This document shows, piece after piece, positions 1 to 64,000 of a stretch of 64,000 nt of DNA. The position numbers and the translations under genes were made by a program. The stretch comes from Streptomyces sp. MMBL 11-1 (GTDB lineage: Bacteria > Actinomycetota > Actinomycetes > Streptomycetales > Streptomycetaceae): the NCBI RefSeq assembly GCF_028622875.1, contig NZ_CP117709.1:5397001-5461000 (forward strand), given 5' to 3'. Numbering within the stretch: position 1 is the first letter of the stretch; the number at the start of each line of letters is the position of its first letter. Under the pieces are notes generated by a model. It was given only the letters and a program-made list of their open reading frames with translations. It was not told the DNA's origin and did not search any database.

Positions 1-182
1 TCCCGGTGCTGCTGGTGGAAGTCTCCGATCCGCTTCCGGATCCACCCACCGCACGCAGTGCGGGTCCCGACGACGAAGGCGGCCGGGGACTCCAGCTCGT
101 GGCCTGTTCCGCGCGCCGCTGGGGGACCCGTCGGGGAAAGAGTGGCAAGACGGTGTGGTTCGAGCTGGCTCTCCCTGGTTAG
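1..182 (+). CDS. ATP-binding (HATPase_c) domain protein, C-terminal fragment
   Basis: Only the last 59 codons are in the window; the reading frame enters at base 3 and stops with TAG at 180-182. The fragment reads PVLLVEVSDP, then GGRGLQLV, then GKTVWFELALPG. These are the N/G2-box region and C-terminal strand of the GHKL ATPase fold used by anti-sigma-factor kinases and SpoIIE-type proteins of actinomycetes. The next gene ends with nearly the same string (GGRGLQLV...GKTVWFELALPDG), so the two look like tandem paralogues. Whether this copy also carries phosphatase or PAS domains cannot be seen. Likely role: a soluble serine kinase or phosphatase in a partner-switching circuit. Confidence 0.8.
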   Translation, partial: PVLLVEVSDPLPDPPTARSAGPDDEGGRGLQLVACSARRWGTRRGKSGKTVWFELALPG

Positions 183-341
183 GAGAGTGGGGGACGCGCA
201 GCGATCACCAGAGGTCGGGCAGAACCTGGCTGAAAGGGACCGAGACCTTGCTGTGATCGTGAACGCCGTGTCGGTCGGGGCCGTAGTGCTGAATACTGCG
301 GGCAGGACCGGTCCGGTGTGTGAGCTGGAGGGGACGGTCGC

Positions 342-2972
342 GTGAGCGAAATACCTGGGACAACGGGTGATGTCGGTGATGCCGTCGGGACCACGGGCGA
401 CGTCGTGTGGCAGAGCAGTCCGCCCGGCTCGATCTATGACTACATCAGGGTCGCCTCCTTCTCGATCGGCCCCGACGGTCTGATCGAGCAGTGGAGCAGC
501 CGGGCCGCCGGTCTGTTCGGCATGTCCTCGACCGAGGCGATCGGCCGTGACCCGGTGGAGGCCTTCATGCCCGCCGAGCTGCGCTCGGACGGTCATCGGC
601 GGGTCGGCGAGATCCTCGACGGCAAGGAGTGGACGGGCCTCGTCCCGTTCCGGATGCCGGGCGAGGGCGGGGCGCACGGCGTCGCCGAGGTCTATGTGAT
701 GCCGAGTCTGACGGGCCGGGGGGAGCGGGCCGCCCTCTGTATCGTCGTGGACGTCCGGGCCCTGCGGCGCATCGAGACGGACCTCGCCGCCTCCCAGGCC
801 ATATTCGGCCAATCTCCTTTCGGCTTCGTTCTGTTCGGCACGGACTTCGCCGTCGTTCGGGCCAACCAGCGCTTCGCCACGGTCTTCGGCGGCGCGGCCG
901 AGGACCACCGGGGCCGCACGGTGGAGGACTATCTGCCGCGGGCCGAGGCCGACCGGCTGTCCGCCACTCTGAAACGGGTCCTGGAGACCGGGGAGTCGGT
1001 CACCGACCTCCAGCTCGTCGGCACCGCACCCGGCGGCACCGAGCGCCGCCACTGGTCCATGAACCTCTACCGCGTGCACAGCGGGGCCGGCCGCCCCGTC
1101 GGCATCGCCGGCCTCGCCACCGACGTCACCCGCCGCCACATCGCCGCCCGCGAGGCCGCCAGCGCCCGCCGCAACCTCGCCCTCCTCAACGAGGCCAGCG
1201 CCCGCATCGGCAATTCCCTGGACCTGGAGACCACCGCCCGCGAGCTCCTCGACGTGGCCGTCCCCGGCTTCTGCGACCTCGCCGCCGTCGACCTCTACCA
1301 GGGACTGCTCACCGGCGAGGAGGCCGCTCCCGGCAGTTGGGCGCCCGCCCACCGCGAGTCCGCCGGAGGCTCGGCGGAGCTGCGCCGGGTGGCCCACGCC
1401 AGCGCGGTCGCCGACGCCCTGCACACCGCCGTGGCGGGCAGCGGCCCCCCGGGCCCGGACGACCTGCCGCCCGCGCTCGGCTCCGTCCACCGCTTCGCCT
1501 TCGGCTCGCCCTGCGCCGTCGCGCTGCGCTCCGGCCGGGTCGAGGACGTCCCCGGCGACGAGATGGGCTTCGTGCAGTCGACGCTCGCCGTGCCCATGGT
1601 CGCGCACGACACCGTCGTCGGCCTCGTCCAGTTCTCCCGTACGAAGGGCAGCGAGCCGTTCGGGGAACGCGACCGGGCGCTCGCCACCGAACTGGCGGCC
1701 CGCGCCGCCGTCTGCATCGACAACGCCCGCCTCTACCGCCGCGAGCACGAACGCGCCCTCATCCTCCAGCGCAGCCTCCTGCCCCCCGGCGACCCGGAGG
1801 CCGCCGGCCTCGACATCGCCTGCCGCTATCTGCCGGGCAACACCGCCACCGAGGTCGGCGGCGACTGGTTCGACGTGATCGAGCTGCCCGGCCACCGCAC
1901 CGCCCTCGTCGTCGGCGACGTCATGGGCCGCGGCCTGCGCGCCGCCGTCGCCATGGGCGAACTGCGCACCGCCGTGCGGACCCTGGCCCTCCTCGACCTG
2001 GAGCCGGCCGAAGTGCTCTCCGCCCTGGACGAGGTGGCCCGCGGCCTCGGCTCCCCGGGCGGCGGCGAGCGCAGCGAGGGCCTCGGCGGCAGCGGGGGAG
2101 CGCAGTGGCCCTCCCGCGCCGCGCAGAAGTCCCGCGAGGCGGACCTCTCCGAGGTGTATCTCGCGACCTGCGTGTACGCGGTCTACGACCCGGTCACCCG
2201 GCGCTGCACGTTCGCCAACGCCGGGCACCTCCCTCCGGCCGTCGTCGAGCCCGGCCGGCCCGCCCGGCTCATCGACGTACCGCCGGGCATGCCGCTGGGC
2301 GTCGGTGGCGAGCCGTTCGAGGAGGTCGAGGTCGAGCTGGCCGAGAACGCCCTGCTCACCCTCTACACCGACGGCCTCGTCGAATCCCGCGACCAGCCGC
2401 TGGACGAGGGCCTGGACGCGCTGCGGGCCGTCCTCACCGGCCCGCAGATGGAGCTGGAGGGGGCCTGCGACCACGTGCTGAGCACGCTCGACACCCGGCA
2501 CGGCGAGGACGACATCGCCCTGCTGATGGCCCGCATCCAGGGGCTCCCCGGGGAGGCGGTCGGGGACTGGACGCTGCCGCGCGAACCCCGCTCCGTGGGG
2601 CGCGCCCGTGAGCTGGCCCGCTCACAGCTGGTCGCCTGGGACCTCGACGACCTGGTCGACACCACCGAACTCCTCGTCAGCGAACTGGTCACCAACGCCC
2701 TGCGCTACGGCGAGGGCGAGATCCGGCTCCGGCTGCTGCGCGACCGCACCCTGGTCTGCGAGGTGTGGGACGCCGGCCTCGTCCAGCCGCGCCGCCGCCG
2801 CGCCCGCGACACGGACGAGGGGGGCCGCGGCCTCCAGCTGGTCGGCCTGCTCAGCGCCGCCTGGGGCTCGCGCCGCACCCCGCGCGGCAAGACCGTGTGG
2901 TTCGAACTGGCCCTGCCGGACGGGGCTCCGGCCGCCGAGCTCTCCGTGGAGCAGCTGCTGAGCATGTACTGA
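342..2972 (+). CDS. PAS/GAF-domain SpoIIE-type serine phosphatase with HATPase domain
   Basis: 876 residues from a GTG start. Domains in order: a PAS domain at about 28-140 (FSIGPDGLIEQWSSRA), a second PAS at about 150-260, a GAF domain at about 285-460, a PP2C/SpoIIE phosphatase at about 485-720 (TEVGGDWFDV, VVGDVMGRG, NAGHLPP, LYTDGLVE), and an HATPase_c module at about 740-868 (ELVTNALRYG, GGRGLQLV). The acidic metal-binding residues of the phosphatase (GGDWFD, GDVMG, TDGL) are present. There is no signal peptide or membrane segment, so it is cytosolic. The family dephosphorylates anti-anti-sigma factors while the HATPase module can act as the opposing kinase; ligand sensing by PAS/GAF is inferred. 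It follows a truncated paralogue by 160 bp. Confidence 0.93.
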   Translation: MSEIPGTTGDVGDAVGTTGDVVWQSSPPGSIYDYIRVASFSIGPDGLIEQWSSRAAGLFGMSSTEAIGRDPVEAFMPAELRSDGHRRVGEILDGKEWTGLVPFRMPGEGGAHGVAEVYVMPSLTGRGERAALCIVVDVRALRRIETDLAASQAIFGQSPFGFVLFGTDFAVVRANQRFATVFGGAAEDHRGRTVEDYLPRAEADRLSATLKRVLETGESVTDLQLVGTAPGGTERRHWSMNLYRVHSGAGRPVGIAGLATDVTRRHIAAREAASARRNLALLNEASARIGNSLDLETTARELLDVAVPGFCDLAAVDLYQGLLTGEEAAPGSWAPAHRESAGGSAELRRVAHASAVADALHTAVAGSGPPGPDDLPPALGSVHRFAFGSPCAVALRSGRVEDVPGDEMGFVQSTLAVPMVAHDTVVGLVQFSRTKGSEPFGERDRALATELAARAAVCIDNARLYRREHERALILQRSLLPPGDPEAAGLDIACRYLPGNTATEVGGDWFDVIELPGHRTALVVGDVMGRGLRAAVAMGELRTAVRTLALLDLEPAEVLSALDEVARGLGSPGGGERSEGLGGSGGAQWPSRAAQKSREADLSEVYLATCVYAVYDPVTRRCTFANAGHLPPAVVEPGRPARLIDVPPGMPLGVGGEPFEEVEVELAENALLTLYTDGLVESRDQPLDEGLDALRAVLTGPQMELEGACDHVLSTLDTRHGEDDIALLMARIQGLPGEAVGDWTLPREPRSVGRARELARSQLVAWDLDDLVDTTELLVSELVTNALRYGEGEIRLRLLRDRTLVCEVWDAGLVQPRRRRARDTDEGGRGLQLVGLLSAAWGSRRTPRGKTVWFELALPDGAPAAELSVEQLLSMY

Positions 2973-3045
2973 GCCCGCGAGGCTCGCGAGGGTGCTGACG
3001 AGAACCCCCCCCGCCCGCGAGGGCACGTTTCCCACCCGGCCCCCG

Positions 3046-3137
3046 CACCAGGCGTCACGCGCCCGCGCGCAAGGCGTTCGTGCACCGGGCGTGACGCTCC
3101 CGCTGCGCGCGAGGCGCCCGCGCACCGGGCGTCACGC
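3046..3137. repeat. three imperfect 15-bp direct repeats
   Basis: CACCRGGCGTSACGC occurs at 3046-3060, 3083-3097 and 3123-3137, spaced 37 and 40 bp. The last copy contains the stop codon of the PspA-like gene on the minus strand. The array fills the gap between two convergent genes. It may be a slipped duplication of the gene's 3' end; no function is evident. Confidence 0.5.
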
Positions 3138-3845
3138 GCCCGTCTTCAGGGCAGCCAGCCGGGCCTCCACCTCCGCGCTGTCTCCCAGGCTGTCCAGCTC
3201 CTCGAACTGGGCGTCCAGCGAGGAGGCCGCCAGCTCCTGCTTGCCCAGCGCCTTCGCCTCCTCGCGCCGCACCTTGTCCTCGAAGCGGCTCAGCTCGCTC
3301 GTCGGGTCGAGGACGTCGATGGTCTTCACGGCGTCCATCATCCGGTTCTGCGCCTGCGCGGACTTCGAACGGGCCACCAGCTCGTCACGCTTGGCCTTCA
3401 GCTGGGAGAGCTTGGCCTTCATCTGGTCGAGCCCCGACTTCAGCTTGTCCACGACCTCGCTCTGCGAGGCGATCGTGGGCCCGGCCGTCTTCGCCTCCTG
3501 CTCGGACCGGAGCTGGCGGCCCAGCGCGACCTTCGCCAGGTTGTCGAACTTGTCGGCCTCCGCGACCGACCCCGCCCCGCGCAGCTCATCGGCCTTCCGG
3601 CTGGCGGCCAGCGCCTTGCCGCCCCACTCGGCCGCCGCCTCGACGTCCTCCTTGTGGTCCTGCTCCATCAGCCGGAGGTTGCCGATGGTGGCCGCGACCG
3701 CCTGTTCGGCCTCCGCGATGTTGTTCGTGTAGTCCCGGATCAGCTGGTCCAGCATCTTCTGCGGGTCCTCGGCCTGATCGATCAGGGCGTTGATGTTGGC
3801 CTTCGCGAGCTGGGTGACGCGGCCGAGGACGGTCTGCTTGGACAT
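3132..3845 (-). CDS. PspA/IM30 family protein
   Basis: 237 residues, starting at the ATG at 3845 (MSKQTVLGRVTQLAKANINALIDQAEDP). This N-terminal amphipathic segment and the AEDPQKML string are hallmarks of PspA/Vipp1 proteins, which coat damaged membranes as helical oligomers. The body is an almost continuous charged coiled coil. No membrane span or signal is visible. It is 59 bp downstream of the TPM-domain gene on the same strand, so the pair probably forms an operon that responds to envelope stress; that role is inferred. A longer frame extends upstream but lies inside the TPM gene in another frame and is not real. Confidence 0.92.
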   Translation of the reverse strand: MSKQTVLGRVTQLAKANINALIDQAEDPQKMLDQLIRDYTNNIAEAEQAVAATIGNLRLMEQDHKEDVEAAAEWGGKALAASRKADELRGAGSVAEADKFDNLAKVALGRQLRSEQEAKTAGPTIASQSEVVDKLKSGLDQMKAKLSQLKAKRDELVARSKSAQAQNRMMDAVKTIDVLDPTSELSRFEDKVRREEAKALGKQELAASSLDAQFEELDSLGDSAEVEARLAALKTGA

Positions 3846-3904
3846 GGGATGGCTCCTTGGAGATCGAGACGGTTCATGTGCTGTGGTCCTGCCCTGCCGG
3901 TCGT

Positions 3905-6121
3905 TCAGAAGCGGCCGCCACCGCCCCGGCGGCCCCGTGTCCCGCCCCCTCCGAAGCTGCCGGGCCCGCCGCCGAAGCCGCCGGACCGGCCGCCGCCGAA
4001 CCCGCCGCCGAAGCCGCCGCCCATGCCCCCGCCCCGGCCGCCGCCGAACAGCCCGCCGAGGATGATGCCGCCGAGCACCGCCCCGCCCATGCCGCCGCCC
4101 TGCGGGGAGCCGGGCCCCCGCGGGGAGCCGAAGCCGCGGACGTCCTGCTCGGCCAGGCTCATCGCCTGCCCGGCCAGCGCGTCCGCCTGCCGCACCTCGG
4201 CCAGTGCCCCCCGCGCGTCCGTGGCCGTCAGCTCCCGGGCCCGCTCCCACCGCCGCTGTGCCTCCGTGAGCCGGGTACGGGCCTGGCTGCCGACCGCACC
4301 CCGGTGGGTCGTGATGTAGTCGGCCGCCGCCCCGATCGCGGACCGGGCGGTGAGCATCGCCTGATCGAGGAGGGACCGGGCCTTCGCCTCGCCCCGCTCC
4401 TGGTCCCGGGCCCCCGCCAGCGCCTCGTCCAGGGCCGCGTCCGCCTCCTCCACCCGGCGCAGCGCGTCGATCGGGTCGTACGGTCCGGCGGCCGTGGCGG
4501 CCCGCACATCGGTGAGCACGGCTTCGGCGCGGGCGATCCGGCCGCGCAGACCGGCGGTCGACGCTCCCTCGGCGGCCCCTTCGAGCAGCCCGCCCGCGTC
4601 CGCGAGGTCGGTCTCCGTCTCGGTCACCGCGGCGGGCAGCTTCCGCGCGGCCTCGCCCAGCTCCGCCGCCCGCCGGTCCACCGAGTCCAGCAGCGTGCCC
4701 GCCTGGCCCACCGCGCCCTCGGCTCCCCGGATGTAGACCGCGGCCCGGGAGTTCTCGCCGTCCTCGACCGCCGTACGGGCCTGCTCCACGGCCGGGGCCG
4801 CGAAGGCCAGCCGGTCCTTCGCCTGCTCGACGTCGGCCGCCACGGGCGCGGCGGCGCCCTCCCCGTACCGTTCGCGCAGCCCGGCGACGCCCGACTCGGC
4901 CGCCGCGACCCGCCCGGCGAGGGCGCGGCGCCTGGCGTCCACGGTGGCCAGGGCCTCCGGCGCGGTACGTTCCAGGGCCCGCAGCCGGTCGAAGTCCTCG
5001 GAGACGGTGTCCAGGCCTTCGTTCGCGGTCGCGCACCGGCGCAGGATCTCCTCCAGCATCAGGCGGCGGGCCGCGTCGTCCTCGGGGAAGGCGTCGTCGA
5101 GCTGCTGACGCAACCGGAACGACCGCGTCAGCTCGTCCTTCGCCCGCGCTACCGCCTCGGTGAAGGGCTTCGCCGCCTCCTCGCCGAACTGGGCGGTGGC
5201 GAAACCGAGTTCCTCCTCGCTGGTGCGTACCGCGTCGTCGGTGTCCACCAGCGCCTCCTTGGCCCGCCCGTCCAGCTCCGGCAGCGGCTCCGGCGCACCG
5301 CCCGCCCCCGCGCCCCGGCCCCAGCCGGTGGCCGCCGGGGTGGTGCGGGTGGTCGTACGCCGTCTGCGCCGGGCGTACGCGTAGGCGCCGACCGCGCCCA
5401 CGCCCGCCACGACGACCACCGGCAGGATGATGTCGCGGGCGCCGGTGGAGCCGGAGCCGTCCGTACCGGGGTCGGCGGGCCCCGGGGTGATGGCGGGGGC
5501 GGTCACCGGACGTCCGGCCAGTACGGAGCCGTAGCCGTCGGCAGCGCCGATCGCGGCCCCGGCCCAGTCGTTCTCCCGCAGCGCGGGTTCGATCGCGGTG
5601 CCCGCCACCTCCCGCAGCTGCTCGTCGGTCAGCGGGGACCCGGCGTCGACGGAGTAGGCGTACTGGCGGTCGTGGGTGGCGACGGAGAGCAGCACGTCGT
5701 CCTGGCCCAGGCCGTTGCGGTCGGCGGTCTCGTCGCTCCACGTCTGTCCGGACCGGCCGGAGAAATCACGTACGTACACCACGAAGAGCTGGAGGCGCTC
5801 GTCGTCGTACAACCGGTCGAGCGCGTCCTCCACCTGCCCCGCCCGGTCGCCCAGAGCCCCCACCCGGTCGGTGACCTGCCCCTCCCGGGACAGCTCGACG
5901 GGGTCGTCGGCACGGGCGGTCGCGGCGGCGGGGAGCACCAGCCAGCACACGGCGGCCAGCACGGCGAGGAGGCCGGCGAGAGCGCGGCCGACGCGCAGGC
6001 CGCTGCGAGGACCGGCGGGAGGGCCGCTGCGAGGGCCGGCCGGAGGGCCGGTGGACCGGCAGGGAAGCCGGGCACCGCCGGGGGCGGTGCTCCGGAGCCG
6101 TGTCCGTGGATGAAATATCAC
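3905..6121 (-). CDS. TPM-domain membrane protein with glycine-rich tail
   Basis: About 738 residues if it begins at the GTG at 6121; the frame stays open to 6193 and no good ribosome site is visible, so the start is uncertain. A hydrophobic signal/anchor lies at about 47-70 and a TPM (YgcG-type) domain at about 78-205 (FVVYVRDFSGRSGQTW, GQDDVLLSVATHDRQYAYSV). A second membrane helix at about 231-250 is followed by Arg residues. A long helical, probably cytoplasmic region follows to about 670, ending in a Gly-rich tail (GGGFGGGFGGGRSGGFGGG). TPM domains are exported and linked to photosystem repair or phosphatase activity elsewhere; the function in actinomycetes is unknown. The Gly-rich tail is common to this family. 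It lies upstream of the PspA-like gene. Confidence 0.85.
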   Translation of the reverse strand: MIFHPRTRLRSTAPGGARLPCRSTGPPAGPRSGPPAGPRSGLRVGRALAGLLAVLAAVCWLVLPAAATARADDPVELSREGQVTDRVGALGDRAGQVEDALDRLYDDERLQLFVVYVRDFSGRSGQTWSDETADRNGLGQDDVLLSVATHDRQYAYSVDAGSPLTDEQLREVAGTAIEPALRENDWAGAAIGAADGYGSVLAGRPVTAPAITPGPADPGTDGSGSTGARDIILPVVVVAGVGAVGAYAYARRRRRTTTRTTPAATGWGRGAGAGGAPEPLPELDGRAKEALVDTDDAVRTSEEELGFATAQFGEEAAKPFTEAVARAKDELTRSFRLRQQLDDAFPEDDAARRLMLEEILRRCATANEGLDTVSEDFDRLRALERTAPEALATVDARRRALAGRVAAAESGVAGLRERYGEGAAAPVAADVEQAKDRLAFAAPAVEQARTAVEDGENSRAAVYIRGAEGAVGQAGTLLDSVDRRAAELGEAARKLPAAVTETETDLADAGGLLEGAAEGASTAGLRGRIARAEAVLTDVRAATAAGPYDPIDALRRVEEADAALDEALAGARDQERGEAKARSLLDQAMLTARSAIGAAADYITTHRGAVGSQARTRLTEAQRRWERARELTATDARGALAEVRQADALAGQAMSLAEQDVRGFGSPRGPGSPQGGGMGGAVLGGIILGGLFGGGRGGGMGGGFGGGFGGGRSGGFGGGPGSFGGGGTRGRRGGGGRF

Positions 6122-6363
6122 CTTTGCGAGGCTATGTGTGCTTTTTGACCCTCGCGACCCGGCGTACTGCCGACCCGCGTCGGCTGTTCGCATGAAAGGG
6201 CGCGGGAAAGAGACACCCCCGCGCGTGTACGGAGGGACGGGGGCAGCCGTCCGTCGTCAGATGGGCGGACGTGGCGCGTTCCGGGGCCCGGTGCCGGAGG
6301 CCGACGGTGCCCGCGCCGGTGAGGTCCGGCACCCACGAGGGGCCCGAAGTCCGGAGGTGGCGT

Positions 6364-7887
6364 GTGACTGGCCTTCAGCTGTCGGTCGTCGTGCCGTGCT
6401 TCGACGAGGCCGAGGTCATCGAGTCCTTCCACGCCGCCCTGCTCGGCGTCCTGGACTCCCTCGGGGACAGCTTCGAGATCTGCTACGTCGACGACGGCAG
6501 CCGGGACCGCACCCGCCCGCTGCTCAGCGCCATCGCCGCCCGTGACCCGCGCATCCACTACACCGCCTTCAGCCGCAACTTCGGCAAGGAGGCCGCCATG
6601 CTCGCCGGCCTCCGCATGTCGCGCGGGGCGGCCGTGGTGATCATGGACGCCGACCTCCAGCACCCGCCCGAGCTGATCCCCCGCATGCTGGAACTGCACC
6701 GGCACGGCTACGACCAGGTCATCCCGCGCCGCGACCGCGCGGGCGAGGGCATGCTCCGCAGCACCCTCAGCCACACCTACTACGCGCTCGTCCGCCGCTG
6801 CATGGACGTGGAGCTCATCGACGGCTCGGGCGACTTCCGGCTGCTGTCGAGGCGAGCGGTGGAGAGCGTGCTGTCCCTTCCCGAGAGCAACCGCTTCTCC
6901 AAGGGGATCTTCTCCTGGATCGGCTTCGACACGGTCACCTTCCGCTACCGCAACAGCGAGCGGGTGGCGGGCCGGTCGAAATGGGGCAGCAAGCGGCTGC
7001 TGAACTACGGCATCGACGGACTGCTCTCCTTCAACAACCGGCCGCTCCGCCTCGCGATCTACACCGGCTTCTGGGTCTTCGTCTCGGCCCTGGTCTACGC
7101 CCTGTGGACGGTCGTGGGCGTCGTCCTGCACGGCGCGGACACCCCCGGTTACGCCACCCTCCTCACCGCCGTCGTCGCCCTCAGCGGCATCCAGCTGGTG
7201 ACGCTCGGGGTCATCGGCGAGTACGTGGGCCGCATCTACCACGAGGCGAAACACCGCCCGCCCTACGTCGTGCGGGAGACCGACGCGACCCGGCGGGCGC
7301 TGCCGGCCGGCCCGCCGTCGCGCCCGCGACTCACGGGAGGCCCGGGCGAACGCGCCACGCCCCCCGCCCCGGCCGCCATGGCCGAAGCCCCCGCCCCGGC
7401 CCCCGCGACCGGCGCCCCCGGCCGGTCCCGTACCGCCCGCCAGTTCGGCAGCTTCGTCCTCATCGGCTGCGTGAACACCGCCGTCTACCTCGGGATCTAC
7501 GCCTCGCTGAACCGCTGGATCCCGTACCTGACCGCGCACGTCGTCGGCTACGCGGTCAGCATCGTGTGCTCGTTCCTGCTCAACTCCTACGTCACCTGCC
7601 GGACGCGGCCGACCTGGCACGGGTTCGTCCGCTATCCCCTCTCCAGCCTGGTCAACCTGGTGGCGTCCGGAGCGCTGCTCTACGGGGCGGTCAGCGGCCT
7701 CGGGATGGACAAGAACCTCGCCGCGCTGGCGGCGGGCGTCCTCGTCACCCCGGTCTCGTTCCTGCTGGCCCGGTGGGCGATCACCTCGGGCCGGTCCAGG
7801 GCCGCCACGGCGGTGCCGCAGGCCGGACCGCAGGCCGGCCGTCCGGTGCCCGGACCGCTGCCCACCCGCTCGTCCCAGGAGGGGTGA
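6364..7887 (+). CDS. GT2 glycosyltransferase (DPM1/GtrB type) fused to GtrA domain
   Basis: 507 residues. GTG 6364 is chosen because GGAGG lies just upstream (about 6350) and the GT2 fold starts at once ([16 protein letters not shown]). The catalytic domain at 1-225 shows VDDGSRDRT and the DxD-like [15 protein letters not shown], as in polyprenyl-phosphate mannosyl- and glucosyltransferases. Two membrane helices at about 228-295 are typical of GtrB. After a Pro/Ala linker, a second membrane module from about 358 ([19 protein letters not shown]) matches GtrA, the putative flippase of polyprenyl-phosphate sugars. GtrA and GtrB are usually separate proteins. Inferred role: make and flip a polyprenyl-phosphate hexose for an extracytoplasmic transferase, plausibly the next gene. 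Confidence 0.92.
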
Positions 7888-7895
7888 CGTCCGCG

Positions 7896-9410
7896 ATGTC
7901 CGACGACGTTCCCGTGACCGCCGCCCCGGAGAAGCCGCGGAGGGGCGAGGAGACGTCGGACCCGGCTGCCGGGCGCCCCTCGGACCGACCCTGGACCGCC
8001 CTCTGGGTGAGCGCCCTCGCGCTCCCGCCGCTCGCCCTGCTCGCCGCCGCGTCCTGGTTCGGGCGGTGGGTGCGGCCCGGCGCGGACGACTGGTGCTTCC
8101 TGCCCGCCGTACGGGACGACGGCGTCATGGGCCTCGTGGGGAAGTTCTACTTCGACGACAACGGGCGGGTCGCCAACGCCCTCCTGGTCGGCGCGTACGC
8201 GAAGTTCCAGGTCGCGGGACACCAGTGGTACCCCCTGATCAGCGGGGCCCTGGTGCTCGCGGTCCTCTGGGCGGTGGCCGTCCTGGCCCTGCGCCGGGCC
8301 CGGCTGCGCACCCCGCGCGGCCTGCCGCTCCTGCTCGCGGCCCTGAGCACCGCGCTCTTCCTGTTCGTCACGCCGAACACGTACAAGACGTTCTACTGGC
8401 CCGCGGCGTCCGTCTCGCACACCCTGCCGCCCGTCCTGGCCTGCGCCGCGCTGATCCCGTTCCTGCTCGCCCGCTCCCGCCGGGGGCGGGTCCTCGCGCT
8501 CGCCGTCGCGGCGCTCATGGGCGCCTTCCTCGCCACGCTGTCCGAGGAGACGGCGATCGTCGTCGTGGTGGTGCTCCTGACCGCGCTCCTGCTCTCCGGC
8601 CGGGTCGTCCCCGCCCCCGACCGGGGGTTCGTCCGGCGCTGGTGCGCGGCGGGCATCGCCGGGACGGCGGCCGGGGCCGTCGTCCTCATCACCTCACCCG
8701 GCTCCACGCGCCGCAGGGACCGGTTCGGCGCGGAGACCACCTCCCTGCTCGCCCCCGACTCCCTCACCGCGTCGCTGCGCGCGTTCGCCGAGATCGCCGT
8801 CACCGTGGCCACGACCTGGCAGTACGTCGGCGCGGTCGCCGCAGGCGTCCTGCTGGGGCTGCTGTGCCGACGGGCGGACGGGACACCGCCCCGCCCGCCC
8901 GCCCACGTGCCCCTGCTCATCGCCGCCGGAGTGCTCGCGCTCCTCGTCTCCGGCTACCTCTGCACGGTCATCGCCTATCCGGTGTTCGGCGACCGGGTGA
9001 GCGACCCGGGCGCCAACCGGCTGTGGAACGACTACCTCCTGCTGTACGTGATCCTGCTCGTCGGCGCGGGTGCCCTGCTGGGCATGGCCCTGCGCCGGCA
9101 CCCCCGCCGCACCGCCCCGGCGAAGGCCGTGTGCGCCGCGCTCTGCGTCCTGGTGTGCGTCGGCCCGGCCGTGGCGCTGACCAACCTGGAGACCGCGATG
9201 CGGGCCCGGGCCGAGAAGTGGGACGCCCAGGACCGCCGGCTCCGCGAGGGGGCGGAGGCCGGGAAGCGGGTCCTGCCGTACGAGCGCCTGGTGATCAGCA
9301 ACATGCTGGAGCCGTTCAGCCAGGGCGGACGCTCGTACTGGCCCGGAGGCTGCGTCGCCGACCTCTACGGGCTCGACCGGGTCACGGACGGGACCAGGGA
9401 CGCCCCGTGA
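7896..9410 (+). CDS. polytopic membrane protein, DUF6056/GT-C-like
   Basis: 504 residues with about ten hydrophobic segments. After the first span comes RPGADDWCF; an acidic pair after the first helix is the usual catalytic feature of GT-C glycosyltransferases using polyprenyl-phosphate sugars, and the whole resembles the DUF6056 family. The gene starts 9 nt after the GtrB-GtrA fusion. An in-frame GTG at 7884 overlaps that gene's stop codon, but AGGAGG at 7877-7882 is too close to it and fits ATG 7896 better. Inferred role: the acceptor-specific transferase of a three-component gtr-type system. The acceptor (wall polymer, protein or lipid) is unknown. Confidence 0.75.
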   Translation: MSDDVPVTAAPEKPRRGEETSDPAAGRPSDRPWTALWVSALALPPLALLAAASWFGRWVRPGADDWCFLPAVRDDGVMGLVGKFYFDDNGRVANALLVGAYAKFQVAGHQWYPLISGALVLAVLWAVAVLALRRARLRTPRGLPLLLAALSTALFLFVTPNTYKTFYWPAASVSHTLPPVLACAALIPFLLARSRRGRVLALAVAALMGAFLATLSEETAIVVVVVLLTALLLSGRVVPAPDRGFVRRWCAAGIAGTAAGAVVLITSPGSTRRRDRFGAETTSLLAPDSLTASLRAFAEIAVTVATTWQYVGAVAAGVLLGLLCRRADGTPPRPPAHVPLLIAAGVLALLVSGYLCTVIAYPVFGDRVSDPGANRLWNDYLLLYVILLVGAGALLGMALRRHPRRTAPAKAVCAALCVLVCVGPAVALTNLETAMRARAEKWDAQDRRLREGAEAGKRVLPYERLVISNMLEPFSQGGRSYWPGGCVADLYGLDRVTDGTRDAP

Positions 9411-9417
9411 CGATGAC

Positions 9418-10242
9418 TCAGGCGTACGTGTAGAACTGCGTGTGGTCCAGCATGTCCTGCGGGGTGGTGTTGGGCCAGGGCGGCATGGTCTCGTTCAGGT
9501 CGATCACATCGACCGTCCCCCCGGCGGGGAGGTACTCGGCGCTCGTCGGGTGGAGCGCGTGCCAGTCGGCCCAGAGCTTGTCGACGAACGAGTGGTGCAG
9601 CCAGAACACCGGGTCGTTCGGGGAGACGCTCGTCTCCATGTGGCCCCAGACCCAGGTGTGCACCCGGTTGTGCATGCTCATGTACCCCGCGGTGCCCTCC
9701 AGGGTGGAGCGGAAGCCGGCCGAGCCGTCGCGGAAGGGCGGAGAATCGTAGGTGGGCATGGCGAGGGCCGCGTCGACCTCGGACCGGGGCGGGAGCGTGG
9801 GAACGCGGTAGGCGAGCCGGCGTGCGAGGAAGGGGCGGCTGTCGACCGAGACGCTGATCGTCCAGTTCCCGCCGGAATACGCGAAGGGGCCGTCCATCAC
9901 CTGATCGTCCAGGACGCGTCCGGTGCCCCCGAGGAAGTCCGGGGCCCAGAGCGAGGAGCCGACGGTGTTGTCGGCGGTCCAGTCCCAGTAGGGAATCGAG
10001 ACCGAGGCGTCGACCTTCTGCAGTTCGTTCTCGAAATCGATGAGGAACTTGCGGTGCCAGGGCAGGAACGACGGCCCGAAGTGGCCCACGTACACGCCGG
10101 AGTTCATGTCTATCGAGAACCGCGTGAGGTGGGTCTGCACGAATGTGTCGTACACCCCCGTGCGTTTGACCTCCAGTACCGCGTCGACAAAGGCCTTCTT
10201 CTCGGGGGCCGTGAGGTTCGCCTGGTTCTTCCGTACGGTCAT
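9418..10242 (-). CDS. melC2: tyrosinase
   Basis: 274 residues, the normal length for Streptomyces MelC2. It is a type-3 copper monophenol oxidase that turns tyrosine and DOPA into melanin precursors. Copper ligands are visible: site A in QTHLTR, VGHFGP and LPWHRKFL; site B in MHNRVHTWVWG and FWLHHSFVDKLW. Like other MelC2 proteins it has no signal peptide; it is exported by the Tat pathway bound to MelC1. ATG 10242 is 16 nt downstream of melC1, an obvious operon. It converges on the membrane-protein gene ending at 9410, with only 7 nt between them. Confidence 0.98.
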   Translation of the reverse strand: MTVRKNQANLTAPEKKAFVDAVLEVKRTGVYDTFVQTHLTRFSIDMNSGVYVGHFGPSFLPWHRKFLIDFENELQKVDASVSIPYWDWTADNTVGSSLWAPDFLGGTGRVLDDQVMDGPFAYSGGNWTISVSVDSRPFLARRLAYRVPTLPPRSEVDAALAMPTYDSPPFRDGSAGFRSTLEGTAGYMSMHNRVHTWVWGHMETSVSPNDPVFWLHHSFVDKLWADWHALHPTSAEYLPAGGTVDVIDLNETMPPWPNTTPQDMLDHTQFYTYA

Positions 10243-10258
10243 GGCTGCTGCTCCCGGG

Positions 10259-10678
10259 TCAGGCGGTGGGGTCGAACGGAACGATGACGGCGCCCTTGAG
10301 CGAGATGACCGCCGTGCGAGCGGCCTCCAGCGGGGTCGCGAAGCGCTCGTAGTGGTTGATCGTGCTGCTCCAGCCGCTCTTCCCGTGCTGCATGACGGGC
10401 AGTTCACGGCCGTCGATCAGCACGCGGTAGGCACCGTGTCCGGCGTGTCCACCGTGTCCGGCGTGCGCGTGGGCCTCGGTGGGCGTGCCCTGGATACGGC
10501 GGCCCTTGAAGACCTCATCGAAGGAACCGGGTGCTCCGGTCCCGCCGGGTGTGCGGTCGTTGCTCGTGGCCTCGGCCGCCACGGTCTCCGTGGACGCGGC
10601 GGCCATACCGACGAGCGCTCCGGTTGCGGCGACGCCGATGACGGCTCCGAGGGCCTGACGGCGAGTGGGTTTGGGCAT
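10259..10678 (-). CDS. melC1: tyrosinase cofactor / copper chaperone MelC1
   Basis: 139 residues. A Tat-type leader MPKPTRRQALGAVIGVAATGAL is followed by a His-rich segment (AHAHAGHGGHAGHG), then the MelC1 core (YRVLIDGRELPVMQ, STINHYERFATPLEAAR). MelC1 binds apo-tyrosinase, delivers copper and carries the complex out through the Tat system. The leader keeps an RR motif (TRRQALG). GGAGG lies about 9 nt upstream of the ATG at 10678. It is the first gene of the melC operon. Confidence 0.97.
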   Translation of the reverse strand: MPKPTRRQALGAVIGVAATGALVGMAAASTETVAAEATSNDRTPGGTGAPGSFDEVFKGRRIQGTPTEAHAHAGHGGHAGHGAYRVLIDGRELPVMQHGKSGWSSTINHYERFATPLEAARTAVISLKGAVIVPFDPTA

Positions 10679-10706
10679 GCCGGATGTACCTCCAGAACAT
10701 GAGGGA

Positions 10707-10737
10707 GGCGGCCCCCCGGGTGGTGTCCGGGGCCGCC
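10707..10737 (-). promoter_or_regulatory. stem-loop in the melC leader
   Basis: GGCGGCCCC and GGGGCCGCC pair perfectly around a 13-nt loop, 29 nt upstream of the melC1 start. In the transcript it would form a very stable hairpin in the 5' UTR. There is no T-run, so a leader structure is more likely than a terminator. Confidence 0.5.
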
Positions 10738-10918
10738 GTGATCATGTCTACACGGGGGTGACCGTCCGCATAAGCAGGGAAAAAGAGGTTGGCTCTCATA
10801 TGGACAGGTCTTCACGGACACAGGGGGGACAGAGAGTGTCCGCCGGCCTCCCGTGCCGCTTCGCGCCGGTGCTTGAGGCGTCGGAGGGCGCAGGTCTTGC
10901 CGCGTACGTGCCCTGCCA

Positions 10919-11071
10919 GTGAAGGATTTGCGATATCCGTCGCGCTGTCGCCCACCGGAACGATCATCTGCGCATGGCCGGAAGTACCTGAAGGTCGGCA
11001 CCATCACGGTCGACAGGCCGGTCGTCACCAACTGGCACACCGCCCCGGCCGACGCCGTTCCCTCTGCCTGA
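10919..11071 (+). other. possible remnant of a coding sequence
   Basis: A 50-codon frame from GTG 10919 to TGA 11069-11071. Its second half, KYLKVGTITVDRPVVTNWH, has a protein-like composition, but the first half does not and no ribosome site is visible. It may be the end of a decayed gene or pure chance; the family is not recognised. Confidence 0.2.
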
Positions 11072-11114
11072 GAGAACTGACGCGGGGCCGGGGCGGGCGG
11101 ACCGGTTCCGTTCC

Positions 11115-12095
11115 TCAGTACCCGTAGATCATCTTGTACGCGACCTCCGGCAGGAACTGCCCGGCCACGGAGCCGGCGCCGACTCCGCAGTCGCCGTCGG
11201 ACTCGCCGGGGGTCTTCAGCCACAGCAGCATCTCGGCCCCGCCGCCCGTCTGGCTGACCGCCCCCGTCCTGCGCCCGCCCGGGTTGCACCACGCGCCGTT
11301 GGAGCCGTTTCCGTTGCGGCTGGTGTCGATGACGTACGGCTTCGTATAGCCGTAGGACGCCGCCAGGGACCCGTTGACGGCGTTGCCGTACGCGGAGTTC
11401 TCGCCGGTGCCGTAGTAGTTCGAGACGTTCAGTGAGAAGCCGTGCGCCTGCCGGGCTCCCGCGCCGTCGAGGTGTTGCGCCATGGTGGCCGCGCCGATCC
11501 AGGCCGGGTTTCCGGCGTCCAGATAGGTCCAGGTGTTGGGGGCGTGGGCGGCGAACTGGGCGAGCGCGTCCTTGAGCATTCCGTTGCGCTCGTCGATCTG
11601 AGCCTGGTTCAGGCAGCTGAAGTCGCCCAGGGAGTCGGGCTCGATGACCACCAGGGCGGGCCGCGCGCCGATGGCCGAGGCGAACGCGGAGATCCAGGTG
11701 CGGTAGGCGCTCGGGGTGCCCGCGCCGCCGCCGGAGTGCCCGCCGCAGGCGTCGCGGCCGGGGATGTTGTACGCGATCAGGACGGGCAGCTTGTCGGCGG
11801 CGTCGGCGGCGCCCACGTAAGAGCCGACCGCAGCCCCGATGTCCCCGCTCCAGGAGCCGAACCAGCGGGCCATGGGGCGCGAGGAGATGTTGTCGCGGAT
11901 GGCGGCGGCCCGCCCGTCTCCGGGGTTCGCCGCGACCCAGGCGGCGGGCGTCGAGTGCGGGTCGGTGTAGAAGCCGTCGGTCATGCCGATCGGGTCGGCC
12001 GACGTGGTGGCCGCCGTGGCCTGCTGCCCGGTGCCGAGGGGAAGCAGCAGACAGGCGAACGCCGATACGGCGAGGGTGCGCAGGAGTCTTCTCAT
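11115..12095 (-). CDS. secreted glycoside hydrolase family 6 cellulase
   Basis: 326 residues: a signal peptide (MRRLLRTLAVSAFACLLLPLG...ATA, cleavage near 30) followed by a GH6 catalytic domain and no cellulose-binding module. Family marks include DGFYTDPHSTPAAW, LPVLIAYNIPGRDACG, VVIEPDSLGD with the catalytic Asp region, and LLWLKTPGESDGDC. GH6 enzymes invert beta-1,4-glucosidic bonds as endoglucanases or cellobiohydrolases; the compact single-domain form fits an endoglucanase. A perfect CebR operator lies 17 nt upstream of the ATG at 12095, so induction by cello-oligosaccharides is very likely. The cellobiose importer that normally shares this operator is not evident in this window. Confidence 0.95.
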   Translation of the reverse strand: MRRLLRTLAVSAFACLLLPLGTGQQATAATTSADPIGMTDGFYTDPHSTPAAWVAANPGDGRAAAIRDNISSRPMARWFGSWSGDIGAAVGSYVGAADAADKLPVLIAYNIPGRDACGGHSGGGAGTPSAYRTWISAFASAIGARPALVVIEPDSLGDFSCLNQAQIDERNGMLKDALAQFAAHAPNTWTYLDAGNPAWIGAATMAQHLDGAGARQAHGFSLNVSNYYGTGENSAYGNAVNGSLAASYGYTKPYVIDTSRNGNGSNGAWCNPGGRRTGAVSQTGGGAEMLLWLKTPGESDGDCGVGAGSVAGQFLPEVAYKMIYGY

Positions 12096-12111
12096 GCGTG
12101 CGGCCCTTCTG

Positions 12112-12125
12112 TGGGAGCGCTCCCA
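12112..12125. promoter_or_regulatory. CebR operator upstream of the GH6 cellulase
   Basis: TGGGAGCGCTCCCA is a perfect 14-bp palindrome identical to the published CebR/CelR box of Streptomyces and Thermobifida cellulase genes. It ends 17 bp before the start codon at 12095, so bound repressor would block initiation or early elongation. Confidence 0.9.
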
Positions 12126-12257
12126 ACCGACGACGGCCGCGCAGGTGATGGGGGGTGGGAGACGCGTGAATGGGGGGAAGGCGCGTGGGGCGGTGGGAAG
12201 TGCGTGCGGCGGGCCGGTGGGGCTTCGGTCCGCGACTGCCGTCGTCAGACGAGACGG

Positions 12258-12281
12258 TGACAGCGGGGCGCCCCGCTGTCA
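12258..12281. terminator. perfect 24-bp palindrome, probable terminator
   Basis: TGACAGCGGGGC is followed at once by its own reverse complement. It lies 57 bp past the 3' end of the minus-strand gene at 12338-13357 and upstream of the GH6 promoter region. There is no T-run, as is usual for Streptomyces terminators. A protein-binding palindrome is the alternative. Confidence 0.55.
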
Positions 12282-12337
12282 ATGAGCCCGGAGCAGCGGC
12301 TCCCCGGTGCGGGGCCTTCGGGGAACCGCGACCGTGT

Positions 12338-13357
12338 TCAGACGGCGGGCCGGTGGACGCGGGGGATTCCCAGGTCCGGCAGGTCGAGGTGGAAGCCGCG
12401 CCCGCGACCGGTCGTGGTTCCGTCGTAGGAGAGGTCGGCCAGGCCGACGCCCAGATGCCGGAGTTCCCCGACGAGCATGCGGGCGGCCGTGGCCGCGTGC
12501 GCGGGGTCGTCCATGGCGTCGGGGAAGCGGCGCTGCCAGACCGAGGGGGAGGACTTCCAGCCACTCCGCGCCAGCCGGTCGGGGTCGGCCGCGTCCGGTT
12601 GGTGCAGATAGCCGGTGGCTTCGATGACGAGACCCAGATCCTGACTCCAGCCCTGGACGAAGCGCTGGGGATCGTCGGCGGATCCCAGGTGCAGGATGAA
12701 CCTGCCGGGGAAGAACGGGGTGTCGTAGTCGAGGGAGCGCAGAGTCTCGGACAGGTGCTTCTCCACCTCGTCCCACGTGGTGCCGGTCGCCTGCGACGCG
12801 ACGGGCGCGCTCGGCGGACCGGCGGGGTCGGCGGCGCGCCAGCGGCCACGGGAATAGCCGCGTCCGGCGGCGTCGGCGTCCGCGTCGGGAGGCAGGAGTT
12901 CGAGGCTCACCTCGCCCTCGTCGTGCGAGTGCACGAGGAGGCAGGCGCCGGGGAGCCGCCACAGCATCCACGGGCCGGAGTCGCCTCCCCACATCGCGGG
13001 CGGGCCCAGCTCGTCCTCCATGACCCACCAGGCGGCGCGGACGAGACCGGCGGCGGAGGCTGTGTCGTCGGCGGGCAGGTCGACGACGCGTACGTTCAGT
13101 TTGCGCACCTGATCGGGGGCCGAGGCGTCGGAGATCACCGTGCCGTAGCCGCTCCGGGGCCCCTTCCGGGGAGCGAACCTGCGCCAGACCTGGCCCACGA
13201 TCTCCTTGGGCTCCCGGAGCTCCCAGCCCAGCTCCGAGGTGGCGTGCTCGAACTCCGACAGGCTCCACGAGCCGAAGCGGAGCGGGATGACCTCGCGCAC
13301 CAGCTCGCGGAAGGTGTCGTCGCCGAGCCAACTGCCCCGGGGGATCATGTTCTCCAT
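12338..13357 (-). CDS. hypothetical protein with TY-Chap-like C-terminal half
   Basis: 339 residues with no signal peptide or membrane segment. The C-terminal half (about 185-315) has the pattern of a TY-Chap domain: WDEVEKHLSETLRSLDYDT, RFVQGWSQDLGLVIEATGYL, a Trp-rich stretch GWKSSPSVWQRRFPDAM, and ARMLVGELRHLGVGLADLSY. TY-Chap domains are predicted tyrosine-kinase or secretion-associated chaperones in actinobacterial gene sets; that assignment is by pattern only. The N-terminal half (FGSWSLSEFEHATSELGW) resembles nothing I can name. It stands alone and is divergent from the thioesterase gene. Confidence 0.7.
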   Translation of the reverse strand: MENMIPRGSWLGDDTFRELVREVIPLRFGSWSLSEFEHATSELGWELREPKEIVGQVWRRFAPRKGPRSGYGTVISDASAPDQVRKLNVRVVDLPADDTASAAGLVRAAWWVMEDELGPPAMWGGDSGPWMLWRLPGACLLVHSHDEGEVSLELLPPDADADAAGRGYSRGRWRAADPAGPPSAPVASQATGTTWDEVEKHLSETLRSLDYDTPFFPGRFILHLGSADDPQRFVQGWSQDLGLVIEATGYLHQPDAADPDRLARSGWKSSPSVWQRRFPDAMDDPAHAATAARMLVGELRHLGVGLADLSYDGTTTGRGRGFHLDLPDLGIPRVHRPAV

Positions 13358-13463
13358 CCGGCAGACAGTAGTGGCCCGGTGCCGACGCGATTCCGGGGGC
13401 CCGATGTTGACGGACCGCTGCCCGGGAGGCGACGCTCACCGCACCAGGGATGAGAGGTGGGAC

Positions 13464-13913
13464 ATGGAGGCACACGCCTCGCAACTCGCGTTCGGCCGGC
13501 AGGTTCTGGATGCCCAGCCCTTCAGCGTCCTGCTGGGCGCGCGGCTGACGGCCTTCGGTGACGGAGCGGCCGTCCTGGAGCTGGACGTACGGGACGAACT
13601 GCGCCAGCAGAACGGCTTCGTCCACGGCGGCGTCCTGAGCTACGCGGCCGACAACGCCCTGACCTTCGCGGCGGGCGCGGCCGCCGGCCCGTCCGTCCTG
13701 ACCGCCGGTTTCACCATCGACTATCTGCGCCCGGCCCGGGGCGAGGTGCTGCGCGCGCGGGCCCAGGTGGTCCGCCCCGGCCGCACCCGGGTCGTCTGCC
13801 GCTGCGATCTGCTGATGGTGGACACCGCAGGGATGGAAACCCTCTGCGCGGTGGCCCAGGGCACGATCGCCGTCGCCTCCGGAAGGCCGCCGGAGCCGAC
13901 CGCGACCGGGTGA
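13464..13913 (+). CDS. PaaI-family hotdog thioesterase
   Basis: 149 residues. The family signature QNGFVHGGVLSYAADNA contains the HGG turn and the Asp seen in PaaI/YbgC-like acyl-CoA thioesterases. It is followed by FTIDYLRPARGEVLRARAQVV and a final strand typical of a single hotdog fold. It probably hydrolyses an aryl- or acyl-CoA thioester in the cytosol; the substrate is unknown. ATG 13464 has GAGAGGTGG at a good distance upstream. Confidence 0.88.
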   Translation: MEAHASQLAFGRQVLDAQPFSVLLGARLTAFGDGAAVLELDVRDELRQQNGFVHGGVLSYAADNALTFAAGAAAGPSVLTAGFTIDYLRPARGEVLRARAQVVRPGRTRVVCRCDLLMVDTAGMETLCAVAQGTIAVASGRPPEPTATG

Positions 13914-14071
13914 CCCCGGTGTGCGCGCCGCCGAACTGCCCCCACCACGTGCCGCCCCGCTCGCCCGGTACGGCCTTCGCCCGCTGTGCTCCCCGTCGCC
14001 CGCCCGGCACGGCGAAGACAAGAGCCCCGACCCCCGAGAGAGGGCCGGGGCCGGTTGAGGAGCCCGGCCGC

Positions 14072-14560
14072 CTACGCCCCGACGGGGCACGGAGTGTGCG
14101 GCTCAGCTCTGTTCGGTGAACAGGTCACGACCGCCAAGGACAAGTACGACGGCCGTGCGAGATAGATCCCCCACGACACGTCACCACCCCATGACAGTCG
14201 CTCCAACGCCCCGGCCACGCGCGTGGACAGGTGGTCCGGTTCCCGCTCCTGCCGGGAGTCGAACCGGGACGCGTACTCCCTCAACCTGTCGTCGAGCCAT
14301 GCCACCGCTCCCTGCGGTTCTTGCCACGTACCGCACACGAGAGCGGCAGGCTTCAGCAACCAATGCGCGGTCCGCACCGGCGGCACGCCGCCCGTACGGA
14401 ATTCTGCTGCGGCCTCGCGGTACCGCTGATGCAAACGGTGCCCGTCCTTGTCGTCCTCGCCCGTCGGCGGGGGCGGAGGATCGTCCGCAGGCGGACGCCT
14501 GTCGCCTTCCCGGTCGAAGACTTCCCGGGAACCGGTCCAGAGGTACCCATGGTGGTGCAA
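14072..14560 (-). CDS. hypothetical protein
   Basis: 162 residues if translation starts at TTG 14560, which has CAGGAG 8 nt upstream; the frame is open beyond it but enters a neighbouring gene. The N-terminus is charged and Pro-rich (DDPPPPPTGEDDKDG). The rest looks globular, with LHQRYREAAAEF, HWLLKPAALVCGTWQEP and AWLDDRLREYASRF. No family is recognised and there is no membrane segment. It starts 34 nt after the stop of the DUF397-like gene on the same strand, so it may be the last gene of the regulator cassette at 14.1-16.5 kb. Confidence 0.55.
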   Translation of the reverse strand: MHHHGYLWTGSREVFDREGDRRPPADDPPPPPTGEDDKDGHRLHQRYREAAAEFRTGGVPPVRTAHWLLKPAALVCGTWQEPQGAVAWLDDRLREYASRFDSRQEREPDHLSTRVAGALERLSWGGDVSWGIYLARPSYLSLAVVTCSPNRAEPHTPCPVGA

Positions 14561-14594
14561 CGGCGCTCCTGATCCAATGTGTTGACGGAGCGGC

Positions 14595-14825
14595 TCAGGC
14601 CAGACCGAACGCGGCAGGGGTGATGCCGGCCGCGTCCAGCTCGGCCGTGGTGAACCTGAGCGGGGTCGCGTCGGGGCGCTTGGAGTCGCCCAGGGCCCAC
14701 GCGTCATCGCCGATACGGGCGAGAGTGACGCAGGACTCGCCGTCCGGGTGAGTGTTGCCGCCGCACGCCTTCGTGAACCGGGCGCTGCTGATGTCGAGTG
14801 CGTACAGCTTCTTGCCGTCGATCAT
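14595..14825 (-). CDS. small DUF397-like protein
   Basis: 76 residues. The pattern ARFTKACGG, then SCVTLARIGDDAWALGDSKRPDATPLRFTTAELDA, is that of DUF397: a Cys-Val strand, a D-S-K turn, and a final F-T-T-x-E helix. BldB belongs to this family. Such proteins are usually encoded beside an HTH/DUF5753 regulator, and one lies 139 bp upstream on the same strand. AGGAAGG precedes the ATG at 14825. Confidence 0.75.
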   Translation of the reverse strand: MIDGKKLYALDISSARFTKACGGNTHPDGESCVTLARIGDDAWALGDSKRPDATPLRFTTAELDAAGITPAAFGLA

Positions 14826-14964
14826 GCGCGTACCTTCCTGATCGGTTGACCGGCCCGGGGTGGGGCCGACCGCCGCCTCGACAGGGAATCGGGGCGGCTT
14901 CCTCATGGAGCTCATCCCCTGAGGACGGAAGTCGTCACGGATTATGCGCGTGATGGACTAAAGA

Positions 14965-15801
14965 TCAGTTTCGGAATGACCAAGCCCACTGAATCAACAA
15001 CTCCTGTGCGGCGTCGCCTGTGACGGCCTGGCCTTCGTAGAACGCGAATCGGTCGAGGAGTGAGCGAACGTCCCTGGGGTCGCGGAATACCGCTGTGCCG
15101 AGGTCCGTCTCGATGGTGGCTAGGCGGTGGTCGTACACGGTGAACGTGGACAAAGGTGTACTGCTGTATCGGACCGACAATGGAAGCAGTGCAATGCTGA
15201 TATTGGCTTGGCGGGCGAGTGAGGATATGTGGTCGATCTGCATGGCCATGGCGTCCGGTGCGACCAGTGGGTACCGGACCGCCTGTTCCGTGAGGATGAA
15301 TGTGAATCTCTTGGAGCGGTCGAGTAGGACCGCTTGGCGTTCCAGCTTCATGCCCACGGCTCTTGCTTGTTGCGTCGGCGGAGCGTCAAGGATGCTTGCC
15401 CGGATGTACTCCGGGGTCGAAAGCAAGCCCGTCACCATGGACAGGAGGAAGAACCGAAAATCGGTGGTCGCGGCCTCAAGGCCGGCCAGCTCAAGTTGCT
15501 TCTTGTCCAACCCCTTACGATGCAGTGCCTTGCGGTCCTGCCACTCCGTCTGAGCAATACGCGCCATGGCCATTACTTCGGCGGCTACCGCTGGGGATGC
15601 GCAGAGCCCTTTGAGGATCTGCTCCACGTCCACGAGTGACGGGCGGACCTTGTTGCCCTCGATGCGGCTGACCTTGGACTGTGACATGTTGCAGCGTGCG
15701 GCAAGCCGGGCCCCTGAGAGCCCGGCTTGTCTACGCAGTTGCCTGAGCGTGGCAGCAAGCTCCAGGCCTGTCTGGTCGAGGGCGTCAGGTTCGATGGCCA
15801 C
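14965..15801 (-). CDS. XRE-type HTH regulator with DUF5753 (WhiJ-like)
   Basis: 278 residues. An XRE helix-turn-helix lies at about 15-70 (LRQLRRQAGLSGARLAARCNMSQSKVSRIEGNK), then a DUF5753 ligand or partner domain at about 100-275 (FLLSMVTGLLSTPEYIRA, ERQAVLLDRSKRFTFILTEQAVR, SIALLPLS). GTG 15801 is preceded by GAGGAG. The start overlaps the end of the DUF6879 gene by 17 nt, so the two are translationally coupled. WhiJ, the best-known relative, acts with DUF397 partners in developmental control; the target here is unknown. Confidence 0.93.
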   Translation of the reverse strand: MAIEPDALDQTGLELAATLRQLRRQAGLSGARLAARCNMSQSKVSRIEGNKVRPSLVDVEQILKGLCASPAVAAEVMAMARIAQTEWQDRKALHRKGLDKKQLELAGLEAATTDFRFFLLSMVTGLLSTPEYIRASILDAPPTQQARAVGMKLERQAVLLDRSKRFTFILTEQAVRYPLVAPDAMAMQIDHISSLARQANISIALLPLSVRYSSTPLSTFTVYDHRLATIETDLGTAVFRDPRDVRSLLDRFAFYEGQAVTGDAAQELLIQWAWSFRN

Positions 15802-16297
15802 CGTGGACGTACTCCTCGAACGGCACCGATTCGGCTACCGCGATCCGCTGGTATTCGAGGAACGGTGACACGTCCCCTTCGAAAAGCTGCCGGTTGAGCT
15901 GCGTTCCGTCCTTCTCGTAGTTCATGAGCACGACCGTGGAGCGGTCGAACATCCAGAAGTCGCTCAACGTGCTCGGGAGAGGGTTGGGGCGGTCGGTCAC
16001 GTCGAGGATGCGAATGTCTTCCCCGGCCGGGGCCTGATGCCGGTAGTACCGGTCGAACTCGAACTCCAGGTACTCGGACAGCGGACGGTGCACGATGCGC
16101 ACTCGCCCCACCGTTCGGGTGCGGACCATGTTTATCCAGTCATCCTCGTACGGCCCTGGGTAGCGGGCCCCTTGCTTGAACGCTTGGAACTCGTCCGTTT
16201 CCTGCGGGACGAGATACTGGGGCAGTGTCTCCAAGCGCCACGCTTCCGATCGGAAGTCACGGAACTTGGCTGCCCAGGCGTCACCAGCCAAGAGCAC
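15785..16297 (-). CDS. DUF6879 family protein
   Basis: 170 residues from GTG 16297, with GGAGG 7 nt upstream. Family features are FRDFRSEAWRLETLPQYLVPQE, a central basic stretch RTRTVGRVRIVHRPLSEYLEFEFDRYY, and DFWMFDRSTVVLMNYEKDG. No catalytic residues are known for the family. It overlaps the gene on each side by 17 nt (small protein before, HTH regulator after), so the three are one translational unit. A diverged copy of the same unit exists at 26041-27682 on the plus strand. Confidence 0.88.
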   Translation of the reverse strand: MLLAGDAWAAKFRDFRSEAWRLETLPQYLVPQETDEFQAFKQGARYPGPYEDDWINMVRTRTVGRVRIVHRPLSEYLEFEFDRYYRHQAPAGEDIRILDVTDRPNPLPSTLSDFWMFDRSTVVLMNYEKDGTQLNRQLFEGDVSPFLEYQRIAVAESVPFEEYVHGGHRT

Positions 16298-16493
16298 GGA
16301 TTGCCTCCCGTAGTACAGCCTCCGGGATCTCGACCAAGCCCTCACCGGACGGCGGGGTGAACGCGTTTGACAGGTCGCCCTGCACGACGAAGGAGCCGGA
16401 AGGGGTGCGGTAGACGTTGGGGCAGTCCCCTTGCCCGCAGGGGCCGCCGTTTCCGTTCTCGCCGGTCAGCCGCTGTAACTCTTCGCGAGCCAT
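16281..16493 (-). CDS. small hypothetical protein, first gene of a DUF6879/HTH module
   Basis: 70 residues from ATG 16493; an in-frame ATG at 16574 would add 27 residues, but the upstream part is low in coding character. It contains GPCGQGDCPNVYRTPSGSFVVQG and ends IPEAVLREAIRALGW. The two cysteines and the V-x-G-D strand recall small zinc- or strand-swapped peptides, without a clear match. The matching position in the 26-kb copy holds a 93-residue protein that shares the tail pattern IRLPAAMLDYL. Confidence 0.7.
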   Translation of the reverse strand: MAREELQRLTGENGNGGPCGQGDCPNVYRTPSGSFVVQGDLSNAFTPPSGEGLVEIPEAVLREAIRALGW

Positions 16494-16587
16494 ACTCGAA
16501 CCCCCAGGGGTGGCAGAGGGCGCGGGACCGCCCTGTTGACCATGAAGGTACGGGCGCGCTCCAAGGGCGTCCATGCGGGATCGCGAC

Positions 16588-16605
16588 TATGCGCGTTGTC
16601 GCATA
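16588..16605. promoter_or_regulatory. inverted repeat upstream of the 16.5-kb module
   Basis: TATGCG and CGCATA are separated by 6 bp, about 95 bp upstream of the first gene of the module. Position and symmetry suit an operator for the HTH regulator encoded in the module; this is inference. Confidence 0.35.
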
Positions 16606-16830
16606 AAGAGCCACCTCGGGCCCATGGGGCCGGCCGGAGAAGCGCAGCAGTGCGATCAGTGCTGGAGACGCGCCGGCGAAGCCGTCCGGCGACACGTGGC
16701 GCACTTCTGGCGGAACCGGCCGTCCTGCCGGGGACGGGCTGGTAGCCCCGGCAGGAAGGCACGGGCACGAGCCCGGGGCCGCCGGTCCGCCGGCCGACGG
16801 CCTCCCGGAGCTCGATGGGGCGGCCCGGCC

Positions 16831-17613
16831 TCAGATGCCGCAGCTGGGTGCGGACCAGAAGCGACCGCTGCCCCCGGCCACGTGGGTGTGGTCGTTGTGG
16901 CCGGGGTAGCCAGGGCCGAGGATCTCGGTGAAGCCGTGGTTGCGCGCCGCCTGGGCGAGGGCGCAGAAGCCCTGGGAGCCCGCGCCGAGGTCCGCCGCGT
17001 GCCCGTACAGGTGGCGGCTGTTGGTGGCCCCGCCGACCGCGCTGTTGCAGGACACGCTGCGGAAGCCGCCGTTGACGGTGATCGGCCGGTCTCCCATCGC
17101 GTGCCGCATGGCCTGGAGCTTCCACATGGTCACCAGGGCGTTGGCGCGTGCCGTGCCGGCGCTGACCCTGCCGCCGGACCAGTCGGAGTTGCAGCGGTTC
17201 AGCTCGGCGTAGGTGAAGTTGACCGGGGTGCAGTCGTCGTCCTGCAACGCGTAGATCTTGCTGAACGTCTGGGCGCCGGCGATGCCGTCGGCGGCCAGCC
17301 CGTACGCGGCCTGGAAGCGCTGCACGGCCGCCTTCGTCGCCGGGCCGAACGCTCCGTCGATGGCGATCTGGTTCCCGGTGCCCGGATAGCCCGCGACGCG
17401 GATCTGGAGCTGGCGTACCGCTTCACCGCTGGAGCCCTCCCGGAGCGTGCCGCTCCAGGTGTAACAGGCGTCGGCCGTGCCGACGTTGCCGGCCGAAGCG
17501 GAACCGGGGGCCGGGGCCGGGGGCGGGGTCGCGGAGGCGGCCGTGGTGCCGCCGAACGCGAGGGCCGCTCCCGCGAGAGTCGAGAGGAGGAATCCGATGG
17601 GGCGTGATCGCAT
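16831..17613 (-). CDS. secreted zinc D-Ala-D-Ala carboxypeptidase, M15 type, with peptidoglycan-binding domain
   Basis: 260 residues. Order: signal peptide (about 1-29), Pro-rich spacer, PG_binding_1 domain at about 50-120 (LREGSSGEAVRQLQIRVAG, DGAFGPATKAAVQRFQAAYGL), then an M15A peptidase domain. Zinc ligands are seen in SRHLYGHAADLG (His and Asp) and DHTHVAG (His). The layout is that of the Streptomyces albus G DD-carboxypeptidase, which trims the terminal D-Ala of wall peptides outside the cell. The Cys-containing loops (ELNRCNSDW, SVSCNSAVG, GFCALA) suggest disulfides. It is monocistronic and divergent from the cupin gene. Confidence 0.94.
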   Translation of the reverse strand: MRSRPIGFLLSTLAGAALAFGGTTAASATPPPAPAPGSASAGNVGTADACYTWSGTLREGSSGEAVRQLQIRVAGYPGTGNQIAIDGAFGPATKAAVQRFQAAYGLAADGIAGAQTFSKIYALQDDDCTPVNFTYAELNRCNSDWSGGRVSAGTARANALVTMWKLQAMRHAMGDRPITVNGGFRSVSCNSAVGGATNSRHLYGHAADLGAGSQGFCALAQAARNHGFTEILGPGYPGHNDHTHVAGGSGRFWSAPSCGI

Positions 17614-17906
17614 GGGGGCTGCACCTCATTGTCGTCAAGCTGTCCATGGGGGATTCCGAGCCTCGGGCCGCCAGGTGTGAGTGTCAAGGTCATGTCAACA
17701 TGCTGCCGAGGGTCCGGCCTCGTGACGGGGTGACAGGATGGGAGTGTGGCGATATATCGACCGAGGGCAGGGCTTCACAGCGACCTGCGGGCTGCGAAGT
17801 CATCGGTGTACGACCCGAGTGGCTTCGCCTGCTCGTAGCCGGGCCCGAACCGGAGAGCCCCAACCCCGCGGCCCCCGCAGGGCCGCATCACTCCTGGGAG
17901 GACCGT

Positions 17907-18446
17907 GTGCTCACGGCACAGCAATGGATCGATGCTCTGGGGCTCGAACCGCATGTGGAGGGTGGGTACTTCCGGCGTACGTTCCAGGCGGACCACCGTC
18001 CGCCGGTGCGGACCCCGCGAGGCGAACGCCTCCTGCTCACCTCCATCCACTACCTGCTCACCGAGGAGTCACCCATCGGGCACTGGCATCTCAACCGGTC
18101 GGACATCCTCCACTTCCACCACTCCGGTGCCCCCCTCACCTATCACCTGATCCACCCCGACGGCCGTGCGGAGTCGGTGCTCCTCGGCCAGGACCCGTAC
18201 CAGGGGCAGGCGCTGACCCTCGCCGTTCCCGGCGGGGTGTGGAAGGCCACCTCCCTCGACGGTGGGGACCATGCCCTGATCAGCGAGGCGGTGGCGCCCG
18301 GCTTCGACTACGCGGACATGACGCTCGGGGACCCGGACGACCTGACCGCCCGCTTTCCCCGGCACGCGGCGCTGATCCAGCGCTACTGCCGCCCGGACGC
18401 CGCGCGGGGCGCCGACGGCTCACGCGGGGAGGCGCAGCGCCGATGA
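17907..18446 (+). CDS. cupin_5 (DUF985) family protein
   Basis: 179 residues from GTG 17907, with GGGAGG 6 nt upstream. The fold is shown by AQQWIDALGLEPHVEGGYFRRTF, SIHYLLTEESPIGHWHLNRSDILHFHHSG, and the closing VAPGFDYADMTLGD. The HWH and HFHH histidines could bind a metal. Family members are small cytosolic proteins of unknown activity, some called anti-sigma-like or sugar-epimerase-like without proof. The last 15 or so residues are polar and probably disordered. Confidence 0.88.
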   Translation: MLTAQQWIDALGLEPHVEGGYFRRTFQADHRPPVRTPRGERLLLTSIHYLLTEESPIGHWHLNRSDILHFHHSGAPLTYHLIHPDGRAESVLLGQDPYQGQALTLAVPGGVWKATSLDGGDHALISEAVAPGFDYADMTLGDPDDLTARFPRHAALIQRYCRPDAARGADGSRGEAQRR

Positions 18447-18471
18447 GAGCCGCACTGCCGGCCCGCCGGTC

Positions 18472-19263
18472 TCAGGTGAACGGGACGAATGAGTCCAGCG
18501 ACTCGGGCAGGGTCTGGCCGCCGTCGACGGTGAGCGTCTGACCGGTGACGAACGAGGCTTCGTCGGACGCGAGGAAGAGCACGGCGCGGGCGATGTCGGA
18601 GGTCTCGCCGAGCCGGCCGGCCGGGATGGCGGCGGCCATGCGTCGCAGGTAGTCCTCGCCCAGATCGTTCAGCCCCTCGGTGCGGACGTTTCCGGGCAGG
18701 ACGGCGTTGACGGTGATTCCGGCCGGGGCCAGTTCCAGTGCGGCGGTCCGCAGGAACCCCAGTTGGCCCGCTTTGCTCGCTCCGTAGTGGGACCACCCGC
18801 TGTAACCCGTGGTCGGACCGGTGATCGAGGAGGTGAGCACCACGCGTCCGTGTCCCGCGCGTTCCATGGCCGGCAGGAACGCCTTCGTCGTCAGGATCGT
18901 GCCCCGCAGGTTGATGGCGAGGACATCATCCACATCCGCGGCCGTCATCTCCCTCAGCGGCTTCTCGGGGAAGACCCCGGCGTTCGCGCACACCACGTCC
19001 ACATGCCCGTGGCGCGCCTCCGCCTCCTCGGCCATCGCCTCGATCGCGCTCGGGTCCCGGAGATCCACGCCCAGACCGGCGACCCGGGACCCGGTGGTCC
19101 GCGCGAGCTCGTCCGCCACCGCGCCGGCCGCCTCGTCGTCCCGGCCCGTGACGATGACAGCGGCGCCACGACGGGCGAACAGTTCCGCGATGCCCCGCCC
19201 GATGCCCCGCGTCGCGCCCGTCACGACCACGGACCGCCGTCGCCAATCGGTCTCCGTCACCAT
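18472..19263 (-). CDS. short-chain dehydrogenase/reductase
   Basis: 263 residues. Classical SDR marks are VVVTGATRGIGRGIAELF (cofactor-binding TGxxxGIG), CANAGVFPE (NAG), LTSSI with the catalytic Ser, SHYGASKAGQLG (YxxxK), and PGNVRTEGL. The end VTGQTLTVDGGQTLPES is typical of FabG-like enzymes. An Arg in VTGRDD after strand 2 points to NADP(H). It probably reduces a keto group on a small substrate; the substrate is unknown. GAAGGAG precedes ATG 19263. It is divergent from the MerR regulator 290 bp away, which may control it. Confidence 0.92.
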   Translation of the reverse strand: MVTETDWRRRSVVVTGATRGIGRGIAELFARRGAAVIVTGRDDEAAGAVADELARTTGSRVAGLGVDLRDPSAIEAMAEEAEARHGHVDVVCANAGVFPEKPLREMTAADVDDVLAINLRGTILTTKAFLPAMERAGHGRVVLTSSITGPTTGYSGWSHYGASKAGQLGFLRTAALELAPAGITVNAVLPGNVRTEGLNDLGEDYLRRMAAAIPAGRLGETSDIARAVLFLASDEASFVTGQTLTVDGGQTLPESLDSFVPFT

Positions 19264-19554
19264 CAAGCTCCTTCGTACCCCGCGCCCGTACCCCGTGACC
19301 CCACGTAGCCACTCCGGCGATGATCAACACGCTAGGTCACCGGTGGTGGATTCGCCCCGGACCGCGGAATTCCGGCCGGATACTGCCTCGGTTCAGGCCG
19401 AGAACCGAGAAGTGGCGAGGGGGCGGAACCGGCGGGCGCAGCACGACCGCAGGCGCCGCGGTTGCACCTTCCGTAGCGGCATGTGGTCCGGTGGACTCAC
19501 GTCCCGGCGGGCTTACGTCCCTGGTCCCGGCCCCTGGAGAAGAGGTCCCTGCTC

Positions 19555-20460
19555 ATGCGTTCGTCTTTCGTGCCACCCCGCCGGATCAAGATCGGTGACG
19601 CGGCGGCCTTCGTCGGCAGCACGCCGCGGGCGATCCGCCACTACCACGAGATCGGCCTGCTCCCCGAGCCCGAGCGGGGCGGCGACGGCCGCCGCCGCTA
19701 CGAGTACGAGGACATGATCCGCCTGCTGTGGATCCGCAGGACGGCCGAGGCCGGGATCGCCCTGGACGACATCCGCGACGCCTTCGCGACCGGCACGGAC
19801 TCCGCCGGCGCGGACAGCGGAGAAGCCATCGCGGGCGTCCTGGAGCGGTTGGAGGACACCCTCGCCGAGCAGGAGGCGGAGCTGCGGCGGCAGCGGGCCG
19901 CCGTGCGGCGGATGCGCACCGAGGGCAGCCGGATGGGCCTGCTCTCCGACCTCGTCACCGGCCGGCTCAAGACCCTGCCCGAGGGCTCCCTGCGCCCGGC
20001 GGACCTGGACACCCTGCTGGTCACCGAGCGGATTTTCGGCCCGCTCGGCGCGGCGGTCCAGGCCACCCGCTTCATCGCCCTGGCCACGCATCCCACCCTG
20101 CGGCAGGAATCCGACCGCGTCGACGACGCCGAGGAGGCGCTCGACGACAGTGTCGCCGTCGACGATCCGCGGGTGGCCCATGTGGCCGCTGAGCGGTACG
20201 CCTTCGAGAACGCCCTGCACGCCCACATCGAGGAGTCCGGTCTGAGCGAGGAGGACGAGGCCCTCTGCGACGCCTGGGATGCCGCGCACCCCGAAACCGC
20301 CGACGGTGGCGAGGCCGACCCCGGCTCCGGGGGACGGGAGGCCGGCTCCATGAGCGTGCTGGACGCCGTCGGCAAGATGCCCTACGACTTCTCCCCGGCT
20401 CGCCTCCGCTGTATGGAACTGGCCGGGGAACTCTTCGCCCACGACGCCCCCGGCACCTGA
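19555..20460 (+). CDS. MerR family transcriptional regulator
   Basis: 301 residues. An N-terminal MerR winged helix lies at about 9-77 (RIKIGDAAAFVGSTPRAIRHYHEIGLLPEPER, RRYEYEDMIRLLWIRRTAEAG). A coiled-coil linker at about 95-140 (EQEAELRRQRAAVRRMRTEG) follows, then a 160-residue helical C-terminal effector domain rich in Asp/Glu. There is no Cys cluster for metal sensing, so the ligand is probably organic or a protein. ATG 19555 has AGAGG 8-10 nt upstream. It converges with the SnoaL-like gene. Confidence 0.92.
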   Translation: MRSSFVPPRRIKIGDAAAFVGSTPRAIRHYHEIGLLPEPERGGDGRRRYEYEDMIRLLWIRRTAEAGIALDDIRDAFATGTDSAGADSGEAIAGVLERLEDTLAEQEAELRRQRAAVRRMRTEGSRMGLLSDLVTGRLKTLPEGSLRPADLDTLLVTERIFGPLGAAVQATRFIALATHPTLRQESDRVDDAEEALDDSVAVDDPRVAHVAAERYAFENALHAHIEESGLSEEDEALCDAWDAAHPETADGGEADPGSGGREAGSMSVLDAVGKMPYDFSPARLRCMELAGELFAHDAPGT

Positions 20461-20556
20461 AGGCTGTGCCCGCGTGGGCTCGCCGGGGCAGCACGGGTTC
20501 GGCGCGTTACCGGCGAGCGGTGACGCCGCTCGTTCCGGCGGGGACGGAAGGACGAC

Positions 20557-20934
20557 TCAGGAGGCGGACGGCTCGATCTCCCCCGCGAAGACGATGACCT
20601 GGTCGATGAGGCTTCGCCGCAGATGGATGACGTCCGTTCCCGCCAGGCGGGGGCCTCCGTCCGGCGTGGTGAAGACCCACTGGTACCGGGCCCATTCGTC
20701 CGGCATGTCCACCGCCGAACAGCGCACCATCGTGCCGGTCCCCGCCGGGTGGTGCCGGATGTCCAGCACGAACTGCTCGACCGCCGCGATTCCTTCTCTC
20801 CGGCCCAACGGCCCCCAGAAGACCACGTCCGAGGTCAGGGCCTGGGAGAGCAGGGCAGTCACATAGTTGTCGTCCGAGGCGTTGAACGCGGAGATGAACG
20901 TGTCGATCGCGGAGCGTGCCGTCTCTTCCTGCAT
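20557..20934 (-). CDS. SnoaL-like polyketide-cyclase-fold protein
   Basis: 125 residues. The NTF2-like pattern is clear: SAIDTFISAFNASDDNYVTALLSQALTSDVVFWGP, then EGIAAVEQFVLDIRHHP and RYQWVFTTPDGGPRLAGTDVIHLRR. Proteins of this fold act as ring cyclases, isomerases or ligand binders. Lone copies like this one, outside an antibiotic cluster, have no assigned substrate. The start at 20934 is the most family-like; the frame stays open to 21183 but that extension is Arg-rich and unlikely to be translated. Confidence 0.8.
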   Translation of the reverse strand: MQEETARSAIDTFISAFNASDDNYVTALLSQALTSDVVFWGPLGRREGIAAVEQFVLDIRHHPAGTGTMVRCSAVDMPDEWARYQWVFTTPDGGPRLAGTDVIHLRRSLIDQVIVFAGEIEPSAS

Positions 20935-21205
20935 GCCCCAGTAATACCAGCCGCCGTCGCGCGTGCGCTCGTCCCGCGGGCCGCCCTCCGGGGCAACCGA
21001 TCGCCTGGAACCACCTCGGTTTCCCTGTGACGTCCTGCTCAGCTGCTCGCGCCACCGGTCGCGGTGGGTTCGGGCACCTTCACGGCCGACCAGTGCCGTG
21101 CAGAAGCGGGCGTGCCCGATGGAGAGCGGCGCCCGCGATGGGCCGGAGGTCGCCGGAGGCGGGAGCTGATCCACGGAAGTCACCGGGCATCAACTGCCGT
21201 GACCG

Positions 21206-21451
21206 ATGTGGAGCATCGGCCACCGGACCGTGACCGGAGAACCGGCTCTCGACATCGCCCGGCTCTGGGTGGAGTTCACGCCCTTCCTGGAGCCCGGGGG
21301 GCGCGCCACGGTACGACTCGCGCCCCTGGACCCCTCGCAGTGGCAGCACCTTCGGCCGGGCCAGGTGATCACCATGCACGAGGACCGATCCGTGGCAGGT
21401 ACGGCAGTTGTCCTGGAGATCCAGCGTCCCCCGGCCACGGCCGCCCCGTAG
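21206..21451 (+). CDS. small beta-barrel-like hypothetical protein
   Basis: 81 residues. LWVEFTPFLEPGGRATVRLAPL, then LRPGQVITMHEDRSVAGTAVVLEI, resembles the C-terminal barrel of EF-Tu-like proteins and occurs as a stand-alone small protein in streptomycetes. No catalytic residues are visible and the ribosome site is weak. It lies between two minus-strand genes and would be monocistronic. Confidence 0.55.
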   Translation: MWSIGHRTVTGEPALDIARLWVEFTPFLEPGGRATVRLAPLDPSQWQHLRPGQVITMHEDRSVAGTAVVLEIQRPPATAAP

Positions 21452-21599
21452 GAGCGGGGGCAGTCGACTCGTACCGTTGGCGCGGTGAACGTCCAGCTCC
21501 CTCCACGCGCTGTCCGGCCCGTTCACCTCTCGGGTGACGTTGCCGTCGTCGTCGGGCGGGAAACCGCTTGGCAGGGCGCGGTGCGGCCCGTCTCCCTGG

Positions 21600-22271
21600 T
21601 CACCTGCCGACGAGATCCGCCCGCTTCCAGACCAGGGTGTACCGCCAGAACAGCCGTCGGCGGAGCCGAACGCCGGGCAGCACGCGGCGGGCCTCGCGAA
21701 CGATGTCCGGAAAGGCCGTGGTCGCCGGCCGGGTCGGTGCGGTCATGGCGACGGGGCGCGGCGCCCTGCGGCCCCGGTTCTTGATCCAGGCCAGGGCGAT
21801 GTTCGACGGAATGGCGACGGCGTCGATCAGGTGGTCGCTCAGGGACTGCGGGCGGTAGAGGCCGATGACGATCAGCGTCCCCCCGGGCGTCAGGTGTTGG
21901 CGGAAGTGCGTGAGCGCGTCGGTCAGCGGCAGGTGGTGGAGGGTGGCGACACAGGTGATGACGTCGTAGGGCCCGGCCGGTACGTCCTTCAGCGCGTCCC
22001 CGACGGAGAAGGTCACTGGAACCCCAGGAGCTGTGCGCTCCCGCGCGCGATCGACGATGGCGGGGTCGGCGTCGATGCCGTGCACCGCTTCGGCCCGGGA
22101 GGCCAGCAGCCTGGCGAGGTCACCACTGCCCGAACCGGCATCCAGGGCGCTGGTGAACCGTCTGGGGAGCCGGCGCAGGAGCCACCGGTGGTAGTGGGCG
22201 TTGTGATCCCACGGGTGGGTGGCGTGGAACTGGTCGAGTGCGCGCAGGAAGCGGGGGAGTACGGCCGTCAT
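21600..22271 (-). CDS. class I SAM-dependent methyltransferase
   Basis: 223 residues. SAM-binding motif I reads SALDAGSGSGDLARLLASR, the acidic strand-2 end is VHGIDADP, and motif II/III regions are VTFSVGDALKDVP, YDVITCVATLHHLP and HLTPGGTLIVIGLYRP. The N-terminus ATHPWDHNAHYHRWLLRRLP is common to a Methyltransf_11/25 subgroup in actinomycetes. The basic C-terminus (LPGVRLRRRLFWRYTLVWKR) may contact an acidic substrate or membrane lipid. The target is unknown. Confidence 0.9.
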   Translation of the reverse strand: MTAVLPRFLRALDQFHATHPWDHNAHYHRWLLRRLPRRFTSALDAGSGSGDLARLLASRAEAVHGIDADPAIVDRARERTAPGVPVTFSVGDALKDVPAGPYDVITCVATLHHLPLTDALTHFRQHLTPGGTLIVIGLYRPQSLSDHLIDAVAIPSNIALAWIKNRGRRAPRPVAMTAPTRPATTAFPDIVREARRVLPGVRLRRRLFWRYTLVWKRADLVGR

Positions 22272-22321
22272 GAGGTGAGTCCATCAGAGTCGCGCCGTCG
22301 CCCGTGGCGGGGGAGCGCCGA

Positions 22322-22645
22322 CTACTGCCCGGCCGCTGCGGCCCGTTCGGGAAAGTCGCGGGCGGCCATCCAGATCGTCAGGTCGAGGGCGATCCGGCCG
22401 ATGCTCGTCTCCGTGACGACCTCGTGTTCGTCGCGGGAGCTGTCACGGCGGACGACCTCGTAGCCGCCGTCGTCCAGGACGGTGACGGAGGCGGACCAGA
22501 CCGGGTCGTCCTCGTCGGGCCGGATGACGACGAAGGTGTTGTCCGAGCCGTTGAGATCGTCGAACAGCATGAACAGCGCGTCCTCGGACGGGTCCTCGAT
22601 GTGGTCGCCGTTCTCGCTGTCGGCCCGGTAGTAATCGGCTCGCAT
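22322..22645 (-). CDS. hypothetical acidic protein
   Basis: 107 residues. GGAGGAG lies about 10 nt before ATG 22645. It is strongly acidic in the first half (DSENGDHIEDPSEDALFMLFDDLNGSDNTF), followed by a beta-rich segment (WSASVTVLDDGGYEVVRRD) and a C-terminal helix (ALDLTIWMAARDFPERAAA). The pattern recalls immunity-type small proteins, but no family is recognised and no toxin gene lies next to it. Confidence 0.7.
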   Translation of the reverse strand: MRADYYRADSENGDHIEDPSEDALFMLFDDLNGSDNTFVVIRPDEDDPVWSASVTVLDDGGYEVVRRDSSRDEHEVVTETSIGRIALDLTIWMAARDFPERAAAAGQ

Positions 22646-22875
22646 CGACGTCGTCTCCTCCTGGCCTGCTGACGTGGTCGGGGCCAGGATGACACGAGGG
22701 TCCGACAGCGCCCTCCCGGGCGAGGGGCGGGGCAGCGGGCTGCGGGTCCGGGCGGGGTGGAAGACGCCGTAGCGCACCTCGATCCACCCACCGCCGCCTC
22801 GACGCCCGTGCGGCGGACGAGGACGATCCCTGGCCGGGGACGCGGCGTAAGGGGTTTCCTGCCCGGACAGCCAGA

Positions 22876-22903
22876 CGCCCCACCGTGCGGGCACGGTGGG
22901 GCG
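22876..22903 (-). terminator. terminator of the DUF397 operon
   Basis: A perfect 12-bp inverted repeat (CGCCCCACCGTG / CACGGTGGGGCG) around a 4-nt loop lies 19 nt past the stop codon of the last DUF397 gene on the minus strand. Confidence 0.8.
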
Positions 22904-22921
22904 CAGCCGGAGCGGCGGCGG

Positions 22922-23140
22922 TCAGGCGGCGGTGTCGAAGCCGCCGGCCTTGATGCACGCCACGAAGGAGGTGAACGCGTCGGCAGCGACGGCCAGGGCC
23001 GGACCGCCGGGGTTCTTCGAGTCGCGTACGGGGACGGTGCCGGTGGTGGACGCGGTGCCCGGGGCCCACTCGACGCACGAACCGCCGTTGTCGCTGTAGG
23101 AGGACGTGACCCAGTATTGGGCCGTGACTTCGGTAGCCAT
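22922..23140 (-). CDS. DUF397 protein (BldB-like), distal copy
   Basis: 72 residues. Typical DUF397 core: WVTSSYSDNGGSCVEWAPG, PVRDSKNPGGPALAVAADAFTSFVACIKAG. It is nearly a duplicate of the next gene upstream: the two share SYSxNGGSCVEWAP and PVRDSKNPGGPAL, including at the DNA level around 22990-23040 and 23260-23300. DUF397 proteins are small acidic partners of HTH/DUF5753 regulators; BldB is the characterised member. It is the third gene of the operon led by the HTH gene at 24230. Confidence 0.92.
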   Translation of the reverse strand: MATEVTAQYWVTSSYSDNGGSCVEWAPGTASTTGTVPVRDSKNPGGPALAVAADAFTSFVACIKAGGFDTAA

Positions 23141-23187
23141 CTGCGCGCCGCCCTTTCGTCGTTGTCCGGTGGTGGCTGCGGTCGGTG

Positions 23188-23394
23188 CTACAGCTCGCCC
23201 GACTTGATGCCTGCGACGAAGGCGGCGAACGCGGTGGCGGGGACGCCGAGGGCGGGTCCGCCGGGGTTCTTCGAGTCGCGTACGGGGACGATGCCGGTGG
23301 TCGACGCGGTGCGCGGGGCCCACTCGACGCACGAACCGCCGTTGTTGCTGTAGGAGGACTTGACCCACTGCGGGGTCGTGGTTTCGTTCGTCAC
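23188..23394 (-). CDS. DUF397 protein (BldB-like), proximal copy
   Basis: 68 residues from GTG 23394. The GTGA overlap with the stop of the HTH gene means tight translational coupling. Core: WVKSSYSNNGGSCVEWAPR, PVRDSKNPGGPALGVPATAFAAFVAGIKSG. It is a recent tandem duplicate of the gene at 22922-23140, 47 bp away. Confidence 0.92.
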   Translation of the reverse strand: MTNETTTPQWVKSSYSNNGGSCVEWAPRTASTTGIVPVRDSKNPGGPALGVPATAFAAFVAGIKSGEL

Positions 23395-24230
23395 GGGGTG
23401 CCCTTTCGATGCTGGTGGATCATGTCCACGGTATCTGTCTGCGACAGAGACACAGCCTGCAACTGATGGTAGGCCCTCACCATCGGGATGACCGAGCTGA
23501 GTTCGCGGTCCAGATGGCCCTGCGTCTCGGACTCGACGTAGGAGACCACGGACCGGTCCTGGAGCGTCAGCAGATTCACCAGCCGATCGAAGGGCCGCTG
23601 CTCACCGACGCTGAACGGGGCGATCTGGAGCATGGTGTGGGACTGCGCGGCGAAGTCGACCAGATACTGCAACTGAGCGTCCATCACGGCGGGGCCGCCG
23701 ATCGGGCGGCGGATGCAGCTCTCGTCCAGCACCGCGATCAGCATCGGTGGCACGGTGCGCAACAGCGCGCCCTGGCGTTCCATGAGCAACGAGACGCGTT
23801 GGTCGGCCTGTTCGGTGGTGATGACGCCTCGTTCGACGGCCGCGTCGGCCAGCGCCTGAGCGTACTCCCGGGTCTGGAGCAGCCCCGGTACGAGCCCCAC
23901 CTCGAACAGCCTGATCTCCGCCGCCCGGCCCTCCAGCGCCACGTACTCGGGGAAGCCCTGCAACAGCACCCCGTGCTTGATCTTGCGCCACTCGCGCTCG
24001 AACGAATCAGCGGTTCCCGTATAGTTCATCGCCACGTCAACGGCGATCGAGAACTTGCGAGTTGGGGACTTGTGGCACAATTCCACCCCGGAAACGTGCC
24101 TCCCCGTGTAGCCGATGCGCGCGCCGAGGTCGTCCTGTTTCCAGCCCCGTGCTTCGCGCTCCCTACGCAGACGTGCTCCGTAGGCCGCCTCCGGGCCCCC
24201 GTCAGGGTTGACTTCCTTGCGGTTGACCAA
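23391..24230 (-). CDS. XRE-type HTH regulator with DUF5753 (WhiJ-like)
   Basis: 279 residues from TTG 24230, preceded by GGGGGA. The HTH lies at about 18-75 (YGARLRREREARGWKQDDLGARIGYTGRHVSGVE), then DUF5753 (LFEVGLVPGLLQTREYAQALADAA, ERQGALLRTVPPMLIAVLDESCIRRP, HTMLQIAPFSVGEQRPFD). The next two genes are DUF397 partners, an arrangement known from WhiJ/BldB-type pairs. A TAGCGT -10 element at 24267-24272 gives a 5' UTR of about 30 nt. Confidence 0.93.
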   Translation of the reverse strand: MVNRKEVNPDGGPEAAYGARLRREREARGWKQDDLGARIGYTGRHVSGVELCHKSPTRKFSIAVDVAMNYTGTADSFEREWRKIKHGVLLQGFPEYVALEGRAAEIRLFEVGLVPGLLQTREYAQALADAAVERGVITTEQADQRVSLLMERQGALLRTVPPMLIAVLDESCIRRPIGGPAVMDAQLQYLVDFAAQSHTMLQIAPFSVGEQRPFDRLVNLLTLQDRSVVSYVESETQGHLDRELSSVIPMVRAYHQLQAVSLSQTDTVDMIHQHRKGTP

Positions 24231-24266
24231 CGTATCCCCCAGATTCGAAACGTTGAAGACGTCTCC

Positions 24267-24272
24267 ACGCTA
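24267..24272 (-). promoter_or_regulatory. candidate -10 element of the HTH-DUF397 operon
   Basis: TAGCGT on the minus strand, inside a direct repeat of CCACGCT on the plus strand (24265-24271 and 24275-24281). The same TAGCGTGG string occurs as the candidate -10 of the peptide-methyltransferase unit at 27733. Confidence 0.4.
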
Positions 24273-24323
24273 GGCCACGCTGAGTCGCCCCGGTAGTCAT
24301 ACGGCTACAGAGAGGAGCGAACG

Positions 24324-24584
24324 GTGTACGGCGAGAACGCCAGCTCGAATACGGGGCGGCCCCCACAGGTCCCGGCCCCCGGGACCCTCCTCGTGGACAC
24401 CAGTCGCGGTGACCGCGTGGGGGAGTTCCAAAGCGTCGCCGGTCCGTACTGGTCCCTCCGGCCGGTCGGCGGTGGGCGCGAGTGGGAGGTCGAACCGTGC
24501 TACGTACGCACCCCGGCGCTCATGGAGCAGCTTCGGGCCCGGACCGCGCGGCTCAACGCCCGCAGTCGGGGAGAAGTGCTGTGA
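24324..24584 (+). CDS. small hypothetical protein
   Basis: 86 residues from GTG 24324 with GAGAGGAG upstream. The middle (PGTLLVDTSRGDRVGEFQSVAGPYWSLRPVGGGREWEVEP) looks like a small SH3-like barrel and the end is a basic helix (MEQLRARTARLNARSRG). Such genes are frequent beside HTH/DUF397 genes in streptomycetes; no function is known. It is divergent from the HTH operon and overlaps the next gene by 4 nt (GTGA). Confidence 0.75.
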   Translation: MYGENASSNTGRPPQVPAPGTLLVDTSRGDRVGEFQSVAGPYWSLRPVGGGREWEVEPCYVRTPALMEQLRARTARLNARSRGEVL

Positions 24585-25045
24585 AGGCGGCCCCGTCCGG
24601 ACCGGGCCGGGTGAGGGTGCTGGACTACGTCGCGGCCGTCACGGTGACGGCCGGCGGCCAGGCCCTCCGGCTCGGCGGGGTCGCCCTGCCCAACCGCCGC
24701 CTCGTCCTCCGCTGGCTCAGGCGGCAGGCGCTGAGACTGGCGGACGCGCACGGGCATCATCTGTCCCCACCCGCCCCGTGGCTCGGCGCCAGGGACGCCC
24801 GGCCGGTCACCTTCCACGGCTCCGACGCCCCCGAGGCGCTCCGGGCGTGGGCGGGCGACCACGGCAGCCAGGACCACGCCATGAGCGCGCTGGAATCCGG
24901 ACGGCCCGCCCTGCTCACCGTGGTCGACCCCTTCGTGGGGCTGCGGGTCACCCTCGGCGCGTGGCCCGTCGATCTGTGCGGGTGGGTGACGGCGGACTCG
25001 GCGAGCCGCCCGTATCCGCCCCGTATGGAGACGGAAGGGGGCTGA
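24581..25045 (+). CDS. hypothetical protein
   Basis: 154 residues; GTG 24581 overlaps the preceding stop. The N-terminus VRVLDYVAAVTVTAGGQALRLGGVALPNRRLVLRWLRRQALRLADAHG is strand-rich then helical, followed by LESGRPALLTVVDPFVGLRVTLGAWPVDLCGWVTADS. No motif or family is recognised and there is no clear membrane helix. It is the second gene of a four-gene plus-strand operon (24324-25944). Confidence 0.65.
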   Translation: MKAAPSGPGRVRVLDYVAAVTVTAGGQALRLGGVALPNRRLVLRWLRRQALRLADAHGHHLSPPAPWLGARDARPVTFHGSDAPEALRAWAGDHGSQDHAMSALESGRPALLTVVDPFVGLRVTLGAWPVDLCGWVTADSASRPYPPRMETEGG

Positions 25046-25049
25046 CCCC

Positions 25050-25523
25050 GTGCTGCAATGCACCGCCGTGACCCACGTCCCGTACGCGGAGACGCTGCTG
25101 GCGCTCGCCACCATGGAGGGCGGGCCGGAGCACCCGCCCGACGTCGTGGAGGCGGAGGACTTCGTCCTGTGCGAGCTGGCCGACCACGACGAATCGGCCG
25201 AGCACGCCGCGCACCTGTGGACGGCGGACGTGCCGGACGACCGCGACCTGTGGTTCCGCTGGTCGGGAACCGGCGCACACCGCCTCCACCGGCTCGACAC
25301 GCTGCGGTTGTGCCCCGCCGTGCTCCGCGAGCTGGCGACCCGCACGGTCACCACGTGCGCGTACTTCGACCACCACCCCGGACCGCACTCCTTCTCCGTG
25401 ACCGACCCGCTCGGCGACCTCATCGCCGAACACGTCCACAGCGAGGTCCGGCGACTCGTCTCCGAGGACGAGGCCTCCGGCGCGCCCGATGCCCCTGACG
25501 TACCCGACACCGACGCGCCCTGA
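25050..25523 (+). CDS. hypothetical protein, tandem paralogue 1
   Basis: 157 residues from GTG 25050, 4 nt after the previous gene. It shares QCTAVT near the N-terminus, a LCELADHD motif, a LW...WFRWSG strand and a Cys/His-containing middle (CAYFDHHPGPHSFSVTDP) with the next gene, so the two arose by tandem duplication. The repeated C-x-L-x-D-H-D and W-x-x-W-S-G pattern could form a small metal or ligand site; that is a guess. The acidic tail is probably disordered. Confidence 0.7.
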   Translation: MLQCTAVTHVPYAETLLALATMEGGPEHPPDVVEAEDFVLCELADHDESAEHAAHLWTADVPDDRDLWFRWSGTGAHRLHRLDTLRLCPAVLRELATRTVTTCAYFDHHPGPHSFSVTDPLGDLIAEHVHSEVRRLVSEDEASGAPDAPDVPDTDAP

Positions 25524-25548
25524 CGGCGACCGGAGGATTTCCACCCCC

Positions 25549-25944
25549 ATGAACCAGCGCACCCCGGTGAACCAGTGCACCGCCGTGACCCTGTTACCGC
25601 CCCCGGAGTTCCTGACCCGGCTTGCCGCACCCGGCGGCAGCCTCCCGGAGGCCGGGCATCTGCTCTGCGAGCTGGCCGCCGATCACGACGGCGACCACGC
25701 GATGGTGTTGTGGGACGACGACGCGAACCGCACCGCCGTCTGGGCCCGTTGGAGCGGCGAACGGGCGACCCTCGCGGAGCTTGCCTGGTGCGGCGTGATC
25801 GACCCCCGGGGCGAGGACGCGTGCGGGCTGTTCGCCGGCCACTCCGCCGCCCACGACTGGGGCATCGTCGATCCGACGCTCGCGGCGGTGGACGCCGCGC
25901 TCGCGGGGGCGCACCCGCATCTGTTCTCCGAGAGGGATCGCTGA
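25549..25944 (+). CDS. hypothetical protein, tandem paralogue 2
   Basis: 131 residues from ATG 25549 with GGAGG 10 nt upstream. It aligns with the preceding gene through NQCTAVTLLPPPEFL, LLCELAADHDGDHAMVLWDDD, VWARWSGE and CGLFAGHSAAHDWGIVDP. The conserved C-E-L-x-D-H-D and the second Cys/His cluster are kept in both, which argues for selection. No known domain. Confidence 0.72.
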   Translation: MNQRTPVNQCTAVTLLPPPEFLTRLAAPGGSLPEAGHLLCELAADHDGDHAMVLWDDDANRTAVWARWSGERATLAELAWCGVIDPRGEDACGLFAGHSAAHDWGIVDPTLAAVDAALAGAHPHLFSERDR

Positions 25945-26040
25945 AGGCCATTCCGTGCGCCCCCTCGGAGCTCTTGACCTACGCCATCCGGCGCAGGAAC
26001 GCTCGTGCATGCTGATGTACCTCGACAGCGGGAGCTGGCC

Positions 26041-26322
26041 ATGGCTTTAAGGTTTCTCGGCATCGACCCCGATTCCCCGACCGATGAGTCGCCGACGATC
26101 TGGCTGCACGAAGAAACGGGGGACCTTCTGATCCAGTCGTACCGAGCGACTGCGGCAGAAGTGAATAACTGCAAGGAAGTCGGCTCCGTTCCCGGCCATT
26201 CCACTGATGTCCCCGACAACGAGACAATCATCCGGCTGCCCGCGGCCATGCTGGACTACCTACCTGCTCGTCGGGAAGGCGATCGTGGCGGAGAGGCGGA
26301 ACATGCAGCGTCCGGCGCGTGA
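26041..26322 (+). CDS. small hypothetical protein, first gene of the second DUF6879/HTH module
   Basis: 93 residues from ATG 26041. Core: RFLGIDPDSPTDESPTIWLHEETGDLLIQSYRATAAEV, a strand-rich acidic unit, then NETIIRLPAAMLDYLPARREG. It takes the same place as the 70-residue protein at 16281-16493. It overlaps the DUF6879 gene by 20 nt. Confidence 0.75.
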   Translation: MALRFLGIDPDSPTDESPTIWLHEETGDLLIQSYRATAAEVNNCKEVGSVPGHSTDVPDNETIIRLPAAMLDYLPARREGDRGGEAEHAASGA

Positions 26323-26821
26323 TGCTCTGGCGCGAACACAGCGATCGGCAGTGCACCTGGAGTTGCGCGATGCGTACATGCTCGACGATCCCGGGTACAT
26401 CGCGTGGCAACAGGGCGTGCGGCTCGACCGGGGTGAGCGTTCGACGTGGTGGAACGGCTGGCACGACGCGGTACGCGAGGCCGTCGGCCGGGGAGTCTCG
26501 GTCCGGCGCGCCCGGGTCGTGTCCGAGCCGATCAGCGACTACGTGAGGTACGAGTACGACACCACGTTCACCAACCTCGCAGCGGGCGAAGTGGTTCGCT
26601 GGCTGCCCAGACGCAGAGCGACCGGTCTTGCCCTGCCCGGCATGGACTTCTGGCTGTTCGACGGGGAGCAGGCCCTTTTCCACCACTTCACCGGCAACGG
26701 GCGGTTGGACGAGGACGGGCGGGAGTACACGGACGATCCGGCGCTGGTGAAGCTGTGCGCGGACGCCTTCGAGGCCGTGTGGGAACGTGCTGTGCCGCAT
26801 GAGCACTACCGGCCTCGCTGA
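26303..26821 (+). CDS. DUF6879 family protein, second copy
   Basis: 172 residues from ATG 26303, which has GGAGAGGCGG just upstream; a GTG at 26285 is possible. Shared features with the copy at 15785-16297: a helical N-terminus (ELRDAYMLDDPGYIAWQQG), a basic strand VRRARVVSEPISDYVRYEYDTTF, and MDFWLFDGEQALFHHFTGNG. The order and the overlap with the upstream small gene match the first copy, but sequence identity is low, so the duplication is old or the two were acquired separately. Confidence 0.87.
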   Translation: MQRPARDALARTQRSAVHLELRDAYMLDDPGYIAWQQGVRLDRGERSTWWNGWHDAVREAVGRGVSVRRARVVSEPISDYVRYEYDTTFTNLAAGEVVRWLPRRRATGLALPGMDFWLFDGEQALFHHFTGNGRLDEDGREYTDDPALVKLCADAFEAVWERAVPHEHYRPR

Positions 26822-26833
26822 CCTCGCGGAATC

Positions 26834-27682
26834 ATGGCCGAATCTCCTTCCTCAAGTGCTCAGCAGGCCCGACGGATTCTCGCGGATCGGCTCGCGGACC
26901 TCTGCCGGGACGCCGGGCTGACCGGGCGCGAGATCGCCGTGCGCTGTGGCTGGCATCCATCGAAGTCGTCGCGGATCATGAATGCCCGCACGCCCCCGTC
27001 CGCTGGTGACATCCGTGCCTGGTGCCGGGCGTGCGGGGCGGAGGACCAGACCGCCGACCTCCTCGCCTCGCTCCGGAACGCCGAGGGCATGTGGATCGGC
27101 TGGAGGCAGATGGAGCAAGCCGGGCTCAAGCAGGCGCAGGAAGCGCGATTGCCTCTGTTCGACCGCACCCGTCGCTTCCGGTCCTACTCGTCGTGGTTCG
27201 TGCCGGGGCTGATCCAGACACCCGCATACACCGAGGCGGTGCTGCGCGCCGTCCAGCGACGCCGCGTCGAGGTCGACGACGTGGCCGAGGCGGTGGCCGC
27301 ACGTGTGGAGCGGCAGCGCGTGCTGTACGAGGGCGGGCGCCGGTTCGCCTTCCTCATCGAGGAGTCGGTGCTGCGGAACGGTACCGGCGGAGCGGATGTC
27401 CTCGTCGGGCAGCTCGGCCATCTGCTCACCGTGGGTTCTCTGCCCAACGTCAGTCTGGGGGTGGTCCCGGCCGGGCCGAACCGTTCCCGGATGCCCGTGG
27501 AAGGGTTCTGGATCTTCGATGCCGCACAGGTCAATGCCGAGCTGGTCTCCGGGTATCTCACGATCACCCAGCCCAGTGAGGTGACCATGTACGCCGAGGC
27601 GTTCTCGGAGCTTGCGGCGCTGGCGGTCTACGGCGCCTCGGCGCGTGCGCTGATCGCATCCGCGAGGGATGCCCTGGAGTGA
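26834..27682 (+). CDS. XRE-type HTH regulator with DUF5753, third copy
   Basis: 282 residues from ATG 26834, 12 nt after DUF6879. HTH at about 16-70 (LADLCRDAGLTGREIAVRCGWHPSKSSRIMNAR); DUF5753 follows (RSYSSWFVPGLIQTPAYTEAVLRAV, ERQRVLYEGGRRFAFLIEESVLRNG, VSLGVVPAGPNR, FWIFDAAQVNAELVSGYLTIT). It lies 115 bp upstream of the peptide-methyltransferase pair, whose promoter has CGTGCAA repeats that could be its binding site. Confidence 0.93.
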   Translation: MAESPSSSAQQARRILADRLADLCRDAGLTGREIAVRCGWHPSKSSRIMNARTPPSAGDIRAWCRACGAEDQTADLLASLRNAEGMWIGWRQMEQAGLKQAQEARLPLFDRTRRFRSYSSWFVPGLIQTPAYTEAVLRAVQRRRVEVDDVAEAVAARVERQRVLYEGGRRFAFLIEESVLRNGTGGADVLVGQLGHLLTVGSLPNVSLGVVPAGPNRSRMPVEGFWIFDAAQVNAELVSGYLTITQPSEVTMYAEAFSELAALAVYGASARALIASARDALE

Positions 27683-27686
27683 ACAG

Positions 27687-27738
27687 CGTGCAACTCCGTG
27701 CAATCTTCTGGAGGATGCCGCTCCCGCTTCCCTAGCGT
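27687..27738 (+). promoter_or_regulatory. candidate promoter/operator of the peptide-methyltransferase unit
   Basis: Two CGTGCAA repeats at 27687-27693 and 27697-27703 are exactly one helical turn apart, and TAGCGT at 27733-27738 fits a -10 element. The repeats sit next to the expected -35 position, as for an activator site. Control by the adjacent HTH protein is inferred. Confidence 0.45.
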
Positions 27739-27797
27739 GGTCGACACGGCTCGGCGCTTCCAGGGCCGCACCCATCAGACGGCGAAGGAGTACAGCC

Positions 27798-27944
27798 ATG
27801 ACCGGAAAGCACGGTGGAGGTACCGGGTCGGGGCAGGGCGGCAGTCAGCAGGATGACGGCAGCAGCGGACGCGGTCACGGGGGTGGCGGCTCCGAGACGA
27901 GCGGCGGCAACTCCTCCGACGGCTCCGGCCCGGCGAAGAAGTAG
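27798..27944 (+). CDS. 48-residue Gly/Ser-rich peptide, candidate RiPP precursor
   Basis: 48 residues starting at ATG 27798 with a strong GAAGGAG site. Composition is about 40% Gly with Ser, His and acidic residues. Asp-Gly pairs occur at residues 20-21 (QQDDGSSG) and 41-42 (SSDGSG), and the end is PAKK. Asp-Gly is the sequence most prone to aspartimide formation. Six nt after its stop begins a long protein-isoaspartate-methyltransferase homologue, the only enzyme of the unit. In imiditides, and in lanthipeptides and graspetides with a similar enzyme, methylation of one Asp drives aspartimide formation on the precursor. No Cys is present, so a lanthipeptide is excluded, and no ATP-grasp gene is nearby. 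The substrate role is inferred. Confidence 0.6.
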   Translation: MTGKHGGGTGSGQGGSQQDDGSSGRGHGGGGSETSGGNSSDGSGPAKK

Positions 27945-27950
27945 CGTCGA

Positions 27951-29120
27951 ATGACTGCGCGTAAGGAGGAGGTGGGCCCTGCGGGGCTCGCCTCCGCGCT
28001 CGTCGCTGCTGGCGCTCTGCGGGACGACTGGTTGGCCGCATATCAGGCGGTCCCTCGGGACATGTTCGTTCCCGACCGCATCTGGCCCGGCGTCGCGGAC
28101 GGTACCCGGCAGCACCCTGTGGTGGACCGGGCCGGGGACGTGGACGCATGGTTCTCCGCCGTGTACTCGGACATTCCGCTCACCACGCAGTGGGACGACG
28201 GAAGTCACACCGGAGACGGAGTGGGAGAGACGCCCTCCAGCTCCAGTTCGCAGCCCCACATGGTGTTCTCGATGCTGGCCGACCTCGGCGTCGAGGACGG
28301 AAACAGGGCTCTGGAGATCGGCACCGGCACCGGGTGGAACTCCGCGCTCCTCGCCCACCGCCTCGGCTCGGAGAACGTCGTCTCCCTCGAGTTCGACGCG
28401 GAGGTCGCGAAAGAGGCACGCGAGAACCACCGCGAAGCAGGGCTGTCCCCGCTGGTAATCGTGCGGGACGGGCGGCTCGGATACCCCGAGGGCGCACCGT
28501 TCGACCGGGTGGAAGCGACCTGCTCCATCGGAGAGGTCCCCCGGTCCTGGATCGAGCAGACACTGCCCGGAGGGCTCATCGTCGCCCCGTGGGGGACACC
28601 GTACGGAGGGGAGGCCATCGTCCGGCTGACCGTGGACGCTGACAAGGCGAGCGGGCCGTTCACCCGCTCCAGCGCGTTCATGCGCCTACGGCAGCAGCGC
28701 CCCGGACGGCTCCCGCACGATGCCTACCTCAGGGGGCGGCGATGGCCCGCCGACGGCGACAGGAGCACGACGTCTCTGTCACCTGCCGCTGTCGGGGGAT
28801 GGCTGGTCCAGTTCGCCATCGGACTGCAGATGGCGGAAGCGTTCTGGACGGTGGAGCGGTACGACGACGGCTCGTACACGTTGTGGACCTACAGCGGCGA
28901 CGGCCAGTCGTGGGCATCCGCCGACTACGAGCCGGGAGCCGAGTCGTTCGAGGTGGTGCAGTCGGGGCCCCGGCGACTCTGGGATGCGACCGAGGCCGCC
29001 TACGCATGGTGGGACGCGCGGGGCCGGCCGGACTTCGAGCGGTTCGGTCTGACCGTGAGCGGCGACGGGCAACGGGCTTGGCTCGACACTCCGGACGACC
29101 CGGTGCCCAGGGTGCGGTGA
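27951..29120 (+). CDS. protein-L-isoaspartate O-methyltransferase homologue, long RiPP-type
   Basis: 389 residues, against about 210-230 for housekeeping PIMT. The N-terminal 115 residues (GALRDDWLAAYQAVPRDMFVP, IPLTTQWDDG) and the S-rich SSSSSQPHMV loop are typical of PIMTs. SAM motif I is ALEIGTGTGWNSALLAHRLG at about 120-139, followed by VVSLEFDAEVAKEA and VRDGRLGYPEGAPFDRV. A C-terminal extension of about 170 residues (WLVQFAIGLQMAEAFWTVERYDDGSYTLWTYSGDGQSWAS) has no counterpart in repair enzymes but is seen in PIMTs that act on RiPP precursors, where it helps recognise the substrate. It is co-transcribed with the 48-residue peptide. Ordinary protein repair is the alternative, but the length and context argue against it. 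Confidence 0.85.
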   Translation: MTARKEEVGPAGLASALVAAGALRDDWLAAYQAVPRDMFVPDRIWPGVADGTRQHPVVDRAGDVDAWFSAVYSDIPLTTQWDDGSHTGDGVGETPSSSSSQPHMVFSMLADLGVEDGNRALEIGTGTGWNSALLAHRLGSENVVSLEFDAEVAKEARENHREAGLSPLVIVRDGRLGYPEGAPFDRVEATCSIGEVPRSWIEQTLPGGLIVAPWGTPYGGEAIVRLTVDADKASGPFTRSSAFMRLRQQRPGRLPHDAYLRGRRWPADGDRSTTSLSPAAVGGWLVQFAIGLQMAEAFWTVERYDDGSYTLWTYSGDGQSWASADYEPGAESFEVVQSGPRRLWDATEAAYAWWDARGRPDFERFGLTVSGDGQRAWLDTPDDPVPRVR

Positions 29121-29248
29121 CCCTCCCGGCAGGCCCTTCCCGTTCAGTCGGCGCGATCGGACTTCGGAGCCGGCCGAGTCCTCGGCTCGACCGCGAAGAC
29201 GGCAGCGAGTGGCCGGGCCCGCGCCCCCTGCCAGAGGCACGGACTCAG

Positions 29249-29281
29249 CCCCGCCCCCCGCCCGAGGGGCAGGGGGCGGGG
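29249..29281. terminator. bidirectional terminator between convergent genes
   Basis: CCCCGCCCCC (29249-29258) pairs with GGGGGCGGGG (29272-29281) between the methyltransferase gene and the end of the GH144-like gene. Confidence 0.75.
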
Positions 29282-29288
29282 CCCGAAC

Positions 29289-30749
29289 TCAGATCGAGAA
29301 CCGCTCCCGCTCCAGCAGCGGCCGCACCCGGGACCGGAAGCCGCCCGTGCGGAACGGCCGCTGGAGCAGGCCCGGGCGCAGCTCCTGGGCGAGGGCCGCG
29401 ACGATCATCCCCTGGTCCAGGGCGAGCATGAAGTCGCTGACCCGGCCCGTGGACACGTTCACCGAGTCCCGGAAGCCGAGCCCGTCCTCGTACGCGCCGA
29501 AGTCCCGCTCCAGCGCCCGCAGGTTGGCCACCGCCTCCCGGCCCGCGTACGGCAGGGCCAGGAAGGAGGCGTGCGGGGTGACGACGCCGTTGGTGAACGC
29601 GGAGGGCGGCGGCAGGGGTTCGCCGTCCGTGGTGTGCGTCCGGTCGGTGTTGGAGGCGTAGCCGTCGACGGCCATGCCGAGCGCGTCGACCCCGTACTCC
29701 TGGTAGCCGTCCTCGGGGACGTTGGCGGGGGAGAAGCCCCAGTAGCCGTACTCCGCCTCGCGCAGCCCGTGGTCGATCTGGCCGCGTACGTAACGCTGGT
29801 GGGTGACGCCCCACGCGCGCGGCGACCACTGCTGCTCCGGTACGAACAGCGGCACCATCAGCGCCTCGAACATCGAGCCGCCCCAGCTGGGGACCAGCTT
29901 GCGGCCTCGGTGGGTGTAGTGCCCGTTCCAGACGCGTACGCCGTCGACCGTGACGTGACCGCCGCCCGGCTTCTGCTCCTGCTCGTGCTCCGGCAGCATC
30001 GTGCGCAGCAGGTGCCAGTAGTGGTCGCCGGGCAGGGAGCCGTCCGCGATGCCGAGGTAACTGGCCATGCGCGGCTCGGTGTTGAGTGCGCCGTAGTGGT
30101 GCGGGGTCGGCTCGTCCGTGTCGGTCCAGACGCCGCCGCGCAGCTGGCCGGGGCCCGCGACCGGGTCGGCCGGGTCGTAGGGGGTGTAGAAGGAGGACCA
30201 GTCGGCCGTGGCCAGGATGCGGTGGATGCGCGGGCGTAGCGCCGGGGCCGCGTCGGCGGCTATCCGCAGGCCCGTCACCAGCCAGGCGTTGTCGACGGAG
30301 GACAGGAACGGGCGGACCGGGTCGCCGGTGCCCGGCCACCGGGTCAGCACCGAACCGTCGTGCGCGTCGTACCAGTTGAGCCAGAAGCCGTGGTGGCGTT
30401 CCAGTTTCTCGACGGCCGTGACCGTACGGGTCAGGGCCCGGAGCATCGCGCCTTCGCCGATCACGCCGAGGCCGGCGGCGGCCACCGTCGACCACAGGCC
30501 GCAGCCGATGTTGGTCGGCGAGGTCTGGGTGGACTGGGCGGGGGCGCCGGGGCCGCTGAGGTCGATCTTGTCGGTGACCAGGCCGAAGCCGGTCGTCATC
30601 GCCTCGATCGAGCGGTACGTGTCGCGGAACCAGGTCCGCAGGAGACGCGGGTCGGCGGGGGCGGCTACGGCCGCCGGGGCGGTTACGGCTCCGAGCGACA
30701 GGGCCGCGGCCCCGGTCCCTGCGGCGGTGAGAAACGTGCGACGGTCCAT
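29289..30749 (-). CDS. Tat-exported glucoamylase-like (PF10091) glycosidase, GH144-like
   Basis: 486 residues. A Tat leader MDRRTFLTAAGTGAAALSLG is followed by an alpha/alpha-barrel enzyme with the PF10091 signatures: NIGCGLWSTVAA, DNAWLVTGLRIAAD, PHHYGALNTEPRMASYLGIA, PSWGGSMFEALM, EYGYWGFSPANVPEDGYQEYG and VVTPHASFLALPYAGREAVANL. The characterised single-domain members are GH144 endo-beta-1,2-glucanases; the domain also occurs in cyclic beta-1,2-glucan synthases. It should therefore cut a beta-1,2-glucan or related polymer outside the cell into oligosaccharides. It follows the GH1 gene on the same strand, but strong hairpins lie between, so it may be expressed at a different level. Exact specificity is inferred. 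Confidence 0.85.
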   Translation of the reverse strand: MDRRTFLTAAGTGAAALSLGAVTAPAAVAAPADPRLLRTWFRDTYRSIEAMTTGFGLVTDKIDLSGPGAPAQSTQTSPTNIGCGLWSTVAAAGLGVIGEGAMLRALTRTVTAVEKLERHHGFWLNWYDAHDGSVLTRWPGTGDPVRPFLSSVDNAWLVTGLRIAADAAPALRPRIHRILATADWSSFYTPYDPADPVAGPGQLRGGVWTDTDEPTPHHYGALNTEPRMASYLGIADGSLPGDHYWHLLRTMLPEHEQEQKPGGGHVTVDGVRVWNGHYTHRGRKLVPSWGGSMFEALMVPLFVPEQQWSPRAWGVTHQRYVRGQIDHGLREAEYGYWGFSPANVPEDGYQEYGVDALGMAVDGYASNTDRTHTTDGEPLPPPSAFTNGVVTPHASFLALPYAGREAVANLRALERDFGAYEDGLGFRDSVNVSTGRVSDFMLALDQGMIVAALAQELRPGLLQRPFRTGGFRSRVRPLLERERFSI

Positions 30750-30809
30750 CGGTCCGGCTCCTGGTGGCAGAAGGGGGAAGAGGGGAACAGTGCTCGTGCG
30801 GGCGGCGCG

Positions 30810-30841
30810 GGAGCCGGCGGTCGTCAGGTTCCGCCGGCTCC
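30810..30841 (-). terminator. stem-loop between the GH1 and GH144-like genes
   Basis: GGAGCCGGCGG (30810-30820) pairs with CCGCCGGCTCC (30831-30841). An alternative hairpin (30835-30842 with 30851-30858) overlaps it, and a third (30883-30890 with 30902-30909) sits right after the GH1 stop. Together they may end or attenuate the sugar-uptake operon. Confidence 0.65.
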
Positions 30842-30914
30842 CGCGCCGGAGGGAGCCGTCAGGTGGCCCCCCGTGCGAGGGAGCGTCCCCGGATCTCCTC
30901 GGGGGACGCCCGTA

Positions 30915-32135
30915 TTACGCAGCCGTGCGCGGGAGTTCGCGCGTGCGGCCGAGCGAGCCCAGCCACTTCGCCGAGTCGCGCGGGGTGCGCTCGAAGGTCT
31001 CCCAGTCGATGGCGATCAATCCGAACGTGGCCTTGTACGTGCCCCACTCGTAGTTGTCCAGGGCGCTCCACGCCAGGTAGCCGCGGATGTCGAGGCCGTC
31101 CTCCAGTGCCGAGGCGACCTCGTCCAGCGCGCCCGCGTAGTAGTCGACGCGGCGGCTGTCGTCGGCGGTGGCGATGCCGTTCTCCGTCACGATCAGCGGG
31201 ACGTCCCCGACGACCTCGGCCGTGTGGCGCAGCGCCTCGCCGACCGCGCCCGGGTAGTACTCCCACGTCGTCAGCGTCCGCTCGGCGTCGTCGGCCGTCG
31301 GGACCGGTCCGTCGGGGCCGATCCGCGTACGGGTGTAGGACTGCACGCCGATCCAGTCGTCGCCGCGCGCCGCCTCGATGAAGACGTCCTCGCGGGGGTG
31401 GCGGTAGGCGGCGGTGACGTCCTCCGCGCCGGGCAGGGCCTGGTAGACCTGGTTGGCGATGGTCCAGCCGACCTGGATGCCCGCGTCCAGGGCCCGGACC
31501 TCCTTGACGGCAGCGTGGTGGGCGGCGATGACGGCCTCGGTCGTCGCGTCGTCGGGGGTGGGCAGCCCGGCCGGCGGGAAGCTGTTGTCTCCGCGCTTGG
31601 CCTGGCCCGCCATCACGGCGACCATGTTCGGCTCGTTGATCGTGCAGACGTGCGACACGCCCTCGGCGATGACGGGCGCGCACGCCGCCACGTACCGCGC
31701 GAACAGCTCGACCGCGCCCTCGGCCGTCCAGCCGCCGCGCGCCTCGAACCACTGCGGGACGGTGAAGTGGTGCAGGGTCACCATCGGGCGCAGGCCGCGC
31801 TCGATCGCGCCCTCCACCATCCGCCGGTAGTGGGCCAGTTCGGCGCGGGAGAAGTGGCCTTCGACCGGCTCGATGCGGGCCCATTCGAGGGAGAAGCGGT
31901 AGTCGGTGAAGCCGAGCGAGGCCAGCAGGTCCATGTCCTCGGGCCAGCGGTGGTAGCTGTCGCAGGCGTCCAGACTCGGCTCCGCGATGTGGGTGCCGGC
32001 GGTGTGCTCCTTGACCCACCAGTCGCTGTTGGTGTTGTTGCCCTCGATCTGGAAGGCGGCCGTGGAGGCGCCCCAGAGGAAGCCCTCGGGAAACGGGACG
32101 GAAGTCGTCTGGTTCGGGGCAGGGGTGTGTGTCAT
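30915..32135 (-). CDS. GH1 beta-glucosidase
   Basis: 406 residues, cytosolic, no signal. GH1 catalytic residues are clear: acid/base Glu in CTINEPNMVAV and nucleophile Glu in LIVTENGIATADD. Other marks are FPEGFLWGASTAAFQIEGN at the start, RFSLEWARIEP, and YLAWSALDNYEW. It should hydrolyse imported beta-linked disaccharides to glucose. It follows the second permease gene by about 90 bp in the same direction, as bglC follows cebEFG, but the regulator and operator here differ from CebR. Confidence 0.95.
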   Translation of the reverse strand: MTHTPAPNQTTSVPFPEGFLWGASTAAFQIEGNNTNSDWWVKEHTAGTHIAEPSLDACDSYHRWPEDMDLLASLGFTDYRFSLEWARIEPVEGHFSRAELAHYRRMVEGAIERGLRPMVTLHHFTVPQWFEARGGWTAEGAVELFARYVAACAPVIAEGVSHVCTINEPNMVAVMAGQAKRGDNSFPPAGLPTPDDATTEAVIAAHHAAVKEVRALDAGIQVGWTIANQVYQALPGAEDVTAAYRHPREDVFIEAARGDDWIGVQSYTRTRIGPDGPVPTADDAERTLTTWEYYPGAVGEALRHTAEVVGDVPLIVTENGIATADDSRRVDYYAGALDEVASALEDGLDIRGYLAWSALDNYEWGTYKATFGLIAIDWETFERTPRDSAKWLGSLGRTRELPRTAA

Positions 32136-32228
32136 CGCGACATGTCTTTCTGGAGGTGGTGAGGGGTGTGGCCGCGCTTGTTACGGGGTGGGGTGCGGCC
32201 TCTTACGTGAAGTGCCCCGGCGGGAGCG

Positions 32229-33110
32229 CTACTTCATGCCCGCCGTGGCGATGCCCTGCGTGAAGTGCCGTTGCAGCGCGATGAAGACGACCAGCACCGG
32301 CAGCACGATCAGGAAGGCCCCGGCCATCAGCATCCCGTTGGAGCCGCCGGCCTTGTTGGGGTCGGTGGCGAACGTCGCCAGGGCCACCGGGAGGGTGTAC
32401 TTGTCGGGGTCGTTGGTCGCGATCAGCGGCCAGACGAAGTTGTTCCAGGAACCCAGGAACGTGAAGATCGACAGGGTCGCGAGGGCGGGCTTCACCAGCG
32501 GCATCACGATCCGCCAGAAGATGTACCACTCGCTCGCGCCGTCCATCCGGGCCGCTTCCAGCAGCTCGTCCGGGATCGACTGCATGAACTGGCGCATCAG
32601 GAAGACCCCGAAGGCCCCGGCGGCGAACGGCAGGACGAGACCCGCGTAGCTGTCGATCAGCTGCAACTTGCTCATCAGCACGAACAGCGGCAGCAGCATC
32701 AGGTTGCCGGGCACCATCAGCGCGCCGAGCACCAGGCCGAAGATCTTGTTGCGGCCGGCGAAGTTCAGCTTGGCCAGGGCGTAGCCGAGCATCGAGCAGA
32801 AGACCAGGTTCGAGACGGTCACCAGGACCGCCACGATCACCGAGTTCATGAAGTACAGCGGCAGGTCCAGCTTGTCGAGCAGCTGCCGGAAGTTCTCCAG
32901 GGTCCACTCGGTGGGGATCCACACGGGCGGGCTGGCCGACAGCTCGCTCTGCGTCTTGAAGGCGGAGAGCCCCATCCAGAGGAAGGGCGCCGACATGACC
33001 AGCAGGCCGAGCGAGAGCAGGACGTAGACCAGGGGGCGCCAGACGCTCCGCTGCTTCGTGGCCCGGGACTTCAGCGGCCCGACCGGTGCCTTGCTGCTGG
33101 TGGCGCTCAT
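32229..33110 (-). CDS. sugar ABC transporter permease, MalG type
   Basis: 293 residues with six membrane helices. The ATPase-contact (EAA) loop reads DELLEAARMDGASEWYIFWRIVMPLVKPAL. It pairs with the MalF-type permease upstream, with which it overlaps by ATGA. No ATPase gene is in the locus; Streptomyces CUT1 importers usually share the general ATPase MsiK encoded elsewhere. Confidence 0.95.
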   Translation of the reverse strand: MSATSSKAPVGPLKSRATKQRSVWRPLVYVLLSLGLLVMSAPFLWMGLSAFKTQSELSASPPVWIPTEWTLENFRQLLDKLDLPLYFMNSVIVAVLVTVSNLVFCSMLGYALAKLNFAGRNKIFGLVLGALMVPGNLMLLPLFVLMSKLQLIDSYAGLVLPFAAGAFGVFLMRQFMQSIPDELLEAARMDGASEWYIFWRIVMPLVKPALATLSIFTFLGSWNNFVWPLIATNDPDKYTLPVALATFATDPNKAGGSNGMLMAGAFLIVLPVLVVFIALQRHFTQGIATAGMK

Positions 33111-34078
33111 TTCGTGTTGTCCTTCAGCAGTCGGAGCTGGAGCACCGTGATGCCCATGATCACCACGAAGAGGACGTACGCCATGGCGCTCGCGTAGCCC
33201 ATGTGGAAGAAGTTGAACCCTTCGCGGTACATGTTCAGCGAGACCGTGAGGGTCGAGTCGGACGGGCCGCCCTGGGTCATCACGAACGGCTCCTCGAACA
33301 CGTTGAGGTAGCCGATCGTCGTGATCACCGTGGCGTAGAGGAGCGTCGGTCGCAGGAGCGGGACCGTGATGGACCGGAACTCCTGCCAGACGCCCGCGCC
33401 GTCGAGCTTCGCGGCCTCCCGCACCTCGGTGGGGATCGCCTGGAGGCCCGCGATGAACAGCACCATCACCGTGCCGACGTTCCGCCAGACCGCCATGACG
33501 ATCAGCGACGGCATCGCCAGCGCCTCGGAGCCGAGGAAGTCCGGTGCTGTCCAGCCCACTTCGGAGAAGAGGCCCGCGATCAGCCCGTCGCTCGGATCGA
33601 GGACGAACCGCCAGACGACGGCCACCGCGACGATGGTGGTGACCACCGGGGCGTAGAGGCCGACCCGGAAGAAGGTCCGCGCCCGGTCGATGCCGTTGTT
33701 CAGCAGCACGGCGACGACCAGCCCGATGCCGATGGTCAGCGGTACGCCGACGACGACGAAGTACCCCGTGTTGAAGAGGGACTTGAGGAACTTCTCGTCA
33801 CCGAAGAGGTTGACGTAGTTCTCGAACCCGATGAAGTTCGCTTCCCACGGGCGCGTCACGTTGCGCAGCCCGAAGTCCGTGAAGCTCATCACCAGCGTGG
33901 CGAGGATCGGGAACGCCATGAAGACGGTGAACAGGACGAGGAACGGGGTGGAGAACAGCCAGCCCGCCGCGTTCTGCACGCCCATCGACGGTGTGCGCCC
34001 CCGGCTGCCCCCGGGGGCCGGGGACGGTGCGGCCCCGGCCTTCCGGGGCCCTCGGGCCTTCTCGGTCGTGGTGCTCAT
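33107..34078 (-). CDS. sugar ABC transporter permease, MalF type
   Basis: 323 residues from ATG 34078. A polar cytosolic N-terminus of about 35 residues is followed by six membrane helices (GWLFSTPFLVLFTVFMAFPILATLVMSF and on) and the EAA loop PTEVREAAKLDGAGVWQEFRSITVPLLRP. It begins 2 nt after the binding-protein stop, so the three genes are one transcript. It forms the channel together with the MalG-type partner. Confidence 0.95.
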   Translation of the reverse strand: MSTTTEKARGPRKAGAAPSPAPGGSRGRTPSMGVQNAAGWLFSTPFLVLFTVFMAFPILATLVMSFTDFGLRNVTRPWEANFIGFENYVNLFGDEKFLKSLFNTGYFVVVGVPLTIGIGLVVAVLLNNGIDRARTFFRVGLYAPVVTTIVAVAVVWRFVLDPSDGLIAGLFSEVGWTAPDFLGSEALAMPSLIVMAVWRNVGTVMVLFIAGLQAIPTEVREAAKLDGAGVWQEFRSITVPLLRPTLLYATVITTIGYLNVFEEPFVMTQGGPSDSTLTVSLNMYREGFNFFHMGYASAMAYVLFVVIMGITVLQLRLLKDNTK

Positions 34079-34080
34079 GG

Positions 34081-35325
34081 CTACTGCTTCACGAGACCTT
34101 CGATCTCGGACTGCGCGGTCTTCAGCGCGTCCTCGGCGGAAGCCTTGCCCTGCGTCACCTTGGCGATGGCCTGGTCCACCTTGTCGGTGATCTCGGTCCA
34201 GTTGGCCAGGGACGGCGAGGACTTGGCGGTGTCCATCTGCTTCTTGAAGATCTGCAGGTCGGCGTCGTCGGCGAGCGCCCCGGACTCCCAGGCGGAGGTG
34301 TTGGCGGGCAGGTCCTTCGTCCGCTCGTACCAGTCGGCCTGGCCCTCCGTGTCGGTCAGGTACGTGATGAACTCGGTGGCCGCGGCCTTGTGTTCGCTGT
34401 CCTTGGAGACGACGAGGGAGGAACCGCCGGCCATGGAGGTGGAGGAGGCGTCCGCCGGAACGTTGGCGATGGCCCACTTGCCCTTGATCTGCGGCTGGCC
34501 CTCGTCGAGGAGCGTCACGTGCCAGGGGCCGCCGAAGAACATCGGGACCCGGCCGTTGCCGAAGTCCTTCACCACGTCGTAGCCGGGCTGCACGGACTTG
34601 TTGGAGAGGCCCTCGTCGAAGTACGAGCCGTACTCCTTGAGCGCCTTGACGGCCTCCGGGCTGTCGATGACGGCCTCGCCCTTGTCGTTGACGATCTCAC
34701 CGCCCGCCGAGTACAGGAAGGAGTAGAAGTTCTGCACGGTGTCCAGGCCGCTGGGCTGGATGGACAACCCCCACTTCGTGCCGGCCTTCTCCTGGTATGC
34801 GCCTGCCAGGTCCTTCAGGCCCTTCCAGTCGGCCGGGGCCTTCGTCACGCCCGCCTTCTCGGCCAGGTCCGTGCGGTAGTAGAGGACCCGGGTGTCGACG
34901 TACCACGGCACGCCGTAGGCGGTGCCGTCCACCTCGCCCTGCTCCCAGCCCGCCGGGAAGAAGTCCTTCTTGTCGAAGACCTCGGTGTCCACCGGCTCCA
35001 GCACGCCGAGCTCGGCGAACTCGCCCAGGTAGCTGCCGCCCATCTGCGCAACGTCGGGCAGGGTGCCGGCCGCCGCTGCCGAGACAAGCTTCTGGTGGGC
35101 GACGTCCCAGCCGATCGGGGTCACCTTCACCGTGATGTTCGGGTTGGCCTTCTCGTAGACCTCGGCCACGTCGGCGAGCTTCTCGCCCTCGGCCCCCATG
35201 GCCCACACGGTGAGGGTCTGCTTCTCGTCCGCCGCGACGTCGCCGCCGGAGGAGCCGCAGGCGGAAAGGGTCACGGCGAGCGCGAGCGCTATGCCGGCGG
35301 GGGCGGTTCTGGCGATGCGGGACAT
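34081..35325 (-). CDS. sugar ABC transporter substrate-binding lipoprotein
   Basis: 414 residues from ATG 35325, with AAGGAGGAG 7-8 nt upstream. Lipobox LAVTLSACGSSGG anchors it to the outer face of the membrane. It is a SBP_bac_1 (CUT1) protein: LTVWAMGAEGEKLADVAEVYEKANPNITVKVTPIGWDVAHQKL, YGVPWYVDTRVLYYRTDLAEKAG, MFFGGPWHVTLLDEG, MAGGSSLVVSKDSEHKAAATEFI. It is CebE-like, but the neighbouring GH144-like enzyme and the non-CebR operator make a beta-1,2- or other beta-glucan oligosaccharide as plausible as cellobiose. The operator at 35364-35390 lies 39-65 bp upstream. Confidence 0.93.
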   Translation of the reverse strand: MSRIARTAPAGIALALAVTLSACGSSGGDVAADEKQTLTVWAMGAEGEKLADVAEVYEKANPNITVKVTPIGWDVAHQKLVSAAAAGTLPDVAQMGGSYLGEFAELGVLEPVDTEVFDKKDFFPAGWEQGEVDGTAYGVPWYVDTRVLYYRTDLAEKAGVTKAPADWKGLKDLAGAYQEKAGTKWGLSIQPSGLDTVQNFYSFLYSAGGEIVNDKGEAVIDSPEAVKALKEYGSYFDEGLSNKSVQPGYDVVKDFGNGRVPMFFGGPWHVTLLDEGQPQIKGKWAIANVPADASSTSMAGGSSLVVSKDSEHKAAATEFITYLTDTEGQADWYERTKDLPANTSAWESGALADDADLQIFKKQMDTAKSSPSLANWTEITDKVDQAIAKVTQGKASAEDALKTAQSEIEGLVKQ

Positions 35326-35363
35326 GGGAGGGCTCCTCCTTGAGCAATCCTGATGCTGCGCGA

Positions 35364-35390
35364 TGTATGCGCTGCCTGTAAGCGCATACA
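35364..35390. promoter_or_regulatory. operator of the sugar ABC operon
   Basis: TGTATGCGCT (35364-35373) and AGCGCATACA (35381-35390) form a 10-bp inverted repeat with a 7-bp gap. Within it, TGTAAGCGCATACA (35377-35390) matches TGAAAGCGCATTCA upstream of the LacI gene at 12 of 14 positions. Both have the central GCGC typical of LacI-family sites. Confidence 0.7.
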
Positions 35391-35533
35391 TCACTCTGCG
35401 CCAGTCCTTCGGGAATCCGCAAGAGGGTGCTGGGTCACACTCGTGCAACGTGCTCGACACCGTGGCGCCTTGTGGTTGAACCGTAAACGCGCTGTTTGTG
35501 GAAGAACATGCGATGTGACCGATTCGTCGTCGT

Positions 35534-35585
35534 CGGGGGGCGGCGCCGGGGATCGGGCGCCGGGGGCCGGGGGCCGGGGGCCCGG
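35534..35585 (+). other. G-rich tract with quadruplex potential
   Basis: Several runs of 4-6 G (CGGGGGC repeated three times, plus GGGGGG at its 5' end) lie on the coding strand, 30-80 bp upstream of the esterase gene. It could form a G-quadruplex in DNA near the divergent promoters; untested. Confidence 0.35.
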
Positions 35586-35605
35586 GCGCCGGTGCGGTCG
35601 GCGGC

Positions 35606-35611
35606 TACCCT
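35606..35611 (+). promoter_or_regulatory. candidate -10 of the esterase gene (leaderless)
   Basis: TACCCT ends 6 nt before ATG 35618 and no ribosome-binding site is visible, the usual picture of a leaderless Streptomyces transcript. Confidence 0.45.
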
Positions 35612-35617
35612 CGCGGC

Positions 35618-36631
35618 ATGGCCTCATCCGCCGCCTTCTCCCACGACTTCCCGTTCGATCCGGCCTACGGGTACGACGCGCCGGACGCCCTGCTGGGCAT
35701 CCCCGCCCCGCCCGCCCCGGACGGCTTCGACGCCTTCTGGCGGGGCCGGTACGCGCGAGCCCGCGCCGTCGACACGCGACCGGCCGTCGGTCCGGTCGAG
35801 GAGGAGCGCGACGGCCTCCGGATCCACGGCGTGACCTACACCTCCGTGGGCGGCCTCCGGCTCGGTGGCTGGCTCGCCCTGCCCGCCGAGGGGCCCGTCC
35901 GGTACGGATTCGTCGTCGGGCACGGCTACGGCGGCCGCCAGGGGCCCGGCCGCGACCTTCCGGCGCCGCTGCCCGGGGCCGCCGTGATCCTGCCGTGCGT
36001 ACGGGGCATGGGGGAGCGGAGCCGGGTCGACGCCATCCCGGATCTGGCCGACGCGCACGTCCTGCACGGCATCGGCTCCCGCGACACGTACGTCATCGGC
36101 GACTGCGCGGCCGACCTGTGGTGCGCCGCCTCCGCCCTCACGGCGCTCGTCCCGGAGCTGGCGGGGGCCGGCCTCCCGGGCGGACCCCGCCTCGGCTATC
36201 TGGGCGAGAGCTTCGGCGGCGGGCTCGGGGCCCTCGCGCTGCCCTGGGACGACCGCTTCGGCGCGGCCCAGCTCACGGTCCCCACCTTCGGCAACCACCC
36301 GCTGCGGCTGACCCTGCCCTGCGCGGGCAGCGGCGAGGCGGTCCGGGCGCACCACCGCGAGCACCCCGAGGTCACCGATGTCCTCGGCTACTTCGACGCG
36401 GCGACGGCGGCGACCCGGCTGACGCTGCCCACCCTGGTCGCGGCCGCACTGTTCGACCCGTCCGTGCCGCCGCCGGGGCAGTTCGCCGTGCACAACGCGC
36501 TGGCCGGCGAGCGCGAGCTCCAGGTGCTGACGGCGGGGCACTTCGCGTACCGGGGCATGGTGGCCGAGGCGGCGGAGCTGGACGCGAACCGGACGCGGTT
36601 CTTCGGGGAGCGGCTGGCGGCGGTGGGCTGA
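35618..36631 (+). CDS. CE7-type acetylxylan esterase/cephalosporin deacetylase family
   Basis: 337 residues, cytosolic alpha/beta hydrolase. AXE1 family marks: FPFDPAYGYDAPDALL, FWRGRYARA, GYVVGHGYGG-like FVVGHGYGGRQGP (oxyanion region), nucleophile Ser in YLGESFGGGLG, Asp in ALFDPSVPP, and His in TAGHFAYRG. CE7 enzymes remove acetyl groups from imported xylo-oligosaccharides or other acetylated sugars. It is divergent from the sugar ABC operon, so it may deacetylate the imported sugar; that role is inferred. The G in GESFGGG replaces the S-Q-G form of the best-known members. Confidence 0.87.
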   Translation: MASSAAFSHDFPFDPAYGYDAPDALLGIPAPPAPDGFDAFWRGRYARARAVDTRPAVGPVEEERDGLRIHGVTYTSVGGLRLGGWLALPAEGPVRYGFVVGHGYGGRQGPGRDLPAPLPGAAVILPCVRGMGERSRVDAIPDLADAHVLHGIGSRDTYVIGDCAADLWCAASALTALVPELAGAGLPGGPRLGYLGESFGGGLGALALPWDDRFGAAQLTVPTFGNHPLRLTLPCAGSGEAVRAHHREHPEVTDVLGYFDAATAATRLTLPTLVAAALFDPSVPPPGQFAVHNALAGERELQVLTAGHFAYRGMVAEAAELDANRTRFFGERLAAVG

Positions 36632-36803
36632 GGGCGGTGGGCCCGTCGCCCGGCGGCCGGGTCGGTTCATGATCCGGTGCGTCGACGGCAGGAGCTACGG
36701 GTTGCCGAAAGTCGGCCTCATGTGGGTGACTTTGACCTGGAGAGGCAACACAGTTGTCAGTGGTCCCTGTTTGACTGTGGCCATCGAACCCAGGGAGCGA
36801 GTT

Positions 36804-36989
36804 ATGCCGACTGTGATCCATAGGACGCGCAGCGAGCTTGAGGCCCAGCGTGAGCAACTACTGGCCAGCGTGAACATGACCTACGACGAGCTCGCGGAAC
36901 GCGCTGCCACTTACAGCCTCAGCATGCACGAACTGGACGTGTGGCACACGATCGAAGGTCTCGACTACCTTCTCGAAGGTGACTGCTGA
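36804..36989 (+). CDS. small protein, first gene of an unknown two-gene cassette
   Basis: 61 residues, helical: TRSELEAQREQLLASVNMTYDELAERAATYSLSMHELDVWHTIEGLDYLL. GGGAG lies 8 nt before ATG 36804; an upstream in-frame GTG would add a few residues. The TYDELAERAATYSLSMHELD stretch resembles a short helix-turn-helix. It overlaps the next gene by 11 nt. The size order (small then large, overlapping) is that of a toxin-antitoxin pair, without any sequence match to support it. Confidence 0.7.
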   Translation: MPTVIHRTRSELEAQREQLLASVNMTYDELAERAATYSLSMHELDVWHTIEGLDYLLEGDC

Positions 36990-37713
36990 AGAGGCCAAGG
37001 CCCTCGACGAATCAGCGACGGATTTCGCTGACCAACTGACTGCTTTGACGCGGGGTGTCCTCGGCGACGACACCCCGCGTTTTCACGCGATCAACATGGG
37101 TTCCAAGATCAGGGTCTCGCCGATACGGGAGGACGAAGTTCTCCAGCGGATCCCGGTCAGCATCGGCGGGGAGCAGCGTCTCAGCCTCATGGTCCGGTTC
37201 TACTGCTGTTGGGACGGGTCCAGCACGTTCATGGCTACCGATCAGGCCGACGTGCACGTCTTCTACGCCGGGAGTCCGGACCCGCTGTTCCGCTTCGAGT
37301 ACGTTCGGCGGAGTAAGGAGCCGCCGGGCGCTCACGTGCAGGTGCATGCGCATCGCGATGAGGTCGCGTACCTTCTGCGGCTGGCGGAGAAGGGGCGGCC
37401 GAAGCAGAAGTTCAGCAGACTGCCGCGCTTGGCCGAGCTGCATCTGCCGGTGGGCGGCCACAGGATGCGTCCGGCGCTGGAGGACGTGTTGCTTTTCCTG
37501 AAGCGGGAGTTCGCGATTGACACGGTCGACGGCTGGAAGGCCGCGATTGATGAACATCTGCACCGTTGGCGGCTGACGCAGCTGAAGACCGCGGTCAGGG
37601 ATGCTCCTGACTCGGCCGCGCAGGTTCTGCGGAGCCTGGGGTACACAGTGGTCGAGCCGCAGGTTCCCGGGGCACGGCAAGCATCGGATGAGGTGAAGCT
37701 GTTCTGGCCCTGA
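36979..37713 (+). CDS. hypothetical protein of the two-gene cassette
   Basis: 244 residues from GTG 36979. No family is recognised. It has alternating strands and helices (GSKIRVSPIREDEVLQRIPVSIGG, LMVRFYCCWDGSSTFMATDQADVHVFY) and a basic C-terminal half (RLAEKGRPKQKFSRLPRLAELHLPVGGHRMRPALEDVLLFLKREF). No signal or membrane segment. GC content and codon choice are a little less extreme than the neighbours, which suggests acquisition. It separates the LacI gene from the operon it is predicted to control. Confidence 0.75.
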   Translation: MTAEEAKALDESATDFADQLTALTRGVLGDDTPRFHAINMGSKIRVSPIREDEVLQRIPVSIGGEQRLSLMVRFYCCWDGSSTFMATDQADVHVFYAGSPDPLFRFEYVRRSKEPPGAHVQVHAHRDEVAYLLRLAEKGRPKQKFSRLPRLAELHLPVGGHRMRPALEDVLLFLKREFAIDTVDGWKAAIDEHLHRWRLTQLKTAVRDAPDSAAQVLRSLGYTVVEPQVPGARQASDEVKLFWP

Positions 37714-37813
37714 CGCTCAGGCAAGCCGTGCAGAGCCTGTAAGCACGTGCTCCATCCCCAGCCGCTCGGCGGGAGACGGGTGCTGTCCCGCCACTCGCCG
37801 TTGCCAGGAGCCC

Positions 37814-38884
37814 TCAGCCGCAGCCGCAGCTCGCGCGGCGGGTCACGGAGACCGGCAGCTCCAGCGAGACCGGGGCGCGGCCCGGGTCCGCCAGGCGCTG
37901 GACCAGGAGCTCCACCGCCTGCTCGCCCAGCAGCCGGATCGGCTGCCGGACGGTCGTCAGGGGCGGGCGGACGATCCGGCTCAGCGGGATCCCGTCGAAG
38001 CCGGTCACGGCGATGTCCTCGGGCACCCGCACCCCGCGCCGCTCCAGCGCCTGGAGCGCGCCGACCGCCATCTGGTCGTTGGCGAACAGCATCGCCTCCG
38101 GCCGCTCCACCCCCGTACCCTCCGACCGGTCCAGCAGGGTGCCCGCCGCCCGCGCGCCCTCGGCCTGCGTCATCATCCCGGCGCGCAGCTCCGGCCGGGA
38201 GGGCACCGGCAGGCCCGCGTCCCGGCACCCCTCCTGGAAGCCCCGGAACCGGGCCTCGGCGTCCGGGGAGTTCTCCTCGCTGCCGATGAACGCCAGCCTG
38301 CGCAGCCCGTGGTCCTCGATGAGGTGGCGGGTCAGTTCCCGTTCGCCCTCGGCGTTGGCCACCACGATGTGGTCCAGGTGGTCGATCTCGCGCGGTCCGG
38401 AGAGCATCACCACGGGCAGCCGGCGCGATATCACCTCCAGGTCCTCGGTCGGAACGGTGCGCGCCAGTACGGCGAACCCGTCGACCCGCCCCGCGACCTT
38501 CGCCACCAGGCTCTCCGGCCCGCCGTCCAGCGCGGCGGCGATCAGCAGGGCGTAGCCGTGCCGCCGGGCCGCACGCTCCATGCCCCGGATGACCTGGTCG
38601 GAGTAGAGCATCACGGCCTGGTCGTCGTCCGCGTCGCTCGCGGCGGCGGCGGCCTCGGCGTCCTGGTCCGCGAAGTCGGGGAAGCACAGCCCGAGTACGC
38701 CGGTCGTCCGGCTGGCCAGGCCCCGGGCGCTGCCGGACGGCACGTACCCCAGCTCGCGGGCCGCCTCCATGACCTTCTCGCGGGTCTGGGCGCGTACGGA
38801 ATCGGGGTTCCGGTAGACCCGGGAGACCGTGGCAATGGAGACGCCCGACCGCTCGGCGACGTCGTACACCGTGGGGGCGCTCAC
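37814..38884 (-). CDS. LacI family transcriptional repressor
   Basis: 356 residues from GTG 38884, where the HTH begins (SAPTVYDVAERSGVSIATVSRVYRNPDSVRAQTREKV); a GTG at 38977 would add 31 residues but lies beside the operator and has no ribosome site. The effector domain is of periplasmic-binding type (VLGLCFPDF, GYALLIAAALDG, VVMLSGPREIDHLDHIVVANAEGERELTRHLIEDHG, AMLFANDQMAVGALQALERRGVRVPEDIAVTGFDGI). The end SCGCG is a common LacI tail in streptomycetes. It probably represses the sugar ABC/GH1 operon and itself, since both carry the same operator. Confidence 0.93.
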   Translation of the reverse strand: MSAPTVYDVAERSGVSIATVSRVYRNPDSVRAQTREKVMEAARELGYVPSGSARGLASRTTGVLGLCFPDFADQDAEAAAAASDADDDQAVMLYSDQVIRGMERAARRHGYALLIAAALDGGPESLVAKVAGRVDGFAVLARTVPTEDLEVISRRLPVVMLSGPREIDHLDHIVVANAEGERELTRHLIEDHGLRRLAFIGSEENSPDAEARFRGFQEGCRDAGLPVPSRPELRAGMMTQAEGARAAGTLLDRSEGTGVERPEAMLFANDQMAVGALQALERRGVRVPEDIAVTGFDGIPLSRIVRPPLTTVRQPIRLLGEQAVELLVQRLADPGRAPVSLELPVSVTRRASCGCG

Positions 38885-38985
38885 TCGACCGACCGTCCGC
38901 TTCTTCTTCCGTAGCGCCGCGCCTGGCGCGTGTGCTGGTACCGGGCCGGCGGCCTGCTCGCCGCCCGACGCGCTCACGAGGCTCG

Positions 38986-38999
38986 TGAAAGCGCATTCA
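38986..38999. promoter_or_regulatory. operator upstream of the LacI gene
   Basis: TGAAAGCGCATTCA, flanked by G and C to give GTGAAAGCGCATTCAC. It matches the site at 35377-35390 at 12 of 14 positions (consensus TGWAAGCGCATWCA), which points to autoregulation. Confidence 0.7.
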
Positions 39000-39120
39000 C
39001 CCTAGATCGTGGGCCGCGGGGGGAGCAAGGCCGCCCGGGGCGCGCCGAACGTGCGCCGGGCCGCGGGGGCGAAACGTTCCTCCGGTCGGGTGAGCTTGGG
39101 GCTGCCGCCCGCCGTGTCTG

Positions 39121-39142
39121 CGCTCCCTCGCGCGAGGGAGCG
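39121..39142. promoter_or_regulatory. perfect 22-bp palindrome in a divergent promoter region
   Basis: CGCTCCCTCGC is followed by its reverse complement, then TTTC. Both flanking genes run away from it, so it is not needed as a terminator; it may be an operator or a 5'-UTR hairpin of the binding-protein gene. Confidence 0.45.
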
Positions 39143-39252
39143 TTTCAGTGGACGGAAGGAATCAGTGTGATCAACTGCAAATGCCACCACATACGCACTA
39201 TCCGGTCCATTCCGGTACGGGGTGGTCCGGGCCGGCCCCGGAGGTATCAGCC

Positions 39253-41748
39253 ATGTCCCACGTCGGCGTCCCGCGCGGGACGGTTCGAAAGCGCCGATCG
39301 CTCGCGCTCCTCACGACGGGGGTCCTCACGGTCCCGGTGCTGGCGGGCTGCAGCTCAGGCGGCGAGGAGACCTTCCGGAGCGCGCCCCAGGACATCGCCC
39401 CCGCCGCCCGCCACGCGGTCGCCGACGGTTCGACGGTGAACTGGGCGGTCGACGCGCTGCCGGCCACCTTCAACGCCTTCCAGGCGGACGCGGACAGCGC
39501 CACCACCCGGATCGCCGGGGCCCTGCTCCCGACGCTCTTCCCGATGGACAGGACAGGGCAGCCGAAGCTCAACCCGGACTACCTGGAGTCCGCGAAGATC
39601 ATCGAGCGCGAGCCGCAGCAGGTAGTGCTCTACAAACTCAACCAGCAGGCGGTGTGGAGCGACGGGAGGGAGATCGGGGCCCCCGACTTCGTCGCCCAGT
39701 GGCGGGCGCTCAGGGGCAAGGACTCCGCGTTCTGGACCGCCCGCAACGCCGGTTACGAGCGGATCGAGAAGATCGAGCGGGGCGCGGACGACCTCCAGGT
39801 GCGGGTCACGTTCTCCAAGCCGTACGCGGACTGGCGCTCGCTGTTCTCGCCGCTCTACCCGAAGGAGATCACCGGCTCGCCGGACGCCTTCAACGACGGC
39901 GCGCGCACCACCCTGAAGAACACCGCCGGGCCCTTCGTCCTGCGCGGCGTCAGCAAGTCGAAGGGCACCGTCACGCTGGCCCGCAACCCGCGCTGGTGGG
40001 GCGACAAGGCCAAACTGGACACGCTCGTCTTCCGGGCGGTCGCCACCGAGGACCGCACCCAGGCCCTCGCGAACGGCACGGTGGACGTCGCCGACATCGA
40101 CGCGGCCACCGCCGACCGCATCGCGCTCGCCCGCCGCGACCGGGGCGCCCATGGCCAGCCGCTCGCCCACGGCCCGGGCTCCGGGACCTCGCCCGCCGCG
40201 GCCCTGCGCTCCTGGGCCCTGGCGCACGGCTCCGACGAGAAGGCCGCGGAGATCGCGCAGGCCGCCCGGGAGAAGAACCGCAAGGCCGTCATCGCGTACA
40301 CCGCGGAGCAGAAGGCCCTGCGCGACTTCGAGGTCCGCAAGTCCCTGGAACCCGCCTACACGCAGCTCGCGCTGAACGGCGAGTCCGGCCCCCTCGCCGA
40401 CGACCGGGTCCGGCGGGCGGTGGCCCGCGCCCTGGACCGCGAGGAGCTGGCCCGCACGGTGCTGGGGCCGCTGGGCCTCCCCGCGGAGCCGCTCGGCAGC
40501 CACCTCGCCCTCGCGGGGCAGCCCGGCTACCAGGACGGCAGCGGGGCGCTCGGCGAACAGGACACCGAGGAGGCCCAGGCCCTGCTGGCGGACGCCGGGT
40601 GGACGCGGGGCGGCGCGGCGCAGCCGCCCAAGGACACCAAGGCGGGCAGCGAGGCGGAGAAGGAGAGCGGCAAGACCGACAAGGCCGATGAAACCGATAG
40701 GGGTGACAAGGCCGACAAGGGCGACGCCGGGGGCGCGAAGAGCGAAGCGGAGAAGAAGACCGCCGAGGGCGCGAAGGACGACAAGGACGCGAAGAGCGAG
40801 AAGGCCGGGCAGGGCACCGGGAAGAAGGCCGAGGACCCCGCGACGGCGGGCAAGAAGGCCGACCAGGCCTCCGAGGACGCCGAACGGACCTCCGAGGACA
40901 GCGCCGCCTCCCGCGACGAGGGCCTCTACATCGTCGGCGAGGACAACAAGCCCGGCGCCCCCGCCGCCGCGCGGCCCCCCTCCACCGGCGGCGCCTCCGC
41001 CGTCCACGTCCTCGCTCCCGCCCGGACGGCCGCCGTCCAGGGCGCGGCCCTGCTCCGCCAGGCCGGCGCCCTCGGTGAGGACGGCGCCGTCGCCGCCCAG
41101 GACAAGCAGCCCGGGGGAGCCGCCGGAGCGTACGCCCCCGTCGGCACCGCCGCTCCGGCGCCCGCCGCGGCCAAGGGGCAGCTCGGCAAGGACGGCAAGG
41201 CGCTGACCCTGCGCTTCGTGCTCCCCTCCGGGCCCGGCTCCCAGTCGCTGCGCAGCGTCGGCGACAGGATCGCGGTGATGCTGGAGAAGATCGGCATCGG
41301 CACGGAGATCATCAAGGTCCCCGACGAGAGCTACTTCAAGGACCACGTGGCCTCGGGCGTGTACGACCTGGCGCTCTACTCCTGGCCCGGCACCGCCTAC
41401 CCGGCCACCGACGGACGCCCGATCTACGCCAAGCCGGAGCCCGCCACCGACGGATCGCTCCTCGTCGAGCAGAATTACACCCGGGTCGGCACCGACCACA
41501 TCGACCAGCTCTTCGACCAGGCCGCCGCCGAACTCGACGAGAAGGCCGCGCGGGAGCTGATGAAGCAGGCGGACGCCCGGATCTGGGCCGCCGCCGGATC
41601 GATTCCGCTCTTCCAGCGCCCGCAGCTGGTCGCGGTCGACAAGAAGCTCGTGAACGTCGGGGCGTTCGGCTTCGCGGCCCCCCGGTACCAGGACATCGGG
41701 TTCAAGAACCGGCAAGCGGCGGGTTCCCCCGCAGACCGCAAGAAGTAG
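39253..41748 (+). CDS. family 5 ABC transporter substrate-binding lipoprotein with internal disordered insert
   Basis: 831 residues from ATG 39253 with GGAGG upstream. Lipobox VPVLAGCSSGG. It is a SBP_bac_5 (oligopeptide/monoacyl) binding protein: VNWAVDALPATFNAFQADADSATTRIAGALLPTLF, NQQAVWSDGREIGAPDFVAQW, ARALDREELARTVLGP, and the C-terminal lobe YDLALYSWPGTAYP, QLFDQAAAELDEKAARELMKQADARIW. From about 455 to 560 it is interrupted by a Lys/Asp/Glu-rich stretch, then a Pro/Ala-rich part to about 650, making it some 250 residues longer than usual. No permease or ATPase gene adjoins it, so it may feed one of the two complete systems downstream. Confidence 0.9.
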   Translation: MSHVGVPRGTVRKRRSLALLTTGVLTVPVLAGCSSGGEETFRSAPQDIAPAARHAVADGSTVNWAVDALPATFNAFQADADSATTRIAGALLPTLFPMDRTGQPKLNPDYLESAKIIEREPQQVVLYKLNQQAVWSDGREIGAPDFVAQWRALRGKDSAFWTARNAGYERIEKIERGADDLQVRVTFSKPYADWRSLFSPLYPKEITGSPDAFNDGARTTLKNTAGPFVLRGVSKSKGTVTLARNPRWWGDKAKLDTLVFRAVATEDRTQALANGTVDVADIDAATADRIALARRDRGAHGQPLAHGPGSGTSPAAALRSWALAHGSDEKAAEIAQAAREKNRKAVIAYTAEQKALRDFEVRKSLEPAYTQLALNGESGPLADDRVRRAVARALDREELARTVLGPLGLPAEPLGSHLALAGQPGYQDGSGALGEQDTEEAQALLADAGWTRGGAAQPPKDTKAGSEAEKESGKTDKADETDRGDKADKGDAGGAKSEAEKKTAEGAKDDKDAKSEKAGQGTGKKAEDPATAGKKADQASEDAERTSEDSAASRDEGLYIVGEDNKPGAPAAARPPSTGGASAVHVLAPARTAAVQGAALLRQAGALGEDGAVAAQDKQPGGAAGAYAPVGTAAPAPAAAKGQLGKDGKALTLRFVLPSGPGSQSLRSVGDRIAVMLEKIGIGTEIIKVPDESYFKDHVASGVYDLALYSWPGTAYPATDGRPIYAKPEPATDGSLLVEQNYTRVGTDHIDQLFDQAAAELDEKAARELMKQADARIWAAAGSIPLFQRPQLVAVDKKLVNVGAFGFAAPRYQDIGFKNRQAAGSPADRKK

Positions 41749-42114
41749 CGGCTAAATACCACACCCTCGCACCGCCAAGCTCAGATGCACCTCAAAACCC
41801 TTGCCCGCCGGTTCCGCCGGCGGGCAGGGTGGTGTCTGCCCTTGACCCGGGCCGTTCGTCGCTTCACCGCTCCTCACCCCCCCACAGCAGCGCCCGCATT
41901 CAGGCCACTGGATGGCCCGGAAGAACCTTGACACCGGCTGAATATTGCCTGAATCACACCGGAAGACCGCCTCTGCGGATCGGCCCGGGAGGCCCGGTGG
42001 GCCCAAGGCCCGTACGATGGGACGAGCCGTGGCGTGCCGCCCGGCGGGCGTACGAGGACTCGAAGACCGACTGAGACGCCTGATCCCACGATCTGAGAGA
42101 AGCGCAAGCCACCC
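41749..42114. other. intergenic region upstream of typA
   Basis: 366 bp with no gene. A terminator stem-loop lies at 41802-41826. A TTGACA at 41928-41933 lacks a good -10 at 17 bp; TACGAT at 42013-42018 is a plausible -10 for typA. A ribosome site GAGAGAAG lies near 42098. Confidence 0.5.
41802..41826 (+). terminator. terminator after the binding-protein gene
   Basis: TGCCCGCCGG (41802-41811) pairs with CCGGCGGGCA (41817-41826), and the stem extends outward by a wobble and two C-G pairs. Confidence 0.7.
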
Positions 42115-43989
<1,875 letters not shown>

Positions 43990-44032
43990 CACGGGCCGTA
44001 CGGCTGACACGTGGCCCCACGGGGGCCTGAGG

Positions 44033-44067
44033 ACCGCCCGGACGCCCCTGGAGGGCTTCCGGGCGGT
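44033..44067 (+). terminator. first terminator after typA
   Basis: ACCGCCCGGA (44033-44042) pairs perfectly with TCCGGGCGGT (44058-44067), 44 nt past the typA stop, followed by TTCC. Confidence 0.75.
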
Positions 44068-44190
44068 TCCGTGTGCCCGGCCGGGGAGCCCGCGGGGAGT
44101 CCCAGGAGCCCCGCGATCCCCGGAGCCGCACACTCCGTATGCAAAGACCCCCCGCGCCCGCCGGACGGTCCGTCAGCACGGGCATTGACA

Positions 44191-44233
44191 GAAGGCCCGG
44201 CCTGCCACGGACACTGTGGTGGGCCGGGCCTTC
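44191..44233 (+). terminator. second terminator, with T-run
   Basis: GAAGGCCCGGCC (44191-44202) pairs with GGCCGGGCCTTC (44222-44233); an inner CCAC/GTGG pair extends the stem. CTCTTTTTC at 44240-44248 supplies the T-run, unusual in such GC-rich DNA. It shields the peptide ABC operon from typA read-through. Confidence 0.88.
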
Positions 44234-44257
44234 GTCAATCTCTTTTTCTGACCAAGG

Positions 44258-44347
44258 TGTCCGGATATCGGGGGTCGCTCTCCGGAACATGTGTTAACAG
44301 TCCGTTTCGGGCGTGTCTGTCTGGGATCGCTTTGTCCGGATTTCGGG
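44258..44347. repeat. two 15-bp direct repeats upstream of the peptide ABC operon
   Basis: TGTCCGGATATCGGG (44258-44272) and TGTCCGGATTTCGGG (44333-44347) differ at one base and start 75 bp apart, about seven helical turns. A weaker relative, TCCGTTTCGGG, lies at 44301-44311. Candidate regulator-binding sites. Confidence 0.5.
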
Positions 44348-44574
44348 CACGCAGAGGGTGCTGATGTTGTCAAACCGAGACCCTTTAAGTGTGGTTTACA
44401 GCCCGGCCGTACTCAATAGTTGGCTCCATTGAGCTCGGGTCAATGGGTCACGCACTGTGGGGAGTGCCGACTCACGAGCACACTCGGGGCACTGAACGAT
44501 CACCGTCAGGGGTGTCGGTGAATCTCTCCAGTGCCCCTCTTGTAGTCAAAAGTGGACTCATGAGGAGGAAACCC

Positions 44575-46194
44575 ATGCGCGGTGCCAAGAGCGCCAAGTG
44601 GGTCGCGGGAGCGGCCGTCATCGCCCTGGCCGCGACTGCCTGTGGCGGAAGCGACAGCAGCGACGAAGGCAAGAAGAACACGTCGGGCCAGCCCGCCGGT
44701 TACGTCTCGATCGACGTCGGTGAGCCTCAGAAGCCTCTGATGCCGGCCGACACGAACGAGACCAACGGCTCCTACGTCATCCAGTCGCTGTTCACCCAGC
44801 TGCTGGACTTCGACGACAAGGGCGAGATCGTTCTCACGAACGCCGAGTCCGTCGAGACCGAGGACTCCAAGACGTGGACCGTCAAGCTCAAGGCCGGCTG
44901 GAAGTTCCACAACGGTGAGGCCGTGACCGCGCAGTCGTACATCGACGCGTGGAACTGGTACGCCAACGTCGAGAACAAGCAGCAGAACGCGTTCTGGTTC
45001 TCCGACATCAAGGGCTACGAGGACGTCCACCCCGAGAAGGGTGCGCCCAAGGGCAAGGAGATGTCCGGCCTGAAGGCCGTGGACGACACCACGTTCACGA
45101 TCGAGCTGGCGGAGAAGGTTCCGTACTTCAACTACAAGCTCGGCTACGCGACGTTCGCGCCGCTGCCCAAGGTCTTCTACGACGACCCGAAGGCGTTCGG
45201 CAAGAAGCCGATCGGCAACGGCCCGTACACGTTCGAGAAGTGGACCCACAAGAAGCTCATCCAGGTCAAGGCCTGGGACGAGTACCAGGGCCCGAACAAG
45301 GCTGCCAACAAGGGCATCCAGTTCAAGAACTACTCGACCGTCGAGGCCGCGTACACCGACCTCGTCTCCGGCAACCTGGACATGATCCGTCAGGTCGGCC
45401 CGCGTGACCTCCCGAAGTACAAGACGGACCTCGGTGACGGCGCGATCGACCAGCCGTACGCGGCGATCCAGACGCTGGTCCCGGCGTTCTACTCGAAGTC
45501 GTTCAAGGACATCGACCCCAAGGTCCTCCAGGGTCTGTCCATGGCGATCGACCGTGACACCATCACGAAGACCGTCCTGAACGGCACCCGCATCCCGGCG
45601 ACGAGCTTCACGCCCCCGCAGGTCAAGGGCAACCAGACGCTCAAGTCGGACATCCTGAAGTTCAACCCGGCCAAGGCCAAGGAGCTCATCAAGGAGGGCG
45701 GCGGTGTTCCGGAGAACAAGATCTCGATCCAGTACAACGCCGACGGTGGGCACAAGGAGTGGGTGACCGCTGTCTGCGAGTCCATCCGCAACGCCACCGG
45801 GGTCGAGTGCGTGGGCGACGCCAAGCCGGACTTCCCGACCGACCTCGAAGCGCGTGACAACAACGAGGTCAAGGGCTTCTACCGCGGTGGCTGGGTGGCC
45901 GACTACCCCGTCAACGTGAACTTCCTCAAGGAGCTCTACCACTCCAAGGCTGAGTCGAACAACGGTCGGTTCGCCGACAAGGAGATCGACGAGCTGATGG
46001 CGAAGGGTGACAAGGCCGACTCGCTCGAGGCCTCCGTCGCCGCCTACCAGGAGGTCGAGAACGCCCTGGTGGAGAAGATGCCGGCCATCCCGCTCTGGTA
46101 CTACGCCATCAACGGCGGCCACGGCAAGAACGTCGACAACGTCAAGGTCGACTTCCACGGTGACCTCGAACTGACCGGCGTCACCACCAAGTAA
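44575..46194 (+). CDS. peptide ABC transporter substrate-binding lipoprotein, operon 1
   Basis: 539 residues. ATG 44575 is used because GAGGAGGA sits at 44562-44569; an upstream ATG at 44560 overlaps that site. Lipobox ALAATACGGS. SBP_bac_5 fold: VSIDVGEPQKPLMPADTNETNGSYVIQSLFTQLLDFDDKGEI, KLKAGWKFHNGEAVTAQSYIDAWNW, GNGPYTFEKWTHKKLIQVKAWDEYQG, LQGLSMAIDRDTITKTVLNG, and a C-terminal RGGWVADYPVNVNFLKELYHS. It captures oligopeptides outside the membrane for the permeases encoded next. A strong stem-loop follows before the permease genes. Confidence 0.95.
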   Translation: MRGAKSAKWVAGAAVIALAATACGGSDSSDEGKKNTSGQPAGYVSIDVGEPQKPLMPADTNETNGSYVIQSLFTQLLDFDDKGEIVLTNAESVETEDSKTWTVKLKAGWKFHNGEAVTAQSYIDAWNWYANVENKQQNAFWFSDIKGYEDVHPEKGAPKGKEMSGLKAVDDTTFTIELAEKVPYFNYKLGYATFAPLPKVFYDDPKAFGKKPIGNGPYTFEKWTHKKLIQVKAWDEYQGPNKAANKGIQFKNYSTVEAAYTDLVSGNLDMIRQVGPRDLPKYKTDLGDGAIDQPYAAIQTLVPAFYSKSFKDIDPKVLQGLSMAIDRDTITKTVLNGTRIPATSFTPPQVKGNQTLKSDILKFNPAKAKELIKEGGGVPENKISIQYNADGGHKEWVTAVCESIRNATGVECVGDAKPDFPTDLEARDNNEVKGFYRGGWVADYPVNVNFLKELYHSKAESNNGRFADKEIDELMAKGDKADSLEASVAAYQEVENALVEKMPAIPLWYYAINGGHGKNVDNVKVDFHGDLELTGVTTK

Positions 46195-46256
46195 CGCCTG
46201 CGGGTCATTCCCCAACTGGCCGTCATCCGCCCGTGCTGCCCCTCAGCACGGTCGGA

Positions 46257-46296
46257 GGCGCGGGGGCCGTCTCTGCGAAGAGGCGGCCCCCGCGCC
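46257..46296 (+). promoter_or_regulatory. intra-operon stem-loop after lipoprotein gene 1
   Basis: A perfect 13-bp inverted repeat (GGCGCGGGGGCCG at 46257-46269 with its complement at 46284-46296) lies between the binding protein and the permeases. Such hairpins keep the binding-protein mRNA abundant and lower downstream expression. The second operon has the same element at the same place. Confidence 0.75.
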
Positions 46297-46322
46297 GCAG
46301 TTATCCCCACACGGAGGCACCC

Positions 46323-47252
46323 ATGGGGCGCTATGTCGCACGACGACTGCTCCAGATGATCCCGGTCTTCCTCGGGTCGACCCTGCTGGTCTTCCTGATG
46401 ATGTACGCACTGCCCGGCGACCCCGTCAGAGCGCTTGCCGGTGAACAGCACGCAGACCCGGCACAGATCGCGTCGATGAAGGCGGATCTGGGCCTGGACC
46501 AGCCGATCTGGCAGCAGTATTTGAACTATCTCGGCAATCTCTTCCAGGGGGACCTCGGCACCACGATCGGAACGCAGCGTCCGGTCGCCGACGTCATCGC
46601 CGATGCCTACCCGATCACCGTCAGACTGGCGATCTTCGCCTTCGTCTTCACGGTCGTCGCCGGGATCTCGCTCGGCATCATCGCGGGTCTGAAGGCCGAG
46701 TCCCTCCGGGACCGAGGCCTGCTCGGACTGACCCTGGTGCTGATCTCCATGCCGTCCTTCGTGCTGGGCTTCCTCGTCCAGTATTTCTTCGCGTTCCAGC
46801 TGGGCATCGCCAAGCCGAACGTGAGTCTCGAACCGACGAACAGCGAGTTGCTCATGCCGGCCGTGGTGCTGGCGTCCCTGTCACTCGCCTACGTGGCCCG
46901 CCTCACCCGTACCTCGGTCGCGGAGAACATCCGCGCCGACTACATGCGTACGGCCGTCGCCAAGGGCCTGCCGCGCCGCCGCGTCATCGGCGTCCACCTG
47001 ATGCGCAACTCGCTCATCCCGGTCGTCACCTTCCTCGGCACCGACATCGGCGCCCTGATGGGCGGCGCGATCGTGACCGAGGGCATCTTCAACATCAAGG
47101 GCGTCGGATCGCTCGTCTTCGAGGCCCTCAGCAAGCGTGAGGGCGCCACCGTCGTCGGCGTCGTGACGCTGCTCGTGGTCGTTTATCTCGTCGCCAGCCT
47201 GCTCGTCGACCTGCTCTACGCGGTCCTGGACCCGAGGATCCGGTATGCCTGA
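46323..47252 (+). CDS. peptide ABC transporter permease, DppB/OppB type, operon 1
   Basis: 309 residues with six membrane helices. GRYVARRLLQMIPVFLGSTLLVFLMMYALPGDPV is the standard OppB start, and the EAA loop reads DYMRTAVAKGLPRRRVIGVHLMRNSLIPVVTFLG. It overlaps the next gene by 8 nt. It forms the channel with the OppC-type partner. Confidence 0.96.
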   Translation: MGRYVARRLLQMIPVFLGSTLLVFLMMYALPGDPVRALAGEQHADPAQIASMKADLGLDQPIWQQYLNYLGNLFQGDLGTTIGTQRPVADVIADAYPITVRLAIFAFVFTVVAGISLGIIAGLKAESLRDRGLLGLTLVLISMPSFVLGFLVQYFFAFQLGIAKPNVSLEPTNSELLMPAVVLASLSLAYVARLTRTSVAENIRADYMRTAVAKGLPRRRVIGVHLMRNSLIPVVTFLGTDIGALMGGAIVTEGIFNIKGVGSLVFEALSKREGATVVGVVTLLVVVYLVASLLVDLLYAVLDPRIRYA

Positions 47253-48198
47253 CACCACCGCACTCAAGAGCACCGACGCTCCGGTCACGGCCGCCGACGC
47301 GCCGCCCGCCACGGACGCCGGGCCCGCGCCCGGCAAGCCGCGCAGCCTCTGGTCGGACGCCTGGCACGACCTGCGCCGCAACCCGCTCTTCATCATCTCG
47401 ATGGTGCTGATCCTGCTGCTCGCCACCATGGCGATCTTCCCGAGCCTGTTCACCAGTGCCTCGCCGCGGGACGCCAACCTGGCCGAGCACTACCTCCAGC
47501 ACCCGAAGTGGGGCAACTTCTTCGCCCCCGACTGGCTCGGCTACGACGTCCAGGGACGCTCGATCTACGCGCGGGTCGTCTACGGCGCCCGCGCCTCGAT
47601 CACCGTCGGCGTGGTCGTGACCCTCGCGGTCACCGTCACCGGCCTGGTCATCGGCATGCTCGCCGGTTACTTCGGCGGCTGGATCGACACGATCCTGTCC
47701 CGGATCACCGACGTCTTCTTCGGTGTCCCCTTCATCGTCGGCGCCATGGTCATCCTGACCACCTTCGAGAAGCGCTCGGTGTGGGTCGTCATCCTGTCGA
47801 TGGCCTTCCTCGGCTGGACGTCGATCGCCCGTGTCGCCCGCGGCTCGGTCATCACGATCAAGCAGGCCGACTACGTGGTCGCCGCCAAGGCGCTCGGCGC
47901 CTCCACCACCCGGATCCTGACGCGGCACATCCTGCCGAACGCCATCGCCCCGGTGATCGTGGTCGCCACCATCGCGCTCGGCGGGTACATCGCCGCCGAG
48001 GCCACCCTGTCGTTCCTCGGTATCGGCCTCGCCGAACCGACGGTCTCGTGGGGCATCGATGTGTCCGCTGCGAAGGACCAGCTGCGCAACGCTCCGTACG
48101 TCCTGATCATCCCCTCGGTGATGGTCTCGGTCACGGTGCTGTCCTTCCTGATGTTCGGCGATGCGGTCCGCAACGCCCTCGACCCCAAGATGCGCTGA
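47245..48198 (+). CDS. peptide ABC transporter permease, DppC/OppC type, operon 1
   Basis: 317 residues. A soluble N-terminus of about 45 residues ending KPRSLWSDAWHDLRRNPLFIISM is followed by six helices. The EAA loop reads DYVVAAKALGASTTRILTRHILPNAIAPVIVVATIALG. The WSDAW motif recurs in the second operon's partner. Confidence 0.96.
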   Translation: MPDTTALKSTDAPVTAADAPPATDAGPAPGKPRSLWSDAWHDLRRNPLFIISMVLILLLATMAIFPSLFTSASPRDANLAEHYLQHPKWGNFFAPDWLGYDVQGRSIYARVVYGARASITVGVVVTLAVTVTGLVIGMLAGYFGGWIDTILSRITDVFFGVPFIVGAMVILTTFEKRSVWVVILSMAFLGWTSIARVARGSVITIKQADYVVAAKALGASTTRILTRHILPNAIAPVIVVATIALGGYIAAEATLSFLGIGLAEPTVSWGIDVSAAKDQLRNAPYVLIIPSVMVSVTVLSFLMFGDAVRNALDPKMR

Positions 48199-48209
48199 GG
48201 GAGGCGTTC

Positions 48210-49268
48210 GTGACCACCATCGACAAGACGGCTCACGTCCCCGCACCGCGGGAGTCCGTGAGTGGCGACGGTCCACTGCTCGACGTCCGTGACCTGCACG
48301 TGGAGTTCCACACCCGCGACGGTGTGGCCAAGGCGGTCAACGGTGTGAACTACACCGTCAGCGCCGGCGAGACGCTCGCCGTCCTCGGCGAGTCCGGCTC
48401 CGGCAAGTCCGTGACCGCGCAGACCATCATGGGCATCCTCGACATGCCGCCCGGGAAGATCACGCAGGGCGAGATCCTCTTCCGCGGTCAGGACATGCTG
48501 AAGATGTCCAACGAGGAGCGCCGGAAGATCCGCGGCCGCAAGATCGCGATGATCTTCCAGGACGCGCTGTCCTCGCTGAACCCGGTCCTCTCCGTCGGCT
48601 ACCAGCTCGGCGAGATGTTCCGGGTGCACCAGGGCCTCTCCAAGAAGGAGGCCAAGGCCAAGTCCATCGAGCTGATGGACCAGGTCAAGATCCCGGCGGC
48701 GGCGGCCCGTATCTCGGACTTCCCGCACCAGTTCTCCGGCGGTATGCGCCAGCGCATCATGATCGCCATGGCGCTGGCCCTGGAGCCGGACCTGATCATC
48801 GCCGACGAGCCGACCACCGCGCTCGACGTGACGGTGCAGGCCCAGGTCATGGACCTGCTGGCCGAGCTCCAGCGCGAGTACAACATGGGTCTGATCCTGA
48901 TCACCCACGACCTCGGCGTCGTCGCCGACGTCGCGGACAAGATCGCCGTGATGTACGCGGGCCGGATCGTGGAGACGGCCCCGGTCGGCGAGCTGTACAG
49001 CCGCCCGGCCCACCCGTACACCAAGGGACTGCTGGACTCGATCCCGCGCCTGGACCAGAAGGGCCAGGAGCTCTACGCGATCAAGGGCCTGCCGCCCAAC
49101 CTCACGCGTATCCCCGCGGGCTGTGCCTTCAGCCCGCGCTGCCCCCAGGCACAGGACATCTGCCGCACCGACGTCCCGCCGCTCGCCCCGGTGACCGAGC
49201 AGGACGGCCTGGAGCTCGTCGGCCGCGGCAGCGCGTGCCACTTCTGGAAGGAGACGATCCATGGCTGA
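48210..49268 (+). CDS. peptide ABC transporter ATPase, DppD/OppD type, operon 1
   Basis: 352 residues from GTG 48210 with GGGAGG upstream. Walker [13 protein letters not shown]-loop [10 protein letters not shown], signature [15 protein letters not shown], Walker [14 protein letters not shown], switch His in ITHDLG. The oligopeptide-type C-terminal extension ([25 protein letters not shown]) has Cys residues that may bind an iron-sulfur cluster, as in other OppD proteins. Overlaps the next gene by 8 nt. Confidence 0.97.
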   Translation: MTTIDKTAHVPAPRESVSGDGPLLDVRDLHVEFHTRDGVAKAVNGVNYTVSAGETLAVLGESGSGKSVTAQTIMGILDMPPGKITQGEILFRGQDMLKMSNEERRKIRGRKIAMIFQDALSSLNPVLSVGYQLGEMFRVHQGLSKKEAKAKSIELMDQVKIPAAAARISDFPHQFSGGMRQRIMIAMALALEPDLIIADEPTTALDVTVQAQVMDLLAELQREYNMGLILITHDLGVVADVADKIAVMYAGRIVETAPVGELYSRPAHPYTKGLLDSIPRLDQKGQELYAIKGLPPNLTRIPAGCAFSPRCPQAQDICRTDVPPLAPVTEQDGLELVGRGSACHFWKETIHG

Positions 49269-50403
49269 GCTCAAGAAGGAGCCCGTGGACGCCACCCCGA
49301 ACGTCTCCGACGTGGAGACCGTGGACGCCGCGACCGAGGCGGAGGCCGTATCCGCCATCGACGCGCCCGTCAGCCAGGGCGAGCCGATCCTCCAGGTGCG
49401 CAACCTCGTCAAGCACTTCCCGCTGACGCAGGGCATCCTCTTCAAGAAGCAGATCGGCGCGGTCAAGGCCGTCGACGGGATCTCCTTCGACCTGTACGCC
49501 GGTGAGACCCTGGGCATCGTGGGGGAGTCCGGCTGTGGCAAGTCCACGGTCGCCAAGCTCCTGATGACGCTGGAGCGGGCCACCGCCGGTGAGGTCTTCT
49601 ACAAGGGCCAGGACATCACCAAGCTGTCGGGCCGGGCGCTGAAGGCCGTGCGCCGCAACATCCAGATGGTGTTCCAGGACCCGTACACCTCGCTGAACCC
49701 GCGGATGACGGTCGGCGACATCATCGGGGAGACCTTCGAGATCCACCCCGAGGTGGCCCCGAAGGGCGACCGGCGCCGCCGCGTCCAGGAGCTCCTGGAC
49801 GTCGTCGGGCTGAACCCGGAGTACATCAACCGGTACCCGCACCAGTTCTCCGGCGGTCAGCGCCAGCGCATCGGCATCGCCCGCGGCCTCGCGCTCAACC
49901 CGGAGATCATCATCTGCGACGAGCCGGTCTCCGCGCTCGACGTGTCGGTGCAGGCGCAGGTCATCAACCTGATGGAGAAGCTCCAGGACGAGTTCAACCT
50001 GTCCTACGTCTTCATCGCGCACGACCTGTCCATCGTCCGCCACATCTCCGACCGGGTCGGTGTGATGTACCTCGGCAAGATGGCCGAGATCGGCACGGAC
50101 ACGGAGATCTACGACCACCCGACGCACCCCTACACCCAGGCGCTGCTGTCGGCGGTCCCGGTCCCCGACCCGTCGGCCCGCGAGGGACGCGACCGGATCA
50201 TCCTGACCGGTGACGTTCCGTCGCCGGCGAACCCGCCCTCCGGCTGCCGCTTCCGTACCCGGTGCTGGAAGGCGGAGGAGCGCTGCGCGACGGAGGAGCC
50301 CCTGCTGGCGATCCCCGAGCGCTTCGTCGCGGGGACCACGCCCGCCACGCACGAGTCGGCGTGCCACTTCGCCGAGGAGCGTGACGTCGTCCACGCGGCG
50401 TGA
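49261..50403 (+). CDS. peptide ABC transporter ATPase, DppF/OppF type, operon 1
   Basis: 380 residues. An acidic N-terminal tail of about 40 residues precedes the ABC domain. Walker [14 protein letters not shown], signature [15 protein letters not shown], Walker [14 protein letters not shown], switch IAHDLSIV, and the C-terminal [21 protein letters not shown] 111-bp stretch (49621-49731) is identical to the paralogue in operon 2. Confidence 0.97.
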   Translation: MAELKKEPVDATPNVSDVETVDAATEAEAVSAIDAPVSQGEPILQVRNLVKHFPLTQGILFKKQIGAVKAVDGISFDLYAGETLGIVGESGCGKSTVAKLLMTLERATAGEVFYKGQDITKLSGRALKAVRRNIQMVFQDPYTSLNPRMTVGDIIGETFEIHPEVAPKGDRRRRVQELLDVVGLNPEYINRYPHQFSGGQRQRIGIARGLALNPEIIICDEPVSALDVSVQAQVINLMEKLQDEFNLSYVFIAHDLSIVRHISDRVGVMYLGKMAEIGTDTEIYDHPTHPYTQALLSAVPVPDPSAREGRDRIILTGDVPSPANPPSGCRFRTRCWKAEERCATEEPLLAIPERFVAGTTPATHESACHFAEERDVVHAA

Positions 50404-50426
50404 CCGTTTCCGGTTCCTGAACGGCA

Positions 50427-50457
50427 GATGCCCGGTCCCCGCGAGGGGCCGGGCATC
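50427..50457 (+). terminator. terminator of peptide ABC operon 1
   Basis: GATGCCCGG (50427-50435) pairs with CCGGGCATC (50449-50457), with an inner CCCC/GGGG and one bulged T, loop GCGA. It lies 24 nt past the last stop codon. Confidence 0.82.
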
Positions 50458-50566
50458 GTCGCGTCTGCCCGCGTTCCTGCCCGTACGGGGTAAGCCCGCA
50501 TGCGGTACATGGGGTTATGAGGTGATATGAGGCATTGAGCTACTCGATGACTCTAGGAGGCACTTC

Positions 50567-52201
50567 ATGCGCGGAGCCACACAGGTCAGGTGGGCCGCAT
50601 GTGCGGTGGCCGTCGCCCTGGCAGCGACGGCCTGCGGCGGCGGCGGTGGTGACGGCGGCAGCGGCGGCGGCGCCGACGGCATCGTCAGCTCCTCCTGGGG
50701 AGACCCGCAGAACCCGCTGGAGCCCGCCAACACCAACGAGGTCCAGGGCGGCAAGGTCCTCGACATGGTCTTCCGCGGACTGATCCGCTACGACCCGAAG
50801 ACCGGCGAGGCCCAGAACATGGTCGCCGAGTCCATCGACTCGAAGGACTCCCAGAACTTCACGATCAAGCTCAAGGACGGCTGGACGTTCTCCAACGGCG
50901 AGAAGGTCACCGCCAAGTCCTTCGTCGACGCCTGGAACTACGGCGCCGCGCTGAAGAACAACCAGAAGAACGCCTACTTCTTCCAGTACATCGAGGGCTA
51001 CGACAAGGTCCACCCGGAGTCCGGCTCCGCCTCCGCCGAGACCCTGTCCGGCCTGAAGGTCGTCGACGACCTGACCTTCACCGCCAAGCTCACCCAGAAG
51101 TTCTCCCTGTGGCCCGACACCCTCGGCTACTCCGCCTTCGTCCCCCTGCCCAAGGCGTTCTACGACGACCACGACGCCTGGCTCTCCAAGCCCGTCGGGA
51201 ACGGCCCGTACACCATCGAGTCGTACGCCAAGGGCTCCTCGATGAAGCTGCGCAAGTGGGACGACTACCCGGGCGACGACAAGGCCAAGAACGGCGGCGT
51301 CGACCTCAAGGTCTTCACCGACAACAACACCGCCTACACCGACCTGACCTCGGGCAACCTCGACCTCGTCGACGACGTGCCCGCCTCCCAGCTCCGCAAC
51401 GTCGAGGCGGACCTCGGCGACCGCTACATCAACACCCCCGCCGGCATCATCCAGACCCTGGCCTTCCCCTTCTACGACAAGGAGTGGGACACCGACGACG
51501 CCCGCAAGGTCCGCCAGGGCCTCTCGATGGCGATCAACCGGCCGCAGATCACCGACCAGATCTTCCAGAAGACCCGCACCCCCGCCTCCGACTGGACCTC
51601 CCCGGTCCTCGGCGAGGACGGCGGCTTCAAGAAGGGCCTGTGCGGCAAGGAGTGCACGTACGACAAGGCCGCGGCGAAGAAGCTGATCGAGGAGGGCGGC
51701 GGCATCCCCGGCGGCCAGCTGAAGATCTCGTACAACGCGGACACCGGCTCCCACAAGGAATGGGTCGACGCCGTCTGCAACAGCATCAACAACGTCATGG
51801 GCAACAACAAGGCCTGCGTCGGCGGCCCCGTCGGCACCTTCGCCGACTTCCGCGCCCAGGTCTCCACCCAGAAGCTGAAGAGCGCCTGGCGAGCGGGCTG
51901 GCAGATGGACTACCCGCTGATCCAGAACTTCCTCCAGCCGCTCTACTACACCAACGCCCCGTCCAACGACGGCAAGTGGAGCAACAAGGAGTTCGACGGC
52001 CTGATCGACAAGGCCAACGCCGAGAGCGACAAGGCGAAGGCCGTCAGCACCTTCCAGGACGCGGAGAAGATCCTCGTCGAGGAGATGCCGGTCATCCCGC
52101 TCTGGTACCAGAACGGCAGCGCCGGCTACTCGGACCGGGTGGACAACGTCGCGCTGAACCCGTTCAGCGTCCCGGTCTACGAAGAGATCACCGTCAAGTG
52201 A
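50567..52201 (+). CDS. peptide ABC transporter substrate-binding lipoprotein, operon 2
   Basis: 544 residues from ATG 50567 with AGGAGG 9 nt upstream. Lipobox VALAATACGGGGG. SBP_bac_5 fold as in operon 1 (ISSSWGDPQNPLEPANTNEVQGGKVLDMVFRGL is the equivalent start; VSSSWGDP is seen as IVSSSWGDP). It contains four extra cysteines (CGKECTYDK, VCNSINNVMGNNKACVG) absent from the operon 1 protein, probably two disulfides near the binding cleft, so ligand choice may differ. Confidence 0.95.
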   Translation: MRGATQVRWAACAVAVALAATACGGGGGDGGSGGGADGIVSSSWGDPQNPLEPANTNEVQGGKVLDMVFRGLIRYDPKTGEAQNMVAESIDSKDSQNFTIKLKDGWTFSNGEKVTAKSFVDAWNYGAALKNNQKNAYFFQYIEGYDKVHPESGSASAETLSGLKVVDDLTFTAKLTQKFSLWPDTLGYSAFVPLPKAFYDDHDAWLSKPVGNGPYTIESYAKGSSMKLRKWDDYPGDDKAKNGGVDLKVFTDNNTAYTDLTSGNLDLVDDVPASQLRNVEADLGDRYINTPAGIIQTLAFPFYDKEWDTDDARKVRQGLSMAINRPQITDQIFQKTRTPASDWTSPVLGEDGGFKKGLCGKECTYDKAAAKKLIEEGGGIPGGQLKISYNADTGSHKEWVDAVCNSINNVMGNNKACVGGPVGTFADFRAQVSTQKLKSAWRAGWQMDYPLIQNFLQPLYYTNAPSNDGKWSNKEFDGLIDKANAESDKAKAVSTFQDAEKILVEEMPVIPLWYQNGSAGYSDRVDNVALNPFSVPVYEEITVK

Positions 52202-52211
52202 CGCGCTGAGA

Positions 52212-52254
52212 CGCGGACGGCCGGGACGCCCGACACGCGCCCCGGCCGTCCGCG
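52212..52254 (+). promoter_or_regulatory. intra-operon stem-loop after lipoprotein gene 2
   Basis: A perfect 14-bp inverted repeat (CGCGGACGGCCGGG at 52212-52225 with its complement at 52241-52254), 10 nt past the lipoprotein stop. It is equivalent in place to 46257-46296 but different in sequence, so the structure rather than the bases is conserved. Confidence 0.75.
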
Positions 52255-52304
52255 CACCCGTACGACCTGCCAGGAACCGCTCGCCCCGACCTCCGGAGCC
52301 CCTC

Positions 52305-53228
52305 ATGGGACGTTATGTGATCCGGCGGCTGCTGCAGATGATCCCCGTCTTCTTCGGCACCACGCTGTTGATCTTCCTCATGGTGAACGTGATGGGCGAC
52401 CCCATCGCGGGCCTCTGCGGCGACCGCCAGTGCGACCCGGCCACCGCCGCCCAGCTGCGCTCCGAGTTCGGCCTCGACAAGCCGGTCTGGCAGCAGTACC
52501 TCACGTACATGGGCAACGTGTTCACCGGCGACTTCGGCACCGCGTTCAACGGGCAGAAGGTCACCGAGCTGATGGCCACGGCCTTCCCCATCACGATCCG
52601 GCTCACCATCGTCGCGGTCGTCTTCGAGATCGTCATCGGCATCAGTCTCGGCGTCGTCACCGGACTGCGGCGCGGCCGCCCCATCGACACCACCGTCCTC
52701 ATCCTGACCCTGGTCGTCATCGCCGTCCCGACCTTCGTCACCGGCCTGCTGCTCCAGCTCCTCCTGGGCGTCAAGTGGGGCATCATCAAGCCCTCGGTCT
52801 CCGCGGACCCCACCTTCGACGAACTGCTCGTCCCCGGCCTGGTCCTCGCCTCGGTCTCGCTCGCCTACGTCACCCGGCTCACCCGGACCTCGATCGCCGA
52901 GAACGCCCGCGCCGACTACGTACGCACCGCCGTCGCCAAGGGGCTGCCCCGCCGCCGGGTCGTCGTACGGCACCTGCTGCGCAATTCGCTGATCCCCGTC
53001 GTCACCTTCATCGGCACCGACGTGGGAGCCCTGATGGGCGGGGCCATCGTCACCGAACGGATCTTCAACATCCACGGCGTCGGCTACCAGCTCTACCAGG
53101 GGATCCTGCGCCAGAACTCCCAGACCGTCGTCGGGTTCGTCACGATCCTCGTCCTCGTCTTCCTGGCCGCCAACCTGATCGTCGACCTCCTGTACGCCGT
53201 ACTCGACCCGAGGATCCGCTATGCCTGA
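52305..53228 (+). CDS. peptide ABC transporter permease, DppB/OppB type, operon 2
   Basis: 307 residues, six helices. GRYVIRRLLQMIPVFFGTTLLIFLMVNVMGDPI start; EAA loop DYVRTAVAKGLPRRRVVVRHLLRNSLIPVVTFIG. Two cysteines in the first external loop (AGLCGDRQCDPATA) are absent from the operon 1 paralogue. It overlaps the next gene by 8 nt, the same overlap as in operon 1. Confidence 0.96.
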   Translation: MGRYVIRRLLQMIPVFFGTTLLIFLMVNVMGDPIAGLCGDRQCDPATAAQLRSEFGLDKPVWQQYLTYMGNVFTGDFGTAFNGQKVTELMATAFPITIRLTIVAVVFEIVIGISLGVVTGLRRGRPIDTTVLILTLVVIAVPTFVTGLLLQLLLGVKWGIIKPSVSADPTFDELLVPGLVLASVSLAYVTRLTRTSIAENARADYVRTAVAKGLPRRRVVVRHLLRNSLIPVVTFIGTDVGALMGGAIVTERIFNIHGVGYQLYQGILRQNSQTVVGFVTILVLVFLAANLIVDLLYAVLDPRIRYA

Positions 53229-54198
53229 GCCGCAGTCATCGCACGGAGCGATCTCCCCGGCGGGGGCCGGCGGCCCCATGGACCTCGCCATGGCGGAGGG
53301 CGCCAGCCTGGAGAAGAACCCGGCCGGACCCGACGGCACGGGCCCGTCCGGCAAACCGCGCAGCCTCTGGTCGGACGCCTGGCGCGACCTGCGGCACAAC
53401 CCGGTCTTCATCATCTCCGCGCTGGTCATCCTCTTCCTGGTGACCATCTCGATCTGGCCCTCGCTCATCGCGGGCGGCGACCCCCTCCAGGCCAACCTGG
53501 ACGACGCCCAGAAGGGCTCCGAACCCGGCCACCCCTTCGGCTTCGACCCGCAGGGCCGTGACGTCTACACCCGGGTCGTGTACGGCACCCGCACCTCGGT
53601 GACCGTCGGCATCTGCTCCACCCTCGGCGTCGCGATCCTCGGCAGCGTGCTGGGCGGACTCGCGGGCTTCTTCGGCGGCTGGTGGGACTCGGTCCTCTCC
53701 CGCCTCACCGACGTCTTCTTCGGCATCCCCGTCGTCCTCGGCGGCCTCGTCTTCCTCTCCGTCGTCACCAGCTCCACCGTCTGGCCCGTCGTCGGCTTCA
53801 TCGTCCTGCTCGGCTGGCCCCAGATCGCCCGCATCGCCCGCGGCTCGGTCATCACCGCCAAACAGAACGACTACGTCCAGGCGGCCCGCGCGCTCGGCGC
53901 CTCCAACTCCCGCATGATGCTGCGCCACATCACCCCGAACGCCATCGCCCCGGTCATCGTCGTGGCGACCATCGCGCTCGGCACCTACATCTCGCTGGAG
54001 GCGACGCTCTCCTTCCTCGGGGTCGGCCTGAAGGACCCGGCCGTCTCGTGGGGCATCGACATCTCCGCGGCCGCCAACTACATCCGCAACGCCCCGCACA
54101 TGCTGCTCTGGCCCGCCGGAGCGCTGGCGGTCACCGTGCTCGCGTTCATCATGCTCGGCGACGCGGTGCGCGACGCCCTCGACCCCAAGCTGCGCTGA
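53221..54198 (+). CDS. peptide ABC transporter permease, DppC/OppC type, operon 2
   Basis: 325 residues. The N-terminal tail of about 55 residues ends KPRSLWSDAWRDLRHNPVFIISAL; six helices follow. The EAA loop is DYVQAARALGASNSRMMLRHITPNAIAPVIVVATIALG. It sits 13 nt before the ATPase gene. Confidence 0.96.
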   Translation: MPEPQSSHGAISPAGAGGPMDLAMAEGASLEKNPAGPDGTGPSGKPRSLWSDAWRDLRHNPVFIISALVILFLVTISIWPSLIAGGDPLQANLDDAQKGSEPGHPFGFDPQGRDVYTRVVYGTRTSVTVGICSTLGVAILGSVLGGLAGFFGGWWDSVLSRLTDVFFGIPVVLGGLVFLSVVTSSTVWPVVGFIVLLGWPQIARIARGSVITAKQNDYVQAARALGASNSRMMLRHITPNAIAPVIVVATIALGTYISLEATLSFLGVGLKDPAVSWGIDISAAANYIRNAPHMLLWPAGALAVTVLAFIMLGDAVRDALDPKLR

Positions 54199-54211
54199 GG
54201 AGCCGGTTGCC

Positions 54212-55189
54212 ATGTTGCTCGAAGTGCGCGATCTGCACGTGGAGTTCCACACCCGCGAGGGCGTCGCCAAGGCCGTCAACGGGGTCAACTACTCGGTGGC
54301 CGAGGGCGAGACGCTCGCCGTCCTCGGCGAGTCCGGCTCCGGCAAGTCCGTCACCGCCCAGGCGATCATGGGCATCCTCGACATGCCGCCGGGAAAGATC
54401 GCCGGCGGGGAGATCCTCTTCAAGGACCGGGACCTGCTGAAGCTCAAGCCGGAGGAGCGGCGCAGGGTCCGCGGCCAGGAGATGGCCATGATCTTCCAGG
54501 ACGCCCTGTCCTCGCTCAACCCGGTCCTCACCGTCGGCCAGCAGCTCGGCGAGATGTTCGTCGTGCACCGCGGCATGTCCCGCAAGGACGCCAGGGCCAA
54601 GTCGGTCGAGCTGATGGACCGGGTCCGCATCCCGGCCGCCAAGGAACGGGTCGGCAACTACCCGCACCAGTTCTCCGGCGGGATGCGCCAGCGCATCATG
54701 ATCGCCATGGCGATGTCCCTGGAACCGTCCCTGATCATCGCCGACGAGCCGACCACCGCCCTCGACGTCACCGTCCAGGCCCAGGTCATGGAGCTCCTCG
54801 CCGAACTCCAGCGCGAGCTGAACATGGGCCTCATCCTGATCACCCACGACCTCGGCGTCGTCGCCGACGTCGCCGACAAGATCGCCGTCATGTACGCGGG
54901 CCGCATCGTCGAGACCGCCCCCGTGCACGACATCTACCGGGCCCCCGCCCACCCGTACACCAAGGGCCTCCTCCGGTCGATCCCGCGCCTGGACCAGAAG
55001 GGCCGGGAGCTCTACGCGATCAAGGGCCTGCCGCCCAACCTCACCCGCATCCCGCCCGGCTGCGCCTTCAACCCCCGCTGCCCGCAGGCCAGGGACGTGT
55101 GCCGTACCGATGTGCCGCCGCTCTACGAGGTGGACGAGCGGCGCCGGAGCGCCTGCCACTTCTGGAAGGAGACGCTCGATGCACGCTGA
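54212..55189 (+). CDS. peptide ABC transporter ATPase, DppD/OppD type, operon 2
   Basis: 325 residues; it lacks the N-terminal tail of its operon 1 paralogue. Walker [12 protein letters not shown], signature [15 protein letters not shown], Walker [14 protein letters not shown], switch ITHDLG, and the Cys-containing tail [18 protein letters not shown]. It overlaps the next gene by 11 nt. Confidence 0.97.
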
Positions 55190-56384
55190 CCGCGACGAGA
55201 GTGCGGGGACCGGCGGTGGCTCGGCCGGCTCCACCCTGCTGTCCACGGCCCGGGAGGACGCCGTCACCCCGTACACGGAGGGCGACCCGATCCTCCAGGT
55301 ACGCGGCCTCGCCAAGCACTACCCGCTGACCCAGGGCATCCTCTTCAAGCGGCAGATCGGCGCCGTCCGGGCCGTCGACGGCGTCGACTTCGACCTGTAC
55401 GCGGGCGAGACCCTGGGCATCGTGGGCGAGTCGGGCTGCGGCAAGTCGACCGTCGCCAAGATGCTCGTCCACCTGGAACGCCCCACGGCCGGCGCGATCC
55501 GCTACAAGGGCGAGGACATCGCGAAGCTGTCGGGCCGGGCGCTGAAGGCCGTGCGCCGCAACATCCAGATGGTGTTCCAGGACCCGTACACCTCGCTGAA
55601 CCCGCGGATGACGGTCGGCGACATCATCGGGGAGCCGTACGAGATCCACCCCGAGGTCGCCCCGAAGGGCAGCCGCCGGCAGAAGGTGCAGGACCTGCTG
55701 GACGTCGTCGGGCTCAACCCGGAGTACATCAACCGCTATCCGCACCAGTTCTCCGGCGGCCAGCGCCAGCGCATCGGCATCGCGCGCGGCCTCGCCCTCA
55801 ACCCGGAGATCATCGTCGCCGACGAACCGGTCTCCGCGCTCGACGTCTCCGTCCAGGCGCAGGTCGTCAACCTGCTGGACCGGCTCCAGGCGGAGTTCCG
55901 TCTCAGCTTCGTCTTCATCGCCCACGACCTCTCGATCGTCCGGCACATCTCCGACCGGGTCGGCGTGATGTACCTCGGCCGGATCGTGGAGATCGGCTCC
56001 GACGCGGAGATCTACGACCACCCCACGCACCCGTACACCCAGGCGCTGCTCTCCGCCGTCCCCGTACCGGACCCGACGGCCCGCGCCCACCGCGAACGGA
56101 TCATCCTGCACGGCGACGTCCCCTCGCCCGCCAACATCCCCTCGGGCTGCCGCTTCCGCACCCGCTGCTGGAAGGCGCGGGAGCGGTGCGAACAGGAGGT
56201 CCCGCTGCTGGCGGTCCCCGCGGAGTTCCGGCTCGTCGACACCCCGGCGCGACACGACTCGGCGTGCCACTTCGCGGAGGAGAAGCGCGTGGTGCCGACC
56301 GAGGACGAACCGGAGGCCCCGGGGCCGACGGAGGCCCCCGGCCCCACGGATGAGCCGGGGAACACGGAGGACGGGACATCGTGA
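55179..56384 (+). CDS. peptide ABC transporter ATPase, DppF/OppF type, operon 2
   Basis: 401 residues from ATG 55179. A polar N-terminal tail of about 45 residues precedes the ABC domain: Walker [14 protein letters not shown], signature [15 protein letters not shown], Walker [14 protein letters not shown], switch IAHDLSIV. The C-terminus is extended by an acidic Pro-rich tail ([20 protein letters not shown]) missing from the operon 1 paralogue. It contains the second copy of the 111-bp identical tract (55524-55634). Confidence 0.97.
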
Positions 56385-56612
56385 GGCGGCGTCAGGTTCG
56401 TTAACACGCAGGCAACTTCACCGTCGTCGCACCGATATACGGACGCCCCATACTGGCCAGCGTACGGCCGTGCGGGTGCCGTGGTCCGGCCGGGGCGTCG
56501 TCCTGACGCTCCGGCCGGTCGCCCCCCGCCGCCACCGGTCCGTCCCGTACGGACCCTTCCCGCCCCCCTGTGCGGACTTGTTCATCCGTTCGGGGCAATG
56601 GAGTATCACCGG

Positions 56613-57659
56613 GTGACACTGACACGGGGAGCAAGAATCACCGGCGCCGTTCTGTGCGCGGTGCCGGCACTACTCATCATCGCCTGGCTGGTGCGGGACA
56701 TCCGGGCCGCCGACGGGCCGGTCGCGGTCTGGGAGTACTGGTCGGGCACCGCGGACCTCCGGGACGCGCCGCGGACCACCACCTCGGCCACCAGCCTCGT
56801 CCTGCTGTCGGCCTACGCCGCCGCCGTGGTGGCGGCGCTCCGCTCCGCCTCCGCCGCCCCGGTCCTGATCGTCACCGGCGTGGTCACCTTCGCCCTGCGG
56901 CTGCCCGGCGTCTGGACCGTCGCCGACGCCCCGGGGCCGGAAGACCTCCGGGACCGGGCGCTGCTGACCACGTACGTCGCCCTGGCGGCCGGGCTCGGCA
57001 TGATCGTCGCGGGGGCGGCGGGCCGTCGCCCGGCGCCGGAGGGCGCGGAGCGACCCGCCGGACCGGGGCGCGGAGCCGGGGTGGCCGCCTTCCTGCTCCT
57101 CGGCTTCCAGGGGTTGATCTTCGCCGCCTGGGAGATCCGGCAGCCGTTCGTCTATCCGTCCGAGCTCTATCCCGCGTGGTTCATCGGCGGGGAACCCCTG
57201 ACCACCCCGCTGACCGAGGGGCCGCCCGGCTGGGTCGCCGTGACGCACATCCTGATGCTCCTGGTGGCGGCCGTCGGCGCGGTCGCCGGTGCGGCCCACG
57301 CGCGACCGCTCGGCCTGATCGCGGGCGGGTTCGTGCTCTCCTCGGGCGTGCTGGGCATGGCGCGCGTCATCCATTACGAGATGTACGAGCAGTTCACCAC
57401 CCTGGCCACCGAGGCGCAGCTGGACATGATGACCTCCGTCTCCTCGCTCCTCGTCGGGCCCGTCGTGCTGATCGTCCTCGCCCGCAAGGGCGTCGGGCGG
57501 GCCCCCGTCGGTGGCGCCCCGGGCCCCTGGGGCGGCGTCGGCCCCTGGGGCGTCCAGCCCCCGGCCCACGCGCCGCACCAGCCCCCCGCCCCCGGCTTCG
57601 GGCCCCCGCAGGGCGGCGGCTTCGGACCCCCGCCCGCCTCCCCGCCGCCCCGCTGGTGA
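56613..57659 (+). CDS. multi-span membrane protein with Pro/Gly-rich C-terminal tail
   Basis: 348 residues from GTG 56613, which has GGAG 9 nt upstream; ATG 56598 would add five residues. About seven hydrophobic spans (ITGAVLCAVPALLIIAWLV at the start, LIVLARKG at the end) are followed by a cytosolic tail of about 50 residues rich in Pro, Gly and Trp (GPWGGVGPWGVQPPAHAP). Such tails are common on actinobacterial membrane proteins. No transport or enzyme motif is visible and the function is unknown. Confidence 0.75.
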   Translation: MTLTRGARITGAVLCAVPALLIIAWLVRDIRAADGPVAVWEYWSGTADLRDAPRTTTSATSLVLLSAYAAAVVAALRSASAAPVLIVTGVVTFALRLPGVWTVADAPGPEDLRDRALLTTYVALAAGLGMIVAGAAGRRPAPEGAERPAGPGRGAGVAAFLLLGFQGLIFAAWEIRQPFVYPSELYPAWFIGGEPLTTPLTEGPPGWVAVTHILMLLVAAVGAVAGAAHARPLGLIAGGFVLSSGVLGMARVIHYEMYEQFTTLATEAQLDMMTSVSSLLVGPVVLIVLARKGVGRAPVGGAPGPWGGVGPWGVQPPAHAPHQPPAPGFGPPQGGGFGPPPASPPPRW

Positions 57660-57700
57660 GCGGGTGACGGGAAGGGCGGGACGGGCCGGCCGCGGGACGC

Positions 57701-59827
57701 TCAGGCGCCGGTCAGGCCCAACGACCGCTTGAGGAAGTCCACCTGGAGCAGGAGCAGGTTCTCCGCGACCTGCTCCTGCGGCGTCATGTGCGTCACCCCG
57801 CTCAGCGGCAGCACCTCGTGCGGACGCCCGGCGGCCAGCAGAGCCGAGGACAGCCGCAGGGCGTGGGCGACCACCACGTTGTCGTCGGCCAGACCGTGCA
57901 CGATCATCATGGGCCGGACCTCGGCGGCGGGCTCGGAGAGCCCGTCGTCGGTGAGCAGCGAGTTGTACGCGTACACCTCGGGCTGCGCCGCCGGATCACC
58001 GAGATAGCGCTCGGTGTAGTGGGTGTCGTACAGCCGCTGGTCCGTCACCGGAGCGCCGACCACCGCCGCGTGGAAGACGTCGGGCCGCCGCAGCACCGCG
58101 AGCCCCGCCAGATAGCCGCCGAAGGACCAGCCGCGGATCGCCACCCGGGACAGATCGAGCGGGAACCGCCCGGCGAGCCCGTGCAACGCCTCGACCTGGT
58201 CCTCCATCGTCATCACGAGGTTGTCCCGCACCGCCTTCTCCCAGCCCGGCGAACGGCCCGGAGCGCCCCGCCCGTCCGCCACCACCACCGCGAAGCCCTG
58301 GTCCGCGAACCACTGCGAGGTCAGGTGCGCGTTGTGGGCGGCGACCACCCGGCGGCCGTGCGGACCGCCGTACGGGTCCATCAGGACCGGAAGGGGACCA
58401 TCCGCCTCCCGGTAGTCCGAGGGGAGCAGCACGGCGCACGGAATCCGCCGTGCGCCCCCCTCGGTGAGCGTCACACGGGCGGACAGCACCGGCTCCTGGG
58501 CGAAGCTCCGGATCCGGGTCAGCCGCTTGCCGTCCCGCACCACCCACGCGGCGGCTCCGGGCTCCTCGGGGACGGCAGAGACCACGACGGCGAGATCGCC
58601 CGAGCGGACCGCGGAGTGCACCCCCACCCCTTCGGAAATCCGCTCGATTCCCAGCTCGTTCACCCGGTACACATGGATCTGTCCGATCTCGGGCTCGACC
58701 GCGTCCTCACCGGCCACGGCCGAGACCAGGATGTCGGACTCCCCGATGTCCAGCACCGACTGGACGTGCAGCTGCGACCCGGTGAGCGGCCGGTCGCCGA
58801 CCGCCAGCACCCGCGCGCCGCCCTCGTCGACGATCCGCACCAGCCGCCCGTCCGGCGCCCACGCGGGCACCCCGGGGAAGAGATCCAGCCACACCGGGTC
58901 CTCGTCGACATGCACGGTCCGGGTCGCCCCGGTCTCCGGGTCCACCGCCAGATACCGCTGGCTGCGCTGGTCCCGGGCCTGCACCAGTAGCAGCGGAGCA
59001 CCCGCGGACGACCAGTGCACCTGGGCCAGGTACGGGAACGCGGCCCGGTCCCAGACCACTTCGGTACGGGCCCCCTCCAGGTCCATGACGAAGAGTCCCA
59101 CCTCGGCGTTGGGCGTGCCCGCCGCCGGGTAGGCGATCTCGGCGGGCCGGCGCTCGGGGTGCGCGGGATCGGCGATGTACCACCGCTGTACGGGGCTGTC
59201 GTCGGCCCGCGCGACCAGCAGCCGGTCCGACTCCGGCGACCACCAGAAGCCCCGGAAGCGGTGCATCTCCTCGGCCGCGATGAACTCGGCCAGGCCGTAG
59301 GTGACATGGGAGTTCTCCGGCTCGGCCAGCGCCCGGTCGCCCTCGCCCCCCGCGCCCACGACCCGCAGCGCGCCCTTGGCCACGTACGCGATGTGCCGGC
59401 CGTCGGGGGACGGGCGGGGGTCGATCACCGGGCCCGGCACCGGGAGCGCCCGCGCGGTCCCGGCCCGCAACTCGGCCACGTACACCTTTCCGGACAGGGC
59501 GAACGCGGCCAGCTCCGCCGCCGCGTCCACCGCGTAGGAGACGATGCCCGACGAACCCTCCCGGGTCCGCTCGCGCCGGGCCCGCTCCTGGGCCGACAGC
59601 TTCTCCGCCGCGCCGCCCAGCAGCACTTCGGGATCGGCGGCGATCCGCTCCTCGCCGGTCGCCGGGTCGAGGACCCAGAGCCGGGTGGTGCGGTCCGTTC
59701 CGGGCGTCGACCGGAGAAAGATCACGCGCGTCTCATCCGGTGAGACGGTGAAGGCGCGAGGTGCGCCGAGAGTGAAGCGCTGGGTCCGTGCTTGCTGGCG
59801 GGGAAAAGACAGCTTCTGCGAGGTCAT
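57701..59827 (-). CDS. S9B-type dipeptidyl-peptidase (prolyl oligopeptidase family)
   Basis: 708 residues, no signal peptide. An N-terminal beta-propeller of about 430 residues contains the double-Glu motif of DPP IV enzymes (FIAAEEMHRFRGFWWSPES), which binds the free N-terminus of the substrate. The C-terminal alpha/beta hydrolase has nucleophile Ser in IRGWSFGGYLAG, Asp in HGLADDNVV and His in SGVTHMTP. It should release dipeptides, often X-Pro, in the cytosol, fitting the peptide importers encoded nearby. A TAAGTT -10 lies 7 nt before the ATG, suggesting a leaderless message. Confidence 0.95.
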   Translation of the reverse strand: MTSQKLSFPRQQARTQRFTLGAPRAFTVSPDETRVIFLRSTPGTDRTTRLWVLDPATGEERIAADPEVLLGGAAEKLSAQERARRERTREGSSGIVSYAVDAAAELAAFALSGKVYVAELRAGTARALPVPGPVIDPRPSPDGRHIAYVAKGALRVVGAGGEGDRALAEPENSHVTYGLAEFIAAEEMHRFRGFWWSPESDRLLVARADDSPVQRWYIADPAHPERRPAEIAYPAAGTPNAEVGLFVMDLEGARTEVVWDRAAFPYLAQVHWSSAGAPLLLVQARDQRSQRYLAVDPETGATRTVHVDEDPVWLDLFPGVPAWAPDGRLVRIVDEGGARVLAVGDRPLTGSQLHVQSVLDIGESDILVSAVAGEDAVEPEIGQIHVYRVNELGIERISEGVGVHSAVRSGDLAVVVSAVPEEPGAAAWVVRDGKRLTRIRSFAQEPVLSARVTLTEGGARRIPCAVLLPSDYREADGPLPVLMDPYGGPHGRRVVAAHNAHLTSQWFADQGFAVVVADGRGAPGRSPGWEKAVRDNLVMTMEDQVEALHGLAGRFPLDLSRVAIRGWSFGGYLAGLAVLRRPDVFHAAVVGAPVTDQRLYDTHYTERYLGDPAAQPEVYAYNSLLTDDGLSEPAAEVRPMMIVHGLADDNVVVAHALRLSSALLAAGRPHEVLPLSGVTHMTPQEQVAENLLLLQVDFLKRSLGLTGA

Positions 59828-59834
59828 GACTCCG

Positions 59835-59840
59835 AACTTA
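59835..59840 (-). promoter_or_regulatory. candidate -10 of the S9 peptidase gene (leaderless)
   Basis: TAAGTT on the minus strand ends 7 nt before ATG 59827; GGAG in between is too close to serve as a ribosome site. Confidence 0.4.
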
Positions 59841-59997
59841 GCTGTGTGGCACGGTTCGTGCGCCCCTCGTGCTGCTGTGCCCCGACCAATGCGTTGGCAC
59901 GGATAGTTATGATCCGTAGCGCTAGGTGGGTAGGAACCCGCTGACTTCGCGTACCCCCGTTCCGACCGTCCGAACGTACCGATGGAGGTGAACCGCC

Positions 59998-60192
59998 GTG
60001 GCGCTCTCGATTTCGGCGGTAGTGCTGCTGGCGATCATCGTCTTCCTGCTGATCCGGAAATCTGGACTGAAGGGAGGGCACGCGGTGGTCTGCATGCTGC
60101 TCGGGTTCTACATCGCGAGCTCGTCGGTCGCACCGACCATCTCCGATCTGACGACCAATGTGGCGGGGATGATCAGCAGCATCAAGTTCTGA
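59998..60192 (+). CDS. small conserved membrane protein
   Basis: 64 residues from GTG 59998 with GGAGGTGA 8 nt upstream. Two hydrophobic segments ([17 protein letters not shown] and [15 protein letters not shown]) flank a short basic loop, ending [13 protein letters not shown]. This resembles a short protein conserved near mshB in streptomycetes, as I recall it; no function is known. Confidence 0.85.
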
Positions 60193-60252
60193 CCCCGCAC
60201 CCGGGAGCCGAGGAGGCGCGGGGCGCGGGGGCGCGGGGGGCCACCGGGCTCG

Positions 60253-60258
60253 TAGGGT
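60253..60258 (+). promoter_or_regulatory. candidate -10 of mshB (leaderless)
   Basis: TAGGGT ends 7 nt before ATG 60266. The spacing and the lack of a ribosome site suggest that transcription starts at or next to the start codon. Confidence 0.5.
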
Positions 60259-60265
60259 GGTCCCC

Positions 60266-61288
60266 ATGAAGGACCTCCCCGCCCGCCGTCTGCTGCTCGT
60301 GCACGCGCACCCCGACGACGAGTCGATCAACAACGGCGCCACCATGGCCAGGTATGCGGCCGAGGGCGCCCACGTCACCCTGGTGACGTGCACGCTCGGC
60401 GAGGAGGGGGAGGTCATCCCGCCCTCGCTCGCCCGCCTCACCGCCGACCGGGACGACGCGCTGGGCCCCCACCGCGTCGGCGAGCTGGCCGCGGCGATGA
60501 AGGAGCTCGGCGTCGACGACCACCGCTTCCTCGGCGGGGCCGGCCGCTACCGGGACTCCGGAATGATGGGCGCCGAGCAGAACGGCCGCCCCGGCTCCTT
60601 CTGGTCCACCCCGGTGGACGAGGCGGCGGCCCACCTCGTCGAGGTGATCCGCGAGGTCCGCCCCCAGGTCCTGGTCACCTACGACCCGGACGGCGGCTAC
60701 GGCCACCCCGATCACATCCAGGCCCACCGCGTCGCGATGCGCGCCGTCGACCTGGCCGCCGACCCGGCGTACGGCCCCGGCGCACCGCACACCGTCGCGA
60801 AGGTCTACTGGAACCGGGTGGAGCGGGCCGTGGCCGAGGCCGGCTTCGAGCGGCTGCGCACCACCGCCCCCGGGGCCTTCCCCGGCATCGCCTCCGTGGA
60901 CGACGTCCCGGGCGTGACCGACGGGGAGCGGATCACCGCGGAGATCGACGGATCGGCGTACGCCGGTGCCAAATCGGCGGCGATGCGCGCCCATGCCACC
61001 CAGATCGCGGTCGACGGCCCCTTCTTCGCCCTCTCCAACGACCTCGGCCAGCCCCTGTTGACGACCGAGCACTACCAACTGGTGCGAGGCGCACCGGGCG
61101 TGGCCGAGGGCGCGCGCGAGAGTGATCTCTTCGCGGGCCTGCCGGGCACCCCGGACGGTACGGGCACGGGCGGTACGGGCACGGGCGGTACGGGCGCCAC
61201 GGATGTCACAGGTGCCACGGGCGGCACGGGTGCCACGGGTGCCACGGGCGGCACGGGTGCCGCAGGTGCCACGGGGAGCGCGGCATGA
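60266..61288 (+). CDS. mshB: N-acetyl-glucosaminyl-inositol deacetylase (mycothiol biosynthesis)
   Basis: 340 residues. LmbE-type zinc deacetylase: [40 protein letters not shown], with zinc ligands in AHPDDE and in [10 protein letters not shown]; the full MshB pattern ([33 protein letters not shown]) is kept. It deacetylates GlcNAc-Ins to GlcN-Ins, the second enzymatic cleavage toward mycothiol. The last 45 or so residues are a Gly-Thr-Ala repeat ([20 protein letters not shown]), encoded by a DNA tandem repeat at about 61157-61275 that is not part of the family fold. ATGA overlap with the next gene. Confidence 0.95.
61157..61275 (+). repeat. GC-rich tandem repeat in the 3' end of mshB
   Basis: Short units such as ACGGGCGGT and GCCACGGGT repeat imperfectly and encode Gly-Thr-Gly and Gly-Ala-Thr. 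The period is a multiple of three, so length change would not shift the frame. Confidence 0.7.
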
Positions 61289-61758
61289 GCGGGAACCCCG
61301 GGAAGGGCCGCGTCCGCGCGGGTTCCTCCAGCGCGCCGCGGCGGAACGCGCCGCCCAGGGACCCCGGTCCCACCGGTTTCGCGGCCCGGCCGAACCCGGC
61401 CCGGATCGCCGCGTACTCGGGCTTCGCCGTCCTCGGCGCACTGGTGGCGATCGCCGGATCACTCGTCCAAGCCGCCTGGTTCCCGGGCGGGTTGATCATC
61501 GCGCTGGCGGCCTCCGCGGGTCTCTTCTACGGTGGCCGGATTCTGACCCGCACCCAGATCGGCGCGCTCGCCCCGGCGGCCGGATGGTTCGTCACGGTGT
61601 TCCTTCTGCTGAGCGGGCGGCCGGAGGGCGACTACGTCTTCGGCGACGAACTCGGCCTGGTGCTGTTCATGCTCGGCGGGACGGCTGCCGCTGTGATGTG
61701 CGCCACCACCTCCAAAGTGCCGCAATCAGCCATCCGCAGCGGCCGGTCCGGTACGTGA
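61285..61758 (+). CDS. DUF6113-like membrane protein
   Basis: 157 residues; ATG 61285 overlaps the mshB stop. A polar N-terminus of about 45 residues is followed by four membrane helices ([77 protein letters not shown]). It contains GRPEGDYVF between helices 3 and 4, typical of DUF6113 proteins, which lie next to mshB in many streptomycetes. Function unknown. Confidence 0.85.
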
Positions 61759-61933
61759 CGTGCCACATCCGGGGCCGGGAAGGCCCTCACAGGTGTGATG
61801 CGCCGGTGGAGGTTTCACCCCGTCGCGGAGTGTCCGACGGCGGCGGCCAGTATGGTGGTGCGCGCGCCGAGCCGTCCCCTGGCCTGCGGCATGGGGGAAG
61901 TACGGGCGGCGGAGCCAATCGGGAGAACCTGCT

Positions 61934-64000
61934 TTGAGTCGTGAAACTGACAGTTCGTCGTCCGGGCCCCAGGGTCGCGGCGGAGCCGCGTACCCCTCGG
62001 GTACGCCGCCGTACGGATCCCGCCAGTACCCGTCGCGGGACGGCTCCGAGGAGAACCCGGAATCCGTGGCTCCGCCCCGGCCCGAGGAGCCGAAGACCGA
62101 GACGACGCTGACGACGCGCATCCGGATCAACATCCCCGGGTCGCGCCCCATCCCGCCGGTGGTGATGCGTACGCCGATGGCGGAGAGCGACACCGCCGAG
62201 GGCCGTTCCGACGCGGAGCGCACCGGCGGAACCCCGCGCCCCGGCACACCGCCGCCCGCACCCGCGCCCCCGGACCGGGCCACGGGCCCGAACGGCACAG
62301 CGTCGGGCGACCGCTCCGGGGAGGGCGGCCCGGCCGCCGACCCGACGCCCGGGGAGAAGACGGGCCGGGAGAAGAGCGGCAGCGACTGGTTCGCCCCGCG
62401 CAGGACTCCGGCCACCGGGCAGGGAGCAGCAGCTCAGGGCACCGGTGCGCCCGGCGCCCCTTCCGGTGCGGGCGGACCCGGCGCCCCGTCCGGCCCCGGC
62501 GCGGGCGGGCCCGGCGGACCCGGTGGCGCGGCCGACGGCGACGCGAGCCCCTCCCGTCCCGACCTGCCGTACTTCTCGGACGCCCCGCAGACCGGCGGCG
62601 GACCGGGCGTGCCCGGCCCCGGCCCCGTCCGCAGCGCGCTCGACGGCTACGGCACCGAGCCCCCCGGCGGAGGCCCCCGTTCCACTCCCGGCCTCGGGGT
62701 GCGCCCGCCCGGGCCTTCCGGCCCCACCACGGGACCGGTCACCGGCAGCTCCTCGCTGACCCCGAACCTCGACGGCGTCCCGAATCTCGACGGCGCCCCG
62801 GGCCGCGGCGGTGTCCCGGGCCCGGGCGGCCCCGGCGGCCCCGGCCCGATGGTTCCGGGCGGCCCCGGCGGCGTACCGCCCCGGATGTCCGACGACACCG
62901 CGATCCTCACGCCGCAGGCCCCGGCGCCCGAGCCGGGTCATGTCTCGGGTGACACGCTGACCAGCGGCATCCCCGTGGTGCCCAGCGAGCCCCGCGTCAC
63001 GTTCCCGGGCGGCCCGGGGACCCCCGGCGGCCCGGTGACCGGCGGGCCTCGGGGCGGTGCCGGCGGTCCGGGCGGACCCGGTGTCCCCACACCCGGTCCG
63101 GCCGCCCCGCGCCCCGCGTCCCCGTCCGCCGCCCCCGCCCCCGCGAAGAAGGGCCGCTCCAAGCTGGTCCTCCTCGGGGTGGCCGCGATCGTGCTGCTCG
63201 GCATCGCGTACGGGGCCGGGCTCCTGCTGAACCACTCCGAGGTCCCCAAGGGCACCACGGTGCTCGGCGTCGACATCGGCGGCGGTACGAAGGAGGAGGC
63301 GGTCACCAAGCTCGAAGCCGCCCTCGGGAAGCGGGCCAAGACTCCCCTGACGCTGTCGGTGGACGGCAAGGAGGAGAAGCTCGACCCCGAGAAGGCCGGT
63401 CTCACCCTGGACAGCCAGGAGACCGTGCGCGGCGCGGCGGGCAGCGACTACAACCCCGTCTCGGTGATCGGTTCGCTGTTCGGCGGGGAACGTCCCGCCG
63501 ACCCGGTGATCCCGGTCGACGAGGAGAAGCTCGGCGTGGCGCTGACCGACCTGGCCGGCGCTTCGGGCTCCTCCAGCGACGGCACGATCCGCTTCGAGCC
63601 GAACAAGGCCGTGGCGGTGCCGGGCAAGCCGGGCAAGGCGCTGGACGCCGGCCAGTCCCTGATCTCGGTCCGGGACGCCTACCGCGCCCAGGTGCAGACC
63701 GGGAAGGCCCGGCTGGTCGAGCTCCCCGTCAAGACCACCCAGCCCACCATCACCAAGGCCGAACTGGACCGGGCGATGAAGGAGTTCGCCGAGCCCGCGA
63801 TGTCCGGCCTGATCACCATCAAGGCCGGTCCCAAGCAGATCCAGTTCGGCCCGGCCCGGTCGCTGCCGCAGATCCTCTCCATGAAGCCGGTGGACGGCCG
63901 GCTGGTCGACGTCTACGACAAGCAGGCGATCGACACGCTGCTGGACGGCGTCTTCGACGGCATCATGGCGGTCAAGGGCGACGGCAAGAAGCATCAGGTC
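61934..64000 (+). CDS. VanW/PG_binding_4-type membrane protein, 5' part
   Basis: 689 codons are in the window and the frame runs off the end. TTG 61934 is chosen: GGGAGAA lies 7 nt upstream and no ATG/GTG fits. Residues 1-405 are a Pro/Gly/Ala-rich, probably disordered cytosolic region (runs such as GGPGGPGGAADGD). A single membrane helix follows at about 410-432 (KLVLLGVAAIVLLGIAYGAG), then extracytoplasmic repeats of the PG_binding_4 type (VPKGTTVLGVDIGGGTKEEAVTKLEAAL, and a second unit near 540-640). Full-length relatives end in a VanW domain, which would lie beyond the window. Likely a wall-associated protein; the long cytosolic tail may be a kinase substrate or scaffold (inference). Confidence 0.88.
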   Translation, partial: MSRETDSSSSGPQGRGGAAYPSGTPPYGSRQYPSRDGSEENPESVAPPRPEEPKTETTLTTRIRINIPGSRPIPPVVMRTPMAESDTAEGRSDAERTGGTPRPGTPPPAPAPPDRATGPNGTASGDRSGEGGPAADPTPGEKTGREKSGSDWFAPRRTPATGQGAAAQGTGAPGAPSGAGGPGAPSGPGAGGPGGPGGAADGDASPSRPDLPYFSDAPQTGGGPGVPGPGPVRSALDGYGTEPPGGGPRSTPGLGVRPPGPSGPTTGPVTGSSSLTPNLDGVPNLDGAPGRGGVPGPGGPGGPGPMVPGGPGGVPPRMSDDTAILTPQAPAPEPGHVSGDTLTSGIPVVPSEPRVTFPGGPGTPGGPVTGGPRGGAGGPGGPGVPTPGPAAPRPASPSAAPAPAKKGRSKLVLLGVAAIVLLGIAYGAGLLLNHSEVPKGTTVLGVDIGGGTKEEAVTKLEAALGKRAKTPLTLSVDGKEEKLDPEKAGLTLDSQETVRGAAGSDYNPVSVIGSLFGGERPADPVIPVDEEKLGVALTDLAGASGSSSDGTIRFEPNKAVAVPGKPGKALDAGQSLISVRDAYRAQVQTGKARLVELPVKTTQPTITKAELDRAMKEFAEPAMSGLITIKAGPKQIQFGPARSLPQILSMKPVDGRLVDVYDKQAIDTLLDGVFDGIMAVKGDGKKHQV

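Follow-up and report, generated by a model that had tools for sequence, protein, structure and literature searches.

Organisation of the locus

The window analysed in this work, i.e. the whole stretch of 64,000 nucleotides from Streptomyces sp. MMBL 11-1, contains a small gene encoding a 48-residue peptide, whose stop codon is separated by 6 nt from the start codon of a gene encoding a long homologue of protein L-isoaspartate methyltransferase (PIMT). Both genes follow, on the same strand, a DUF6879 gene and a gene for a WhiJ-like transcriptional regulator (Table 1), and this four-gene order recurs at several relatives with different flanks. The first-pass annotation of this DNA had described a Gly/Ser-rich peptide of this length with a ribosome-binding site and two Asp-Gly pairs, and our gene coordinates agree with it; it had started the unit at 27687, a position that falls just past the regulator gene, the peptide itself starting at 27798.

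Table 1. Features of the peptide-methyltransferase locus (positions within the window; A1, alignment of Gly-type peptides; L-numbers designate loci)
Feature	Position	Strand	Basis
DUF6879 gene, first in the order DUF6879 - regulator - peptide - methyltransferase	26207-26821	+	PF21806 (3.8e-51)
WhiJ-like XRE-DUF5753 transcriptional regulator, candidate regulator of the pair	26834-27682	+	PF19054 (1.4e-36), PF13560 (8.2e-15)
Direct repeat GTGCAACTCC-GTGCAAT, 10-bp period, candidate operator	27688-27704	+	GYGCAAYNNNGYGCAAY, single match in own genome
TAGCGT, candidate -10 element (predicted)	27733-27738	+	CTAGCGT at similar distance in L009, L053, L069, L061 and L043
AAGGAG, ribosome-binding site of the peptide	27785-27790	+	Sequence; 7 nt before ATG
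Precursor peptide gene, 48 aa	27798-27944	+	ATG at 27798, TAG at 27944; A1 (47 rows); constraint counts
Asp20 codon, sole strictly invariant Asp (47/47); next residue Ser 39, Gly 7, Glu 1	27855-27857	+	A1
Asp41 codon, favoured modification site; Asp 43/47 as aligned, Gly in next column 42/47	27918-27920	+	A1
Long PIMT homologue (peptide L-aspartyl O-methyltransferase type), 389 aa	27951-29120	+	PF01135; TIGR04188 321.4 bits (cut-off 380)
SSSSQP, presumed PIMT-type motif	28239-28256	+	Sequence motif
C-terminal extension past the PIMT domain	28638-29117	+	Domain limits from profile matches
WDARGRP (residue 354), fits WXXXGXP of RiPP-associated PIMTs	29010-29030	+	Motif described in PMC13001092

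The peptide comprises 19 Gly, 3 Asp and a single Pro, with Asp-Gly at residues 20-21 and 41-42, and contains no Cys, in agreement with the Gly-rich, Cys-free substrate initially proposed. It matched no Pfam or NCBIfam family at E-values up to 0.1; one of its homologues is an annotated CDS (WP_328973816.1) carried by a Streptomyces plasmid.

The methyltransferase

The PCMT domain (PF01135) covers residues 58-216 of the enzyme (9.7e-28) and leaves a C-terminal extension of about 170 residues, as had been noticed from the sequence together with the 6-nt spacing. We take the SSSSQP sequence of the enzyme to be a PIMT-type motif; as a strict pattern, [ST][SN][SN][SN]xP is absent from 12 of the 47 Gly-type enzymes placed in the tree described below. 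WXXXGXP, present in 40 and absent in 7 of these 47 enzymes when searched as a strict pattern, is given for lassimiditide, graspimiditide and imiditide PIMTs in a 2026 review (PMC13001092).

The best NCBIfam match of the enzyme, over nearly its full length, was TIGR04188, the methyltransferase family of ATP-grasp systems (321.4 bits, below the cut-off of 380). TIGR04364, the lanthipeptide FxLD methyltransferase family, gave 97.4 bits for a cut-off of 320, and the families of the repair enzyme (pcm), which is about 215 residues long vs 389 here, were likewise below threshold (TIGR00080, 75.4 vs 159.05 bits; NF001453, 95.6 vs 188 bits). A structure model derived from a four-row alignment had a mean pLDDT of 32.9 and was unusable.

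Co-occurrence and distribution of the pair

We compared 65 loci, i.e. the window, four named contigs and the best 60 of 93 other enzyme matches. At 48 of these 65 loci (window included), which have the nearest enzymes, a peptide of the same Gly-rich type lies directly upstream of the enzyme, two of these peptides (L064 and L059) being incomplete. The other 17 loci, with the most distant enzymes (45-51 % identity), have upstream a Pro-rich peptide with an invariant Pro-Asp-Gly. These comparisons answer the co-occurrence check proposed in the first-pass annotation: a conserved small peptide gene directly precedes the long PIMT homologue and is inherited with it.

Gly-type peptides are marked by the motifs HGGGG and QDD(S/G), and occur as long and short forms whose front parts differ. 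The L064 peptide carries an in-frame deletion that removes HGGGG and keeps both Asp, and the front half of the L059 peptide is missing. Alignments were built from 47 Gly-type peptides (A1, L059 omitted) and from the 17 Pro-type loci (A2).

Profile searches with A1 scored about 17 to 24 first-look candidates per genome in genus, order and class draws that overlap, so that absence in the following counts is soft. Among 392 Streptomyces genomes, 47 matches were obtained in 42 genomes, all adjoining or fused to methyltransferase sequence, which was partial or broken at L145, L146, L147 and L148 and interrupted by one stop at L082. The draw of 293 genomes from the order yielded 30 matches, which came from 27 genomes, all Streptomyces (1 of 9 genera). 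Two of these matches, both weak, had no adjoining enzyme: L154 is a fragment, and L155 appears to have arisen by chance. In 394 genomes of the class, matches were found in 4 genomes, again all Streptomyces (1 of 137 genera).

A tree of the enzymes was built from 71 rows, leaving out SpaM, NmaM and L012, whose enzyme frame is broken. The 17 Pro-type enzymes fell on one side of a branch with a support of 100/100, and all 64 Gly-type and Pro-type enzymes were split from seven own-genome paralogues with a support of 97/97, three own-genome rows standing on long branches. The Gly-type enzymes need two changes on this tree, a single clade being unsupported. Judged from this topology, peptide type follows enzyme phylogeny. 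Comparison of the two peptide profiles with hhalign revealed no significant similarity (E 0.096 over 6 columns), so only the enzymes of the two types can be called homologous; an alignment made by eye had suggested a common origin of the two peptides, and we rejected it as unsupported by hhalign.

Several further arrangements were observed. On the reverse strand at L146, the peptide frame runs into the methyltransferase as a 314-aa ORF without the N-terminal part of the enzyme, and at L147 it runs into the methyltransferase as a 104-aa ORF and then breaks off; both are probably products of decay, and that of L146 is possibly a natural substrate-enzyme fusion. Moreover, the own genome (G000) encodes at least seven more long PIMT homologues (L002-L008). 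Those of L004-L007 are preceded by Pro-rich peptide frames with Ser-Pro-Asp-Gly-Ser-Arg-Pro, and that of L002 by a Pro-rich frame ending in Pro-Pro-Lys-Lys-Lys.

Selective constraint on the peptide

The peptide of the window differs from that of L009 by 0 non-synonymous and 8 synonymous changes and from that of L010 by 3 and 17, respectively; the L061 and L062 peptides differ by 4.5 non-synonymous and 14.5 synonymous changes. A non-conserved peptide frame had been named beforehand as a refuting case; these counts point instead to a conserved frame under purifying selection.

Constraint on peptide and enzyme was further compared in 45 Gly-type and 17 Pro-type loci (L012, L059 and L064 omitted), in pairs that are not independent of one another. 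Where enzymes were 65-75 % identical, Gly-type peptides had a mean identity of 82 %, and their pN was below that of the enzyme in 130 of 150 pairs, vs a mean identity of 66 % and 10 of 27 pairs for Pro-type peptides. The peptide pN was below that of the enzyme in 329 of 570 Gly-type and 9 of 81 Pro-type pairs at 55-65 % enzyme identity, and in 120 of 235 and 12 of 24 pairs, respectively, at 45-55 %. By these estimates, Gly-type peptides are under stronger constraint than their own enzymes only among closer relatives, and Pro-type peptides evolve faster than Gly-type ones at equal enzyme distance.

Since 48 loci have a peptide of this family ahead of the enzyme, and since few amino-acid changes stand against many silent ones, the comparisons indicate that the peptide is encoded by a real gene, more than a chance ORF. 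They bear on the explanation that this PIMT homologue repairs damaged proteins, with the small ORF being a leader peptide or fortuitous. The PIMT core domain would be expected of such an enzyme; the long C-terminal extension bearing a RiPP-type motif, the best NCBIfam match to a RiPP methyltransferase family instead of a repair enzyme, the amino-acid conservation of the small ORF and the co-occurrence in both directions all argue against it, and we regard this explanation as scarcely credible.

Candidate sites of modification

In the 47 rows of A1, Gly15 and Asp20 are invariant, and Asp19 (46), His27 (46), Pro45 (44) and Asp41 (43) are nearly so. The check as to which Asp is invariant thus has a single answer, Asp20. 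Both pairs, 20-21 and 41-42, had been put forward as alternative Asp-Gly sites of aspartimide formation: the second is conserved as such, while at the first the Gly of the window peptide is a minority residue and Ser is usual (Table 1). In L070, L073, L077 and L080, the four rows that lack Asp at the Asp41 column, Gly-His-Ser-Asp is found near the end, and L081 and L084 have Asp-Asp at this place. Both Asp20 and Asp41 stand in Gly-rich surroundings.

Asp-Gly forms succinimide fastest and Asp-Ser more slowly, which favours Asp41. This argument is not decisive, because, among the published cases, the modified residue is followed by Thr, Asn or Asp in lanthipeptides and by His in NmaA (PMC13001092). 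A second argument, drawn from the Pro-Asp-Gly of the Pro-type peptides, holds by analogy of the enzymes only, because hhalign found no link between the peptides.

The same system could be modified at Asp20, or at both Asp20 and Asp41 as a two-site imiditide, the long form being possibly made of two HGGG...Asp modules, and we give this alternative somewhat less than an even chance. Its main ground is that no other Asp is found in all rows, an invariance which may reflect recognition and not modification; the Ser that follows Asp20 in 39 of 47 rows would, on general chemistry, make it the slower succinimide former. The L064 deletion, in which HGGGG is gone and both Asp are retained, is also in its favour. 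Furthermore, the halves of the window peptide can be aligned (HGGGTGSGQGGSQQDDGS with HGGG-GSETSGGNSSDGS). Among five long forms, the half-alignment score was reached by 0.05 % of whole-peptide shuffles for L010, 0.85 % for L044, 2.3 % for the window, 3.7 % for L042 and 5.4 % for L079, with a cut point that was picked after viewing the sequence; when each half was shuffled alone, the range was 0.25 % to 8.9 %, and no half similarity was seen in the short form L061 (46 % of shuffles reached its score). An internal duplication of the peptide is therefore suggestive in L010, weak in the others and absent in the short form.

Provided that the pair is a type I pamtide unit, Asp41 would be the modified residue with about even odds, Asp20 is appreciably less probable, and modification of both is unlikely. 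Modification of both residues would, to our knowledge, be the first two-site case.

The upstream regulator and its candidate operator

The first-pass annotation named no regulator; a same-strand XRE-DUF5753 gene and a promoter-proximal direct repeat sit just upstream of the pair. A regulator gene of the XRE/HTH kind, from any of three families, was present within 3 kb upstream in 36 of the 41 Gly-type loci having at least 3 kb of upstream sequence and within 3 kb downstream in 0 of 45, the downstream side being the sole control. The occurrence of such a regulator upstream of Gly-type pairs is new here. By family, a DUF5753-type regulator was present in 13 of these 41 loci, one of another XRE family of about 410 aa in 19, and one of a third family in 6; the HTH match of this third family (25.9 bits) is below the Pfam cut-off of 27, and without it the count is 31/41. 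A count with a profile grown from the window WhiJ-like gene (31/41 Gly-type loci upstream, 0/45 downstream) was abandoned, as this profile had drifted and mixed families, and the count was afterwards split by family. At Pro-type loci, the profile grown from the same gene retrieved a regulator gene within 3 kb upstream in 7 of 16 and downstream in 1 of 17.

The GYGCAAYNNNGYGCAAY pattern has one match in the 8.5-Mb own genome, namely the window repeat, and its reversed control none. Similar repeats follow directly 7 of 12 same-strand DUF5753-type regulators (11 Gly-type loci and 1 Pro-type locus, window included), and CTAGCGT comes after the repeat at several of these loci. In 1.37 million strand-bases, a loose form of the repeat had six matches, all within the 700 bp preceding the peptide (5 of 46 Gly-type loci, 1 of 16 Pro-type loci). 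As the pattern had been derived from some of the loci in which it was then counted, this count is circular, and the single match in the own genome is the more independent one. When one mismatch was allowed, at least one match arose in 20 of 100 shuffles of the window. A scan of 26600-29400 with the sigma-70 consensus returned no promoter.

As at WhiJ/BldB (XRE-DUF5753/DUF397) loci, a WhiJ-like gene lies directly upstream and is followed by direct repeats of 10-bp period; unlike at those loci, the peptide-enzyme pair takes the place of DUF397, and searches at E 0.01 in 41 loci revealed no DUF397 frame in the interval from regulator to peptide. In S. venezuelae, WhiJ9 binds an intergenic region at 10-bp direct repeats whose sequence differs from the one here (PMC10294661). 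DUF397 and DUF5753 genes are noted beside groups 11 and 13 graspetides in a 2026 paper (PMC13097080). In the pamtide and imiditide literature searched, which does not extend to the original imiditide paper, the terms DUF397, DUF5753, helix-turn-helix, WhiJ and XRE are absent by word counts.

A shared inverted-repeat operator downstream of the second XRE class, apparent by eye, was not retained, as only 3 of 14 loci (L010, L060 and L077) exceeded shuffles. Inverted repeats like ACTCCTACG...CGTAGGAGT occur directly past the stop codon of the second-class XRE regulator at L060, L063, L067, L073 and L077. Another WhiJ-like XRE-DUF5753 gene and, adjoining it, a DUF397 (BldB-type) gene occupy 23188-24230 of the window on the opposite strand (-), about 2.6 kb from the first WhiJ-like gene.

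The wider neighbourhood

The annotation had reported no lanthionine, ATP-grasp or protease gene nearby, and the Pfam scan bears this out: among 17 further ORFs of at least 100 aa between 15.8 and 41.7 kb (own gene calls; 4 of the 17 without a match), no ATP-grasp or lanthipeptide-enzyme domain was found, and the single peptidase is of the M15 cell-wall type, about 10 kb away. In the relatives, the recurring neighbours are regulators and DUF6879; no other modifying enzyme, transporter or protease is conserved beside the pair, and no conserved downstream gene was seen.

These data also bear on whether the locus is a graspetide unit whose ATP-grasp enzyme has been lost or is borrowed, the methyltransferase awaiting a cross-linked substrate. 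The family of the best NCBIfam match (TIGR04188) suggests such a unit, as does the own-genome paralogue of L003, which by eye comes after an ATP-grasp-like frame. The score of 321 bits is, however, below the cut-off of 380, and neither the 17 scanned neighbours nor the recurring neighbours of the relatives supply an ATP-grasp enzyme, so that we hold this explanation to be highly unlikely.

Two small proteins encoded nearby (157 and 151 aa, 25050-25944, + strand) form one similarity cluster without Pfam match. Upstream of the peptide of L159, positions 4515-4721 encode a 68-aa protein with Cys pairs, perhaps a zinc ribbon, and a similar frame was seen by eye in L013.

Comparison with known systems

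According to Lee et al. 2023 (PMC10787088), type I pamtides are encoded by two-gene clusters, i.e. a precursor of about 45 aa and a PAMT. Their precursors contain on average 17.3 % Gly, 16.8 % Pro and 10.2 % Asp and fall into several conservation patterns; SpaA gives -18 and +14 Da species with SpaM. PMC13001092 describes substrate recognition by charge together with a need for C-terminal residues, and in both sources type I pamtides or imiditides come mostly from Streptomyces and Actinomadura.

In what these texts report, the SpaA-SpaM (Streptomyces sparsogenes) and NmaA-NmaM (Nonomuraea maritima) pairs resemble ours in the peptide preceding a long PIMT homologue, in a peptide of about 45 aa that is Gly-rich, Cys-free and basic-ended, in a conserved Asp and in the host. 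Unlike the type I pamtides described there, the window peptide has 1 Pro in 48 residues vs an average of 16.8 %, and has the HGGGG and QDD(S/G) motifs. Five peptide strings had no match in the literature text searched; sequences printed in figures and supplements lie beyond such a search, so that the type may be published, and the Gly-rich type may be among the conservation patterns of the supplement of PMC10787088.

The Pro-rich relatives (A2, 17 loci) share homologous enzymes (45-51 % identity), the gene order and a conserved Asp-Gly in the peptide, and differ in the Pro-rich peptide with its invariant Pro-Asp-Gly, in the lack of significant profile similarity and in a faster evolution. Graspimiditide methyltransferases of TIGR04188 (ThfM, AmdM and SsfM) have in common with our enzyme a full-length profile match, the C-terminal domain and WXXXGXP, whereas our enzyme scores below the curated cut-off, has no ATP-grasp partner in the scanned neighbourhood and is expected to act on a linear substrate. 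Type II pamtides or cysimiditides differ in their two CXXCXGXG motifs, absent here from a peptide without Cys, and the lanthipeptide FxLD system in that TIGR04364 is under its cut-off and no lanthipeptide-enzyme Pfam domain occurs in the scanned neighbours. The features of an imiditide or type I pamtide that are present are the two-gene cluster with a PIMT bearing a C-terminal domain, WXXXGXP, and no other class-defining RiPP enzyme.

Proposed function

The stand-alone imiditide-type unit suggested by the first-pass annotation appears well supported by these genomic comparisons, because the two genes are found together, the reading frame of the peptide is maintained across loci and no further modifying enzyme accompanies them in a conserved way. 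We put the probability that the two genes form a type I pamtide (imiditide) unit at roughly 0.83. Following the published chemistry of the family, the methyltransferase would transfer a methyl group from SAM to an Asp in the linear peptide, the methyl ester would cyclise to an aspartimide, and the aspartimide would open in part to isoaspartate. The pair would have a promoter of its own, 60-110 bp ahead of the peptide gene, and may be switched by the neighbouring WhiJ-like XRE regulator via the repeat at 27688-27704. As to the role of the product, its conservation and the missing export genes speak slightly more for a conserved signal or a regulatory peptide than for an antibiotic that diversifies.

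Instead of being secreted as a natural product, the modified peptide could act inside the cell in a conserved regulatory or developmental role linked to the regulator. The regulator upstream of most Gly-type pairs, without a conserved downstream gene, is consistent with such a role, as are the higher identity of Gly-type than of Pro-type peptides at 65-75 % enzyme identity and the precedent of WhiJ9. Nevertheless, the occurrence of three different regulator families at the upstream place looks like ordinary regulation more than a constant pairing, genes elsewhere may provide export and proteolysis, and the difference in constraint between peptide and enzyme, measured on non-independent pairs, is gone at 45-55 % enzyme identity; we rate such an intracellular role as unlikely. 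More speculatively, the aspartimide peptide could be an intracellular signal that decays to isoAsp in a clock-like manner, is reset by the methyltransferase and is read by the XRE (WhiJ-type) regulator, in the role of DUF397/BldB; we consider this quite improbable.

As a type I pamtide unit, the pair would add a Pro-poor and well conserved precursor type to a RiPP class that has few characterised examples and whose function is not known. The regulator and its candidate operator may offer a handle on when and why such peptides are made.
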